The notes beneath the pieces were generated by a model. It saw only the letters and a list, made by a program, of their open reading frames with translations, ran no database searches and was not told the origin of the DNA. Below are positions 1-64,000 of a stretch of DNA of 64,000 bases, in pieces. The position numbers were made by a program, and so were the translations under genes. The number at the start of each line of letters is the position of its first letter. Positions within the stretch are counted from its first letter, which is position 1. The DNA comes from Candidatus Zhuqueibacterota bacterium (GTDB lineage Bacteria > Zhuqueibacterota > Zhuqueibacteria > Oceanimicrobiales > Oceanimicrobiaceae), in NCBI GenBank assembly GCA_029262035.1, contig JAJDAE010000194.1, positions 1 to 64,000 of the forward strand, written 5' to 3'.

Positions 1-1
1 A

Positions 2-301
2 AAATTAAGAAAAGTTGATGAGAGTATTCTTCGTGGGTTTCTTTTTGAGAAAAAATCTATCTTCGGCAAATTGCCATTTTTTTTTACTCGTATTCTTGGC
101 GCAAACGCAATGCACATGGGCAGAAGTATGGCATCGACAGATTTTATAAATAAGGTGTTAGGCAACAGTTATAGTTGTGTTGTCTGGACAGTGAACTCTC
201 CTGAATTGATGAAACGACTCATTGCGGATGGCGTCGATGTGATTATCACGGATAAGCCCGACGTGCTAAAGAACATAAAAATGGGTGAAAGTTATGCGTA
301 A
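2..301 (+). CDS. Glycerophosphodiester phosphodiesterase family protein, C-terminal part (5' truncated by window edge)
   Basis: Frame open to window start; C-terminal GDPD-like motif VWTVNSPELMKRLIADGVDVIITDKPDVL. Confidence 0.75.
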   Translation, partial: KLRKVDESILRGFLFEKKSIFGKLPFFFTRILGANAMHMGRSMASTDFINKVLGNSYSCVVWTVNSPELMKRLIADGVDVIITDKPDVLKNIKMGESYA

Positions 302-2696
302 GTTTTTTATCGGTGCTGTAGTTTTTTGCAGTAGTTTAACGCTTTTTGCTGGTGCGACCCCCAATCAATCCACAGAATCAACTGGATATTTATGGCCAAC
401 AGACGCAAGCCGTTACTTAACTTCTTCCTTCGGTGAATATCGCGCTCGTCGTTTCCACATGGGTTTGGATATAAAAACATGGGGTAAGACAGGCTATAAA
501 TGTTTTGCAATTCGAGAAGGCTATATATGGCGTATTACGGTTTCACCCTATGGTTACGGTCGCGCCGTTTATTTAAAATTGGATACAGGGGAAACTGCCG
601 TCTACGCCCATCTGCAAAAATTTAATGATAAAATCGAGAAATTGGTCAAGGCTGAGCAAAAGCGCTTAAAGCGATATCGTATAAACATGTTTTTGAAGTC
701 AAACACTGTACCTGTGAAGCAAGGGGATATTATAGGATATACCGGGCAGACGGGGATCGGCGCGCCTCATTTGCATTTCGAAATAAGGGACAAATCTAAC
801 CGCCCCACTAATCCCTTATTGAAGGGCTACGCTCTGCCAGATAAGATTAGCCCGATTGTAACACGCGTTAGTTTTTCTCCGCTTGATTTTGATTCTGAAG
901 TTAATGGTGACTATGAACCCGTTATCGTTTCTCCGCAATGGGTCAGTCCGGGTAAGTACGAGGTGGGGGAACCTATCATAATTTCAGGCAATGTTGGGAT
1001 TGGGGTTAGAACATACGATAAGGCCTCGAAAATGCGCCACCGTTTCGGTGTATACAGTCTGAAACTTTATGTCGATGACATTTTAAAGTTCAGTTATAAA
1101 TATGATCGCGTAAATTTCAAAAATAATCCAATGGTTGAATTGGAGCGGGATTATCGCTTGAGCAGGAGAAAACATGGTCGATTTTACAAGCTTTATAAGG
1201 ATAATAACAACAAAAGAAATATATATTCACCAAACAAAATCTGGGGGGGTGTCCTAAAAAGCATTTCGTTAAATTCAAGACCAGAACTATTTACAAAATC
1301 ACAAAGCAGATCAGGTAGATTTGAATCAGGATCTCTTTTTCCGGGTGAGCATGATTTCAGGATTGAGGTGAAAGATTTTTTCAACAACACAACTGAAATT
1401 AGTGGTAAAATTCGAATTGGCTCTGCTTTTGAAATTCGGCCAGTCATTAAGAGGAATGAACAAAATGATCTTGTTCTCAATAATATTATCACTAATAATT
1501 TGAATCAGTTACAAGATCTAAATGCATATCAATTAAGCAGAACGAAATGGCAGCCATTAAATGTCGAATTTACTAATTTTGAAATATTTAATCAGGAAAG
1601 AGGTGGCGCCAGTCGGGCAGAAAATAGCATGCAACCTGGTAGCAATATTTTGATAGGTGGACAACAACCTCAATCTACCACCCTGTTAAGGCTTATTGGG
1701 CAAGACCAATTTGGCATCGACTCCTATCCTTATTTCTATGTAGAAAAAAGCAACAATTCTGATTTGCCAGTACCTGAGCTTTCTATTAATTATGATTACT
1801 ACGATGACTATGTTAAGCTTACTATTGATACAAAAAATGTGCTTTGGGGAAAACCACAAGCAGTATTATATCCAGGCCGATGGGATGAATCGAAAATAGA
1901 AATTCACCAAACTGATCTAAAAAAGTATATAGGCAAGATAAATTTAAATAAGTTCAATGGAAAAGAGCACTCGCTTTTGCTTACGGTTTTTGATTTAAAT
2001 GATGAGCAACATTCCTTTTTTGAACAATTTGTGGCAGAAAAAGTTGATGTTGGTACTAAAAACCGTGTCAGCTCTGAAGACGAGAAATGCTTTGTGAAGT
2101 TCTGGTCTAATTCATTATTTAAGCCAATTTATACACGAATGGAAACGGATAGTTTAACCTTAATTCCGGGGTTAAAAAAAGTGAGCAATATTTACAAGAT
2201 TCAACCCCAAGATGCACTTTTGAAAGGAGGTGCTTATGTTCATATTCGTTATCCAAAAAGCTCAAATCCTGAAAAACTAGGCGTTTATTATAAAGAAACC
2301 AGAAAAGACAAATGGATTTATATCGACAATCAACTTGATGAAGCTTCGCAAACAATATCAGCAAAAGTACTCAGTCTTGAAGATTTCACTTTAGCAATAG
2401 ATGATATCGCACCAGAAATAAAAAACTTGGTTCCTGCTAATGGAGCAAGATTAAAAGACGCATCGCCTTTCATTTCTGTAAGTATAAAAGATAAACACTC
2501 GGGAATTGATAGTGAAAAGCAGCTTGAGATGCGTCTTGATGGACGAAAAATTATCGCCGAGTATGATCCAGAAAGAGATAGATTGTTCTACCGGGTCGAG
2601 AAACCTCTTTTGAGCGGGCAGCATGAGATTCTGGTTATGGCGCTGGATATGTGTAAAAATGCAGCTGTAAAAAAATCAAACTTCTGGATTGACTAA
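285..2696 (+). CDS. M23 family metallopeptidase (LytM-like), large secreted protein
   Basis: Signal peptide; HMGLDIKTWG...GYGRAVYLKLDTGETAVYAHL...GYTGQTGIGAPHLHFEIR motifs. Confidence 0.88.
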   Translation: MKVMRKFFIGAVVFCSSLTLFAGATPNQSTESTGYLWPTDASRYLTSSFGEYRARRFHMGLDIKTWGKTGYKCFAIREGYIWRITVSPYGYGRAVYLKLDTGETAVYAHLQKFNDKIEKLVKAEQKRLKRYRINMFLKSNTVPVKQGDIIGYTGQTGIGAPHLHFEIRDKSNRPTNPLLKGYALPDKISPIVTRVSFSPLDFDSEVNGDYEPVIVSPQWVSPGKYEVGEPIIISGNVGIGVRTYDKASKMRHRFGVYSLKLYVDDILKFSYKYDRVNFKNNPMVELERDYRLSRRKHGRFYKLYKDNNNKRNIYSPNKIWGGVLKSISLNSRPELFTKSQSRSGRFESGSLFPGEHDFRIEVKDFFNNTTEISGKIRIGSAFEIRPVIKRNEQNDLVLNNIITNNLNQLQDLNAYQLSRTKWQPLNVEFTNFEIFNQERGGASRAENSMQPGSNILIGGQQPQSTTLLRLIGQDQFGIDSYPYFYVEKSNNSDLPVPELSINYDYYDDYVKLTIDTKNVLWGKPQAVLYPGRWDESKIEIHQTDLKKYIGKINLNKFNGKEHSLLLTVFDLNDEQHSFFEQFVAEKVDVGTKNRVSSEDEKCFVKFWSNSLFKPIYTRMETDSLTLIPGLKKVSNIYKIQPQDALLKGGAYVHIRYPKSSNPEKLGVYYKETRKDKWIYIDNQLDEASQTISAKVLSLEDFTLAIDDIAPEIKNLVPANGARLKDASPFISVSIKDKHSGIDSEKQLEMRLDGRKIIAEYDPERDRLFYRVEKPLLSGQHEILVMALDMCKNAAVKKSNFWID

Positions 2697-2710
2697 AAAG
2701 AATAATTAAT

Positions 2711-3346
2711 ATGATTCCCATCAAAGATGATAATCCTCGTTCATCGTTTCCTTTTGTGACCGTTGCGTTAATCATCATAAATATTGCCGTATTTTATTTC
2801 GAATTTAAGTTTGGTTTTGATAATGTCATCGGTAAGTTTGGAGCCATTCCATCATTCATTATTCAAGGGCAACGACTTGAAACGCTTCTAACTTCTATGT
2901 TCCTACATGGTGGCATTTTACATATTGGTGGAAACATGCTCTATTTATGGATTTTCGGGGATAATATTGAAAGTTATCTTGGACATTTACGCTTCATTGT
3001 TTTTTATATTTTTTGTGGTTTATTTGCTGTGTTTGCTCATATTTTTTTGGGCGGAGTTTCAGATATACCAATGGTTGGTGCGAGCGGGGCGATAGCCGGT
3101 ATTTTAGGTGCATATCTTATTAAATACCCTAAGGCAAAAGTAGTTGTTATTTTTCCTGTTTTTTGGTTTTTATTTGTCCGGTCAATTAGAGCTTTGTATG
3201 TGCTTGGTATTTGGTTTATTTTACAAGTAATTAGCGGGTTAGGAACCTATGGAAGCGAAGGTGGGGGAGTTGCTTTTTGGGCGCATATAGGAGGTTTTAT
3301 TGCTGGTTTAATATTAATTTTAATTTTTCCTCAAAAAAGACGATGA
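2711..3346 (+). CDS. Rhomboid family intramembrane serine protease
   Basis: Multi-TM; HGGILHIGGNMLYLWIFGDNIE and GASGAIAGILGAY motifs, HIGGFIAGL. Confidence 0.92.
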   Translation: MIPIKDDNPRSSFPFVTVALIIINIAVFYFEFKFGFDNVIGKFGAIPSFIIQGQRLETLLTSMFLHGGILHIGGNMLYLWIFGDNIESYLGHLRFIVFYIFCGLFAVFAHIFLGGVSDIPMVGASGAIAGILGAYLIKYPKAKVVVIFPVFWFLFVRSIRALYVLGIWFILQVISGLGTYGSEGGGVAFWAHIGGFIAGLILILIFPQKRR

Positions 3347-3374
3347 TGCCAGAGCCTGACTTGTTATTACAAAG

Positions 3375-3848
3375 TTATTTCATCAAATAAGCTATCCAAA
3401 CGCCTAAAGACAGCCATATTGGAATTGAAATTATCATTGCCCAATTCAACCCTTTAAGTGTACGGATGGATTTACCCATATTTTTCTTTTCGAGTCCACG
3501 CTCAACTTTTAGTCTCAACTCATTTAAGTCAACAGGTTTTGTTAAATAATCAAAGGCACCGCTTTTCATCGCATCTAATGCAGAGCCAACTTCAGGGTAG
3601 CCGGTAAACATTATTACTTCTGTAGAATTATCAATGTCCTTAATTTTATTTAACAGAGTTACTCCATTGACTTTCGGTAGCTTTAAGTCGGTTATCACTA
3701 AGTCTATTGGCTCTTTTTGAAATTTTTGAAATGCTTCTTCTCCATCGTAGGCAGTTACAGAATGGTAGCCCCAGAGATTCAAAGTTTCTGACATCAATTG
3801 CACGATATCTTCTTCATCATCTACTATCATTACATTTTGCATAGTCAA
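3375..3848 (-). CDS. Response regulator receiver domain protein with C-terminal TM anchor
   Basis: REC motifs MIVDDEED, VITDLKLPKVNG, YLTKPVD; C-terminal hydrophobic helix WAMIISIPIWLSLGVWIAYLM. Confidence 0.85.
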   Translation of the reverse strand: MTMQNVMIVDDEEDIVQLMSETLNLWGYHSVTAYDGEEAFQKFQKEPIDLVITDLKLPKVNGVTLLNKIKDIDNSTEVIMFTGYPEVGSALDAMKSGAFDYLTKPVDLNELRLKVERGLEKKNMGKSIRTLKGLNWAMIISIPIWLSLGVWIAYLMK

Positions 3849-3958
3849 TTACCCGAGCTAATATTTACTAAAAAATCGTCAATAAGATTATCGGTGGGTT
3901 ATATTTTTTACTTTAGTGTAACTTTATTGAAAGAATATTAAAGTAATATCGAAATGTC

Positions 3959-3987
3959 TTGACTTTATATAATATTTTCTTATATTT
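3959..3987 (+). promoter_or_regulatory. Sigma70-type promoter upstream of tRNA-fMet
   Basis: TTGACT (3959-3964), 16-nt spacer, TATATT (3981-3986), immediately before the tRNA. Confidence 0.5.
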
Positions 3988-3997
3988 TGGTGCTTAC

Positions 3998-4071
<74 letters not shown>

Positions 4072-4109
4072 CTAACTTCAGAGTCATAAATTGATTCTGA
4101 AAAAATTAT

Positions 4110-4219
4110 GGCTGGTGGCAGCTGACTTGCACTTGGGTACTCATACTGGCGCCCGCCAGGTACCCGCTCGTTAGTCGAGGGCCTCGGGAGACAACCTCAC
4201 GTCATCAGCCTATTTTTTT
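4110..4219 (+). ncRNA. Putative structured noncoding RNA of unknown family
   Basis: Outer stem GGCTGGTG/CATCAGCC, internal 11-bp helix GGGTAC(tcata)CTGGC-gccc-GCCAGGTACCC, followed by TATTTTTTTA; no ORF. Confidence 0.4.
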
Positions 4220-4450
4220 AATAAAAGTACCTAGTCCCCAAATTCAAAAAACAATACCAGAATGAACAGGCAACAGAGATTGGATTTATTTTATCAATTG
4301 AGCCGTTTCTGAAAATATTAGGTAATTTGAAATTTTAGGGAATATTGGGCTGATGGAAGCCTATTGCAGTATACTGTTTAATACCGGGATAGGCTTCCTC
4401 TCGAAAAATACATGGTCGCTTTTTTAAAACAAGTCTTCTAGCTGAAGAGT

Positions 4451-5515
4451 TTATGAGCTTACAAATGACATTTTAAGTTCTTCCTTGAGATCTTGATTTA
4501 GCCAATCTGGAAAGATTGTGTCGTAGTCATACCTCACTTTGTTTAATTTTGTATTTGTAAGGGTTGTACTTTTTAGAGAGACTCCACACAAATTGCCCTT
4601 TTGCAAATCAACTTCTGTTAAATTTGCACCCTCCAGTTGAGCCCCTGCAAGTTTGGCATCCCCAAGTTTTGCTCTCATTAAATTTGCGCCCCGTAGATCT
4701 GCTCCCTTCAGGTTTGCATTTGTTAAATCTGCTCCAACCAAATTCGCGCCCACTAAATTGGCTTTTACCAAGTTTGAATTTTTTAGATTGGCCTCACCCA
4801 AAAATGCGCCAGATAAGTTGGTTTCAGCTAAATTTGCATCTTCTAAGTTACAGCCTCGTAAATTTATTCTTTCCAGGATGGCTCTTCGTAAATCAATATG
4901 TGATAAATTAGTCATTCTTAGGTTTAGCACACGCATATTTTCTCTTTCTAATTCAATCCAACTTCTACGGCCTACTACCGTTAGAATTGACTGAACATCG
5001 GAAGGAACCTTGTCCTTTGGTTTACCATTGCTCTGGCCATTTAATACCAAATGGTTTGGATTATGGTTGTTGAGTTTTGATTCGGATAATAGTTTGGCAT
5101 TTTCACGAACATAAGCAGTCAAAACTTCCATTACGGTCCAATGGTCCGAAAAGGAATCGTGTGCAATTTTTTCAAGCGCAAAAATCCCCCCAAGTTGGAT
5201 TTCTAATTTATATGTTCCGAGTTGTTCAATAGCCTTGGCAAATCTATTGCTAGCTTGAACCTCATGTGTTAATTTTAGGCTTTGTTCGAGATTTAAAATT
5301 CGTTTGTAAATCAAAAAAAGAGCAAATATAATAGACACACCACCAATAGCCATTAGCAATAATTTAGCGGTTTCAATTTGAAGGGAAGCTTGCTCATTTG
5401 GTTTTAACATTGCTATATTGTCTAAGGTCGGCCATAAATATGGCGAAAATATGAAAGCGGAGATTGCGCAAATTATAAAAATGAAAAGAACAGATAGTGC
5501 AATTGGTTTATCCAT
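4451..5515 (-). CDS. Pentapeptide repeat protein with two N-terminal TM helices
   Basis: Repeats such as ANLAETNLSGAFLGEANLKNSNLVKANLVGANLVGADLTNANLKGADL; N-terminal hydrophobic segments. Confidence 0.9.
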   Translation of the reverse strand: MDKPIALSVLFIFIICAISAFIFSPYLWPTLDNIAMLKPNEQASLQIETAKLLLMAIGGVSIIFALFLIYKRILNLEQSLKLTHEVQASNRFAKAIEQLGTYKLEIQLGGIFALEKIAHDSFSDHWTVMEVLTAYVRENAKLLSESKLNNHNPNHLVLNGQSNGKPKDKVPSDVQSILTVVGRRSWIELERENMRVLNLRMTNLSHIDLRRAILERINLRGCNLEDANLAETNLSGAFLGEANLKNSNLVKANLVGANLVGADLTNANLKGADLRGANLMRAKLGDAKLAGAQLEGANLTEVDLQKGNLCGVSLKSTTLTNTKLNKVRYDYDTIFPDWLNQDLKEELKMSFVSS

Positions 5516-5735
5516 AAGATCAGATTATAAGGGGTTTAAGATAGTTGTTGCAATTATTGTTTTAAAATTAGTTTTCTTTAAGCAAAAATTTCAGTAATTA
5601 CGTACAATACTAAAATATTATGCATGTTGAAACCATAATCAACTTATTTATTTATATTTAGTTACATTACAATGTTTTGCGGAAACTCTAGATACAAATT
5701 TGTAATTATAACTACAGATTAGGAATTAGTGGTAC

Positions 5736-6776
5736 ATGGACTTTGCGAAAAAAATACAAAGATGGTCGATAAAATTCAGTTCATTCAGGAGAGTGTTGTT
5801 ATCGGTACTTCTTCTAATCATACTATTGCTAGGTGGATCGGTGGGTTATGCTGCTTTCGAAGGTTGGACATTTTCCGAATCATTTTACATGACAATAATT
5901 ACTTTATCGACAGTTGGGTTTCAAGAAGTACATCCACTTTCTCCAAACGGCAGAATGGTTACAATAGTTTTAATAATTGTTGGATTTGGTACTGTGGGGT
6001 ATGGGATAGGGAACTTATCCGCCTTTTTCATTGAAGGTGAGTTAAGGGAAATTTTCAGAACCAGTAAAATGGAAAAACTTATGGACAATATTAATGAGCA
6101 CATTATCATTTGCGGCTATGGAAGTGAGGGAAGTCATGCTGCAAAAGAATTGTTTAAAGGGGATAGTAAGGTTCTAATTATTGAAAAGGATCCAGAAATT
6201 GTAGATAAGTTGAAAGATGAAGGCAAGCTAGTCATATGCGGTGATGCAACTCAAGACGATGTACTACTAAAAGCTGGCGTAATAGCGGCAAAAGGTTTAA
6301 TTGCAGCCGTATCAGATGACTCGGAAAATGTTTTTATAACCTTAACTGCAAGAGGTTTTAATGCCAATCTTACAATAATCTCAAAAGCTGCAAATGAGGC
6401 TTCCATCCAGAAATTTCTACGAGCAGGGGCTAATAAAGTAATTAGCTCTGCAGAAATTGGTGGTATTCGCATGGCCTCGGTGTTATTAAGACCTAAGATT
6501 GTGAATTTTCTTGATATTATTATGACCGACCATGAATTAGCTTTGAGGCTTGAAGAAATTGAAATCGGCCCTGAAAGTCATTTTATAGGTAATTCTTTGA
6601 AAGATATTCATGTTAGAGCCAAAACCGGTGTGTTAGTTATTGCTTACTACAGAGAAGGGCAGCCCATGAAAGTCAATCCAGATGCCAATACTATCCTTCA
6701 ATTAGGGGATGTATTAATAGTTCTGGGAAATGAAACCCAGATAGGAAAGTTGATTGAAATTGCAAATATTTCATAG
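5736..6776 (+). CDS. Potassium channel family protein (2TM pore + TrkA-N/RCK + TrkA-C)
   Basis: Pore ITLSTVGFQEVHPLS; Rossmann HIIICGYGSEGSHAAKELF; C-terminal TrkA-C-like region. Confidence 0.88.
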   Translation: MDFAKKIQRWSIKFSSFRRVLLSVLLLIILLLGGSVGYAAFEGWTFSESFYMTIITLSTVGFQEVHPLSPNGRMVTIVLIIVGFGTVGYGIGNLSAFFIEGELREIFRTSKMEKLMDNINEHIIICGYGSEGSHAAKELFKGDSKVLIIEKDPEIVDKLKDEGKLVICGDATQDDVLLKAGVIAAKGLIAAVSDDSENVFITLTARGFNANLTIISKAANEASIQKFLRAGANKVISSAEIGGIRMASVLLRPKIVNFLDIIMTDHELALRLEEIEIGPESHFIGNSLKDIHVRAKTGVLVIAYYREGQPMKVNPDANTILQLGDVLIVLGNETQIGKLIEIANIS

Positions 6777-6936
6777 TTTGCCCTAAAAAGAAAAACTAAG
6801 TATCAGAATTAATATATAAATCTGCAAAAAAGTATTTATTTCGTAAGATTCACTTATACATTTTTTACGCATTATATAGTATCCAAAATAAATAATGAAA
6901 TTGTTTAAGTTTTGAATATACAAATATTTGTGTCTG

Positions 6937-6957
6937 ATCCCGGTCAGGTCTCGGGAT
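6937..6957 (+). terminator. Possible terminator hairpin
   Basis: ATCCCG-9 nt-CGGGAT followed by TATTTT; weak T tract. Confidence 0.3.
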
Positions 6958-7028
6958 TATTTTGGAAACAAGCCTTGCACAAATATACGTAATATTTTTA
7001 AAGAAAACGCAAATTCTTAACAAATATC

Positions 7029-7057
7029 TTGACATCTTTCAGTAAAAACTATATATT
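7029..7057 (+). promoter_or_regulatory. Sigma70-type promoter for the 7.3-24.3 kb operon
   Basis: TTGACA-N17-TATATT; implies a leader of about 265 nt before the ATG at 7329. Confidence 0.6.
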
Positions 7058-7268
7058 GCGCGGTGATTTAAAACAACATCAGTAAAAAGCTAGAATTTTT
7101 ACAGATCGCTTATCTATATTTAGCAATTATTACAAACCATATGTTGTTTATATCTAGTTTTAACTCTGATTGTTCTTTATATCATCTAACTATTTCCTTC
7201 CATTAGTTTTTTCATCTTCGTCTTACATCCTGGGGGATAATATTATGACCATGTTATCAGGCTAAATA

Positions 7269-7318
7269 TTAGGCTTTAATAAAAGTTGTAAATGTAGTTT
7301 ATATTAATTAAAGCCTAA
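7269..7318 (+). promoter_or_regulatory. Perfect 12-bp inverted repeat in leader, abutting the Shine-Dalgarno region
   Basis: TTAGGCTTTAAT (7269-7280) and ATTAAAGCCTAA (7307-7318), followed by AAGGA. Confidence 0.6.
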
Positions 7319-7328
7319 GGAAGTTGTT

Positions 7329-10300
7329 ATGATTGGACGAGTCCTTTCAAAAGTTATGTTGTTGATGTTTTTGTGCTCGTCAGCAGTTTTGTCTCAAAAT
7401 CCGTCGCCAGAAGGTAACATTCTAATCAGCGAGGTTTTTGTTAGATCATCAAACCAGAATGATAGCTGGCAATGGGTCGAGTTATACAACAGAAGTAATC
7501 AAGTAGTTGATCTTTCAAGTTATTCAATAGGAAGTGCAGGTAACGCCGGCGTAGATCAGAATTATATTCAGACACTAATTCAGCTTTCCGGCAGTATCGA
7601 ACCGCATAGTTTTTTTGTTGTTGGTGGGCTAAACAGCGATGCAACCAACGGAAACCCTAAATTTGATTTAGGGAATAACTTCAATCCGGACTTCGCTGAC
7701 GGTCATAACTCAGCCGATGGTGTAGCATTATATAAGACACGGGCAAAGGATGTTCAACCACAGACAATCCCTGTTGATGTAGTAATTTACGGCAATAATT
7801 CTAATAATAATAGATTAATTGATAATAACGGTGATGTTGGTGTAGTCGATATTAAACGTCCTGATTTTGATTCAAGTCTTGAACGAGTTAGTGCCGAACC
7901 CAATTTTTGGCGTGTTCAAACTTCCCCCAGCCCGAATTCAATAATTTCTCTTGAAAATTTCAAAATGCATTCGAGTGCCCCACCCCTGTTAAGATTGGCC
8001 GCCGAGGATTCTTTATTGATTATAATTCGTGCTGATGTGCTTGACAGCTTTGGAGAGATTAATTTCAGATTAGAAAACAATCCTGGCATTCTTACTGAAC
8101 TAAGCAATCAAACTTCAGTTTGTAAAAAGCTGCCATGTACTTCTTCATACTTACTGATGTTAGCTCCTCAAATAAATGATGCCGGACAATATAGTTTTAG
8201 CTTAATTGCAGAATACAGCAGAGCATTTGGCTCTGCAAGCAGAACAGTTAATTTTAATCTGGTGGTGGTACCCAAAATATTAGATGAACCTGTTTATTCT
8301 CCTAATCTTATTAATGAAATTAAGTGGGTTCCATTAAATGCCTTCAACCAGGAATTAATTTTTTTCCCGGAGCAAAACTTAAGAACTAAAGAAAACGTAA
8401 TTACTAGTACATTTGTGGGGGACGGCACAAGTATAGTTACCGAGACTATTGAAAACCTGACTGAAGGTATACGATATGGTTACTATATAAAGGCACTTGT
8501 TGAGAAAAAGGATGAATTTGTTGAACTTTTTTCAGATACCGTTTTTTCTACACAGGACAACTCCCCTCCCAAACCAGTGTTAGTCGATACCTCAAATTTT
8601 AAAAATGATGGAACTATTTCAATTGGTTGGGACAAAAATTCTTTAGATCAAATTAGTTATATCGAAGAGTTTATAGTAAACAGAAAAGCTGTCGGTGATG
8701 CGGAGTTTATGGTCGTTGGAAACATCTATCCCAAAATTGTAAAAGAATTAAGCCCGGAATATTTACTGCCGGAATCTCGAAATGTGGGAGAACCTTATTT
8801 TTTGGACAAACCCAATAAACTGGAGAGTATCCCATATTTTAAAGAAGGGTCTGTTTGGCTACGAACAAATTCAAAAGACCGGTGGAATAAAAGTGAAAAG
8901 TTTATAAGTTTTTTGGTTTCAGAGCCTACCAGAGTTTACATTGGTTATGACAAAGGAATGGTTAGAGTACCTGATTGGCTTGCCAGTTTTGAAAAGTCGG
9001 ATGGCACGATTTCACTCTCAAATATTCAGAGGCCATTCGAAATTTATTACAAAGATTTCCAAAGAGGCGAGGTTGTACTCGGAGGTAATTTTGCAAAAGG
9101 TGCTGATTTTGAAGAAATTGCGCCGGAAATGTATCTGGCCATTTTAGAAACCCTTACTTTAGGTAGTTCTCCAGTTTTTCAGAATATGCATACATTTACT
9201 GACCAGATAAATACTGATTTTTCGGGTGAGCAATTCATTTACAGAGTGGATGCTGTGGATGTTGTTGGTAATCTGGCGGTTGGTATTGACTCAAAACCCA
9301 TTACTCTGGATGCAACGCCTCCATGCATTCCTGTCATTACTAAATGGTTTGACTTTAAAGACCCTGATTCCGGAATAAATTTCAAAAAAGGGGATTTTAA
9401 CACAATTTGTACTGTTTTCCCTGAATGCGGTGATATTGCAACTGCTGACTCAGTAAAGTATGAAGCTGTGCGTGATAGTCTTAAGTTTTTTGATTTGGAA
9501 GAAAGTGTTAGTCTGCCGGGTCGCACTTTTCGTAGTGAATGGTTTCCCAAGGATTCCTTATGTCACACATTCTTGCTTCAACCGAACTCTGAGGATCCTA
9601 ATTTTGTAAATGGGCATAAATACTTTTATCGAGTTAGAGCAAAAGATCGGTTTAATAACCTAAGTGGCTGGTCTGAAATTAAATCTTCAATACAAGATGT
9701 TTTCCCCCCTAGCGATATAAGTAATTTGACAGCCCGAGTAATAACCACTGAAAAAAAATGTGTTGAGTTAAGATGGCAGAATGCACAGGATCCGGTTAGT
9801 GGCATTAAATCCTACTTAGTTTATCGAAGCCTTGATGGCGTTAATTACACTAAAATTGACAGTATTAGCGGTGGAATAACAACCCATTGTGACGATCTTA
9901 CAGTACTCACGGGTAGTAATCGCGTCGTTTATTATAAAATAGGATCAGTAGATTTTGTAAACAATTCAAGAACTGATAAAGACACAGATTGGGTTGCAAG
10001 TGTACCCATTTTTATTAGCCCCCGGATTTATGCAAAGCCATCACAATTGACCTCTTGCTTGGGCGATTTACAAGGCACAAAAGTCGACACTTTGAGAATT
10101 CAATGGGGCCATTTTGACGAGCCCGGGGTGGTAGGTTTTCAAATTGAGATTAATGGTCCTGAAGGTAGCCTCATAAAAAATATTTCAAACTCTGATGCAG
10201 TTTCGTTTAATTGCCCGCTCGAGCTTGGTGATGGTGTTTATAAGGTCAAGCTTCTTGCCAATTACATCAATGTTGTAGAAGCGCTTTACTCAAACACCAT

Positions 10301-12512
10301 AACTTTTAGAAAAAAAACTTCAATTGCCAATATTCAAAATATTGTTGCAGAACGAGCTAAAGATACATCAGGAAATATTATGCTTTCGTGGTTTCATCCT
10401 GATACTGCAGATATTATTGAATTTCAAATTTATAACTGGGTTGAGGGTCAGGAAATACCAGAAGAGCCAATTGCAAGATTGTCTGCTGATAGTTTAACGT
10501 GGGTGCATGAGTTTGATGCGGGGTTGATTAATTATCAGTGTAATTACTACGGGGTAAAAGCGTTCGATTGCTTTGGACTGGAGTCTGAAATTACCAATGT
10601 TGTAGCAGCCTACCCCAATCGTCCTCCAACCTTTAAAAATTCTGATACTATAATTACAGACAAGGACATTACTATTTGCTGGGAACGTGTTAGTCCACGC
10701 GTTAAGAATGATGATGCCTATGAAGTTACGGTAGAAATTCATCAGGATTCACTTAGTCTGGTGCCGTTTGAGACATTAACTGTATTTAATCAGCAGTGCG
10801 CAACTTATTTTTCGCCTACTCCCAAGCATAATTATATTTTTAAAATTAAAGAAGTTGTGGTTAATGAGTTGGGTCAAGAATGTGCCCAAGTTTTTGAAAG
10901 TGCATTTTCTGAATACCTGACTGTGCCATACCAAAATCCTCCCAAAACAGTTGAGTTTAATGTGCAGGCTTTGCCGGTTCATCCGGATTCTTCAACAGGA
11001 AAAATTTTTGTTGAGTGGGGGGATTTTTCACAGAATGCAATTAATACCTTTTTAGTGAGGTGGCATGAAAAAAGCATGAACGGGTTAGTTGATTCTATTC
11101 ATGTTACAAATGCTGATACCTTTTTAATAACAGGCAGGGATATTGATTATTCACATGAAATCGATGTATTTTCTATAGACTCATTGTTACAAAGATCGAT
11201 TGTTGGAACGACCAAGATTGTTGACTTTAACCCGAAATGGTTGTTTACCCCTCAAATTAAACAATATAACCCTAAATGCTTTAAGGACAGTGTTCGTATC
11301 GAATGGAATTGGGTTCTTGAGAATAAAATTCCTTCGCAAAATAGCTTTGGTGCAGATAGTGTACAAATTGAAATTAGTATTGATTCAAATTTCGTATTCA
11401 AAAAAACAACTGTTAATTTGGGTAAAGAGAAGTCTTTTACATTTATTGGAGAACAGCATTACCCATTTGTAACTAACCAAAACAACTTGCTCTATAGCAG
11501 AGTTCGCGCCAAGGATAGGTGGGGGCACTTCTCCCCATGGTCGACTGAATACACTGACTTTATTATTCAACCTGCATCGTTCGACTTTACTCCGCCCGAA
11601 CTTGTTGAATGCACAATTGATTCTATAAAAGCACCGATTTTCGGAACCGAGGGAGTGGTTAATATTTACTTGAGCTGGAATGATGTAACAGACAACTGTA
11701 GTGGCACCTGGTACTATGAGATTTTCAGAAATGATTCTCTTGTTAGTACAGACACTAGCCGTACTTTCAATCATCAATATATTGAAAGAAACCTCAGTAC
11801 TCTGGAACCAATTACCGAGTATAGTTGGAGCGTAAATGCCGTTGATAGTGCTGGAAACAGACAGGAGGTTGCACCAAAATGTAAACTATCTTTTTTACTA
11901 ACGGCACCGGATTCCGGATGGTGCATAAATGATACAACCCTTTTCTGGTCAGAAATTACTCATAATATTCCTGACATAGAAATCTCCTATTTTGTAGAAG
12001 GCGCCCGTTTTAGTTCCTTATTCGGCAATGAGATTGCAAACATACAGGCAGGGCCTTTAAGCGAGTCCAAGTTTAACTTTGATGTTCCCTGGGAAGGAAT
12101 ATATTGGCGCATAAAAGCAGTTGCTAATAATGTAGAGAGTGCTTGGTCAGAAACATTTTTTTGCGGCGATTTTTCACTTTCAGATGTCACTTCTGTAAGT
12201 GAGGCAGGTCAAAAACTTCCTGAGAATTTTTCGTTGTTTCAAAACTACCCGAATCCCTTTAATCCAACCACTACGATTTCTTTTACAATACCAAAGCTTG
12301 ATAAACATCAGGAAGTAGTACGTCTTGAGATTTTTAATATTTCCGGGCAGAAGGTATCCACGATATTGAATGAAGAAAAACTGCCTGGCTTACATCGTGT
12401 ACAATGGCATGGGGTCGATGATTATGGAAATGCCGTTGGATCTGGTGTTTATGTCTACAGCATCATAATGGGTGATTTTAAAACTTCAAGGAAAATGATA
12501 TTTTTAAAGTGA
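7329..12512 (+). CDS. Giant secreted protein: lamin-tail-like domain, multiple FnIII-like modules, T9SS type A sorting domain
   Basis: Signal peptide; LTD-like ILISEVFVRSSNQNDSWQWVELYNRSNQVVDLSSYSI; C-terminus FSLFQNYPNPFNPTTTISFTIPK...GVYVYSIIMGDFKTSRKMIFLK. Confidence 0.9.
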   Translation: MIGRVLSKVMLLMFLCSSAVLSQNPSPEGNILISEVFVRSSNQNDSWQWVELYNRSNQVVDLSSYSIGSAGNAGVDQNYIQTLIQLSGSIEPHSFFVVGGLNSDATNGNPKFDLGNNFNPDFADGHNSADGVALYKTRAKDVQPQTIPVDVVIYGNNSNNNRLIDNNGDVGVVDIKRPDFDSSLERVSAEPNFWRVQTSPSPNSIISLENFKMHSSAPPLLRLAAEDSLLIIIRADVLDSFGEINFRLENNPGILTELSNQTSVCKKLPCTSSYLLMLAPQINDAGQYSFSLIAEYSRAFGSASRTVNFNLVVVPKILDEPVYSPNLINEIKWVPLNAFNQELIFFPEQNLRTKENVITSTFVGDGTSIVTETIENLTEGIRYGYYIKALVEKKDEFVELFSDTVFSTQDNSPPKPVLVDTSNFKNDGTISIGWDKNSLDQISYIEEFIVNRKAVGDAEFMVVGNIYPKIVKELSPEYLLPESRNVGEPYFLDKPNKLESIPYFKEGSVWLRTNSKDRWNKSEKFISFLVSEPTRVYIGYDKGMVRVPDWLASFEKSDGTISLSNIQRPFEIYYKDFQRGEVVLGGNFAKGADFEEIAPEMYLAILETLTLGSSPVFQNMHTFTDQINTDFSGEQFIYRVDAVDVVGNLAVGIDSKPITLDATPPCIPVITKWFDFKDPDSGINFKKGDFNTICTVFPECGDIATADSVKYEAVRDSLKFFDLEESVSLPGRTFRSEWFPKDSLCHTFLLQPNSEDPNFVNGHKYFYRVRAKDRFNNLSGWSEIKSSIQDVFPPSDISNLTARVITTEKKCVELRWQNAQDPVSGIKSYLVYRSLDGVNYTKIDSISGGITTHCDDLTVLTGSNRVVYYKIGSVDFVNNSRTDKDTDWVASVPIFISPRIYAKPSQLTSCLGDLQGTKVDTLRIQWGHFDEPGVVGFQIEINGPEGSLIKNISNSDAVSFNCPLELGDGVYKVKLLANYINVVEALYSNTITFRKKTSIANIQNIVAERAKDTSGNIMLSWFHPDTADIIEFQIYNWVEGQEIPEEPIARLSADSLTWVHEFDAGLINYQCNYYGVKAFDCFGLESEITNVVAAYPNRPPTFKNSDTIITDKDITICWERVSPRVKNDDAYEVTVEIHQDSLSLVPFETLTVFNQQCATYFSPTPKHNYIFKIKEVVVNELGQECAQVFESAFSEYLTVPYQNPPKTVEFNVQALPVHPDSSTGKIFVEWGDFSQNAINTFLVRWHEKSMNGLVDSIHVTNADTFLITGRDIDYSHEIDVFSIDSLLQRSIVGTTKIVDFNPKWLFTPQIKQYNPKCFKDSVRIEWNWVLENKIPSQNSFGADSVQIEISIDSNFVFKKTTVNLGKEKSFTFIGEQHYPFVTNQNNLLYSRVRAKDRWGHFSPWSTEYTDFIIQPASFDFTPPELVECTIDSIKAPIFGTEGVVNIYLSWNDVTDNCSGTWYYEIFRNDSLVSTDTSRTFNHQYIERNLSTLEPITEYSWSVNAVDSAGNRQEVAPKCKLSFLLTAPDSGWCINDTTLFWSEITHNIPDIEISYFVEGARFSSLFGNEIANIQAGPLSESKFNFDVPWEGIYWRIKAVANNVESAWSETFFCGDFSLSDVTSVSEAGQKLPENFSLFQNYPNPFNPTTTISFTIPKLDKHQEVVRLEIFNISGQKVSTILNEEKLPGLHRVQWHGVDDYGNAVGSGVYVYSIIMGDFKTSRKMIFLK

Positions 12513-12539
12513 TTTAGTGTACTCAAGGAAGGGTCAATT

Positions 12540-15473
12540 TTGCAATATAGATTTTTATTTATTCTATTTATGAATTTGGTATTTACTCATCATGGTTTTA
12601 CACAATCCATTAAGAGGGGTGACTTTTCTTTGAAAAGGCTCTTGAGTTTATCTGCCCAGGATAGCTGTAATGAAGTACTTCCGGCTCCAGAGGTTATTAA
12701 TAAACCAAGATATATTGCCGGAAATAGAAATACTATCTGCTTCAACCTACCGGATAGAACTTTGATTCCTTTTGCAAATAATGAAATATTGAATCCATTT
12801 GTAGTGACTGTAATACGAAATCTTTCTACTGGAGAGTTATTTCAGTTCCCCCGTTCAGTTAACCTTGAAAACGATTCATTAATTGTAGAAAGTGTGGAAT
12901 CTCTCCAGGAAAATACTGATCATGCATATAGCACTGCGTTATTTGTCCCTGTCTGCAAAGTTGACTGTGATGAGGTGGTTGATAATAGCCAACTTGAATT
13001 ATATTGCAGCTCATATCAGGACACAGTTTTTTCCTATCAGGATAGTGAAGTGCCGGATGTGAAAAATATTAATATACCCCAATTGTCTGAAAGTGTTTTG
13101 CCTGGTTGGATAAATTTAAACTCTATTAATGTCGAAGGAGATCTATTTGACATAGCCGGAGTTTGGAAGGCAAATTTATATGTAAGAACTTGTGGTCAGG
13201 GAGAATGGACTCCTGCAACCGATTCAACCTATTCGAGAACCTTGAGTGATTCCGGATTTGTTTTTGGGACTGAAAGTCAATTCTCTTTTTATGAAAATTT
13301 GGATGATGGGTGCTACGAATTTTTGGTAGAAGGGGTGGATGCGACACATACTCCGGAAAGTTGTGCACCAAATTTTATTCTGCATGGCAATGAAAGGATT
13401 CCGAAAACCACTACCCAACCTCATATTATGGTAAACGTGGATACGCAACCGCCAGACAGTGTTGAATTATCATGTTCCCAAATCCTTAACTCAATTGAGC
13501 TGAAATGGACACTTTCAAATGATATTGGTATTGGATTAGCCGGATACAGAGTTTTACGCGATGGGGAAGTAATTGACACATTAGAAGCTAATGAATCACA
13601 ATTTATTGACATATTTACATCAAGCACCCCTACTACAAACTTCAGTTACCAAATTCAACCTTTTGATTCCCTTGAAAACATTCAAACCCTAGGAGGCGTT
13701 CGTACTTGTCCTTTTATAAGGTTCGACGCGATTCAACTGGTAGCTGAACCAGAATTTACGGCAGGCGATACCAATGAGGTTTGCTGGAGAGGTTCTAATG
13801 AAATTACTAATTATGAAGTGTTCCTGGCGATAAATTCCGACTATGACAATGCTGTTTCACAAAATGTAACTGACACTTGTTTTGTTTTTAGGAATCTGCA
13901 AGACGGAGAAACCTATTCATATTGGGTGAAAGCTGTGGATATGCAATCGAGGATAATTTTATCAGACACAGTTTTTTCTATACAAGATGCATCATTTCCG
14001 GAAATTGTAAGTTTTGATGTTCAGGATTTAATTTCATTAAACGGCCGAAGTTGGACACCAAGTCAAGAACTAAAACTTACTATCTCCTCAAAAGATCTTA
14101 CACCTGGAATCCTGGATAGTCTTGAAATTATTGAAAATGGTCAACCTCGTTTTTTTGAAAAACTTCCTGGCACCGAACTACTAAATACAGAAATAAATTA
14201 TGTGATTGAAACTCAAAGTTGCTCAAAGATTACTCTTTTAGCCAAAATATATGATGCTGCGGGGAATACCAGTCTGTCGGATACAATAAGTTTTTTTTTA
14301 GATGACTCAAGCCCTACTCAGGTTACGAATTTATCGTGTACCCAAATAAATGAAAAAAATGGTGTTATGTTACTTTGGGCGGTACCGGACAACATTGACG
14401 ACTGCAGCGGATTCGCAGGACTTAAAATAATTCGGGATGGTCAGGAGGTAAATGAAGTTTCACCTGATGTTCGGCACTATGAGGATATTTTAGCGGATGA
14501 TACGCCAAGTGGTAATTTTACATATCAATTTCAACCTTTCGACTCATTGGGAAATCTCCAAACTCAAGAAGGCTTTTTAACGTGCGAATATGTTGCTGCT
14601 TCCAGCATCACAATTCAGCCATTACCAAAGTTTACGCAAGGCCTGGATACTGAAATATGTTGGTCAACAGGAGGTTCCTTAAATTTTTTAAATGTGTTTA
14701 TTGACGCGAACTGTGATTCTGTTGCTGATGACTCTGTTTTTATTCAACAGCCATCCCGGGAGAGTTGTTATTCTTTTACTGGTCTTGAAGATGGGCAAAA
14801 GTATTGTTTTTGGGTAACCGGGGTTGACGGCCAGCAAAGGCGAGTACAATCATCAATTGTAAGTACAATTCAGGATAATACTTCACCAATTATCGAAAAA
14901 TTTAATTTTCCTGGCGGAGAAACAGTAAACGGTCGTGTTTGGACATATTCCCGGGAAATTGAGCTGAGCATTGTGGCAAGGGATTTTAACAATGGACAAA
15001 TTTGGGACTATATAATAGAAGAAGGACAGGTAATTACCCAACAAAATTCATTTCCTGACTCACTCACAGCTCAGAATGAAATAATTACCTATGATATAAA
15101 ATCGGCAATAAATAATTCAACACAAATAACCTTGAAACTCAAAGTCCTTGATGGTGCAGGGAATGAAAGCGACTATGCAGACTTAGTTTTGTCTTTGCAG
15201 GAAAGTCCACCAAAAATGTTTGCATTTCCAAATCCCTTTAACCCACACCAGGAGAATCTTACAATTCGGATGAATGAAACAACCGAGACGGAATTAAATA
15301 TATACGACTTCTTTGGGAATTTGGTCAGAACCCTTACAGAAAAATCAAATACCCACGATTTTACCTGGAATGGCCGTAACGGAGATAACTCTATAGTTGC
15401 AAATGGGGGCTATATTTGTGTTGGGACTAACACAAAAGCCCGGTTCAAAATTGGAGTTGTAAAGCAGAACTAA
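12540..15473 (+). CDS. Secreted FnIII-like repeat protein with FlgD-Ig/T9SS-like C-terminus (TTG start)
   Basis: TTG start after AAGGAAGGG; repeated FnIII-like units; C-term FPNPFNPHQENLTIRMNETTETELNIYDFFGNLVRTL. Confidence 0.82.
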   Translation: MQYRFLFILFMNLVFTHHGFTQSIKRGDFSLKRLLSLSAQDSCNEVLPAPEVINKPRYIAGNRNTICFNLPDRTLIPFANNEILNPFVVTVIRNLSTGELFQFPRSVNLENDSLIVESVESLQENTDHAYSTALFVPVCKVDCDEVVDNSQLELYCSSYQDTVFSYQDSEVPDVKNINIPQLSESVLPGWINLNSINVEGDLFDIAGVWKANLYVRTCGQGEWTPATDSTYSRTLSDSGFVFGTESQFSFYENLDDGCYEFLVEGVDATHTPESCAPNFILHGNERIPKTTTQPHIMVNVDTQPPDSVELSCSQILNSIELKWTLSNDIGIGLAGYRVLRDGEVIDTLEANESQFIDIFTSSTPTTNFSYQIQPFDSLENIQTLGGVRTCPFIRFDAIQLVAEPEFTAGDTNEVCWRGSNEITNYEVFLAINSDYDNAVSQNVTDTCFVFRNLQDGETYSYWVKAVDMQSRIILSDTVFSIQDASFPEIVSFDVQDLISLNGRSWTPSQELKLTISSKDLTPGILDSLEIIENGQPRFFEKLPGTELLNTEINYVIETQSCSKITLLAKIYDAAGNTSLSDTISFFLDDSSPTQVTNLSCTQINEKNGVMLLWAVPDNIDDCSGFAGLKIIRDGQEVNEVSPDVRHYEDILADDTPSGNFTYQFQPFDSLGNLQTQEGFLTCEYVAASSITIQPLPKFTQGLDTEICWSTGGSLNFLNVFIDANCDSVADDSVFIQQPSRESCYSFTGLEDGQKYCFWVTGVDGQQRRVQSSIVSTIQDNTSPIIEKFNFPGGETVNGRVWTYSREIELSIVARDFNNGQIWDYIIEEGQVITQQNSFPDSLTAQNEIITYDIKSAINNSTQITLKLKVLDGAGNESDYADLVLSLQESPPKMFAFPNPFNPHQENLTIRMNETTETELNIYDFFGNLVRTLTEKSNTHDFTWNGRNGDNSIVANGGYICVGTNTKARFKIGVVKQN

Positions 15474-15495
15474 TACTGCTTTGAGTTTGAATTAA

Positions 15496-17592
15496 ATGAT
15501 GAAACGCACTTTACTATTTTCTGTAATAATTTCAACATTGCTAATTTCAAATGCTTTTCCACAGGGTAGCGCAGGACAAGCAGGAGAGTTTTTACGCTGG
15601 GGGGTAGGTGCGAAAGCGCTGGGCATGGGCAGGGCGTTTACGTCAATTGCAGATGATGGCAGTGCTTTATATTGGAACCCGGCCGGATTAACAAATCTTG
15701 ATAAGAATGGCTCCACCGTCATGTTTATGCATTTGCCATTACAGGAAAATGCTTCGTTCAACTATTTAAGCGGTGCGATTCCCTTGAGGTTGTTTTTTAT
15801 CAAGAATACCGATCCAAATTGGTTTATAAAGGCAGCCAGAGATTTAAAATTGGGAGTCGGAGTAGTATGGCATTCCTTAGGGGAGTTCAAACGGTATGAT
15901 TCAGATGCAAATAGAGTTGATGGCAGTGGCAATAATATAAGTGAAAGTGCATTACTGTTATCAGCATCTTATCCATTAAATTCTTTTATAAAAAAAAACC
16001 TTCGTGGAACCCACTCTTCTTTTCTGAATGCTTTCAAGGGACACCTGGAGTTGGGTTATACAACTAAATTGGTTTCCCAGGATCTCTTCGGAGAAAATGG
16101 AAATACTGCGAGCATGGATTTGGGATTTAAATATACCCATTACAGCAACAATTTTAATGTTGGCTTGATGTTCAGAGATTTTAATCAGGCGAACTTTAAA
16201 TTTAAAAATGGCTTGCCAGGCGATGAAATTGCTTCAACCGGAGTAGTGGGTTTTTCGATGAATCCTCCACTTGCATTTTTGCGAGGCCTACTAATGTCCT
16301 TTGATTATGGTTTCATAAATCCAGGCAAACGAGATAGCCAGGTTATGTATGGATTAGAATATGATTTTTCTACTCTAAATGCAAAGTGGCCGGTTAAAAT
16401 CCGTGTTGGTTCCAATTCGGGTCGGGAATCATTAACAATTGGAATTAGTATCAGCGCTGAACAGTTATTGGGAAATGATTGGCTGCCTTCGGGGGATTGG
16501 ACATATGCAAATGACAAAAGCAAATTTGATGCAATTGGTCAAAGGTTCTCTTTTTCAATGGATCGTAATCCGTTTACGGCAAAGTATTGGTACCTAAACG
16601 CAATGTCCGAATTATCTGAATTTGGATGCTTGAGTTTGACTGAAATAAACAGAAATGAGACAGTATTGCGCTATTTGAATTTTTCTCTTAATTCAAAAAA
16701 CCCCGGGAATCGTGCATATCGATACGAAGCAGCTCTTCGTATTTCTGACCTTCAATTTTTGGAAACAATTCAAAAACTACAGAAACAGAGTGAAAAAGGT
16801 ATTCCTTCACCCAATATGACAAAAAAGTTTGAAAAGATAAAATCAAGTTACGATGGATATTCGCACAAGTATAAACTTGCAGACACCGGGAAAGGTGACT
16901 TCGATGAAGCGACTTATGCACGGTCGTTCCTTTTGTATCTACAGTCCCTGATTCTGACAGGTGAAAATAAATTGGCAATTGACTCCTACGAAAGTAGTGG
17001 CACACTTTGGGCAAAAAGATTTAATATTGCTGAATACGCGCAAGCTAACGATACGGAAAAATACGACAATTTGAATTACCTTTATGCCTATGCTTTATTT
17101 TCTGAAAACAGGGGCAGAGAGGCGGTAGATGTTATAGATTCGAAACTAAATCAAAACAATCTTTCACTTTTTTTACAGGGGCATGTTCTTTTCTTGGAAG
17201 GTTCATATAAATTGGCCTATACAATTCTGGAAAATATTGACTTAAATAATTCTCAGATGCCGGAAAATATATATTTACCAATAACCAACGATTGTAGTTT
17301 TGGCGATGAAGTTCTATTTCTCAAAGCTGCCTGTCTTTTTTATTTGAAGAGTGATATTAAGTCTTACGATTTCATTAATGAGTTTGCAAAAATTCCCAGA
17401 TTTTTCCCAAGGTCTGATCTGGCCAAATTTTTGACCGATGGGCAGACTGCTGTGAAAGATATGCTTACCTATCGGGAGGCAAACGACCAGCAAGGCCTAA
17501 CTGTTTTGGTTAGAAAATTAATTCAAGCTTATATCAAAACCTTTTCGAATGGCACACTAATTCACAAAGTATATACTTATCATTTTAATTAA
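15496..17592 (+). CDS. PorV/PorQ-like outer membrane protein (UPF0164-like) with TPR-like C-terminal half
   Basis: GSAGQAGEFLRWGVGAKALGMGRAFTSIADDGSALYWNPAGLTNL motif; helical repeats in second half. Confidence 0.8.
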   Translation: MMKRTLLFSVIISTLLISNAFPQGSAGQAGEFLRWGVGAKALGMGRAFTSIADDGSALYWNPAGLTNLDKNGSTVMFMHLPLQENASFNYLSGAIPLRLFFIKNTDPNWFIKAARDLKLGVGVVWHSLGEFKRYDSDANRVDGSGNNISESALLLSASYPLNSFIKKNLRGTHSSFLNAFKGHLELGYTTKLVSQDLFGENGNTASMDLGFKYTHYSNNFNVGLMFRDFNQANFKFKNGLPGDEIASTGVVGFSMNPPLAFLRGLLMSFDYGFINPGKRDSQVMYGLEYDFSTLNAKWPVKIRVGSNSGRESLTIGISISAEQLLGNDWLPSGDWTYANDKSKFDAIGQRFSFSMDRNPFTAKYWYLNAMSELSEFGCLSLTEINRNETVLRYLNFSLNSKNPGNRAYRYEAALRISDLQFLETIQKLQKQSEKGIPSPNMTKKFEKIKSSYDGYSHKYKLADTGKGDFDEATYARSFLLYLQSLILTGENKLAIDSYESSGTLWAKRFNIAEYAQANDTEKYDNLNYLYAYALFSENRGREAVDVIDSKLNQNNLSLFLQGHVLFLEGSYKLAYTILENIDLNNSQMPENIYLPITNDCSFGDEVLFLKAACLFYLKSDIKSYDFINEFAKIPRFFPRSDLAKFLTDGQTAVKDMLTYREANDQQGLTVLVRKLIQAYIKTFSNGTLIHKVYTYHFN

Positions 17593-17625
17593 AAGAGTGC
17601 TGAAGTAACCATAAGGGAACTAATC

Positions 17626-19248
17626 ATGAAGTCAATACGGGGTGTTTTATTTTTAGCTGTTTGTGGGCTGTTAACCTGCAATGTCTTTGCGCAAACTAAA
17701 TTTGACTTAAGTATTTCTGATATTTCTTATAAGAAAGTTCACGAAAATTGGCTCAAAATCCCAAAGTCTGCAGATTTACGTGTGATGTGGGAAATAAAGG
17801 GAAAAGAAATTTCAGGGCTAACACCTACAGAGAATACTCAAATTAAAAAACATGAATCTTTTACATACCAAGTATATGTCTATGAGAATGGAGATCAAAG
17901 GCAGCCATTGATTCGTGAGGTAGATGATGGTAAGTATCTGGATTTATTTAAAGTGAAAATGAGTAAGCAATTATCTTTCAAAGTTAAAGCATTTAACGCT
18001 CAGGCAATGTTGGTTGCAGAATCAGAAGTCGCCTCAATAGTTGTCGGCATTGGTGATGACGGTAGTGATGGTGAACATAATGGCTTACTCTATTTTCTGC
18101 ATCCTGGTAGAGCCCAGTTAGCCATGGTGGGCAAGGCTGATATCTATGATCGCTCAACTCTTCTCGGAAAGACGGCTTTTATGTTTCTGTCCATAACTGC
18201 AATGATAAGCTTTTTGGTGCTCATTTTTTACTCATCCAGAACCTTGTATCTTGGAAACATTTTTCCTTACAAGAAAACCAAGCGTGAATTAATTTGGTCA
18301 ACCTTGCTGAGTTGTGATATTTCGTACGCCAATCGTTTAACACATAAATTTAAGTTCATACTAAATGCCTGGGAAACCATCGCAACGAATAGCAGAACTA
18401 TCGTGGAAAAAGCGGTTAACAATATTCCCGAAACTTTGAGTTCAACTGAGAAACTGGCTTCAGTAGATGTTGCATGTATGGAATACTGGACGAATGATGG
18501 AGACAAGGCAATAGGCACAATTGAAGATATTATCGCTTACCCTGATTATAAGCATGTTCAGGTAAACGGTAAGATAAAAAATGCAGATGATCTGCTAAGT
18601 GAGTTGGTTATTAAAATTGAAGATAACTTCCATGAAATTGTTGGGGAAAGTAATAATGGCCAAGCCCAAAATGGAAACGGTGTAATGCATGATATGAAAA
18701 ACCTTATCGCTGAAATATATGAGCCTGTAGAAGCAAAGAATAAGTTCTTTTCAAAAGTAAATAATTGGGTTTTACGAAAAGGCGTATTTTCTTTGAAGGA
18801 GGGACTTCGGCCGTTCCCAACCAGCAGAATTATTCAAGCCGGGCTCGAAATCCACAGAATGGGTGGTCACCGTTGGTTAAAGCCAACTGAAGGCGTTAAA
18901 CGCGCATTTGAAGATCGAGCCTCTAATGAAATTGAGGTTCTGAAAAGAAAATCTAAAATTGAATGGTTCTGGAACTATGGTGCGCTCGCTCCGCTTGTTG
19001 GACTTTTTGGTACGGTCACAGGTATCACTTATGCCTTCCAACAGCTATCCAATACAGGTGCTAACCCGGATTTCTCAAATACAATTCAGCTTTTGAGTAA
19101 TGGTATTTTCGAAGCTCTTTGGACGACCATATTTGGCCTTGCAAATGGAATTTGTTTTATAGTGATTTACCACTATTACAAGCATAAGTTAGATTGGATT
19201 TATTCGAAATGGGAAGAAATTTACGTAACGATTACTGAAAAACTGTAA
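17626..19248 (+). CDS. MotA/TolQ/ExbB-family proton channel protein with extra N-terminal signal peptide and extracytoplasmic domain
   Basis: C-terminal GALAPLVGLFGTVTGITYAFQQLS...NGIFEALWTTIFGLANGICFIVIYHYYKH; N-terminal signal peptide and a TM near residue 190. Confidence 0.88.
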   Translation: MKSIRGVLFLAVCGLLTCNVFAQTKFDLSISDISYKKVHENWLKIPKSADLRVMWEIKGKEISGLTPTENTQIKKHESFTYQVYVYENGDQRQPLIREVDDGKYLDLFKVKMSKQLSFKVKAFNAQAMLVAESEVASIVVGIGDDGSDGEHNGLLYFLHPGRAQLAMVGKADIYDRSTLLGKTAFMFLSITAMISFLVLIFYSSRTLYLGNIFPYKKTKRELIWSTLLSCDISYANRLTHKFKFILNAWETIATNSRTIVEKAVNNIPETLSSTEKLASVDVACMEYWTNDGDKAIGTIEDIIAYPDYKHVQVNGKIKNADDLLSELVIKIEDNFHEIVGESNNGQAQNGNGVMHDMKNLIAEIYEPVEAKNKFFSKVNNWVLRKGVFSLKEGLRPFPTSRIIQAGLEIHRMGGHRWLKPTEGVKRAFEDRASNEIEVLKRKSKIEWFWNYGALAPLVGLFGTVTGITYAFQQLSNTGANPDFSNTIQLLSNGIFEALWTTIFGLANGICFIVIYHYYKHKLDWIYSKWEEIYVTITEKL

Positions 19249-19249
19249 G

Positions 19250-19831
19250 ATGGCATTTAAAAGAGAAGATAGTCCCAGGGAATTAGAACTTACAAGTTTA
19301 ATCGATGTTGTTTTCTTATTATTGATTTTCTTTCTTGTTTCTTTCGCATTTTCTATAGCCGGCGATGCCTCTCAGTCCACGGCGGCAACCGAAATACCAC
19401 TCCCTAAAAGTAGCATGACCCAGTTGTCATTAAAGGGAGATAAGCTGGCGAACCTAATGATTCAGATAATGCCGGATACGACAGGTTCCAGAATTGCATA
19501 TATTCTCTGGCCATCTTACCAGGAGGAAGTTGAAATGACTGAAGATATCGCTTTCCAAAAATCATTGAACGATTCAACTTTTTGTTCATTCCCTGTCAAT
19601 TTTTTGTCATTATCAAATGAAGATTTTTCTACTAGTAAAGCATGCAGTTTAATTGCAATTTCAATCAAGCAGTTTGTTGAAAAGGAAAAAGTATTTAAAC
19701 AAAATGGAAGACCTGTTGTCGAAGTGAGGGCAGAAAAAAATACTGAGTTTAAGATAATGAATTTTATTCTTGAACAATGCGGTTTATATGAGGACAGAAT
19801 CCCTCAAGTTATTTTTCGAACTGCGAGCTAA
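19250..19831 (+). CDS. ExbD/TolR family protein (first copy)
   Basis: N-terminal ELTSLIDVVFLLLIFFLVSFAFS. Confidence 0.9.
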   Translation: MAFKREDSPRELELTSLIDVVFLLLIFFLVSFAFSIAGDASQSTAATEIPLPKSSMTQLSLKGDKLANLMIQIMPDTTGSRIAYILWPSYQEEVEMTEDIAFQKSLNDSTFCSFPVNFLSLSNEDFSTSKACSLIAISIKQFVEKEKVFKQNGRPVVEVRAEKNTEFKIMNFILEQCGLYEDRIPQVIFRTAS

Positions 19832-19835
19832 AAAT

Positions 19836-20402
19836 ATGGCTTTCAGAAAACTCTCGCCTGCAAATCGAAAAATACAATTAGTCTCTCTCATAGACCTTAT
19901 TTTTATACTTCTCATTTTTTTTATTATTACAAGTGTATTAATCAAACTAGTTAGGGGAGAGTCTCAACTCTACATTCCAACACCTAAAAATGAACCCGGT
20001 GAAGCACAAATTCTTATTCAAATATTGGATGAAGACCGTTACTTATGGATTGACCATACAGCAATCGACACACTAAATTCTCATACATATAAGCTTTTAG
20101 GTAAAGTTAGTCATGCCCAAAAAGCTAGCATCCTTTTGGAAAAAATGAGTTTTGATTCTACTGGTTTTTTTGAACGGATTGAATCTTTAAAAAAGGAATC
20201 AGCATTACACCCGCATAAAGCTTTTTTCGTGTTGATTCGGTGCCCGGAAGATAAACCTTATTATTATGCGACCAATATTATAGAACATTTTTTGGGTTTA
20301 CCAAACCTTGAATATGGTTGCCTCGAAGGATCCATTGATGATGTTTTGGCAAAAGGAAAAATCAATGTTCATCGAAATACTATTCAAATAGATTTCGATT
20401 GA
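19836..20402 (+). CDS. ExbD/TolR family protein (second copy)
   Basis: IQLVSLIDLIFILLIFFIITSVLIK; start chosen at MAFRKLS, 22 codons into the listed ORF. Confidence 0.87.
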   Translation: MAFRKLSPANRKIQLVSLIDLIFILLIFFIITSVLIKLVRGESQLYIPTPKNEPGEAQILIQILDEDRYLWIDHTAIDTLNSHTYKLLGKVSHAQKASILLEKMSFDSTGFFERIESLKKESALHPHKAFFVLIRCPEDKPYYYATNIIEHFLGLPNLEYGCLEGSIDDVLAKGKINVHRNTIQIDFD

Positions 20403-20414
20403 TATTATGTTGTT

Positions 20415-21005
20415 ATGTTAAAAAAGCGTTTCAAATATTTTATTGTCCTTTTTTTTGTTGGTTCACTTTGCATTGGTATGTATCGGAATAGTGTTTTGTC
20501 CGGTATCCCCAAGATTCATAAATCCATACCAGTCAGAATCCTTGAAGAAGAGCTGCCGGTTCCTAAACGTCCGGGTACACAAAGCATACGAATAACAGGT
20601 CCACCGTTGCGTCCTATTAAATTTCAGATTGACTTTAACAGGAACCCCAAGCAATTGGATTGGGCATATTTGGAAAAAATTGACAAGCGTGCAGATATCA
20701 TGATTGAGGGTGAGATTGGTGAAAAAGGTAGTTTTAGGGTTTTGAAAATTAGAGATCGTGGTCATCCCGAGGCCGGAAAATATATAAGTGATATTCTGAA
20801 TACATGGAGCTATATGCCCTACAAAAAGGGGACAATAAAATTTTACTTCAATGTGCCTACACGAAAAGAAAATATGAAGGTGCAAATAGATCTAAGACGT
20901 CTTGAAAAAAATTTTGATTTTGTTGGTCGGAATGATTACTTGACCGACGCCGTACTCTGTTATGTGCAGGGACTTGATAATTGGAGCATAATGCTGATAC
21001 GGTAA
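20415..21005 (+). CDS. TonB-like energy transducer protein
   Basis: Single N-terminal TM, proline-rich stretch, TonB_C-like GEIGEKGSFRVLKIRDRGHPEAGKYISDILNTWSYMPYKKGTIKFYFNVP. Confidence 0.7.
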   Translation: MLKKRFKYFIVLFFVGSLCIGMYRNSVLSGIPKIHKSIPVRILEEELPVPKRPGTQSIRITGPPLRPIKFQIDFNRNPKQLDWAYLEKIDKRADIMIEGEIGEKGSFRVLKIRDRGHPEAGKYISDILNTWSYMPYKKGTIKFYFNVPTRKENMKVQIDLRRLEKNFDFVGRNDYLTDAVLCYVQGLDNWSIMLIR

Positions 21006-21029
21006 ATTGTAAAAATAGGAGCTTCTCGA

Positions 21030-24000
21030 TTGCCTTTAAAAGTAAAGAAAAACAATCAAAATAAATTTTACATTATAATAGCCATACTTTTTAGCTGCAC
21101 TTTTCTTCCATGTGAAGTTACATTCTCTCAGAACTTTATCGGTGGAATTGATATTTACAACAGAGCTCAGTTTGATTCTTTGGTGTCATTTTATGGCCCG
21201 GATTTCCTAAAAAAAAATAATACTGAAAAAGGCCTGGCAAATTATTTTATCGGGGAAAGCTACTATAATCTGGCACTGGAACAAACGGATATTGACTCTG
21301 CAATCAGCTATTTTGAAAGTGCATGGGCGGCATTGGATTTGGCTCAATCAGACTATGAATTAGAAAAGGAATACCCGGAATTCCATTCTTTTGCTAAATA
21401 TAAAAAAGGTTGGTGTTCATTCAGATTAGCCGAATTAAGTGATGAAGCCGAAAGCCAATATGATAAAGCCTATGGTGAATTTTTATCAAATACCCATGAT
21501 GAATCACCCGATTCTCTAATTGCCTTTGCTTTAATTATGGCCGCAGAAAGTAAGATGCTTCAAAACTCTAATATTTTCATGGATCAGATTGATAAAGGAG
21601 TTATTTCAGAACAGTTCGATGATGTTTTGAGTTCTTATCATATAATTATGGATCTGTACGATCGGCTTTTGCACCTTCTGGAGTCTACTTCTTTTGAAAA
21701 GAGTAACGCATTGCGGGAAGTTGCCCAATTTAAAATGAAGTTGCTCAATTTTAGTTTTTCTAAAATATATCAGATTTGTGCAGAAGGATTTGAGAATACT
21801 CCGAACGATGATAAAAATATTAATTATCAGCAAGTAGCATTGGCGCTTTTGAATGATATTGTTTCGGAGTCACCTCCAAGTTCATTATCTAAATTGCCGC
21901 AACCTAATGTAGATTATACTGAATACCTTAACCTGGAATTACTTCTAAACAATTATTTTCTTACCGGTAGTAATGAAACTAAAAACAAATTTTTGATGGC
22001 CGCAAATTTGACTTTCGGGGAAAAATTTAAGGATGAAGTATTTTATAAGCAGGCGAATATATTTCAAAATAATCCGGATATTAAGAGTCTTGACTTAACA
22101 CGATTGGCATCGATTACTTATGATTCTGCCAAAGCTATACCGGAGTCATACTATTGGAATGGTCTGTTGGGAATGATAAATGATGATTACGAGAAAAGCA
22201 AAGAGAGTTTCTTGCAATTTCTGAAAATCCAAAATACCGATGTCAAGCTAAGCCGCCGTGAGCAGATTCTTATAGAAGATGCAACTTACCAAAAACACCT
22301 TCTTGATTTTGAAGAATTCTATTTGTCCGGGAATAAAACTTCACTTCAAAGTCTTGTTTCTGCTATTCAAGATTTTAAACCTAAAAATAGAATTGTAAGT
22401 GAAGGCAAGGAACAATTGAAACTATTGGCTAATTGTAGCCTGTCGGGAAATCGAAAAGAAATATGGCAAAATGTATTGTCTGGCACAGAAGATGAAAAAC
22501 TCGAACAAGCCCTCGCTACAGTTCAATTTGTTCTGCCAAGGGCTGCATTAAATATTGGTATAGTCCGTGAAAAATACTTAAAGCTGCTTAGAGTCCTGCT
22601 CAGAATTACCGGCCAAAAACGTGGCGATGAAACAATATTTTACAGTGGTATTGTTAAATCGTTGGAAGCAGAGATTGAGCCCACTCTTTTTGGGAAAATT
22701 GACAAATTTGAAGAGGCGGCCGCTCTTCTGAAATCTGTGAGCCCGAAGTTTAAAAATAAAATTGAGGCAGAATATATTCGTGGTAGGTGTCTGTTCTTTG
22801 CAGATAATTTTGAAGATGCCAAAGCTGTTTTGATTCCATTGGTTAACGAGCATAAATCTCTACGAGCTTTATTTTATTTGGGGGAAATGTTCAGGCTTGA
22901 TGGTTTTGGTCGCGCAGCAAAAATGTGTTATGAAGCAATAATCTCATTTGCTGAAAATAGAAACTATATTATCGATGATTTTTGGTTGACAAATGCAAAG
23001 GCTGCGATTGAGGCATCCGATGATAAGGGCGACTTGGAAATATTAAACTCCATTGAAATGAATTCTATTGTTTATCGGCCTGAAATTAATTCTGCGCTGT
23101 TAACATATGAAAATCTTGCAGAGGAGAAGTTTCTGAAAAAGCGCCTTGCCCGGGAAGCTGTTGCATGGCAAATTCGTTATGGTCTGCCGGTTAGAAATAT
23201 TTATCTTTCCATTCATAGACTGAGCAATAAACTTGTCCCACCCGGAAATTATTATGACGCAATGTCCGAATATCTGGATGAGGTACGGGGACAAATAACG
23301 ACGTCGTTAGCGCTTAATGTTATATTGCCACAAGGAGCGGATTCCAATATTGAAGTAACCCTTGATGGCAAAATCTTGGAAAAGAGTGATAGTTTGTTTG
23401 TTGAAAGAAAAATTCCACTGCATTCTGAATTAGAAATAAATATTCAAAATCATTCCTGCTATGCGTTTAGCACTAACTATAAATTTGGGAAACCGGGGAG
23501 CGACAGAAAAACCGTAAGATTGAAAACTAAACTCAATTTTCTTTCCTCAAAAAAAGAGAAAAATGTATTTAATGATTACAAATACCCTTTTGGTTTACGT
23601 AAGGATGATAATTATACGTTAAACCAATTCCTTGATATTGAAGCAAACTCTGCCTTGGTAATTGATTTCAATAGTTTGATGGAATTGCGTGATTGTGCGT
23701 TGGACACAATAAGTCAGCGATTCTTAGCTGTAAATTCTAAAGAAAATAGTATTTGGGAGTATTCTCAAAACGGCAAGCATTTGGGTGAATTGAAGCTTCA
23801 AAAAGGAGTCCGTTTAAACAGTCCCGAAGGCATTGCAGTTTTTGGGAATGGTGATATTTTTCTTGCAGACTGGGGCAATCATCGAATAATGCATTTAGCC
23901 GCAAACGGTAATCTAATTAATCAAATTGGAACCCTGAAATTAAATATCGCTAATCGTATTGGTGAGGTAATAAATTTGGTCTACCCAACACGTATTTTTG

Positions 24001-24266
24001 TACCACCATTAAATGATCAAGCAACATCCAATATCAATGAATTCGCACAAAACTATCTTTATGTGGCTGACCAAAATGGAATTCATGTCATTAAAACTGA
24101 TGGGACCTATTTGGACTCTTTAGTGAAGGTTAACGATGAGTTTAAGAGAGGTGAATTTTATGGCTTTTTTGTCGAAGAGTTTCGGCAAAAATCAAAACTG
24201 TATGTACTGCAACGGCTGAATTCATCCCCTGGGAAAATATTTGAATTTGTGTCTAATTTAAATTAG
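21030..24266 (+). CDS. TPR-rich protein with C-terminal NHL-type beta-propeller segment (TTG start)
   Basis: Helical repeats; LNSPEGIAVFGNGDIFLADWGNHRIMHLAANG NHL repeat; PEGA-like segment. Confidence 0.75.
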   Translation: MPLKVKKNNQNKFYIIIAILFSCTFLPCEVTFSQNFIGGIDIYNRAQFDSLVSFYGPDFLKKNNTEKGLANYFIGESYYNLALEQTDIDSAISYFESAWAALDLAQSDYELEKEYPEFHSFAKYKKGWCSFRLAELSDEAESQYDKAYGEFLSNTHDESPDSLIAFALIMAAESKMLQNSNIFMDQIDKGVISEQFDDVLSSYHIIMDLYDRLLHLLESTSFEKSNALREVAQFKMKLLNFSFSKIYQICAEGFENTPNDDKNINYQQVALALLNDIVSESPPSSLSKLPQPNVDYTEYLNLELLLNNYFLTGSNETKNKFLMAANLTFGEKFKDEVFYKQANIFQNNPDIKSLDLTRLASITYDSAKAIPESYYWNGLLGMINDDYEKSKESFLQFLKIQNTDVKLSRREQILIEDATYQKHLLDFEEFYLSGNKTSLQSLVSAIQDFKPKNRIVSEGKEQLKLLANCSLSGNRKEIWQNVLSGTEDEKLEQALATVQFVLPRAALNIGIVREKYLKLLRVLLRITGQKRGDETIFYSGIVKSLEAEIEPTLFGKIDKFEEAAALLKSVSPKFKNKIEAEYIRGRCLFFADNFEDAKAVLIPLVNEHKSLRALFYLGEMFRLDGFGRAAKMCYEAIISFAENRNYIIDDFWLTNAKAAIEASDDKGDLEILNSIEMNSIVYRPEINSALLTYENLAEEKFLKKRLAREAVAWQIRYGLPVRNIYLSIHRLSNKLVPPGNYYDAMSEYLDEVRGQITTSLALNVILPQGADSNIEVTLDGKILEKSDSLFVERKIPLHSELEINIQNHSCYAFSTNYKFGKPGSDRKTVRLKTKLNFLSSKKEKNVFNDYKYPFGLRKDDNYTLNQFLDIEANSALVIDFNSLMELRDCALDTISQRFLAVNSKENSIWEYSQNGKHLGELKLQKGVRLNSPEGIAVFGNGDIFLADWGNHRIMHLAANGNLINQIGTLKLNIANRIGEVINLVYPTRIFVPPLNDQATSNINEFAQNYLYVADQNGIHVIKTDGTYLDSLVKVNDEFKRGEFYGFFVEEFRQKSKLYVLQRLNSSPGKIFEFVSNLN

Positions 24267-24411
24267 ACCTAAATTGAGAGATTCTCCTGGGGGTGAGGTT
24301 TGTAGTACAAGCTTCAGCTTGCTTGGGATGGTTGGGAACACGCTAAAGCGTGTACTACGTACCTGGTACCCAGCAGTAAATTAATTTCAGGCTAAATCGC
24401 TCAATTTAGGT
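24267..24411. repeat. Inverted repeat (ACCTAAATTGAG / CTCAATTTAGGT) between convergent genes
   Basis: 24267-24278 and 24400-24411, perfect 12 bp, flanking the REP-like element. Confidence 0.7.
24302..24358. repeat. REP-like composite palindromic element
   Basis: GTAGTAC...GTACTAC ends enclose CAAGCttcaGCTTG and ACACGCtaaaGCGTGT hairpins. Confidence 0.7.
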
Positions 24412-24429
24412 TAGAGTTATTTTCCAGTC

Positions 24430-26142
24430 CTAACTTCTATTGCCGTTTCCCTGTGTTTCATTTCGCACTCTGTTTTCTTTGTTAAGAAAATTCAAAACAG
24501 CATCATGATTGTTGAAAAAGAAGTGGTCGTTACCCAGCTTTTCGTAAAAACCTGAACACAATAAAACATCCCTAACCGGGCCTTTTATATTTGTGAAGTA
24601 TAATTGTATCCCAAGTCGCTTCAACTTATCTGCTATTTCGTGCAGCGTGGAGTCGGCAGATGAGTCAATGTCATTGACACTGCTGGCATCGAAAATGATC
24701 GCATTAATCTGCCTTGCAGGGTCTTCGATTAACTCCTTAATTTTTTCCTTCAAGTAGCTTGCATTAGCAAAGTACAAAGATGAGTCAATCCGTAACACCA
24801 GCAGTCCATCAGTAGTAATCGCCTCCGGATAGCGTCCTACATTCCGGTAGATGTTCGTATTAGGTAATCGTCCAAGAATAGCATGGTGTGGGTTTGTCGT
24901 TCTTTTTACGGCCAATACCAGAGACATAATAATGCTGAACAACAGCCCCTTCTCGACCCCAATAGTTAAGGTTGCCCAAAAAGTTATGATCCAGGAAATG
25001 AGATCGATTTTTTTTATGCGGTAAAGATGAAGGACATGACGCCAGTCAAACAAGCCTGATACTGCAATAATTATAATTGAAGCTAAAATCGAATAGGGGA
25101 GGTAATGCAGAACTTTTGTTAAAAAGATAAGAGTTAGCGCGATTAATCCTGCCGTTAACATTGAGGCAAGTCTTGTCTTTGCACCTGCTGATTCATTAAC
25201 TGCACTGCGCGAAAAACCGCCGGTAACAGGATATGCGCCAAAAAAGAATGCACCGAGATTAGCCAGGCCAAGGCCGAGTAGCTCTTTATTTACATCGATT
25301 TCGTAGTTATGTTTAAGCGCGAATTTTTTTGCAATGGCTATCGACTCCATGTAAGCTACCAAAGCAATTGCCAACGCTGTTGGAAATAAATTTCCCAGGA
25401 TTTTTTTACTGGTAACTGGAACAGCAAATGATTTTAATCCCGAGGGCAATTCTCCAATAATTTTTACGCCATGAGCATCTAAATTAAACAACCAGACCAC
25501 AAGTGCTCCGGAACAAGTTACTAAAAGCACACTGGGGAATTCAGGTCGCTTCTTTTTTAGAAATGGAATTGAGACAAGACTCAACAATCCTAATATAATT
25601 GTCGGCCAGTTAAAATTGCTAAATTGACTTCCGCAGTAAATAAGGATTTGGTGGATGTAATCGGTCCGGGGTATAGTCACACCTAGAATGTGTTTAATCT
25701 GACTAAACGCTATAATCACTGCAGCAGCTGATGTAAAACCGCTAATTACCGGATGTGAGAGAAAATTCACAAGATAGCCAAAGTTCAGCGCTCCCATTGA
25801 AATATGAATGATTCCGATCATACCGGCGAGTATAGTTGCGTACAAAATATAATCAGGGCTTCCTGGTGCAGCCAAATCACCAATTGCAGAACTCACGAGT
25901 AGAGAAACAATTGCCACCGGACCAACTGACAAATGATTTGAGCTGCCAAACACCGCATAAAGGAAAAGTGGAACTACTGAAGCATAAAGACCAATAATGG
26001 GAGGCAAGCCGGCTATCATGGCTATGGCCATGCTTTGCGGGATTAAGAGTACTGCTACCGTAAAGCCTGCAATAACATCGCCTTTAAAGTCACTGCTCTG
26101 GTATTTGAAAAGCCAGCCCATAAAAGGAAAATTTTTAAACAT
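24430..26142 (-). CDS. SulP family anion permease with C-terminal STAS domain
   Basis: DVIAGFTVAVLLIPQSMAIAMIAGLPPIIGLYASVVP; STAS segment INAIIFDASSVNDIDSSADSTLHEI. Confidence 0.95.
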   Translation of the reverse strand: MFKNFPFMGWLFKYQSSDFKGDVIAGFTVAVLLIPQSMAIAMIAGLPPIIGLYASVVPLFLYAVFGSSNHLSVGPVAIVSLLVSSAIGDLAAPGSPDYILYATILAGMIGIIHISMGALNFGYLVNFLSHPVISGFTSAAAVIIAFSQIKHILGVTIPRTDYIHQILIYCGSQFSNFNWPTIILGLLSLVSIPFLKKKRPEFPSVLLVTCSGALVVWLFNLDAHGVKIIGELPSGLKSFAVPVTSKKILGNLFPTALAIALVAYMESIAIAKKFALKHNYEIDVNKELLGLGLANLGAFFFGAYPVTGGFSRSAVNESAGAKTRLASMLTAGLIALTLIFLTKVLHYLPYSILASIIIIAVSGLFDWRHVLHLYRIKKIDLISWIITFWATLTIGVEKGLLFSIIMSLVLAVKRTTNPHHAILGRLPNTNIYRNVGRYPEAITTDGLLVLRIDSSLYFANASYLKEKIKELIEDPARQINAIIFDASSVNDIDSSADSTLHEIADKLKRLGIQLYFTNIKGPVRDVLLCSGFYEKLGNDHFFFNNHDAVLNFLNKENRVRNETQGNGNRS

Positions 26143-26447
26143 CCCAAAATCTATTTAAGTAGTTTAGAATTTCAAGTGCCCGAAATTTAGTATTGAAAAT
26201 CAAAATGTCAAGGGATGTTGCAAATTAAATGTTTAAATCTCCGGAATACCTGAAATGAGCGATACTCAAAGCATTACAGAGTAATTTTTATATGGTTATG
26301 CTTCATACAATTGAAGTTAATCATGTTAGAATTTCGGACGAAGATTTAAACTTCGATTGCCTTGGCAATTAAAAATTATCTTGCATTTCCTTAATATAGG
26401 GTTAACTTTAGTTTTTGCCAAAATCACCTTTAAATTGATTATTTTCA

Positions 26448-28028
26448 ATGATACAATTGTTTCGAATGCGGGTTTATGGATCGCTCTTATTTTTGTTCTT
26501 TGGATGTATGTTACATTCAGTTCATGCCGGGCCGGAAAGCGGAAGCATAATTCGAAACATAAAAATAATCCGACAAAACGTATTTCCTGAAATTAATTCA
26601 AAGCCTGAATTTTTGTATAAGCTGGCAAATAAGCTGCACGTTGTTACTAAAGAAGATATTATTCAGAATGATTTGCTTTTTGATGAAGGGGATAAGTTTG
26701 AGCCTGATTTATTGGAAGAAAGCGAAAGAAAATTAAGAAGGCATCCTTATTTCGGGGAAGTGAAAATTGTAGCTCACCCGGTAGCAGCTGACTCCGTCGA
26801 TATTGAGGTAGTCACACAAGATCAATGGTCTACATTGACCTCGGCTATAATCGAAGGTGGTGGTGGAAGAACTACCTTGGGCGGCGCCTTGGAGGAGTTT
26901 AATTTACTTGGGTATGGGAAAAAAGTTTTTGCTGAAGTAAAACATGAACCAGAAGGCATCGGATTTACATTCCAGGCAGCAGATCCTCAGTTGTTTGGTT
27001 CGCGCTGGACAACAAGTGGTACCTATAGTTCAAGTCCTTTTAATGAGATTTATTCAGTACAATTAGCCAGACCTTTCTTTTCTTTGGATACAAAATGGGC
27101 AGGGGGTTTTTCCTTTTCAAATAGTAATCAAACCATAAGGCTCTTCGCAAATAGTGCAGAAGTGAGTCGCCTGGATTTTCAAAGTAAAAGTTTCCAAACT
27201 TTTGGTTCGAAAGCTTGGGGAGAACGCTACAAGAAAACCCGTTTGCAGATTGCTTATACTTTCCAGGAAAGAGATTTTTCAGAGATTACCGGACAAACCT
27301 TTACCACTGTCCCGGAAGATGAGCTGATTCATCGCATGACGGCATCGCTACGTTTCGAAGGACTTGCTTTTGTTGAAGATAAAAGGATTGACAATTTTGT
27401 AGTTACGGAGGATATAACTCTGGGCAACATTACACAAATCTCTTTAGGGCGAACTGGTCTGCCATTTCCGGCAGGTGTTAGGAGGTTTGAATTGAGACTT
27501 ACACAATCCCATGCCCATAAAATTTCCGGGAAACAGTATGTTTTTGGCGGAGTGGGATTTCGAACTCTCTTTGATAAAGATACCATAAGTTCCCTCAGCT
27601 TGCGTTACTATAACAAAATGTTTCCATTCCAAACCCTTGCTATGAATTTTAGAATGGATTATGCCAGTAATCTTGAAGAATCTACGCAGTTTTTATTGGG
27701 CGGCGACTCGGGACTTCGTGGTTTTGAAGCCCGGGCATTTACTGGCGCCCGAAGAATGATTGTTAATATTGAAAATCGAGTATTTACCAACCTGAATATT
27801 CTGACAGTAGCTTTGGGAGGAGTCGCATTTTTTGATACCGGAAATGTGTGGAAAGAAGGTGAAACTCTTAATTTAAGTCAACTCAATTCAAGCGTTGGTT
27901 TGGGATTAAGACTGGGATATACCAAATCCCCCAATTCCAGAGTTGGGCGCATTGATTTCGGTTTTCCTTTAAACCGCAAAGGTTTTGAAATTTCAATTGG
28001 TATTGGTCAACAGTTTTCTTTAAATTGA
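26448..28028 (+). CDS. BamA/TamA family (Omp85) outer membrane protein with POTRA
   Basis: POTRA-like LLEESERKLRRHPYFGEVKIVAHPVAADSVDIEVVTQDQWS; barrel motif LLGGDSGLRGFEARAFTGARRMIVNIENR. Confidence 0.85.
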   Translation: MIQLFRMRVYGSLLFLFFGCMLHSVHAGPESGSIIRNIKIIRQNVFPEINSKPEFLYKLANKLHVVTKEDIIQNDLLFDEGDKFEPDLLEESERKLRRHPYFGEVKIVAHPVAADSVDIEVVTQDQWSTLTSAIIEGGGGRTTLGGALEEFNLLGYGKKVFAEVKHEPEGIGFTFQAADPQLFGSRWTTSGTYSSSPFNEIYSVQLARPFFSLDTKWAGGFSFSNSNQTIRLFANSAEVSRLDFQSKSFQTFGSKAWGERYKKTRLQIAYTFQERDFSEITGQTFTTVPEDELIHRMTASLRFEGLAFVEDKRIDNFVVTEDITLGNITQISLGRTGLPFPAGVRRFELRLTQSHAHKISGKQYVFGGVGFRTLFDKDTISSLSLRYYNKMFPFQTLAMNFRMDYASNLEESTQFLLGGDSGLRGFEARAFTGARRMIVNIENRVFTNLNILTVALGGVAFFDTGNVWKEGETLNLSQLNSSVGLGLRLGYTKSPNSRVGRIDFGFPLNRKGFEISIGIGQQFSLN

Positions 28029-28065
28029 TTTTGTATAGTAACATGGTTGAAAAGCAGGAGAGTGG

Positions 28066-29436
28066 GTGAGTATTTTCATCAGAGCTTTGTGTTTCTTGTG
28101 TATTACATTATTTGTTTCGTTTGATGCAATTACATTTGCGAAAGAAAAGGGTAAGTCTACAGCAGAAACGGAAAACCAGCTCAATGAAACAGTGCACGAA
28201 GAAAGTTCGGACAGTTACCCAGATCCCAATACAATCCCATATCGCAGCAAAAAAAGTATAGCGCAACACGTACTTTCAATTCCTGCAAAGGTCTGGCGTT
28301 TAGCCTGGACTCCGCTCGGGGAAACAGTTATTTGGGTTGAACAAAATCGTATTCATAAAAAGGCAATAGACTTCTTTTATTTAAATGATGAAAGAAGCGC
28401 GGCGCTTTTTCCATTGGTTAGCCTTGGTGGCAATACCGGCGCCGGTGGCGGGGCAATGGCTTTCCATAATAATTTATTTGGAAAGCAGAAGCAACTTTTC
28501 GCACAGTTTCTATATAGTTCAACACGAAGCAATTCAGCAACCATTACTTATAAAGATTCTTCTTTCTTTGGTTCGTCTTTTTATATTGATGTAACCGGCT
28601 CATATTTTAATGATGCAGATGAAAACTTGTACATAAGTTCTAATGTAAGCCCTGAGGATTTAGATGAATCTTCAATTGGCGCCAATAATTCGGTAAAGGA
28701 TGATGAAACCAGTTACGCAACTGAAGAACTGGGGATTTTCTCAAACCTTAATTATGTTATTAATGACGAAATCGGACTTGGCATTGAAACCAGTTTTAGG
28801 CGGACAGATATTGACAGTGGCGACGGCCGGGGCGGAGACAGTTTTCCTGAAATTATTCAAGGTTCAGATGACGCAACACTTTTTTCTGTTGGCGGCACCA
28901 TGACTTTTAATTTTTCAAACGGTTGGCCGCGTATTCTATCCGGTTCGGTTTTCAAATTGGGCTATTCATATAATAATGAAGTGGGCGATAGCCGGTATGG
29001 CTATAATCGTCTGAAAGTGGAAGCACAGCAATTTATACCTATACCTTTTTTAACAACCAATCGCAGAATAGCCGTGCGCGGTGTTTATGAGCGGCTAAAT
29101 CGTCATGGTAGTCGACAAATCCCTTTTTATGAATTGAGTATGCTCGGTGATGCTTCAAATTTACGCGGCTTTGACCAGAACCGATACCGAGGCAGAGGCT
29201 CGCTGTTATTTAATTTTGAATATCGCTACCCTGTTTGGGATACCTGGGATGCTGTAATATTTGTTGATGAGGGCCAGGTATTCGATGAATCCGATAAACT
29301 TGACATCGCTAATTTTCATACCGCTATAGGCGCCGGCATCCGATTTATGTCACAAGCTGGTTTTTTAATGCGTTTTGAAATTGCAAAAAGTTCAGAGCAA
29401 TGGCGAGCACTTTTTCAAATTACACCGAATTTTTAG
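28066..29436 (+). CDS. BamA/TamA family (Omp85) outer membrane beta-barrel protein (GTG start)
   Basis: MLGDASNLRGFDQNRYRGRGSLLFNFEYRYPVWDTWDAVIFVDEGQVF. Confidence 0.82.
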   Translation: MSIFIRALCFLCITLFVSFDAITFAKEKGKSTAETENQLNETVHEESSDSYPDPNTIPYRSKKSIAQHVLSIPAKVWRLAWTPLGETVIWVEQNRIHKKAIDFFYLNDERSAALFPLVSLGGNTGAGGGAMAFHNNLFGKQKQLFAQFLYSSTRSNSATITYKDSSFFGSSFYIDVTGSYFNDADENLYISSNVSPEDLDESSIGANNSVKDDETSYATEELGIFSNLNYVINDEIGLGIETSFRRTDIDSGDGRGGDSFPEIIQGSDDATLFSVGGTMTFNFSNGWPRILSGSVFKLGYSYNNEVGDSRYGYNRLKVEAQQFIPIPFLTTNRRIAVRGVYERLNRHGSRQIPFYELSMLGDASNLRGFDQNRYRGRGSLLFNFEYRYPVWDTWDAVIFVDEGQVFDESDKLDIANFHTAIGAGIRFMSQAGFLMRFEIAKSSEQWRALFQITPNF

Positions 29437-29446
29437 GGATATATAA

Positions 29447-31192
29447 ATGAAAATTAAGAGAATACTAATTCCGGCAACGTTATTACTTGTAGCCTTTCTG
29501 CTGTTGAATTGTAGCGGTCCAAAATATTCACTCGCACCAATAAAAACGTCCGATCCGGATAGAATGGATATTCCTAAACCAGATCAAAAGGAAGAGAATC
29601 AATATTGGGATCTTGCGGACTACACTTTTTTTTACCAGGTGGAAAAAGTTTTAGATTTAGGGTGGAGCGCAAAAAAAATCGGCAAAGGGTTGAATGTAGC
29701 AAGAGGCAAACCGGCTGATAATTTGAATGTTCTGGATGAAGTGCCCAATTCAAGCTGGTACACCAACCGACATTACCATAACCCAATGTCCATCGAAGAA
29801 TTGAAACGCGGCCCGAATGTTACCGACGGCCCTGACTATAAAACCCCCTGGATGATCACCAGTGGCAAATTTGAGGGTGGTACACCGGGCTTCACAATTA
29901 AGGATGGCCAAGGTGATTATTACATTATTAAGTTCGACGCTCCCACATTTCAGGAAATGGGTTCCTCGGCTGAGGTGATTTCAACAAAAATTCTATATGC
30001 TTGCGGTTACTTTGTACCTCAGAACACAATTGAATATTTTGACCCGACTACACTGAAAATTGGTGAAACTGCCAAGGTTGAGGAAAATGGCCAAAAGCGG
30101 CAAATGACCCAAGGTGATTTGGTCGCAATGCTTAAAACCACGCCAAGACGAGCTGATGGCAAAATTAGGGCATTGGCCAGCAAATATGTAAACGGTAGAC
30201 CTGTAGGAGTTTGGAATTACCGAGGCACTCGTAATGATGATCCGAATGATCGGGTTAACCATGAACATAGGCGTGAGTTACGGGGATTGCGTTCAATTAG
30301 CTCATGGCTTAGCGATGCAGACCGCCGTGCGGCGAACACGTTGGCTGTTTATACAACCGATCCCGAAAGCGGGAATAAATACATCCAGCATTACCTTCTA
30401 GATATGGGCTCAACTCTGGGAAGTAATAATATTATTCCTCATGCACCAAAATATGGCAATGAATATTTGATTGACCCACGTACCATTGGGCTGCAATTCA
30501 TCACGCTGGGTGCTTGGGTAAAACCTTGGGAGTTTGACTTCAGAAACTTAAACCCTGAATTCCCTTCTGTTGGCTATTATGAATCAGAAATTTTTGACCC
30601 CGCTGAATGGTATGCAACTTATCCGAACCCGGCATTTGAATATACAACTTTCAGAGATGCATTCTGGGGAGCAAAGATTCTGATGGCATTCAAGGACGAG
30701 CAAATCCGCGCAATCGTTGGAGAGGCGCAAATGTCTGATAAACGTGCTGAGGAATATCTGATTAAAACTATCATTGAACGTCGTGACAAAGTAGGGCGCT
30801 ACTGGTTTGATAAAATGAACCCGGTTGATAAATTTCGATTTGAGCGCAAAGGAGAAGAGTTATATCTGATGTTTAACGATCTTGCTGTAGACGGCAAGAT
30901 CGAAAAGGCTGCAGATTCAAAATATCTTTATACACTGTCTTATAAAGACAAGGGATTGCACCACCAAAAATTTGTAGAAAATTCAGTTCTTTTAATCTCA
31001 AAAAATGGCAACGGTTTTTTCGATGAAATCCTTCAGAAAAATCAGTTTAATAGGGAAGAGGAGAAAATATTTTCAATCGCTCTGCAAACCCAAAGAAATG
31101 ACAAAAAGCTCAGTAAAGTTGTAGATGTTTATTTTTATTATCCGGGGTTTCAAAATGAACCGAGGGTGGTTGGCATTAAACGTCATGAATAA
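29447..31192 (+). CDS. Lipoprotein of unknown function, possibly HipA/kinase-fold-like
   Basis: Lipobox LLLNCSG; YYIIKFD, SDADRRAANTL and HYLLDMGST motifs. Confidence 0.7.
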   Translation: MKIKRILIPATLLLVAFLLLNCSGPKYSLAPIKTSDPDRMDIPKPDQKEENQYWDLADYTFFYQVEKVLDLGWSAKKIGKGLNVARGKPADNLNVLDEVPNSSWYTNRHYHNPMSIEELKRGPNVTDGPDYKTPWMITSGKFEGGTPGFTIKDGQGDYYIIKFDAPTFQEMGSSAEVISTKILYACGYFVPQNTIEYFDPTTLKIGETAKVEENGQKRQMTQGDLVAMLKTTPRRADGKIRALASKYVNGRPVGVWNYRGTRNDDPNDRVNHEHRRELRGLRSISSWLSDADRRAANTLAVYTTDPESGNKYIQHYLLDMGSTLGSNNIIPHAPKYGNEYLIDPRTIGLQFITLGAWVKPWEFDFRNLNPEFPSVGYYESEIFDPAEWYATYPNPAFEYTTFRDAFWGAKILMAFKDEQIRAIVGEAQMSDKRAEEYLIKTIIERRDKVGRYWFDKMNPVDKFRFERKGEELYLMFNDLAVDGKIEKAADSKYLYTLSYKDKGLHHQKFVENSVLLISKNGNGFFDEILQKNQFNREEEKIFSIALQTQRNDKKLSKVVDVYFYYPGFQNEPRVVGIKRHE

Positions 31193-31277
31193 TTTTGAAA
31201 ATTTTTATGACCATGAATTGGCTTAATTTCAAAACTTACGTTCAACAGTTCTTTAAATTAAAAGTGAAAATACAAAA

Positions 31278-32621
31278 ATGGAATCTAAAAATAAAAAGAG
31301 TCCTTTAGAACGCTTTCTGGGCGCTTTTGCCGATGTTAACCCCGGCGAGGGCATAACTGTTATCCTACTAACGTTCAACGTTTTTTTGGTTTTAACAGCT
31401 TATTATATAGCTAAGGTTGTACGGGAGCCTTTTATTTTAGCCGGTGGTGGTGCAGAATTAAAAAGTTATCTTGCTGCTGGACAGGTTCTACTTTTGCTCG
31501 GCGCAGTCCGTTTATATGCAGGGCTGGCTAACAAAGTCAATCGGTCACGATTAATAAATCTTGTAAATATTTTCTTTTCTGCTTGTCTGGTAGTTTTTTA
31601 CTTTTTAGCGCAAATGCAAGTACCGGGTCTTGGAATTATGTTTTTCCTTTGGGTTGGCATGTTTAATGTTATGGTTGTGGCTCAATTCTGGTCTTTTGCC
31701 AACGATGTTTACACGCCGGAAATGGGTAAGCGGCTTTTTGCAATTGTAGCATTTGGTGCCTCAGGCGGGGCAGTGCTTGGAAGCTATTTACCAAGAATTT
31801 TAATTGATGTTGTCGGCCTTAACCAGATGTTGTTAGTTGCGGCAGGCGTTTTGCTTCTCAGTCTCGTTATAACAAATTATATAGATTTACTCGATAAAAA
31901 AATTCCTGTTAAAAGCGGTGTCAGCCAACCTGAACCAGCGGTAAGGAGTGAAACTGGTAATTCCGGCGCATTTAAATTAGTTTTTCAGAAAAAGTACCTT
32001 TTAATGATCGCATTTTTAATTTTGATTTTAAATTGGGTTAATACCAACGGCGAGTATATTCTTGGCAGAATGGTCAAGGAAACAGCAGAAGTTCTTATCG
32101 CGAATGGTGAAAACATTGATATTAAAGCATACATCGGTAAATTCTACGCAGATTTCTTTACGGCTGTAAATATTCTAGGCGTGGTCATACAGCTTTTTCT
32201 GGTGTCAAGAATTCTAAAATATTTTGGTATCCGGGTTGCTATTTTAGCCCTGCCATGTATTGCTTTTATAGGCAATTTTTTCCTGTTCGCTGTCCCGGTC
32301 TTAAGTATCGTGCGATGGGCAAAAACTTTTGAAAATGCTACGGACTACAGTTTGAACAACACTGTCAGGCATGCCTTGTTTTTACCCACTACCCGCGAGG
32401 AAAAATATAAGGCAAAACAAGCGATTGATTCATTTTTTCATCGGTCTGGCGATGTACTGTCTGCATTGGTTGTTTTTATTGGATTTGAGTTTTTGTCGCT
32501 GAGTACAAAATATTTCGCGTTGTTTAATTTATTGTTAGTTGCTGTTTGGTTATACCTTGCATTCAAAATCGGCAAAGAAAATAGCCTACTGACAAATGAA
32601 GACTCTATTTCCAAACAATAG
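31278..32621 (+). CDS. Npt1/Npt2 (ATP/ADP translocase-like) or MFS-type transporter
   Basis: About 12 TM; YYIAKVVREPFILAGGGAELKSYLAAGQ. Confidence 0.72.
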   Translation: MESKNKKSPLERFLGAFADVNPGEGITVILLTFNVFLVLTAYYIAKVVREPFILAGGGAELKSYLAAGQVLLLLGAVRLYAGLANKVNRSRLINLVNIFFSACLVVFYFLAQMQVPGLGIMFFLWVGMFNVMVVAQFWSFANDVYTPEMGKRLFAIVAFGASGGAVLGSYLPRILIDVVGLNQMLLVAAGVLLLSLVITNYIDLLDKKIPVKSGVSQPEPAVRSETGNSGAFKLVFQKKYLLMIAFLILILNWVNTNGEYILGRMVKETAEVLIANGENIDIKAYIGKFYADFFTAVNILGVVIQLFLVSRILKYFGIRVAILALPCIAFIGNFFLFAVPVLSIVRWAKTFENATDYSLNNTVRHALFLPTTREEKYKAKQAIDSFFHRSGDVLSALVVFIGFEFLSLSTKYFALFNLLLVAVWLYLAFKIGKENSLLTNEDSISKQ

Positions 32622-32634
32622 TGATTTAAGACTC

Positions 32635-32685
32635 AACAAGGTTTCACAATGAAACCCCGAATAGTTTCATTGTGAAATCCTTGTT
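32635..32685. promoter_or_regulatory. Long inverted repeat made of two tandem GTTTCA-N3-TGAAAC-like dyads; terminator or enhancer (UAS) candidate
   Basis: AACAAGGTTTCACAATGAAAC / GTTTCATTGTGAAATCCTTGTT, 8-nt loop, one bulge. Confidence 0.7.
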
Positions 32686-32788
32686 TTCTCTATTTTCTTT
32701 CTTGGTACGAACTCCTCTTTTCTTGAATTACTGTAAGTTGTTGTTTTTTAAGTAGATTAAATTCTTTGTTCTGAATAAGAGTTTACAG

Positions 32789-32805
32789 TTGGCACGGTAG
32801 TTGTA
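32789..32805 (+). promoter_or_regulatory. Sigma-54 promoter candidate
   Basis: TTGGCACGGTAGTTGTA versus YTGGCACG-N4-TTGCW; only TTGT for TTGC deviates. Confidence 0.6.
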
Positions 32806-32815
32806 CTAACAAGAG

Positions 32816-32891
32816 CAATAACCGAGTTATTAAACTAGACCAGTAACTCCCCTAATTCTGGTTTGGTATAATGCTCGGTTTTTTATTTTTT
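32816..32891 (+). ncRNA. Candidate small RNA: long imperfect hairpin ending in a T-rich terminator
   Basis: AACCGAG/CTCGGTT, ATTA/TAAT and ACCAG/CTGGT nested pairs, then TTTTTTATTTTTT; no ORF; downstream of sigma-54 motif. Confidence 0.5.
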
Positions 32892-33036
32892 GGCACGATT
32901 GTCCTCTATAGTTTTAAAAACTACCTAACCTCCGGTATCATCAAAACCAATAAAAAATTTCAATAGAAGGTAGTATTTTTAATATTTTAGATTATATTCA
33001 TCTATGCTAAAAGAATTAAAAAGAAAGGGATTCTAA

Positions 33037-34182
33037 ATGATTGATTTTAGTTTGAGCGAAGAGCAAAAACAACTGCAAGACTTGTCAAAAGAATTCACGA
33101 ATAATGAAATCAAGCCAGTCGCAGCGGAGTATGACCGCAAGTCAGAATTTGCGCATGAGGTAATTAAAAAAGCTTGGGAGTTGGGACTGATGAACGTACA
33201 GATACCTGAGAAATTTGGCGGTATGGGACTCAGTGTACTGGACGACTGTATCATTGGCGAAGAGCTTTCTGTCGGATGCAGCGGTATCTCGACTTCGATG
33301 ATGTCCAACATGCTGGCGCAAGGTCCCTTGATTGTTGCTGCCAACGATGCCCAGAATAAGAAATTTTTAGGACAGATGGTTGAGGAGTGCGCTTTCTGCG
33401 CATACGCAGTAACCGAACCGGATGCTGGATCTGATGTGGCTGGTATTAAGAGCACAGCCCAAAAAGTGGGAAATGACTATGTACTTAACGGTCAGAAAAT
33501 GTGGATTACAAATGCAGCGCAAGCCAAGTGGTTTTTTGTTCTCGCCTACACAGACCAAAATGCCGGCTATAAAGGCATGACTGGCTTTGTTGTTCCCGCT
33601 GATTTACCAGGAATAACGATTGGTAAGCATGAACATAAATTGGGGCAGCGATCATCGGATACACGTGGCGTTACTTTTGATGATGTCAAGCTTTCGGCGG
33701 AAAACCGACTCGGCAATGAGGGAGATGGCTGGAAAATCGCCATGTCGGCATTTGATCACTCCCGGCCGGGAGTTGCGGCTGGTGCCGTAGGTTTGGCGCG
33801 ACGTGCGATGGAAGAATCCATTATGTATGCATCAGAGCGTAAAACCTTTGGAGTGCCAATTGCCAAACACCAGGCGGTTAGTTTTATGATTGCCGACATG
33901 GCAATGAATGTGGACGCCGCCCGACACCTGGTTTACAAATCAGCCTGGAAAACAGACAAAGGTGAGCGCAATACAATTGAAGCCGCTTTTGCCAAAGCCT
34001 TTGCTGCAGATACTGCTATGAAAGTAGCCACAGATGCCGTACAGGTTTTTGGTGGGTACGGTTATTCAGCCGAATATCCTGTAGAGAAATTGATGCGTGA
34101 TGCCAAAATATTTCAAATTTATGAAGGCACAAGTCAGATTCAACGGGTTATTATTGCGCGAGAATTGTTTCGTCGCCAATAA
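33037..34182 (+). CDS. Acyl-CoA dehydrogenase
   Basis: CAYAVTEPDAGSDVAGIKSTAQK, YGYSAEYPVEKLMRDAKIFQIYEGTSQIQR. Confidence 0.97.
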   Translation: MIDFSLSEEQKQLQDLSKEFTNNEIKPVAAEYDRKSEFAHEVIKKAWELGLMNVQIPEKFGGMGLSVLDDCIIGEELSVGCSGISTSMMSNMLAQGPLIVAANDAQNKKFLGQMVEECAFCAYAVTEPDAGSDVAGIKSTAQKVGNDYVLNGQKMWITNAAQAKWFFVLAYTDQNAGYKGMTGFVVPADLPGITIGKHEHKLGQRSSDTRGVTFDDVKLSAENRLGNEGDGWKIAMSAFDHSRPGVAAGAVGLARRAMEESIMYASERKTFGVPIAKHQAVSFMIADMAMNVDAARHLVYKSAWKTDKGERNTIEAAFAKAFAADTAMKVATDAVQVFGGYGYSAEYPVEKLMRDAKIFQIYEGTSQIQRVIIARELFRRQ

Positions 34183-34317
34183 GTAAATAAAGAGGGTGAG
34201 CATAGCCCAATGACTATATATTTAGATTAATCAAATAAAACGAATTTAAATGTATTAGATATTTTTAAAGTTTGTACAAATTAGTGAAATAGGTGCAAGA
34301 ATTTATGGAGGGGAAAA

Positions 34318-35328
34318 ATGAAGCACAATACAATTCTGTTATTTGTTTTAGCGTCAATCATCACAACACCCAGTATTTCCTACCAACAAATTATACCCAG
34401 TAAGAAAAGCATTCGTCCCGTACATACCTATTCCATTGTTGCGCGGAACCCTGAAACCGGCGATATGGGTGTAGCAGTACAATCGCATTGGTTTTCTGTA
34501 GGCAGTATTGTCGCTTGGGCAGAAGCCGGAGTTGGTGCTATTGCAACGCAATCTCTTGTAGACGTCACCTACGGTCCTCTTGGCCTGGACTTGATGCGTG
34601 CGGGCAGAACCGCGCCACAAACGCTCGCTGCCTTAAAAGTTGCGGATGAGCACCCTGAAATCCGTCAGGTAGGAATGATAGATGTGCATGGCAACGTTGC
34701 TGCACACACCGGTAAAAAATGTATTCCTGAGGCAGGACATCTGGTCGGTGATAATTTTTCTGTACAGGCAAATATGATGTTGAACACAAATATTTGGCCT
34801 GCCATGAAAAAAGCATATGAAGCGAGTACAGGTGATTTAGCCACACGCATGCTAGCCGCCCTGGAAGCCGCCCAGGATGCAGGCGGTGATATTCGAGGCA
34901 AGCAATCTGCTGCTATTAAAATTGTAAAAACAAAATCCACCGGTAAACCTTGGGATGATACCGTGATGGAGCTACGCATAGAAGATCACGCAACCCCGAT
35001 TCAGGAGTTGAAACGCCTGGTGAAATTGCACCGCGCCTACGGTCATATGAACGCTGGCGACCTTGCTATTGAGCACAACGATGTAGACGGCGCTCTGCGT
35101 GAGTATGGCGCTGCCGAAACCATGTTTCCTAATAACCTCGAAATGAAATTTTGGAAAGCAGTTTCTCTCGTAAACGCAGACCGTGTGGATGAATCTCTCC
35201 TGATTTTTAAAGAGATTTTTGCCATGGATAAAAATTGGGCTATCTTAGTACCGCGTCTGCCAAGTGTAGATATTCTGCCGAAGGACGATGACGTAATAGA
35301 AAAGATTTTGTCAGTAGTTGAAAATTAA
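34318..35328 (+). CDS. DUF1028 domain-containing protein with signal peptide and C-terminal TPR-like segment
   Basis: HTYSIVARNPETGDMGVAVQSHWFSVGSIVAWAEAGVGAIATQSLVDVTYGPLGLDLM. Confidence 0.88.
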   Translation: MKHNTILLFVLASIITTPSISYQQIIPSKKSIRPVHTYSIVARNPETGDMGVAVQSHWFSVGSIVAWAEAGVGAIATQSLVDVTYGPLGLDLMRAGRTAPQTLAALKVADEHPEIRQVGMIDVHGNVAAHTGKKCIPEAGHLVGDNFSVQANMMLNTNIWPAMKKAYEASTGDLATRMLAALEAAQDAGGDIRGKQSAAIKIVKTKSTGKPWDDTVMELRIEDHATPIQELKRLVKLHRAYGHMNAGDLAIEHNDVDGALREYGAAETMFPNNLEMKFWKAVSLVNADRVDESLLIFKEIFAMDKNWAILVPRLPSVDILPKDDDVIEKILSVVEN

Positions 35329-35416
35329 TAAATTGGAAATGTGATTTCTTTTGTTATACCTGTATTTAACTGAATACTGTCCAAATTAATACATCCATCT
35401 TGTTTGGTTCGCTAAA

Positions 35417-36112
35417 ATGAAGTTAACGGAATCAACATTATATGTAATAGTGCCGGTATATAATGGGGAAAAAAATATACAAAATATTATTAATAAGTTA
35501 TCAAAACAGATCCCCCTTAAGCAGGTCATCGTCGTGAATGATGGCTCAACTGATGGAACCAATTCAGCATTGCTACAAATTGCAGACATTATCTATCTAA
35601 GCCATGACATTAATAGGGGCAAAGGGGCAGCATTAAAAACAGGTATCTCATACGCAATTAAATTGAAACAGTGTAAGCATATTATTACCTTGGATTCGGA
35701 CGGTCAGCATGATCCAAAAGAAATTCCCAAATTCATAAAAGCTGCACAAGAAACGAAAGCAGATATAATTATCGGGTCGCGTATGGCTGATTTAGCCGAT
35801 ATGCCCATTCACAGAATTTTAAGTAACAAAATCACTTCATACTTAATTAGTTTAAGAACCATGCAAGCTGTTGAAGACAGTCAATCTGGATACAGGTTAT
35901 TTAAAACTAATCTATTTAAACATGTTAAATTGATTTGCAACTATTTTGACTTTGAAACTGAAGTCCTTCTTAAAGCAGGAGCAAAAGGTTACAAAATAAC
36001 GCAAATTGAAATAGCTACAATCTATCCGCAAAATAACGTAAGTGCTATTAAAGTCATAGATATATTTCGGTTTATTAAATTATACTTGGGCAGTTTTAAA
36101 AAGGATTTTTAA
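35417..36112 (+). CDS. Glycosyltransferase family 2
   Basis: LYVIVPVYNGEKNI, VVNDGSTDGT, ITLDSDGQHDPKEI. Confidence 0.93.
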   Translation: MKLTESTLYVIVPVYNGEKNIQNIINKLSKQIPLKQVIVVNDGSTDGTNSALLQIADIIYLSHDINRGKGAALKTGISYAIKLKQCKHIITLDSDGQHDPKEIPKFIKAAQETKADIIIGSRMADLADMPIHRILSNKITSYLISLRTMQAVEDSQSGYRLFKTNLFKHVKLICNYFDFETEVLLKAGAKGYKITQIEIATIYPQNNVSAIKVIDIFRFIKLYLGSFKKDF

Positions 36113-36742
36113 ATGGAAAACACAAGCGATTCAACAGTAACTCATTCATCGAAACCCAATATTATCAGAAGGCTTTACGATTGGGTTCTATCGTGGGCTG
36201 ATTCACGCTATGGGGTGACAGCATTGTTTTTCTTATCATTTGCCGAATCTTCCTTTTTTCCAATTCCGCCGGATGTATTGTTGATAGCGCTTGCGATTTC
36301 GATACCCACAAAATCATTCAGATTTGCTTTGATTTGTACCTTAGGTTCAATTTTAGGTGGTATTTTGGGATATAGTATTGGTATTCTTGGTTATGAATCT
36401 ATAGGTAAGCCTATTATTGATCTATATAATGGGCACGCAATTATGGATGGAATTAAGGCGCAATATGACACTTATGGCTTTTGGGGAGTTCTAGTTGCTG
36501 CGGTCACTCCAATACCTTATAAAGTCTTTACAATCTCTGCCGGATTTTTTGAATTCGATTTTTTCCAGTTTATCTTTGCCTCAATTATTGGTAGAACATT
36601 TCGTTTTTTTGCCGTAGCTGCATTAATCTGGAAATTTGGTGCCCCGATAAAATCCTTTATAGATAAATACTTTAACTTGCTCGCCACTTTATTTGTTTTT
36701 TTATTGCTTCTCGGGTTCTTTGTAATTAAGTTTGCATTATAA
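36113..36742 (+). CDS. YqaA/VTT (DedA-like) family membrane protein
   Basis: [62 protein letters not shown]. Confidence 0.85.
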
Positions 36743-36749
36743 GATTTTT

Positions 36750-36823
36750 CGGGGCGTAGCGCAGCCCGGTAGCGCGCCACGTTCGGGACGTGGAGGTCTC
36801 CGGTTCGAATCCGGGCGCCCCGA
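36750..36823 (+). tRNA. tRNA-Pro (CGG)
   Basis: CGGGGCG...CCACG-TTCGGGA-CGTGG...CCGGTTCGAATCCGG...CGCCCCG-A. Confidence 0.95.
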
Positions 36824-36859
36824 CAAAATTTCGCCTCTTCTTAAGTAAAATAATCGCAT

Positions 36860-36887
36860 AGTTTACATAATATATATTATATGTAAA
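36860..36887 (-). other. dif: Putative dif site (XerC/XerD recombination site)
   Basis: Minus-strand TTTACATATAA-TATATA-TTATGTAAACT (11-6-11), close to E. coli GGTGCGCATAA-TGTATA-TTATGTTAAAT and sharing AATATATATTATGTAAACT with the B. subtilis dif as recalled; at gene-strand switch. Confidence 0.7.
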
Positions 36888-36945
36888 AACATAGCCCTAG
36901 CCGAGTGCTTCCCCTTTTAAGGTATACTGGTGACTTCAGCAGGTT

Positions 36946-38352
36946 TTAACTATTTACACTTTTAATTAGCGCCTCAGCTTCCATTTTTAAAGGGCTGCTA
37001 ATTTGTGCACGGACGATCTCATGGAGATAGTTTAAAGAAAAATCATTTTGGTTTAATTGTAGATAGGTTTTCGCTAATAGGAGTTTTGTATAAAGATTGT
37101 TACTATTTAGTTGTAAAGCTTTTTCCAATTTTTCAACAGCCTTGTCGAAAGAGTTGACATTTAAGAGAGAATTTCCCCAGATAGTATAAATTATACTGTC
37201 GGCCTTATCTAATCGTTCTGCCTTCAAACAATTTTCTAAAACCATATCAAAATTTTCTAAATAATGGTATCCTATGGCCGCCTCTTTATAATAAAGACCT
37301 TTATTAGGACTAAGCTTGATGGCATTATTAAATGCACTAATTGCTTTTTCGATCATCCCGGCTCTTAAATAAGATTCTCCCAATGAAGACCAAAGAAAAT
37401 CATCATCTTTTTTATGGCTGAGATAAATTTCATACATCTTTACAGATTGCTCATAATCAGTGGCTAAAAATGACCGATATCCTTGGTAGTAATATTTGTC
37501 AAGATTAGCAATATCCACTTTAGAGATATTCTCAGGAAGTTTTATTGTTTCCTGACCAGCAGATAACTGACTAACTGAAAATATTGCTCGCTTTGCATGA
37601 TTGGTCAACTGTGGATTTGAATTAATATCTATAACATTTTTATAGAATTTTTCAGCATTCTGATTATCGTTCGTGAGGGCATATATTTTGGCTAATCCAA
37701 AATGGGCTCTCACTTCCCGGGGCGAAAGGGCTATGGTTTTTAAAAACATTCTAATTCCATCATCATAACGTTTTAGAATGCTATAAACAGCACCAAGATT
37801 AAGATATGCAAGTGGGTGCTTTGGGTAGAAAATGATGCTCTCTTTAAGATGTGTTTCGGCATTTTCAAATTTACGTGTTTTAAGATAGACGGTACCAAGA
37901 ATTAAATGCGCCTTATAATAAATTGGGCAGATATTGAGAACTCGATTTAAGTTTTCAATCGCTTCTTTGAAGTTTTGCAATTCAAAAAAAGCAATTCCCA
38001 AATTAAAATAATAGTCGGGATCATGTGGATTTAGTGCTATGGCCTTAACCCAATGATTGACGGCATTACTGTAATTCTTCTGTTTGACTAATGAGAGAGC
38101 TGCTTGATGTGAATGTTCTGCATCAGCATTAAAGTCTTTTGCTTGCCAGGAAAGTTTAACTTTGTTATTTTTGGTTATTACATCCAAGGTGGAGCTACCA
38201 TTTCCATACTTGGAAGTAAAGAACGATTTCAAAAAGGTGGCTTTCCCATCACCTTCGCCTAAATCATCAAGACGATCTTTAAAATCATCAATATCTTCTA
38301 GCTTTAGAACTACAGCGATTTTTTTAGGGGAATTAACGCTGGCAGAGTCCAT
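36946..38352 (-). CDS. TPR repeat protein
   Basis: Multiple TPRs, e.g. AVNHWVKAIALNPHDPDYYFNLGIAFFELQNFKEAIENLNRVLNICP. Confidence 0.88.
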   Translation of the reverse strand: MDSASVNSPKKIAVVLKLEDIDDFKDRLDDLGEGDGKATFLKSFFTSKYGNGSSTLDVITKNNKVKLSWQAKDFNADAEHSHQAALSLVKQKNYSNAVNHWVKAIALNPHDPDYYFNLGIAFFELQNFKEAIENLNRVLNICPIYYKAHLILGTVYLKTRKFENAETHLKESIIFYPKHPLAYLNLGAVYSILKRYDDGIRMFLKTIALSPREVRAHFGLAKIYALTNDNQNAEKFYKNVIDINSNPQLTNHAKRAIFSVSQLSAGQETIKLPENISKVDIANLDKYYYQGYRSFLATDYEQSVKMYEIYLSHKKDDDFLWSSLGESYLRAGMIEKAISAFNNAIKLSPNKGLYYKEAAIGYHYLENFDMVLENCLKAERLDKADSIIYTIWGNSLLNVNSFDKAVEKLEKALQLNSNNLYTKLLLAKTYLQLNQNDFSLNYLHEIVRAQISSPLKMEAEALIKSVNS

Positions 38353-38487
38353 TTACTTATTCTATCTTCATTATTTTAAGATATTAACGGCTATATCTAA
38401 CTTGATCATATGGTAAAGAATATGACTCTAAAAATCAAGTTTAATGTTATTGAAAAAATACGAAAGCGGCGGGATTAAGAAAATGGG

Positions 38488-38700
38488 CTATTTTTCACTA
38501 TTTTTAGATTTATCATCCAAGATTTCCCCTTTTGCATTTTCCTCTTGGATTCTTTCGTAAATCTCACCTCGAAAAATACTAATTTCTGTAGGGGCATCAA
38601 TTCCAAGTCTAATCTGCTTTCCGTGAATGTCAACTACTTTTATTACAATATCATCACCAATAACAATAGTTTCACCTAACTTCCTTGTCAGGACTAGCAT
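38488..38700 (-). CDS. csrA: Carbon storage regulator CsrA
   Basis: [51 protein letters not shown]. Confidence 0.97.
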
Positions 38701-38819
38701 ATCAATTCCTTTAATTTTATATTTAGCATAATAAGAACTATGATTAACTAATTTTGTAAAATATTGAAATAATTATAAGTAAATTAATTCTAAGATACAA
38801 GTCAATTAATTAAGGGTTA

Positions 38820-39266
38820 CTAAACTTTATTTGCACGAATCAAAACGTTGGTTTTGATTCGTGCAAATTCTTCACGTAGAAACGCTTTGTCAATTTCTCT
38901 GTGTGCAGTTTCAGCTCTAATTGTTTTGGGACCAATCACATAGGCAATATACTTTGGAAACCCGGCACTGGCAATTTTCTTCTTTATAGAAATTAAAGAT
39001 ATTTCGATTGATTCCCCTGGTGGTGGTGCGAGACCAATATTTATATTTGAAAACCGTTTTCTTATTTCTAAATTCTGAATATTAATATCGCATATATCGC
39101 CCAATACTATTTGATTTCCTACTATCAAATTTAATGGTCTTAATTTAATTCTCAAAGTTTGCTTGCTGGTAATTCGATTATTATATCCTGCATATAAAAA
39201 GGATAGAATTTGCATGAACGCGATTATAAATATAGGGATAAAAATTCTTTTAATGTATTTTGCCAT
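38820..39266 (-). CDS. FlgA-like (flagellar P-ring chaperone / SAF) protein, apparently C-terminally shortened
   Basis: VLGDICDINIQNLEIRKRFSNINIGLAPPPGESIEISLISIKKKIASAGF; only 148 aa. Confidence 0.6.
   Translation of the reverse strand: MAKYIKRIFIPIFIIAFMQILSFLYAGYNNRITSKQTLRIKLRPLNLIVGNQIVLGDICDINIQNLEIRKRFSNINIGLAPPPGESIEISLISIKKKIASAGFPKYIAYVIGPKTIRAETAHREIDKAFLREEFARIKTNVLIRANKV
38829..38868. repeat. Perfect 18-bp inverted repeat with 4-nt loop inside the 3' end of the FlgA-like gene
   Basis: ATTTGCACGAATCAAAAC-gttg-GTTTTGATTCGTGCAAAT. Confidence 0.95.
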
Positions 39267-39277
39267 GATTTTACCTC

Positions 39278-40321
39278 TTATAGTTCAAGCATGTTGATCT
39301 CGCCATAATATTTTTGAGTAATTGGCTTTGAAATTTCATTAAAGCTTTTCACAATATCACATATTTTTTTAGCATTTATTTCAATAATTTCTAATTTTTT
39401 CTTATCTCCATCTTGAAAATGTTTATCGTCTTTCCTCATTAGTTGTATATTGCCTAGAATAGGTGTAAGTGGATTGTTGATTTGATGATTTATGGTTGCC
39501 ATAGATTCTGTAATGCCACGCAAACGCTCTTTTTCCATAAGCTCTTTTTCTAATTGTTTTTGAATGGATATATCCTGCCCTAAAGCAAGAAGACCCTCTA
39601 CCCTATCGTCAAAGCTTTTCAAGTATGACAACGTAATTCCCAGTGTTATATTTTGTTTTGCCAACTTTGATTTAATCTCAAACTCCCTGTTTACAAATCC
39701 ATTTTCAAGGCCGTCCAGGCTAAACAAATCTAAGTCACGCTCAACTTCAAGAAATTCATTTAAATGCGTACCTACAATTTTTCTTGGAGAAACTCCTAAT
39801 ATTTTAGTAACCGCCTTATTAGTATAACTTATGAATCCATTTTTATCAGCCGTAATGATTAGAGCGGGACAGCTTTGCACCAAATTTTCTAAGAAATTTT
39901 TTGTATTTTCAATTGCTCGTTTTAACTCAATGTTCTCGATACTTAAATCTTTATTTATGAAAACATTTTGAATTAAATTAAGAAGTTCTTTCTGACCAAA
40001 AGGTTTTTCAATATATAGAGTGATGCCTTCTTTTAAAATTTCTCGAATTTTAGCGTCATCGTTACCTAATGCGGTCAGCATTATTACTGGTATGTTAAAA
40101 TCTGAATTGTCAGCAATTAATTGTTTGAATAATTGAATACCGTTTTTTTCTGGCATCAAATAATCTAAAATAATTAGATCGGGACACAGGTCATTGATTT
40201 TCTCGAAACCTTCATTTGCTGAAAATGCGGAAATAAAATTATACCCGGCCTTTTCGAGGATTATCTTTGTGTGAAAATGAATTGCCTTATCATCATCAAC
40301 TAATATAATTGTCTTGTTCAT
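39278..40321 (-). CDS. REC-PAS-HisKA protein lacking a recognisable HATPase domain
   Basis: ILVDDDKAIHFHTKII...LIILDYLMPEKNG; PAS LIITADKNGFISYTNKAVTKILG; H-box ESMATINHQINNPLTPILGNIQ; ends about 60 aa after the H-box. Confidence 0.8.
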   Translation of the reverse strand: MNKTIILVDDDKAIHFHTKIILEKAGYNFISAFSANEGFEKINDLCPDLIILDYLMPEKNGIQLFKQLIADNSDFNIPVIMLTALGNDDAKIREILKEGITLYIEKPFGQKELLNLIQNVFINKDLSIENIELKRAIENTKNFLENLVQSCPALIITADKNGFISYTNKAVTKILGVSPRKIVGTHLNEFLEVERDLDLFSLDGLENGFVNREFEIKSKLAKQNITLGITLSYLKSFDDRVEGLLALGQDISIQKQLEKELMEKERLRGITESMATINHQINNPLTPILGNIQLMRKDDKHFQDGDKKKLEIIEINAKKICDIVKSFNEISKPITQKYYGEINMLEL

Positions 40322-40802
40322 GCTCTACAAAATTTAAGTAAGAAAGATTATATATCTTTCGAGTAATATCCTTACAGAAGCCTTCAATCCGTTCTAACTT
40401 TTCGCCGTCAAAAGCATTTGGTGTAGTATGTCCTAAATTCAAGACCCCAATATTTCTGTTGTTAATTTCCAGAGGTATTGAAAGATAGGCCCTTATAGGG
40501 TTAAGGCCATGGCGGCTTCCACGATGAATATCTGAAAGATAGATAATCTTCCCTTTTTGAGCGACCCAAGCTGAAAGACCTGCTCCCATTGGAAAGCTTA
40601 CTGAACTGATGAAGTCGATTCCATTCCCCATTTTTATAACTTCTTCAAGTGCTTCGGTTTCTTTATCGAACAGGAAAAGAGTTCCGTCTTCGAAATCAGC
40701 TTGCTTTTTTAACTCATCAACAAAATTATTTAGTATTTCCCCCCACCTTGAATCATTAAATGACTTTACTTTTACTAAGACATCCATATCATAGTTTTCC
40801 AT
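40296..40802 (-). CDS. GAF domain protein
   Basis: FPMGAGLSAWVAQKGKIIYLSDIHRGSRHGLNPIRAYLSIPLEINNRNIGVLNLG. Confidence 0.82.
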   Translation of the reverse strand: MENYDMDVLVKVKSFNDSRWGEILNNFVDELKKQADFEDGTLFLFDKETEALEEVIKMGNGIDFISSVSFPMGAGLSAWVAQKGKIIYLSDIHRGSRHGLNPIRAYLSIPLEINNRNIGVLNLGHTTPNAFDGEKLERIEGFCKDITRKIYNLSYLNFVEHEQDNYIS

Positions 40803-40803
40803 A

Positions 40804-41568
40804 TTAATTTAATACTTCTTGTTGTAATACCCCTTTTAATGAGTCTAATGCTTTGCTATGGATTTGGGAGACACGCGACTCTGTAATGTTCAATACTTGC
40901 CCTATTTCTTTCAGTGTTAATTCTTCATAATAGTAAAGGGCCATTACAATTTTTTCCTGTTCATTCAATCCTTCAATTGCCTCAACCAACAAACCCTTCA
41001 TCTCAACGGTTTCCATACCGCGAAGTGGGTTTTCTGATTGCTTGTTTTCTAGCAGATCATACATCGAGGTTAATTGCTCATTATCCTCGGCTCTGCTTCC
41101 ATCTAAGGAAAGTAAAGATGCCTTGGAGACTTCGAGCAGTACACCACCATATTCCTCAATTCCCATGTCTAACTCATTTGCAATTTCATGGCTGGTGGCT
41201 GATCTTCCCAACCCTTTTTCAAGACGCTCACTGGCTCTTTCGACCATTCTAGCCTTGGAACGCAATGACCGGGGTGCCCAGTCCAATGTTCGCAATTCAT
41301 CAAGTATTGCACCCTTAATTCTTGGCAAGACAAAGGTTTCGAACTTAACACCTTGCTGTGGATCAAATCTCTCCAGCGCACCAATTAGCCCCATAACCCC
41401 GGCACTCAACAAATCATTATAGTCAACACAAGTTGGCAGTGAGAACATCATTTTACCAGCAACATATTTCACAAGAGGTAAGTATTGAACCAACAGTTTC
41501 TCGCGCACCTCCTGGCTACGGTAAGCTGTGTACTCTTGCCAAAGATTGTTATTCATAACAGCCTTCAT
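40804..41568 (-). CDS. fliA: RNA polymerase sigma factor, FliA/sigma-28 (WhiG-like) family
   Basis: YLPLVKYVAGKMMFSLPTCVDYNDLLSAGVMGLIGALERFDPQQGVKFETFVLPRIKGAILDELRTLDWAPRSLR. Confidence 0.93.
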   Translation of the reverse strand: MKAVMNNNLWQEYTAYRSQEVREKLLVQYLPLVKYVAGKMMFSLPTCVDYNDLLSAGVMGLIGALERFDPQQGVKFETFVLPRIKGAILDELRTLDWAPRSLRSKARMVERASERLEKGLGRSATSHEIANELDMGIEEYGGVLLEVSKASLLSLDGSRAEDNEQLTSMYDLLENKQSENPLRGMETVEMKGLLVEAIEGLNEQEKIVMALYYYEELTLKEIGQVLNITESRVSQIHSKALDSLKGVLQQEVLN

Positions 41569-41632
41569 AATAATTCTCCCTAACTAAGATTCTTTGGATG
41601 GATACCCGGAACAATTTTGCATGCAGCCATTT

Positions 41633-41650
41633 TCGCAACATCTATGCCAG
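41633..41650 (-). promoter_or_regulatory. Sigma-54 promoter candidate upstream of the FliA-like operon
   Basis: Minus strand CTGGCATAGATGTTGCG; GG-N10-GC spacing; about 55 nt leader. Confidence 0.65.
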
Positions 41651-41820
41651 CAAGAAGCTTGCTTTATTATTGATACAAATTTGAAGAAAAGAATAAGAAC
41701 ATGAAGTTTAGATAACGAGGTAAGTCTTTTATTTACAAAATTAAACGCTGGGGAGACTCTTAATGGGCAAATAAATTAATCTGTAATTTATACGGATTTT
41801 TCATTTTAACTAGTACTTTG

Positions 41821-41861
41821 AACCGGAAAATTTTTCTGGTTACCAGAAAAATTTTCCGGTT
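41821..41861. repeat. 41-nt near-perfect palindrome at the 3' end of the NtrC-family gene
   Basis: AACCGGAAAATTTTTCTGGT-T-ACCAGAAAAATTTTCCGGTT. Confidence 0.95.
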
Positions 41862-43245
41862 AATCTTCTTCTCCTTGGTGGCCATCCGCTTTGTATTCAT
41901 TTAACTTATTTCTCAACGTTCTACCGGTAATCCCTAATTTTTGAGCGGCATGGGTTTTATTCCCGTTACTTTCTTTCAAAACCTTTAATATATAAAGTCG
42001 TTCAAGTTTTTTGAGTGTTAAATCATCGGGCAAATTTTCGCTCTGAGTTGTTTTATTTCTATAAATACCTTCCATATTATCTTCTAAAAAAAGATGTTTA
42101 GTTTTAATACTTCCTTCTTTACAAATAACAACTGCCCGCTCAATTGTATTTTCCAGTTCACGAACATTGCCCGGCCAATTATGTTTCATTAGTTTGTTCA
42201 AAGCTGATGCATCTATCTTTTTGACAGTCCTGTTATTTTGAGCAGAATATTTTTCAATAAAATGTCCAACCAGTAATGGAATATCTACTTTCCTTTCTTT
42301 TAAACGAGGCAAACGAATTGGAACTACATTTAATCGATAAAATAAATCTTCGCGAAAATTGCCTTCAGAAACTTCATTTTGTAATTTACGGTTTGTAGTA
42401 GCAACTATCCGGACATCAACTTTTATGGGTGTTGGGTTACCAACCTTTTCAAATTCCTTTTCTTGTAAAACGCGTAAAAGTTTTGTTTGCAGGTTAATCG
42501 TTGTTTCACTAATTTCGTCCAAAAGTAGTGTCCCGGCGTCAGCCATTTCAAACCGACCCTTTGTACTTCTTATCGCACCAGTAAAGGAACCCTTTTCGTG
42601 ACCAAATAATTCACTTTCTGCTAACCCTTCAGGTATTGCCGCCAAGTTGGTTTTAATAAAAGGCATATCTTTTCTATCACTTAACTGGTGAATTGCTTTT
42701 GCTATCACCTCTTTTCCTGTTCCACTTGCACCCTGTAATAACACGGTTGCATTTGTTGGCGCCACCATTTCGATCGTTTCAAAAACTTTTTTCATTTCCG
42801 GGCTATTCCCGACAATATTTTCTATATTATATCGTTTGCCCAACTCAAACTTAAGCTGTGCATTTTCTTTGACCAAGCGCTGATATTTAAAAAATTTGTC
42901 AACGGTTAACTCTATTTCATCCAGGGAAAAGCCTTTGGTTAAATAATCATACGCGCCTTCCTTTATAGCTTCAACTGCACTTTCTACAGAGCTATGCGCT
43001 GTAATTACTATAACACCGGTATCGGGATCTTTCTCTTTGGTTAACCTTAATATTTCAAGCCCGTTTAAATCGGGAAGATAAACGTCTGTAATAACAAGAT
43101 CGAAATGCTCTCTATTCAATAAATCGAGAGCAATTTTTCCATTGTCAGCAATTTTGATATTAAAAGGTTTCTTTTTGAGCACTTCATAAAGCATCCCGCT
43201 TATCATAGGCTCATCATCTATAACTAAAATATTGGGTTTATTCAT
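41860..43245 (-). CDS. NtrC-family sigma-54-dependent response regulator (REC-AAA+-Fis HTH)
   Basis: Start placed at MNKPNILVIDDEP; Walker A GASGTGKE; ESELFGHEKGSFTGAIRSTKGRFE (GSFTGA loop); C-terminal Fis-type HTH. Confidence 0.95.
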   Translation of the reverse strand: MNKPNILVIDDEPMISGMLYEVLKKKPFNIKIADNGKIALDLLNREHFDLVITDVYLPDLNGLEILRLTKEKDPDTGVIVITAHSSVESAVEAIKEGAYDYLTKGFSLDEIELTVDKFFKYQRLVKENAQLKFELGKRYNIENIVGNSPEMKKVFETIEMVAPTNATVLLQGASGTGKEVIAKAIHQLSDRKDMPFIKTNLAAIPEGLAESELFGHEKGSFTGAIRSTKGRFEMADAGTLLLDEISETTINLQTKLLRVLQEKEFEKVGNPTPIKVDVRIVATTNRKLQNEVSEGNFREDLFYRLNVVPIRLPRLKERKVDIPLLVGHFIEKYSAQNNRTVKKIDASALNKLMKHNWPGNVRELENTIERAVVICKEGSIKTKHLFLEDNMEGIYRNKTTQSENLPDDLTLKKLERLYILKVLKESNGNKTHAAQKLGITGRTLRNKLNEYKADGHQGEED

Positions 43246-43290
43246 GGTTATCAATTCATCTAATTTAATGACTACTAGGAAATTTTTTCC

Positions 43291-43308
43291 ATGCAACCTG
43301 TGTGCCCA
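43291..43308 (-). promoter_or_regulatory. Sigma-54 promoter candidate upstream of the NtrC-family gene
   Basis: Minus strand TGGGCACACAGGTTGCAT; GG-N10-GC; about 36 nt leader to ATG at 43245. Confidence 0.7.
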
Positions 43309-43443
43309 AATTTTTACATTCTCTATCTTACTTATTTATTAATACTTAGGCTATTTATGGAAAATTGAAAGACTGGGGAAAGTGTTCAGGAATTGCACTC
43401 ACTGGTAAACAAATTACCACTTTTTGAAAGTGAGGATTTAAAA

Positions 43444-44250
43444 TCAGGGCTGTACAATCCTAACTTCAGCTGATGAAAAAATTGAGGAGTTGTTGTCGGG
43501 AGTTAAGAGGCATAAGTTTCCGAAGGTATCCACTCCTTGATATTTGCCGGAAACAAGTTTGCCACCTGGAGTTGATAGTTCCACTTGTTGGTCTTTATGC
43601 AAACAATTTTCATCCCATTCAGTTAGAATTAAATTGAGATCTCCAGATAAAAAAATGAGATAATCATGTTCCAGTTGGTGTAAAACTTCAAGCAGCAATG
43701 TTTCCCGTTTTATGCGTTGGCCAGTTTCAGAATATAAAGACGAAGCTATAGAATTAATTTCTTTAGGAAAGTCATCACTTGTTTGTGTGACATTGATACC
43801 TATTCCAATGATTACATGATTTAACTTGGTTCCTTGAAAGACAGATTCCAGGAGAATCCCTGATATTTTTTTATCATTTAGAAAAATATCATTGGGCCAC
43901 TTTAATTGTGGGTGCACATTTAGAATAGTGATAATTGCCTTTCTAAGCGCATTACTTGCCAATAACGAAAGTAACCCCAGGTTCTCTGCCGGGGAATCAG
44001 GTTGCAGGACTACTGAAAACCATAGCCCCTTATAAGCAGGAGAAAGCCACTTACGCTCTTGTCTACCCTTGCCTTTTGTTTGAGTTTCTGCAACGATCAC
44101 AGTTCCGTTGTATTTTGAATTTGAAGCAAATTTTCTCGCTACTTCATTTGTGGATGTAACAGAATTAAAAAATAACATCTCCTGCCCGATTATTTTGCTA
44201 CTTAAGTTTTGCTTCAAATAATCAGAGTCTAATTTTCTATTTGGGTGCAT
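43444..44250 (-). CDS. birA: Biotin--[acetyl-CoA-carboxylase] ligase (no N-terminal HTH)
   Basis: NSVTSTNEVARKFA, VAETQTKGKGRQERKWLSP, LKWPNDIFLNDKKISGILLE. Confidence 0.95.
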   Translation of the reverse strand: MHPNRKLDSDYLKQNLSSKIIGQEMLFFNSVTSTNEVARKFASNSKYNGTVIVAETQTKGKGRQERKWLSPAYKGLWFSVVLQPDSPAENLGLLSLLASNALRKAIITILNVHPQLKWPNDIFLNDKKISGILLESVFQGTKLNHVIIGIGINVTQTSDDFPKEINSIASSLYSETGQRIKRETLLLEVLHQLEHDYLIFLSGDLNLILTEWDENCLHKDQQVELSTPGGKLVSGKYQGVDTFGNLCLLTPDNNSSIFSSAEVRIVQP

Positions 44251-45154
44251 ACTTCTCTCGAGGATGAAAAGTTTTGTGTACTTCCTTCAGATAATCACGA
44301 TCAAGGTGAGTGTATATTTGAGTGGTTGTAATATCTGAATGGCCAAGCATTTCTTGCACCGCTCGTAAATCGGCGCCACCTTCTATAAGATGTGTGGCAA
44401 AAGAATGCCTGAATGTATGCGGAGAAACTTTCTTCTGAATTCCCGCCAAATTTACGTAATAATTGAGGATTTTCCAAAACCCCATTCTACTCAACCCGCC
44501 CCCTCTCATATTCAAAAAAAGAATACTTTTGCTTTTTAAAGGCCTGGCAATAACAGGTCGTGCTTTGGCGAGATAAAGTTCTACAAAATGAGTAGCCTGT
44601 CCGCCAATAGGGATAATCCTCTCTTTGTTACCCTTACCTGTGGCTCGGACGTAACTCTGTTCAAGAAAAAGATTTCTGGCTTCCATATTCAATAGTTCTG
44701 AGACACGAACACCAGTGGCATAAAGGAATTCAAGCATTGCGCGATCCCGCAATCCCTTTACTTCAGAAATATCTGGTAACTCAAGAATATTTTCAATTTC
44801 ATTTTGGTTCAATGCGGTGGGTAAATATTTGGTAAGTTTCGGAAAGTTTATTACACTGGCAGGATTTGAATCGCAATACCCTTCCTGCACAAGAAACTTA
44901 TGAAACATCCGAATTGATGTGAGTTTTCTCGCGCTACTGGATGGGGCTATTCCGTCATGCTGCAATTTACCGAGATACGAGAAAATATTTGAGGGGTGAA
45001 CTTCAGTTATTCTTGAAATTTTCAACTCTTGAATAAACCGGGAATAACTGCCAAGGTCTGAAGAATAAGAACTGATTGTGTTGGGAGAAGCGTTTCTTTC
45101 AATTTGAAGAAAGTTTATAAATTCAATGATTTCCGGAAAAGAAACATTAGCCAT
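44237..45154 (-). CDS. Tyrosine recombinase XerC/XerD
   Basis: LLYATG-type FLYATGVRVSELLNME, HTFRHSFATHLIEGGADLRAVQEMLGHSDITTTQIYTHL. Confidence 0.95.
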   Translation of the reverse strand: MANVSFPEIIEFINFLQIERNASPNTISSYSSDLGSYSRFIQELKISRITEVHPSNIFSYLGKLQHDGIAPSSSARKLTSIRMFHKFLVQEGYCDSNPASVINFPKLTKYLPTALNQNEIENILELPDISEVKGLRDRAMLEFLYATGVRVSELLNMEARNLFLEQSYVRATGKGNKERIIPIGGQATHFVELYLAKARPVIARPLKSKSILFLNMRGGGLSRMGFWKILNYYVNLAGIQKKVSPHTFRHSFATHLIEGGADLRAVQEMLGHSDITTTQIYTHLDRDYLKEVHKTFHPREKYAPK

Positions 45155-45587
45155 TTGTTTCTGGAAGGATTCCTTCCGTTAACGACAATGCGATTCCGGA
45201 AAGCATAACTTCCGGACCCAGTTGCGTGAAATCTCCCGAAAGCAGACTAGAATTTACATTTGAATAGAGGGAACATCCGGCTTCTTTTTCAATCGTCAAC
45301 CCCGAAAGCCTGCCGTTATGTTCACCAACAAACGTGACTTCACCTAACATTTCGCTCACAACATAACCTGTACAAAAGTGTAGTTGTAAATGGGCATTGA
45401 GAGTATAGACGCTGATTAAATTGCCTTTCTCTTTGCCGATTTGAATGTCAGGATAAATTTCCAAAGACAACTTCCTGACCTCATCCTCTTTACTTTCCAC
45501 AGAAAATCTGAAGTTATTTCCCATATCCTTTGCTTCAGTGGCAAGTACAGATGAAATTTTATCGATGTCTTTTTTTGAAAATATCAC
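45147..45587 (-). CDS. Hypothetical protein
   Basis: 146-aa ORF directly upstream of and overlapping the Xer gene; no domain recognised. Confidence 0.65.
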   Translation of the reverse strand: MIFSKKDIDKISSVLATEAKDMGNNFRFSVESKEDEVRKLSLEIYPDIQIGKEKGNLISVYTLNAHLQLHFCTGYVVSEMLGEVTFVGEHNGRLSGLTIEKEAGCSLYSNVNSSLLSGDFTQLGPEVMLSGIALSLTEGILPETNG

Positions 45588-45657
45588 TGTATTTAGCTCC
45601 TGGTTAGTTTTGAGCCTAATTAACGTCCCAATCTAATTGGGTTCAACGCAATATTTG

Positions 45658-45858
45658 TTAAGCTTTGCCTACTTTGGTAGCCTGCAAACCTTTTTCTCCG
45701 GAGATACATTCAAACTCAACTTCAGCGCCTTCTTGTAAGGTTTTATATCCATCCATATCTATAACAGAAAAATGAACGAAGACATCACCGCCTCCCTCCT
45801 GCTCTATAAATCCAAACCCTTTTTGTTCATTAAACCATTTTACACGACCTTTGGCCAT
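45658..45858 (-). CDS. Cold shock domain protein
   Basis: [29 protein letters not shown]. Confidence 0.97.
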
Positions 45859-45887
45859 AGTCTCCTCAAGAGATAAATTAGATAAAA

Positions 45888-45916
45888 AATATAGCTATAA
45901 TCAATAATTATGTCAA
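45888..45916 (-). promoter_or_regulatory. Sigma70-type promoter of cold shock gene
   Basis: Minus strand TTGACA-N17-TATATT. Confidence 0.65.
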
Positions 45917-45933
45917 GAAGTTTCGATTGCAGT

Positions 45934-46593
45934 TCAGGCTTGCTGAGATGCATTTTTTATAGCAGTTAGTGCATCAGCAATATTCTTTTTACCAAAAATT
46001 GCCGAACCGGCTACCAGGACATTTGCACCGGCAGCAATGATCGACGGTGTAGTTTCCACATCAACACCACCATCAACTTCAAGGTTGATTTTCCGTTCAC
46101 TAATACTAATCATCTTAGATATTTTTTCGATTTTATTTAAAACTTCCGGTATGAATTTTTGTCCACCAAACCCGGGATTGACGCTCATTACAAGTACCAG
46201 GTCTATTTCGGTAAGAACGTTTTCGAGGTGATTGACAGGAGTCGCAGGGTTTAGTGCAACGCCTACCTTTACATTGTGACTTTTAATTAATTGAACAGTT
46301 CGATGCAGATGTGGTGTGGCTTCAGAATGAACAGTGACTTGATCTGCACCTGCCTTAACAAAATCTGCGACATACTTATCCGGGTCAGATATCATTAAAT
46401 GTACGTCTAAAAATAGATTGGTAATTTTGTTGACTGCATCGACAATCATTGGCCCGAAGGAGATATTTGGGACAAAATGCCCATCCATAATATCCAAGTG
46501 GAACCAGTCTGCGCCGGCCTTTTCAGCTTCCTGAATCTGTTTTTTTAAAATTGAAAAGTCGGCAGCAAGTATTGAGGGGGCGATTATTGGCAT
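45934..46593 (-). CDS. rpe: Ribulose-phosphate 3-epimerase
   Basis: IIAPSILAADF, WFHLDIMDGHFVPNISFGP, VLVMSVNPGFGGQKFI. Confidence 0.97.
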   Translation of the reverse strand: MPIIAPSILAADFSILKKQIQEAEKAGADWFHLDIMDGHFVPNISFGPMIVDAVNKITNLFLDVHLMISDPDKYVADFVKAGADQVTVHSEATPHLHRTVQLIKSHNVKVGVALNPATPVNHLENVLTEIDLVLVMSVNPGFGGQKFIPEVLNKIEKISKMISISERKINLEVDGGVDVETTPSIIAAGANVLVAGSAIFGKKNIADALTAIKNASQQA

Positions 46594-46599
46594 TTTTTA

Positions 46600-47358
46600 T
46601 TATTCAGGTAAAGTTAATACAGTGACCATTAAATTGACTTCAGCACCATGTTCAGTTATTGTGCCGGCATTTATAGACTGTTGAATAACGGTTTGAGGTA
46701 GAAATTCATCACTAATTTTATAGGTGATTCGCCCTACTCGAAAACCGGCTTTCTGGATTTCCCGCTTTACAGTTTCTATTGTTTTTCCGATCACAAAAGG
46801 CATGGTCGCATTTTCCTTTGGTTCACCCAAACTAACAATTAAATCAATTTCAGAATTGATTTTAATAAAAGATTTTTTAGCAGGTGATTGTTCAATCACA
46901 ATATCTGCAACTTCATTTACAACATATTGATAATCAACCTGGCCTAATCGCAGACTATAACTCTTTATAATTTCTTTAGCATTGTTTTCAGATAAGCCGA
47001 CCAAATTTGGCACCTGAACATCCTTTTCTCCAACGCTGATGGTTAGATAAACTCGCCTCCCTTTTTTCACCAGGCGGTTGCCGCTTGGATTTTGTTCGAC
47101 AACATATCCAAAAGGCAGATTGGCATCATATTTTTCCCCGCCTTTAACAGCTTTAAGTCCTTGCTGTTCAAGAATGTCTTTGGCGGTCTCATATCTTTGT
47201 GCGATGAGATTTGGAACGGTTAAAGCCTCGCCATGTTTTGTGTACCATGGCATTAAAATCTGATCGAACAATAAAACGATGGATAAAACAGCCAAAAAAA
47301 TCGCTACTATAATAATTATTCGGTCACGCGTAAAAATTTTATTTAGCAGATCTTTCAT
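46600..47358 (-). CDS. Membrane-anchored protein with three PASTA domains
   Basis: N-terminal TM, then three VPNLIGx-type PASTA repeats. Confidence 0.9.
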   Translation of the reverse strand: MKDLLNKIFTRDRIIIIVAIFLAVLSIVLLFDQILMPWYTKHGEALTVPNLIAQRYETAKDILEQQGLKAVKGGEKYDANLPFGYVVEQNPSGNRLVKKGRRVYLTISVGEKDVQVPNLVGLSENNAKEIIKSYSLRLGQVDYQYVVNEVADIVIEQSPAKKSFIKINSEIDLIVSLGEPKENATMPFVIGKTIETVKREIQKAGFRVGRITYKISDEFLPQTVIQQSINAGTITEHGAEVNLMVTVLTLPE

Positions 47359-47378
47359 GTGTGATTATATTTTCCTTA

Positions 47379-48713
47379 TTAATTTTGCTTTATCAACCTT
47401 GCAGAAAAACTTCCGTCTATATTGCGCTCAAATGGCAATGTGCGCCAAAATCCATCATCATTTTTGAATTCTTTGTTTAAAATACATTCGGTATCATTTT
47501 TGAAATGAGGGTTTATATTCAAAAATGAATTGATTAAATCGCTTGTTTCCTCTTTTTCCAGCGTGCAGGTACTATACACCAGTACGCCGCCATCAGTAAG
47601 AAGATTACCCGCATTTATTAATAAATCAAGTTGAACTTTTTGAATATTTAAAATATCTGAATAAGTCCTTTTCCACCTTAAATCACTTCTTCTTGCGAGA
47701 ACCCCAAGACCGGAACAAGGTGCATCCAGTAAAATCTTATCGACTTTTTCAAACTTCACAGTTCGTGAATCTGCATTTATCGGCTGTACGGATTTAAGGC
47801 CAAGCCGTTCAATATTCTGCTTAACAAGAGCGAGGCGATCTGCTTGTGCGTCAACTGCTAAAATAGTGCCCTCATCCTCTATTAAATTTGCCAAATAACA
47901 GGTCTTGCCGCCGGGAGCTGCACACATATCCAGAATGGTGTCGCCTTTTTGCGGGGCAAGTAATATTGGCGGTAAAGCAGTGCTATCATCCTGAATAGTA
48001 AACAAACCACTCTTAAACAGCGATGTTTTTGAAATTTCCCGGGATTTTTCCACATTTAGAAAGTCTTTAAAATTCTCTGAAGCGGAAACTGAGTAACCGG
48101 CTGTGCTCAATTCTTTTTGAATAAAATCAACCGAGGTTTTGGCGGTGTTCACTCGAATGGAAATTACCGGACGTTTGTTGTTATATTCACAATATTTACG
48201 GGTATTTTCCACACCGTAGGTTTTTAACCAGCGCTGGATCATCCATTCCGGATGCGAGTATTTAATCGAAATTGCTGAACTTGAATCACCTTCCAACTCA
48301 GGATTTTTAGCATCATTCTCATTTTTTAGGTAATTTCGTAGAACTGCATTTACCAATCGACCCCAAGGTGCCCCACCTTTTTTCTTGGCAATATCAACAC
48401 CCTGCGAAACCGCTGCGTAGTCAGGTATTTTATTTGTAAAAATAATTTGGTAGAGGCTTACCTCAAGAATATTTTTTAGCATTTTGGGACTTTTATTAAA
48501 ATTTCCACGAAAAAGGCGTTTTAAATTCCAATCCAAATAACCTTTCCAGCGAAGAGTTCCATTGACTAACTCCACAAATAAAGCTCTGTCGTCAGACTTT
48601 AAACTGGAGGTATTAAGGATGCTATCGATCACACTGTCGATATAATTCCCTGGCTTTTGTCCCAAGACCAATGCTTCAACTGCCAAAAGGCGAACCGATT
48701 TATTCTGAGCCAA
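47379..48713 (-). CDS. rsmB: 16S rRNA (cytosine967-C5)-methyltransferase
   Basis: NusB-like N-term; DMCAAPGGKTCYLANL, LDAPCSGLGVLARRSDLRW, YSTCTLEKEET. Confidence 0.95.
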   Translation of the reverse strand: MAQNKSVRLLAVEALVLGQKPGNYIDSVIDSILNTSSLKSDDRALFVELVNGTLRWKGYLDWNLKRLFRGNFNKSPKMLKNILEVSLYQIIFTNKIPDYAAVSQGVDIAKKKGGAPWGRLVNAVLRNYLKNENDAKNPELEGDSSSAISIKYSHPEWMIQRWLKTYGVENTRKYCEYNNKRPVISIRVNTAKTSVDFIQKELSTAGYSVSASENFKDFLNVEKSREISKTSLFKSGLFTIQDDSTALPPILLAPQKGDTILDMCAAPGGKTCYLANLIEDEGTILAVDAQADRLALVKQNIERLGLKSVQPINADSRTVKFEKVDKILLDAPCSGLGVLARRSDLRWKRTYSDILNIQKVQLDLLINAGNLLTDGGVLVYSTCTLEKEETSDLINSFLNINPHFKNDTECILNKEFKNDDGFWRTLPFERNIDGSFSARLIKQN

Positions 48714-49638
48714 AACGTACTCCTGGTTTCACCTGGTATCCACGCAAGAATTCACCTGCCGACATTTTCCGTTTGCCTTCCGGTTGCAGAGTTTCAATTT
48801 TTAGGCCGCCATCTCCGGTCGCGATAATTAATGTGCCTGCCTTCGAATCAGCTTCTATAATTTCTCCGGGCTGTCCTGAAATAGAGTTTTCAAAAACATT
48901 CTCAACTTCAAAAAACTTGACTATCTTCTTATTTAGAAAGGAGTAGACGCCTGGTCTGGGAGCAAGCCCGCGAACTAAGTTCCTGATCTCGCTACTTGCC
49001 TTTTGCCAGTTAATATTCCCAAGCTCTCGGGTCAATTTAGGGGCTTTAGTTATATCCCCAATTTGTTTGCTCGCAACTATTGAGCTTTTCCCGATGCCGG
49101 TAACAGTCTCTAAAAGCAATGCAGCACCAACTTCAGCTAATTTGTTATGTAACGCACCGGCGGTATCTTCATTATTTATAAGTACTTTTTGTTGAAGAAG
49201 AAGATTCCCGGCGTCAATCTCTTTGTTTATGAAAATGGTTGACACACCTGTCTCCGTTTCGCCATTTATAATTGCCCAATTAATCGGCGCTGCGCCCCGG
49301 TATTTTGGTAATAGTGACGAATGCAAATTAACTGTTCCTTTAGGAGGCATTGAGAAAACTTCCTCCGGCAAAATGCGAAAAGCAACAACCACGAAAACAT
49401 CGGCATTCAAGCTTGATAATTGCTCCCTAAAATGAACGTCCGTCATCATATCTGGTTGCAATACTGCCAGGTTATGATTTAACGCATATTCCTTAACCGG
49501 AGAATGCCTAACCTTTTGACCACGCCCGGCAGGTTTATCCGGTACAGTCACAACCGACATGATCTCATGATTGCTTTTGTTTAAAATTTCAAGGCTGGGA
49601 ACTGCGAAAGATGGCGTTCCCATAAACACAACTTTCAT
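48700..49638 (-). CDS. fmt: Methionyl-tRNA formyltransferase
   Basis: VVFMGTPSFAVPSLEIL, NLHSSLLPKYRGAAPINWAIINGE. Confidence 0.97.
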   Translation of the reverse strand: MKVVFMGTPSFAVPSLEILNKSNHEIMSVVTVPDKPAGRGQKVRHSPVKEYALNHNLAVLQPDMMTDVHFREQLSSLNADVFVVVAFRILPEEVFSMPPKGTVNLHSSLLPKYRGAAPINWAIINGETETGVSTIFINKEIDAGNLLLQQKVLINNEDTAGALHNKLAEVGAALLLETVTGIGKSSIVASKQIGDITKAPKLTRELGNINWQKASSEIRNLVRGLAPRPGVYSFLNKKIVKFFEVENVFENSISGQPGEIIEADSKAGTLIIATGDGGLKIETLQPEGKRKMSAGEFLRGYQVKPGVRFGSE

Positions 49639-49643
49639 AAGTT

Positions 49644-50153
49644 CTAATTGCTTCCGGATGCGATGTTCTTGAGCTTTTTTGAGAGCAGCCTTCTTTTCAT
49701 TGGACTGATTTTATCGATAAAGAGTACTCCGTTCAGGTGGTCCACTTCATGTTGCATGACACGAGCGAGCATGCCGCTCATTTGCTCATCATGCTCAAGC
49801 CCGTCTATATCTGTATATTTAATTTTTATGGTCTCAGGCCGCTTGACATCTTCACGAATATCAGGGATACTAAGACATCCTTCCTCCATACTGCTCTCAC
49901 CCTCATCATCATAAATAACGGGGTTGATAAATGCCTCCGGTTCTGCACCCTCCTCGATATGGTCGGTGTTTATTACAAGGAGAGAAATAGTTTGCGCCAC
50001 TTGTGGGGCTGCCAACCCAATACCTTCAGCATCAATCATGGTTTCAATCATATCTTCGATTAATTTCCGGATCTCATCATCGATTTTTTCGACCTTTTGA
50101 GATTTCACTCTCAGATATGGATGACCATAATTAATTATTTTCCTGATAGCCAT
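49644..50153 (-). CDS. def: Peptide deformylase
   Basis: GIGLAAPQV, EEGCLSIP, QHEVDHLNGVLFID. Confidence 0.97.
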   Translation of the reverse strand: MAIRKIINYGHPYLRVKSQKVEKIDDEIRKLIEDMIETMIDAEGIGLAAPQVAQTISLLVINTDHIEEGAEPEAFINPVIYDDEGESSMEEGCLSIPDIREDVKRPETIKIKYTDIDGLEHDEQMSGMLARVMQHEVDHLNGVLFIDKISPMKRRLLSKKLKNIASGSN

Positions 50154-50156
50154 TGA

Positions 50157-50468
50157 TTAATCTAATTTTTTTGCAATTGAACTTCGGCTTAATTCAACTT
50201 TGACGTTCTTATCAATTTCAACAACTAATATGGCGTCTTTCTCCTTAACCCCAACAACTGTCCCATAAATACCTCCGGCAGTAATAACTTTGTCGCCTTT
50301 GGTGATTTCACTAATCATTTTTTGTTGTTCTTTCTGCTTTTTTGCTTGCGGTCGAAAAATTAAAAAGTACATGATTGCAAAAATAAGGATCATCGGCATA
50401 AATAGTCCGAGAGAACCGCCAATGCCTTCAGCTTGTAAAAATATTGATGTAAGAAATATGTGAGTCAC
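50157..50468 (-). CDS. yajC: Preprotein translocase subunit YajC
   Basis: YFLIFRPQAKKQKEQQKMISEITKGDKVITAGGIYGTV. Confidence 0.95.
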   Translation of the reverse strand: MTHIFLTSIFLQAEGIGGSLGLFMPMILIFAIMYFLIFRPQAKKQKEQQKMISEITKGDKVITAGGIYGTVVGVKEKDAILVVEIDKNVKVELSRSSIAKKLD

Positions 50469-50484
50469 TTCTTCCTCCGTTCAG

Positions 50485-53000
<2,516 letters not shown>

Positions 53001-53123
53001 ATGTTAAAAAATCAAGTGTAAAACTATCAAAAAAAGTGTATAAAGTCAAGGTATTTTGTTGACACAGATTACTATATTTTCATACATTTAGCTCAGAATT
53101 ATCATTTTAAAACGGGACTTAAG

Positions 53124-53474
53124 ATGCGTCCGATTTCTATAATTATTTTGACTTGTTTAATTACCACAGCCTGTGAAGAAAAACCAGTACAACAAAGTAC
53201 CGGTAAACTTCCTCAATTCTACAAAGAATTGATTTTAGCTTCCATTGATTCAGCGAAGCTTGATACAAATTTCCTTAAATCTACGTTAGACAGTATGCAA
53301 CTTGGCAAATCTGAATTTGATGTTGTTTTGAAACAAGCCCACGAAAACCCCGAAGTATGGATAGCTGCGTTAGACAGCATTCTAAAAAAACTTAAAGGGG
53401 AGCAAGGCCAAGAAATAAAAAAAAGAGCGCTGTTCCAAAACAAGACACCTGTTTCATTGCCAACCAAGGATTAA
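53124..53474 (+). CDS. Small putative lipoprotein
   Basis: MRPISIIILTCLITTACEEK signal with lipobox; 116 aa. Confidence 0.7.
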   Translation: MRPISIIILTCLITTACEEKPVQQSTGKLPQFYKELILASIDSAKLDTNFLKSTLDSMQLGKSEFDVVLKQAHENPEVWIAALDSILKKLKGEQGQEIKKRALFQNKTPVSLPTKD

Positions 53475-53541
53475 TTGGTTTTCTTCCACCTCACAATAAG
53501 GATCAGGCAGGAATAAGTCCTTTTTATATATGTGTTTCAGA

Positions 53542-53558
53542 ATGGCACTCATTTTGCT
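53542..53558 (+). promoter_or_regulatory. Sigma-54 promoter candidate
   Basis: ATGGCACTCATTTTGCT; TGGCAC and TTGCT with GG-N10-GC spacing. Confidence 0.65.
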
Positions 53559-53568
53559 ATGGAAGTGA

Positions 53569-53782
53569 CCGTTCTACGATTCACGGAAACATGGATGTTT
53601 CGAGGCTCTGATTGATTTACCTACCCAAAGTTATCAGTTTAAGTCAAAAAAGGATTTAATAGATCTAGAATTTTGATCTCCACTCCAACCCTTCGGCATA
53701 GCATCTTGCGGAGATCAATCACCCCGGGGACTGGCAGACCACTGAGCGCTTGCAACTTTGATTAGCCAGTCCCTATTTTTTA
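53569..53782 (+). ncRNA. Candidate structured sRNA with CsrA-type hairpin and strong terminator
   Basis: GAAACA-TGGA-TGTTTC hairpin (53586-53601); GATCTCC/GGAGATC stem; 9-bp GGGACTGGC/GCCAGTCCC stem followed by TATTTTTTTA; no supported ORF. Confidence 0.55.
53727..53782 (+). terminator. Intrinsic terminator of the candidate sRNA
   Basis: GGGACTGGC (53727-53735) / GCCAGTCCC (53765-53773) then T tract. Confidence 0.6.
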
Positions 53783-55159
53783 TCCCATTGAATTTTTTAG
53801 CAGGAAGGAAACAGCATCACTACGCGATAATGTTGTTTGTTCGCCGGAGTCCATACTTTTTACTGATACCTCATGTTTGGCTATTTCATCAGGGCCAATC
53901 AGAATACAGAAAGGAATGCCTTTTTTGTTCGTATAAGAAAGCTGCTTTTTCATTTTAACGGCCTCCGGAAAGCATTCAGTGGCAATTCCTGCTTTTCGTA
54001 ACTCAGCAGCAAAAGCCAGACTGTCAGCAATTGAGTCTCCGTCGAAAATGGTTACCAGGACTTTTGTTTTAGTTTTAATATCCTCAAACATCTCAAGCTG
54101 TTCCATAACATCTATAATGCGTTCTATGCCAAATGCAGTGCCCGTAGCTGGAATATCATTTCCGGAAAACATGCCGATCAACTTGTCGTAACGACCGCCA
54201 CCTGTTAAGCTGCCTATTTTAGGCTCTTCTACGACAGATTCGTAAATAGGTCCGGTATAATAGCCCAGCCCGCGAACCAGGTAGAGATCGATCTTATAGC
54301 TATCTTGCGGCATGCCAAGACTTTCGGTATAATTAGCAATTTCATCCAGCTCACTAATACCTGTTTGCACAGACACGTTAGCCCCGCAGGTTTTGCTTAG
54401 GAAAGAGAACGTTTCCTCTGAGGTTCCGGTAAACTCCATGACCGAAAGTAATTTTGAAATACTCTGAGCGGAAATGCTTCTTCCCTCAAGCTCCTTCCTG
54501 ACGCCATCCAGTCCAATTTTATCCATTTTATCGATGGCAATCATTGCAGAAACACTTTGGTCTCCCGAAATTTCCGAATACTCTAAAATGCCATTGAGAA
54601 GTTTTCGATTATTTAAACGAATGACAAACTTTGTAAATCCTAATTTCCTTAGAATTTCATCTACAATTGCCAGGGATTCAGCGTCAGCCAACATGGACTC
54701 AGTGCCAACAGTATCAATATCGCATTGGTAGAATTCACGGTAACGGCCTTTTTGTGGACGGTCGGCCCGCCAAACCGGTTGAATCTGGTAACGTTTAAAC
54801 GGCATGGTTAATTCATTTTGGTACATGGCCACTACTCTGCTCAGAGGCACGGTTAAATCATATCTCAGTGCCTCTTCAACAAGCTGATCGTATTCTGAAA
54901 CCACAAATTCATTTTCCTCTTTGAGAAGATTTTCAAGTCCGGTTCCGCGTTTCAATACTTTAAAGAGCAACTTCTCGCCCTCGTCCCCATACTTACCTGA
55001 AAGGACTTTTAGCTTTTCGATGGAAGGTGTTTCAAGCGGCGCATATCCATATTTTTCAAAAGTATCTTTTATCGTACCGATAACCTGCTGGCGCTTATAC
55101 ATCTTTTCAGGCAGGAAGTCCCGGGTGCCTTTGGGTATACTTGGTTTAATCGCTGACAT
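53780..55159 (-). CDS. hisS: Histidyl-tRNA synthetase
   Basis: PKGTRDFLPEKMYKRQQ, RYQIQPVWRADRPQKGRYREFYQCDIDTVG, GRYDKLIGMF. Confidence 0.97.
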   Translation of the reverse strand: MSAIKPSIPKGTRDFLPEKMYKRQQVIGTIKDTFEKYGYAPLETPSIEKLKVLSGKYGDEGEKLLFKVLKRGTGLENLLKEENEFVVSEYDQLVEEALRYDLTVPLSRVVAMYQNELTMPFKRYQIQPVWRADRPQKGRYREFYQCDIDTVGTESMLADAESLAIVDEILRKLGFTKFVIRLNNRKLLNGILEYSEISGDQSVSAMIAIDKMDKIGLDGVRKELEGRSISAQSISKLLSVMEFTGTSEETFSFLSKTCGANVSVQTGISELDEIANYTESLGMPQDSYKIDLYLVRGLGYYTGPIYESVVEEPKIGSLTGGGRYDKLIGMFSGNDIPATGTAFGIERIIDVMEQLEMFEDIKTKTKVLVTIFDGDSIADSLAFAAELRKAGIATECFPEAVKMKKQLSYTNKKGIPFCILIGPDEIAKHEVSVKSMDSGEQTTLSRSDAVSFLLKNSMG

Positions 55160-55247
55160 TTTTTGTTCCTGATTTTATAAAACAGCCCCAAACTCGGAAT
55201 ACGAATTTGAGGCTAAATTTGGTTTCCGTTTAGTTTAATGAAATATG

Positions 55248-57482
55248 TTAAATATTTCCCTCAATATCCATTTCGTTACCGATTGAACCTCGGTAAGCCC
55301 GTTCAAGTTGGTTCACATTAGAGTCAATCAAGGCATTTATTTTTAAATTACCGCTTGTTACCGTTCCTAAAACAGAATTTGGAACTTTATGTTTTTCAGT
55401 GATCGAACTTAACTTGCCATAATCACCGCTATTTAAAGAAACGATAACGCGGGATTGATCCTCGCCAAAAAGAATAAAATCCATTCTGTCGGTTTCATTA
55501 ATTGTAATATCAGCTCCAAAATTATCTTTTGGATTGAGAAAACAACATTCGGCCAAAGCCACAGCAAGTCCGCCCTCAGATGTGTCGTGAGCGGAATTTA
55601 CAAAACCATTTTGAATTGCCTCAAGGCAGCAATCCTGGAGCCGAGCCTCAAACTCAAGGTCGAGTGCAGGACATGCTCCTGTTACCTTATCAAGTTGCAG
55701 CTTGAGATACTCGCTACCCCCCACATGACCACTATTCTCACCTAGTAACACAATCATATCATTTTCATTTTTAAAAAATGAAGTCGTTGCATGATTCATA
55801 TTCTCAAGAATACCGAGCATTCCAATAACCGGTGTCGGGTAAACAGCACCCATTGGGTTTTCATTGTAAAAGCTGACATTGCCGCCTGTTACCGGCGTTT
55901 TCAGCGCCAGGCAAGCATCGCTCATCCCACCGATGGCTTCTTTAAACTGCCAGTAAATTTCAGGCTTATAAGGATTGCCAAAATTCAAACAGTTCGTTAT
56001 TGCAACAGGTTTTCCACCTGAGCAAACAACATTTCTCGCAGACTCCGCAACTGCAATTTGGGTTCCTGTTCTTGGGTTTAAATACACAAAGCGGCTGTTG
56101 CAATCTGTTTTTAAAGCCAATCCTTTTTCTATTCCTTTTATACGTATCACTGCAGCATCCGAGCCAGGTAAATTTACAGTATTTGATCTGACCATGTGGT
56201 CGTACTGTTGTACTACCCACTCCTTACTTGCAATATTTGGTGAAGAAAGCAAGCTGACTAAAACCGAATTATAATCATTTGGTTTAGGTATTGTATTAAC
56301 ATCAAATGCCTCAGCCGCGTCTATATAATCCGGTTTTTTGGTCTCGCGATAATATACCGGCGCTCCACCACCCAAAACCAAAACATCAGCCGGAATGTCC
56401 GCAACTGTTTCTCCGTTATTTTTTACAACAATATTTTTCCCGGAAGTCACTTGGCCTATAATTTCGGATTCTAAATCCCATTTTTCACAAATAGCGTTTA
56501 TTTCATCTTCTTTTCCATCTTGAGCTACAAGAAGCATACGTTCCTGAGATTCGGACAGCATGATTTCATAAGGCGTCATATTTTTTTCACGGAGTGGAAC
56601 TTTGGCGAGTTCGATTTCCATACCGCAACCGCCCTTTGCCGTCATTTCACTGGTTGAACAGGTGATCCCGGCTGCGCCCATGTCCTGAATCCCCACAATC
56701 AGATCATTTTTAATCATCTCAAGCGTTGCTTCCATTAATAATTTTTCCGTAAAAGGATCGCCAACTTGTACCTGTGGGCGTTTTTCTTCGGATGCTTCGC
56801 TGATTTCTTCGGATGCAAATGTGGCGCCGTGAATGCCATCTTTTCCAGTCGAAGAGCCAATAATCATAACCGATGCGCCTGTATTTTTTACTGTTGCCGT
56901 AGCCACCCTATCATGCTTCACTATACCAACAGCCATTGCATTGACCAATGGATTGCCTTGATAACTGTCATCAAAATAAATTTCACCGCCCACTGTTGGG
57001 ACGCCAAAGCAGTTACCATAGTCACCGATACCTTTTACAACGCCATCGAAGAGGTAGCGTACACGGGCATTTTTTAAACTGCCAAATCGAAGCGAGTTAA
57101 GCGCAGCTATCGGACGAGCCCCCATGGTGAAAATATCGCGCAGAATGCCGCCGACTCCCGTTGCAGCCCCCTGATAAGGTTCAACCGCTGAAGGGTGATT
57201 ATGGCTTTCAATCTTAAATGCCACAGCCAGTCCATCACCAATATCAACAAGACCGGCATTTTCCTCTCCAGCTTCGACAAGCAAATGCTGTCCCTTCTTT
57301 GGCAGAGTTTTCAATAGGGCAATCGAATTTTTATAGCTGCAATGCTCCGACCACATGACGGAAAAAATACCGAGCTCAGTAAAAGTCGGCGTTCTCCCTA
57401 AAATATCTAATATTTTCCGGTATTCTTCCTCAGAGAGTCCGTGCTCCTGAGCGAGATTCAAATTGACAATAGGTTCATTCAT
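55248..57482 (-). CDS. purL: Phosphoribosylformylglycinamidine synthase subunit PurL
   Basis: [52 protein letters not shown]. Confidence 0.97.
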
Positions 57483-57494
57483 AAGGCCATGAAT

Positions 57495-58880
57495 TTAATT
57501 AATTGAGAGAGAAGTTTCAACCTCTTTTGCAAAATAGTTAATTGATGAATATGTTGGTTCTACTTTTAACTGAAATTTATATTTACCTGAAGTAAACTGT
57601 AATTCATTTTTTTCAGGAGTCATTTTATACGAATGCTTCCAATCCGCATTAAAATACACTATTTGCTGTCCCGAGAAAAATTTATTGCGTTCGAAAATTT
57701 TCTTTTCAAAATTATTATTTTTCGATGAAACGGTCAAAGTTAATAACGAAGGCTCGGTCAGAAAAAAATTAAGTGCGATGAGATTATTTTCATTTCGTAA
57801 ACTCACCTTAAGGTCCTTGATGTCTGTCCCAATCCAGTAATACTGAGCGGATTCTTTCTCAGCAATAAAAACCTGGCCAAATCTTTTGTAAATAGAAATA
57901 CCACGGGGTTCAATAAATTCTCTGTCATCATTTCCCTTTTTGCCAAAAGTAGTCAAAAACTCCAAATTTCTATCGAACTTATGAATACAGTGGTTTTCAA
58001 AATCAGTCACCCAAATATTGCTATAATAATCCAAAGCAAGGTAGAAAAATTTTCCGTCGGCAAACCCTGTATTTTCTATATTTGCAGATTTAATGAAATT
58101 GCCATTGAGGTCGAATTTTTGAAGCCGGGTGCCATCCAGATCAACCACAACCATAAAAGGACTCTTATAGTGCGTCCATCTCTCGCGGCCGTTTGTAACA
58201 GCAGTTGCAGTTGGCTGCCAAAGCTGGCCATCGTCTTTTCCTTTGTCGCCAAACCAAAAATGTAGCTTATTGTCCGGGCGAATCATCTGGATGCGGTCAT
58301 TACCTTTATCGCAAATATAGACCATGCCGCTATAGTCCATGGCAATACCTTCAGGTGAAATAAATTGCCCCGGTTGCGTGCCTTTGCCGCCAATGGCGTT
58401 TACAAATTTGAGTTCCTTTTTGGGATTAAACAATCTGACGATTCTATTATTTCCGGTATCTGTAACGTAAATATCACCCTGACTATTAGCGGCTATCCCC
58501 GTTGGCCCGTTGAGTTTCCGAATGCCCTTTTCATTGCGCCCGTAAAAGCCAAGGGCGGTCATCGACTTATTATACACGATCAAATTTTGACCTGTATTTA
58601 CACCGTAGCCGGTCACTTCATCATCGTCTTTTTTATCGTCAGGATCTTCCCAGCTATGGAGGCGGGTGACAACCAGGCCTTGCGGGTTCTTTACTTTCAC
58701 TTTGTTCCGCGTATAAATCATTAAATGTAACTTTGTCGCTTTGCGGATACCCATGGTGTGCAAAAAAGAAGGGAAAACCAAGCTGGTAGGCTTGGGGTCC
58801 TTTTTTACAATAGATAATGCCTGTCCTAAATTGAGGCAAAAAACAATAAAAACAACTATGAAACTCTTAATTTTCCGCAT
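57495..58880 (-). CDS. Secreted NHL-repeat beta-propeller protein
   Basis: Start placed at MRKIKSF; repeats LNGPTGIAANSQGDIYVTDTGNNRIVRLF, FISPEGIAMDYSGMVYICDKGNDRIQMI. Confidence 0.88.
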   Translation of the reverse strand: MRKIKSFIVVFIVFCLNLGQALSIVKKDPKPTSLVFPSFLHTMGIRKATKLHLMIYTRNKVKVKNPQGLVVTRLHSWEDPDDKKDDDEVTGYGVNTGQNLIVYNKSMTALGFYGRNEKGIRKLNGPTGIAANSQGDIYVTDTGNNRIVRLFNPKKELKFVNAIGGKGTQPGQFISPEGIAMDYSGMVYICDKGNDRIQMIRPDNKLHFWFGDKGKDDGQLWQPTATAVTNGRERWTHYKSPFMVVVDLDGTRLQKFDLNGNFIKSANIENTGFADGKFFYLALDYYSNIWVTDFENHCIHKFDRNLEFLTTFGKKGNDDREFIEPRGISIYKRFGQVFIAEKESAQYYWIGTDIKDLKVSLRNENNLIALNFFLTEPSLLTLTVSSKNNNFEKKIFERNKFFSGQQIVYFNADWKHSYKMTPEKNELQFTSGKYKFQLKVEPTYSSINYFAKEVETSLSIN

Positions 58881-60723
58881 CGCCTTCTTTCTTTTGTACA
58901 ATGTGAAAATGATTCCAGATACTTCTTGCGAGTTGAGAATTGATACCACTCACTAACTCAATTTCGTCAATGGCTGCTTCACGGATATGTTTCACAGCGC
59001 CGAAATATTTTATCAGTGCATTCCTTTTTGATTTGCCGATTCCGGGGATTACATCCAATTCAGATTGAACCGTACGTTTCGACCGCAACGTTCTGTGATA
59101 GGTGATAGCAAACCGATGCGCTTCATCCCGGATTTGCTGTAGTATTTTCAGTCCGGATGAGGCCCGGGGAATATTTTGAGGCGCTGATGAACCAGGTACA
59201 TAAACTTCATCAAGGCGTTTAGCCAGGGCTGCGATAGGCTGTTCGGCCATTTCCAGCTCAATCAAAACATTCAATGCCGAGGATAGTTGCCCCTTGCCGC
59301 CATCAACCAAAATCAGATCCGGCAGGTCTGTTTTAGCTGCAAGTGAACCGGAATAGCGCCGCCGTATTGCCTCGGCCATCATTGCAAAATCATCCGGGGT
59401 TTGCTTCGAACGAATTTTAAATTTGCGATAATCGCTTTTCTTCGGCCTGCCATTGATAAAAACAACCATGGAGGCAACCGGATCAGTACCTTGAATATTT
59501 GATATGTCAAAACATTCAATGCGTCTGGGCGGTCTTTTCAAACGCAAATCTCGCTGTAGAGATTTAACATTATGATGCACAGAATCTTTAGTTTTGAGTT
59601 TTTGCAATTTCAATTCATCCAAATGCAATTGAGCGTTTTTCTGTGCCATTTTAACCAGTTTCGCCTTTTGACCTTTTTGAGGTGTTGACAGCCGTGTGCG
59701 CTTACCTCGTTTTTCGGAAAGCCAACTCTCAATTGAATCAGCCTCAGAAATTTCAATGGGCAAGTAGATTTCCTCCGGAATAAAGTCGGACTTTAAATAT
59801 ACTTGTTTTAAGAATGCAGAAACGACGGTACCATAAGGTTCTTCCTCAACGCCATTTAAGAAGAAGTGTTGCATTCCGAGAATTTTACCATCGCGTACCT
59901 TAAAGATAATTCCACACGCCATAGCGCCTTCCATTGCCACGGCAAGGATATCGCGGTCTTTTGTTTCAACCGACACAATTTTTTGCCGATATTGAAATTC
60001 CTCTATAAATTTAATTTGGTCCCTGACTCGCGCAGCTTGTTCAAATTGCAGCCTGGTTGATAAAATTCCCATTCGTTCTCTCAGACTTACGACAACTGTA
60101 TTATTTTTTCCGTTGATGAAGTTGATAACCTGTCCGATCATTTCAGTATATTCTGCTTCATCAACTAACCCTTCGCATGGGCCATCGCATTTTTTAATAT
60201 GATAGTCCAGGCAAATTTTATACTTCTTTTTGCCAACCGCTTCTTCGGTTAAATCATAATTACAGCTTCGAACTGAGAATATCCGGTTAACCGACTTAAG
60301 AAGAGTTCGCATGGAGGCCACATCTGTATAGGGCCCGAAATATTTTGAGCCATCCTGAATCACACGCCTGGTCGGGAAAATACGCGGAAATCTTTCTTTA
60401 GTAACCCTGATATACGGGAAACTTTTATCATCCTTTAAGTTTATGTTGTAGCGTGGTTTGTATTCTTTAACCAGGTTCATTTCAAGAATCAGCGCTTCCA
60501 TTTCTGAATCTGTGACAATAACATCAACATCAACTATTTTTGACTGCAAACGCCTGGTCTTTGAATCTTGTGGCCGACTCTCCTGAAAATACGAACGCAC
60601 TCTATTTCGTAAAATTTTTGCCTTTCCGATATAGATAATTTTTTCCGTCTTATCTGTAAAAAGATAACAGCCCGGCTTTGTCGGTAAATTGTTAAGTTTT
60701 TCTTTGAGAGTGATATCGGACAC
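58867..60723 (-). CDS. uvrC: Excinuclease ABC subunit C
   Basis: LPTKPGCYLFTDKTEKIIYIGKAKILRNRVRSYF; IECFDISNIQGTDPVASMVVF. Confidence 0.97.
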   Translation of the reverse strand: MSDITLKEKLNNLPTKPGCYLFTDKTEKIIYIGKAKILRNRVRSYFQESRPQDSKTRRLQSKIVDVDVIVTDSEMEALILEMNLVKEYKPRYNINLKDDKSFPYIRVTKERFPRIFPTRRVIQDGSKYFGPYTDVASMRTLLKSVNRIFSVRSCNYDLTEEAVGKKKYKICLDYHIKKCDGPCEGLVDEAEYTEMIGQVINFINGKNNTVVVSLRERMGILSTRLQFEQAARVRDQIKFIEEFQYRQKIVSVETKDRDILAVAMEGAMACGIIFKVRDGKILGMQHFFLNGVEEEPYGTVVSAFLKQVYLKSDFIPEEIYLPIEISEADSIESWLSEKRGKRTRLSTPQKGQKAKLVKMAQKNAQLHLDELKLQKLKTKDSVHHNVKSLQRDLRLKRPPRRIECFDISNIQGTDPVASMVVFINGRPKKSDYRKFKIRSKQTPDDFAMMAEAIRRRYSGSLAAKTDLPDLILVDGGKGQLSSALNVLIELEMAEQPIAALAKRLDEVYVPGSSAPQNIPRASSGLKILQQIRDEAHRFAITYHRTLRSKRTVQSELDVIPGIGKSKRNALIKYFGAVKHIREAAIDEIELVSGINSQLARSIWNHFHIVQKKEGDAEN

Positions 60724-60743
60724 GATTGATGGCAGGGTTAGTT

Positions 60744-61145
60744 TTAAGGATATTCAACAAGCTCAATCAGAATCCCACCCATACTTTTGGGATGTATAAA
60801 GGCGACTTTTGTTCCCCCGGCGCCTGCTTCAGAAATATTTTCAATAAATTCAATTCCAGCTTTTGAAAGTCCGAGCTTTGTTTCGATCAAGTCTTCGACC
60901 TCAAAGCAAAGATGATGGATCCCCTCACCCTTTTTCTCGATAAACTTGCTTATGGGAGAATCCGGACTGGTTCCCTGCAATAACTCAAGCCGGCTTTCAC
61001 CAACAGGATAAAATGCAACTTCCACATTTTGCGATTCCACTAACTCCCCTATCGGCGATTTGACATCTGTCAGAGTTTTAAATTTTTGTTTGGAAGTTTT
61101 TAAATCCGAAACAGCGATACCAATGTGGTCCAATTTTTTTATCAT
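60744..61145 (-). CDS. mce: Methylmalonyl-CoA epimerase
   Basis: KLDHIGIAVSDL..., EGIHHLCFEVEDL, HPKSMGGILIELVEYP. Confidence 0.93.
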   Translation of the reverse strand: MIKKLDHIGIAVSDLKTSKQKFKTLTDVKSPIGELVESQNVEVAFYPVGESRLELLQGTSPDSPISKFIEKKGEGIHHLCFEVEDLIETKLGLSKAGIEFIENISEAGAGGTKVAFIHPKSMGGILIELVEYP

Positions 61146-61146
61146 A

Positions 61147-61995
61147 TTAATTGACTAATAATGAAAAATCCATAGCTTGTGCGGAATGTGTTAATGCACC
61201 AACTGAAATAAAATCCACGCCGGTTTCAGCAAATCCCCTGACAGTCTCCAGCGTAACGCCACCGGAGATTTCAGTTTCAAGGCGACCGTTTACAAATTCA
61301 ACAGCCATCTGAATATCTTTGAGTGACATGTTATCGAGCATTACTCTTTGAATCGGTAAATCAACTGCTTCTTTCAATTGACTTAAATTGGTCACTTCAA
61401 CTTCAATTTTCAGCTCGAGTTTTTCAACTTTCATGCTTTGAACGGCAAGGGTCACAGCATTTGAAATGCTTCCGGCTGCCGCTATATGATTATCCTTAAT
61501 TAAAATCATATCATATAAACCCATGCGGTGATTTTGTCCACCACCCATTTTAACAGCGTACTTTTCCAATTTCCGATAACCGGGGGTTGTCTTTCTCGTG
61601 TCTAGGATTTTTGCCTTTGTACCTCCTACTTTTTCTACAAAGCTGGAAGTCAAAGTTGCGATTCCGGAAAGACGCTGAAGAAAGTTAAGCGCAGTTCGTT
61701 CGGCTGTTAGAATCGAAATAGCGTTACCACTTATGCTACAAATTAAATCCTCATTCTGTGTCGTCTCACCATCCTGGAAATGATACTCAATTAGAATATC
61801 CGCATGACACTTTTTAAAAACGTATTCGAAGATATTCAACCCGGCTAAAACACCTTCTTGCCTGGCTATTAGCTTAGCATTGCAGGTCGCTTCAGGAGTA
61901 AGTATAAACTTTGAAGTGCAGTCGCCGAGGTTTTCCAAGTCCTCGTGCAATGCATTTTCAACTAGAGATATTACTTGAGAATTTATTGAAATCAT
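61147..61995 (-). CDS. nadC: Nicotinate-nucleotide pyrophosphorylase (carboxylating)
   Basis: ALHEDLENLGDCTS, ERTALNFLQRLSGIATLT, LDTRKTTPGYRKLEKYAVKMGGGQNHRMGLYDMILIKDNH. Confidence 0.97.
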   Translation of the reverse strand: MISINSQVISLVENALHEDLENLGDCTSKFILTPEATCNAKLIARQEGVLAGLNIFEYVFKKCHADILIEYHFQDGETTQNEDLICSISGNAISILTAERTALNFLQRLSGIATLTSSFVEKVGGTKAKILDTRKTTPGYRKLEKYAVKMGGGQNHRMGLYDMILIKDNHIAAAGSISNAVTLAVQSMKVEKLELKIEVEVTNLSQLKEAVDLPIQRVMLDNMSLKDIQMAVEFVNGRLETEISGGVTLETVRGFAETGVDFISVGALTHSAQAMDFSLLVN

Positions 61996-62061
61996 ACTAT
62001 CCCGGGTACTTTATGGCAGGGTTACAATAACTATAAATTGAAATAAAATCAATACTAAAAT

Positions 62062-62086
62062 AAAAAAAGCCGTGCATTCGCACAGC
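62062..62086 (-). terminator. Intrinsic terminator downstream of the VIT/vWA gene
   Basis: Minus strand GCTGTGC-GAAT-GCACGGC followed by TTTTTTTA. Confidence 0.85.
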
Positions 62087-62142
62087 AATTTTCCTTGCTG
62101 AAATTAAGCAGGAATAAATGGAGTTCTTAAAGAAGAGAGAAT

Positions 62143-64000
62143 TTAAAATGGCAAACGGCTTATCTCCTCAAGTCCGTATTTATCTATCTTGATGTGGTAG
62201 CCGGCGTGACTCAAATCCAGGCGGTTCCCTAACGCCAAAAATGGGCGTAAAACGGAGATTTCTTTCGCCAAATCAAAGTAGGCTTTACCGCCATATTTGA
62301 GATGCAAACCATGGTCGCTATCTTTTGATTCTAAAGAAATTGCAGTATCTTGCCAATATCCATCTGTATTTAACTTAAAAATTCTATTATTTATATTTTT
62401 TGTTTTTGTATTAATTGTTTGGTTGAATGAAACAGCCTCTTTTAAGCTTTTCAGGGTTTCGATTCTTGCGATTACTTTTTCCCCGGTAAATTCATCATTT
62501 TTTTCAGTACTAACATCAAAATCATCTAAAAGTGGAGAGAGTTCTTTTCTAAAATATTCATACTCAGATTTACTAAAAACCTTATGCTTTTCCAGCGAGA
62601 ATCCGAGTTTTCTTTTTTGCCAAATATATTTAATGAAAATATTTTCGTTAGAGCTTTGAGCAAAAGTTATATCAAACTGTAGTTTTTTTTCACCATTCTG
62701 ACCATTTCCGCTTAAATATAAATTGAACTGCCCTGGCTGTTTATATCTTCCAACAATTATAATTTTTGCATTCTGGTAGATATTCAGGTAATTGTTCCCA
62801 AACACATCTCTAAGTTCAGCATTTGAAACTGAAAAATTAATTGAACCCAATACGGGAGATTTAACCGACTTGATAAATTGAACCAGTCTGTCGCTTAATT
62901 GGGATAACCGCTGAACATATTCCGAATGCCCGCTCGTGAGACTTGTAAGACTTTGCAACAATTTTGCATCTACTTCACTTTTAATTGCAAATGTATGAAT
63001 TTGATAATCGTATGCGTTTAATCCTTTGACATTTTCGAGTATAGTGAAAGTATCTGTAACACCAACAGTTGGCACACCATCAGTAATAAAAATAATCTGT
63101 TTTATCTTGTCATATTTGGGTTTAATGCTAAATGCCGTTAAAAGCGCTGCGTTAATATTTGTGCCACCACCGGAAACCAGGGCTTCAACGTACTCGCAAG
63201 CATCTGTACTAAACTCCGAAGCTTTGACCAGATTCTTTTGGTAGATTTTTATTGCAGAGCCGTAGGTTATTATGTTGAAATAGTCATCTCGATTTAGATT
63301 TTTGATAGATCGTTTCAACCCGTTTTGGGCGAACTTAAGCTTTTCGCCTGCCATACTACCTGAAACATCTAAAACAAAAATAATGTCTTTGGGTAAAATT
63401 TTACTTTTAGGCACAGGATTTAATGGTGAGGCCAAAAGCATAAAGTAGCCATCCTTTGACTCATCTGGCCTGTAGCTTAGTACATTGCAGCTTATATCCT
63501 TTTCATCCTGGGCATAATAAAGTACAAGGTCGTTTGAAAGCAAATCCTTATTATTTACAGAAATATTTACCCGTGATCTGTTTTTGCGGTCAATGTTTAT
63601 ATTGCAATTAGGAGAATAAATATTCTTAATATAAGAATCCGAAAGTAAAGTGACTTTGAAGCTTTTTTCAAATGCGACGGCATCTTTCTTTAAATCACTC
63701 AATCCTTCCAGAGACACAGCCGTAGAGGCTATTACAGTATAATTTTTTAGTCCTCTACCAGATGTTATTTCAAACGCCCTTCTTTGCAGGTTGCCCGGAT
63801 ATCTTGGAAAATCAAGTCTTGTAAGTCCGCCCTCTGTATTCAGAATTTGAGAATATTTAAAAGTAATAGACCGTTTTTCTTTTGCCGGAATCTGATATGC
63901 ATTAACCTGAAACCACTGCCTGTCCATTAAATCAAAAAAAGACGGGCTGAAACCGTCTTTTATAAATGCAAAGCAGAGTTGAGTTGACTGTTTCTTCTCC
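62143..64000 (-). CDS. VIT + von Willebrand factor A domain protein (N-terminus beyond window)
   Basis: MIDAS-type IIFVLDVSGSMAGEK; frame open past the listed ATG (63927) to window edge: ...QLCFAFIKDGFSPSFFDLMDRQWFQV; VIT-like PAKEKRSITFKYSQIL. Confidence 0.88.
   Translation of the reverse strand, partial: EKKQSTQLCFAFIKDGFSPSFFDLMDRQWFQVNAYQIPAKEKRSITFKYSQILNTEGGLTRLDFPRYPGNLQRRAFEITSGRGLKNYTVIASTAVSLEGLSDLKKDAVAFEKSFKVTLLSDSYIKNIYSPNCNINIDRKNRSRVNISVNNKDLLSNDLVLYYAQDEKDISCNVLSYRPDESKDGYFMLLASPLNPVPKSKILPKDIIFVLDVSGSMAGEKLKFAQNGLKRSIKNLNRDDYFNIITYGSAIKIYQKNLVKASEFSTDACEYVEALVSGGGTNINAALLTAFSIKPKYDKIKQIIFITDGVPTVGVTDTFTILENVKGLNAYDYQIHTFAIKSEVDAKLLQSLTSLTSGHSEYVQRLSQLSDRLVQFIKSVKSPVLGSINFSVSNAELRDVFGNNYLNIYQNAKIIIVGRYKQPGQFNLYLSGNGQNGEKKLQFDITFAQSSNENIFIKYIWQKRKLGFSLEKHKVFSKSEYEYFRKELSPLLDDFDVSTEKNDEFTGEKVIARIETLKSLKEAVSFNQTINTKTKNINNRIFKLNTDGYWQDTAISLESKDSDHGLHLKYGGKAYFDLAKEISVLRPFLALGNRLDLSHAGYHIKIDKYGLEEISRLPF

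Follow-up and report, generated by a model that had tools for sequence, protein, structure and literature searches.

Small RNAs (sRNAs) under sigma-54 control are already known, namely CrcZ, GlmY, and the Qrr RNAs. CrcZ of Pseudomonas is an RpoN-dependent decoy sRNA placed under a two-component NtrC-type activator by the CbrA-CbrB system (PMC4063720). The cbrB gene lies directly upstream of crcZ. For GlmY, which is controlled by GlrK-GlrR in enterobacteria, an exchange between sigma-54 and sigma-70 promoters has been described (PMC7602753, PMC3162934). GlmY mimics the structure of another RNA, and it is about twice as long as the RNA reported here. The sigma-54-dependent Qrr RNAs of Vibrio are small RNAs of one family controlled by the NtrC-type regulator LuxO (PMC7602753, PMC11407668). 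They are multi-hairpin antisense RNAs that depend on Hfq. LhrC, RsaE, and IsrR are Firmicutes RNAs that are not known to be under sigma-54 control. For the uncultured phylum KSB1, no sRNA regulator has been described in the collections searched.

In this study, we analyzed a stretch of 64,000 nucleotides (the window) from a Candidatus Zhuqueibacterota bacterium (genome G000, contig JAJDAE010000194.1, positions 1 to 64,000), and conclude that it very likely holds a free-standing sRNA gene controlled by sigma-54 and an enhancer-binding protein (EBP), with transcription and the binding of the EBP to its dyads being inferred. To the whole reading, in which decoy action is the leading but not the exclusive activity of the RNA, we assign a probability of about 0.65.

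The elements of the locus all lie on the plus strand. The sigma-54 promoter TTGGCACGGTAGTTGTA (32789-32805), recognized by its fit to the -24/-12 sequence and by its conservation upstream of the RNA, has GG at 32791-32792; at 32803-32804 it has GT where GC would be ideal. The predicted RNA of about 75 nt spans 32816-32891; its start was placed 12 nt past the -12 position and its end at the T-tract, both being inferred from sequence without transcript data. It contains a long conserved hairpin (32820-32879), supported by covariation over 60 distinct rows and by its fold (-26 kcal/mol, z about -7, none of 200 shuffles being equally good), which also terminates the RNA via TTTTTTATTTTTT (32879-32891). 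The terminal loop UAACUCCCCUAAUU (32844-32857) is the proposed functional site. Upstream lie two dyads proposed as EBP sites, GTTTCA-CAA-TGAAAC (GTTTCACAATGAAAC, 32641-32655) and GTTTCA-TTG-TGAAAT (GTTTCATTGTGAAAT, 32664-32678), 23 bp apart from center to center and centered at about -168 and -145 from the predicted start. The promoter, hairpin, T-tract end, and dyads had all been proposed in an earlier note made from the sequence alone, and all of them held; its reading as an activator-controlled sRNA absent from the open reading frame track is supported, with transcription and activator binding undemonstrated. Unmentioned there was that the dyads double as the arms of one longer inverted repeat that includes their flanks (32635-32685, -28.1 kcal/mol, z -6.5). 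Outside the RNA gene, a gene for a TLC ATP/ADP-transporter-like or MFS protein (31278-32621, plus strand) is kept as the upstream neighbor in five genomes of the family, and the downstream neighbor, an acyl-CoA dehydrogenase gene (33037-34182, plus strand), is not conserved. Two consecutive Omp85-type outer-membrane genes, one with a POTRA domain, are found farther upstream (26448-29436 of the window), and the RNA of genome G005 likewise comes after a similar gene of outer-membrane type.

Compensatory changes across relatives show that this is a conserved structured RNA gene. A DNA search with the intergenic region first retrieved this segment with the hairpin from relatives belonging to several families, and a covariance model was built from six copies, using the RNA only and leaving the promoter out. 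Within the class, the model has matches in 49 of 63 genomes (E ≤ 0.1); across the phylum, which is candidate division KSB1, it has matches in 57 of 82 (E ≤ 0.01), with only one to three copies per genome. No match at E ≤ 0.01 was obtained in 38 non-KSB1 genomes, and among forty genomes from other sources the matches were confined to two KSB1 members, plus one weak match (E 0.05). Occurrence outside the phylum was therefore not accepted, the 38 genomes holding nothing convincing and this weak match standing alone. Each of the 22 pairs varies over the 60 distinct rows, two-sided changes being seen in 21, and pairing is kept in 85.6% of cells versus at most 46% when the partner is slid. Two-sided cells number 274 versus 98 in shuffles, with a score of 0.504 versus no more than 0.117 after sliding. 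As the alignment was fitted to the model, the covariation counts are biased toward it, but the slide control still differs widely. A known RNA family was rejected, as cmscan found no Rfam family at the gathering score and the matches below threshold were chance-like.

The hairpin occurs in several genomic settings. In the first it is free-standing, with -24/-12 just upstream at 12 loci in four families, the window's genome included; seven of these are single hairpins and five are double. In genomes G018, G013, and G008 (loci L135, L136, and L139), a double-hairpin RNA has a TTGACA/TATATT-like, sigma-70-like promoter in place of -24/-12, and a promoter switch is the likely explanation. The double-hairpin sigma-54 RNAs L141, L143, and L187 (G042, G021, and G024) have a common leader before the first hairpin, GCGCGTACGTAATTG, which looks unpaired and is conserved among them. 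In the second setting the hairpin sits behind rpsT, at a distance of 18-59 nt in most loci and of 80 nt in G015, and mostly faces guaB; rpsT was recognized by clustering at 26 loci, and its hairpin is also present in other classes of the phylum. In the window's own genome the rpsT hairpin (C282:1557-1622, minus strand, locus L193) lies directly behind rpsT, faces guaB, and has nearly the same loop as the sRNA. The loop GGUAACyCCCC(C)UAAUyCC, near-invariant across the family, is common to the sRNA and the hairpin just after rpsT throughout the phylum. In the third setting the hairpin follows a LuxR-type response-regulator gene beside a PAS-rich kinase, or groEL (loci L150, L157, L163, L190, and L191; L158 and L172). 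Neither Rfam nor the literature searched yielded the RNA family, its place in the phylum, or the loop that it has in common with the rpsT 3' hairpin.

A one-mismatch match to TGGCAC-N5-TTGC is not rare on its own, and a two-mismatch scan of the window gave 53 matches versus 46.5 expected. Therefore, the promoter claim rests on conservation: -24/-12 is found immediately upstream of the RNA at 12 independent loci, although the search model omitted the promoter. Its form is GG-N10-GT in the window, TGG..TTG is invariant in the seven solo copies, and five of the 12 sigma-54 loci have GC at -12. Tandem TTTCA-N3-TGAAA dyads, 20-25 bp apart and about 130-180 nt before the hairpin, are present in 11 of the 12 sigma-54 copies, the twelfth, in G027, having no tandem dyad. 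Each of the 11 pairs outscores at least 99.9% of 1,369 background 300-nt windows. The motif was derived from the window site and then scored on the other loci, and two of its positions were down-weighted after the relatives had been inspected, so that the test is nearly, but not fully, independent. While promoter and dyads are shown by this comparison, there are no binding data; conservation of the dyads at a similar distance is the behavior expected of bound activator sites. Our first reading, that the dyads are merely the arms of a terminator hairpin, was rejected as their main role because relatives keep the dyads without a long hairpin of the 32635-32685 type. It is possible that this repeat also terminates the upstream gene, in the window's genome only.

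These comparisons strengthen the case for an sRNA well beyond what a single sequence could give. According to the earlier note, the reading would have been refuted by a lack of -24/-12 and hairpin conservation in relatives, by the absence of rpoN, or by read-through as the 5' leader of the acyl-CoA dehydrogenase gene. Both elements are kept, rpoN is present (PF04552 at C366:3060-3536, E 2.1e-60), and read-through is not borne out by synteny. The covariance search across relatives that it proposed recovered the family as described above, and the proposed scan for the dyad over the 5.3-Mb genome returned, at 23-bp spacing and with up to two mismatches, no tandem site other than the window pair. 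A weaker tandem dyad with three mismatches was seen in the same genome at C49:19930-19965; a further EBP gene (C49:18539-19885, minus strand) lies about 45 nt away from it.

A response-regulator-type EBP of one clade is the likely activator of the sRNA, although its binding to the dyads is inferred. In G019, an NtrC-like EBP with receiver, sigma-54, and HTH_8 domains (PF00072, PF00158, and PF02954) is encoded directly before the dyads, promoter, and RNA, with a kinase gene upstream of it. The proposed activator in the window's genome is encoded outside the window (C283:23813-25153), and the GAFTGA motif is intact in both proteins. All 13 related EBPs, the closest relatives in the genomes searched, are shown to form one clade (support 99/97), and those of the window's family have a LGISKTTLWRKLK-like recognition helix. 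Of the five family EBPs, three depart from GAFTGA and have GAFTSA or GSFTSA. The sigma-54 contact loop is GSFTSA or GAFTSA in the EBPs of G002, G003, and G007 (L210, L213, and L209). The window holds another response-regulator EBP gene (41878-43233, minus strand), which is not favored as the regulator; its product is 39.5% identical to the proposed one, and its helix-turn-helix ends in LGITGRTLRNKLNEY rather than LGISKSTLWRKLK.

The distribution of the clade largely follows that of the dyads. Of the 11 dyad-bearing genomes, 10 have a clade EBP; G006, which is 70% complete, is the one without. None was recovered in G027, which has the RNA without dyads, nor in G008 and G013, which have the sigma-70-like promoter; G018 was outside this search. 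Among 22 genomes, G001, G004, G009, G014, G015, G023, G027, G008, and G013 had neither a clade EBP nor a dyad-bearing copy. Since absence was judged from best hits only, this is a tendency and not proof. G040 and G064 have a clade EBP, with dyads right after its gene, and no detected sigma-54 copy of the RNA; therefore, the EBP serves more than this RNA family. In G064, the two best sites of a scan at 23-bp spacing come after EBP genes. At locus L227 (G064, C53), about 190 nt past the EBP stop codon, a dyad and a sigma-54 site TTGGCACAGTAGTTGTT precede a different terminated RNA with exposed CCTCCTTA. This RNA was considered as a second family and rejected, its sequence being unconserved in other genomes of the phylum save for one short match.

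The genes around the EBP and the RNA are related to the cell envelope. Five genomes of the window's family have the EBP gene between an mlaD-ABC auxiliary lipoprotein gene pair and a lytic transglycosylase gene; in the window's genome a kinase gene follows. The RNA occupies the slot between mlaD-lipoprotein and lytic transglycosylase in G042, G021, and G024, follows mlaD-lipoprotein in G045 and G027, and precedes the transglycosylase in G008, G013, and G018; in G019, EBP and RNA come together before the transglycosylase. As the same cluster hosts the EBP, the RNA, or both, we consider the three to belong together although the RNA gene moves. These gene clusters are shown by the genomes, whereas the signal is inferred. 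A published survey ties sigma-54 to control of the cell exterior (PMC3162934).

In the mechanism that we propose, the EBP, probably paired with a histidine kinase, would on phosphorylation bind the tandem dyads about 145-168 bp upstream and, by DNA looping, open the sigma-54 holoenzyme at -24/-12. The signal may be envelope-related, given the neighboring genes for MlaD, ABC auxiliary lipoprotein, lytic transglycosylase, and histidine kinase. The predicted product would be a 75-nt RNA, essentially one long hairpin with its own terminator, that exposes UAACUCCCCUAAUU and acts through this loop. Its most likely action would be that of a mimic or decoy, competing for whatever binds the 3' hairpin of rpsT (ribosomal protein S20), most likely a protein. 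Three points lead us to prefer such a decoy role to antisense pairing: the sRNA and the rpsT hairpin both keep the whole loop and not merely its C-run, several lineages have doubled the hairpin within one RNA, and no perfect 12-nt complement is conserved in mRNAs. However, the decoy step taken alone could go either way, as it rests on argument: the binding partner of the loop is inferred, no RNA-binding protein partner is known, and the rpsT hairpin may be a terminator only. Against the main reading stand the lack of transcript data and the GT, not GC, at -13/-12 of the window promoter. The departures from GAFTGA in three family EBPs also count against it, as do G040 and G064 with their clade EBPs but no detected sigma-54 copy of the RNA. 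A bolder version, which we regard as speculative, is a phylum-wide, Hfq-independent circuit in which an unknown protein reads the C-rich loop of the rpsT mRNA 3' hairpin and is titrated by a loop-copying sRNA, sometimes doubled, made by an envelope-sensing sigma-54/EBP system. If true, it would couple the state of the envelope to ribosome or growth control.

The alternative that survives best keeps the RNA gene and its promoter but takes the C-rich loop to be antisense, its CUCCCC pairing with GGGAG or GGAG ribosome-binding sites to block translation in the manner of Listeria LhrC or the staphylococcal RsaE-type RNAs. This remains conceivable. The loop is C-rich and exposed, and Shine-Dalgarno sequences are of the GGAG/AGGAG/GGGAG type, with GGGAG occurring 14 times before starts versus 3 in the upstream background region and GGAGG 29 versus 6. 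Moreover, envelope stress acts on LhrC by way of a two-component system (PMC4132741). LhrC-type RNAs also show doubled loops. However, it is not the C-run alone that is conserved: the full 14-nt loop is, together with the pairs that close it, and this holds for the 3' hairpin of rpsT too. In 12 genomes a perfect 12-nt complement was found essentially only opposite the RNA itself, although shorter pairing is not excluded. A long antisense target was likewise rejected, the exact complement TTAGGGGRGTTA matching almost only the opposite strand of the RNA. The search for Hfq in 14 genomes was negative as well, although the control gave a signal. Many antisense RNAs work without Hfq.

Decoy action of a sigma-54-controlled sRNA remains our preferred reading, and the other alternatives fare worse. 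The hairpin might be merely an efficient terminator type of this phylum, ending a sigma-54 transcript without regulatory function: rpsT copies mostly lie 18-59 nt past the stop codon and mostly converge on guaB, and others come after groEL or response-regulator genes. We consider this very unlikely, because termination does not need an invariant 14-nt loop sequence, each genome has just one to three copies, some lineages keep two hairpins, and an own promoter with tandem activator sites would make no sense for such a 75-nt RNA. It is equally hard to sustain that the repeat at 32635-32685 is a terminator of the upstream transporter gene and not a pair of activator sites. Its fold of -28 kcal/mol is followed by T-rich DNA, but relatives lacking the long hairpin keep the dyads and their spacing, the dyads overlap the end of the EBP gene in G019, and in G042, G021, and G024 they come after a different gene. 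That the acyl-CoA dehydrogenase gene has the transcript as its 5' leader, in which the hairpin would be an attenuator, is all but excluded and was dropped for lack of synteny: this gene does begin about 145 nt farther downstream in the same orientation, but the downstream gene varies among relatives and is often on the opposite strand, and the related acyl-CoA dehydrogenase loci L022, L023, and L028 have no copy of the RNA.

Compared with the systems described at the outset, the locus combines familiar parts with an unfamiliar RNA. Like LhrC, RsaE, and IsrR, the RNA exposes a C-rich loop; unlike them, it is under predicted sigma-54 control, and it matches none of them in Rfam. As with Qrr, a single family of small RNAs is here predicted to answer to an NtrC-type regulator, but its hairpin is single or doubled, Hfq was not found, and there is no Rfam match. 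GlmY resembles it in combining sigma-54 with a response-regulator EBP in an envelope or envelope-precursor context, and also in the promoter exchange between sigma-54 and sigma-70 seen in G008, G013, and G018, although the GlmY and GlmZ models of Rfam gave no cmscan match to the window RNA. CrcZ provides the parallel of a two-component NtrC-type activator, a sigma-54 promoter, and an sRNA, with decoy action here only proposed, and G019, where the EBP gene immediately precedes the RNA gene, recalls the order cbrB-crcZ. However, CrcZ is long and A-rich and titrates Hfq, whereas we find one 75-nt hairpin with a C-rich loop in genomes where Hfq was not found; the window RNA has no A-rich Hfq-binding repeats of the CrcZ type, and no sequence relation to CrcZ was seen. 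What the locus offers is a complete predicted circuit of activator, enhancer sites, promoter, and RNA, with a target nearly unique in its genome and no Hfq found, and the loop shared with rpsT gives a direct handle on it, as the hairpin can be used as bait for its partner. By inference, it suggests a new circuit of RNA control with links to cell-envelope genes. A predicted sigma-54 sRNA module that follows a plan like those of CrcZ and GlmY, without matching either in sequence, exists far from the Proteobacteria.
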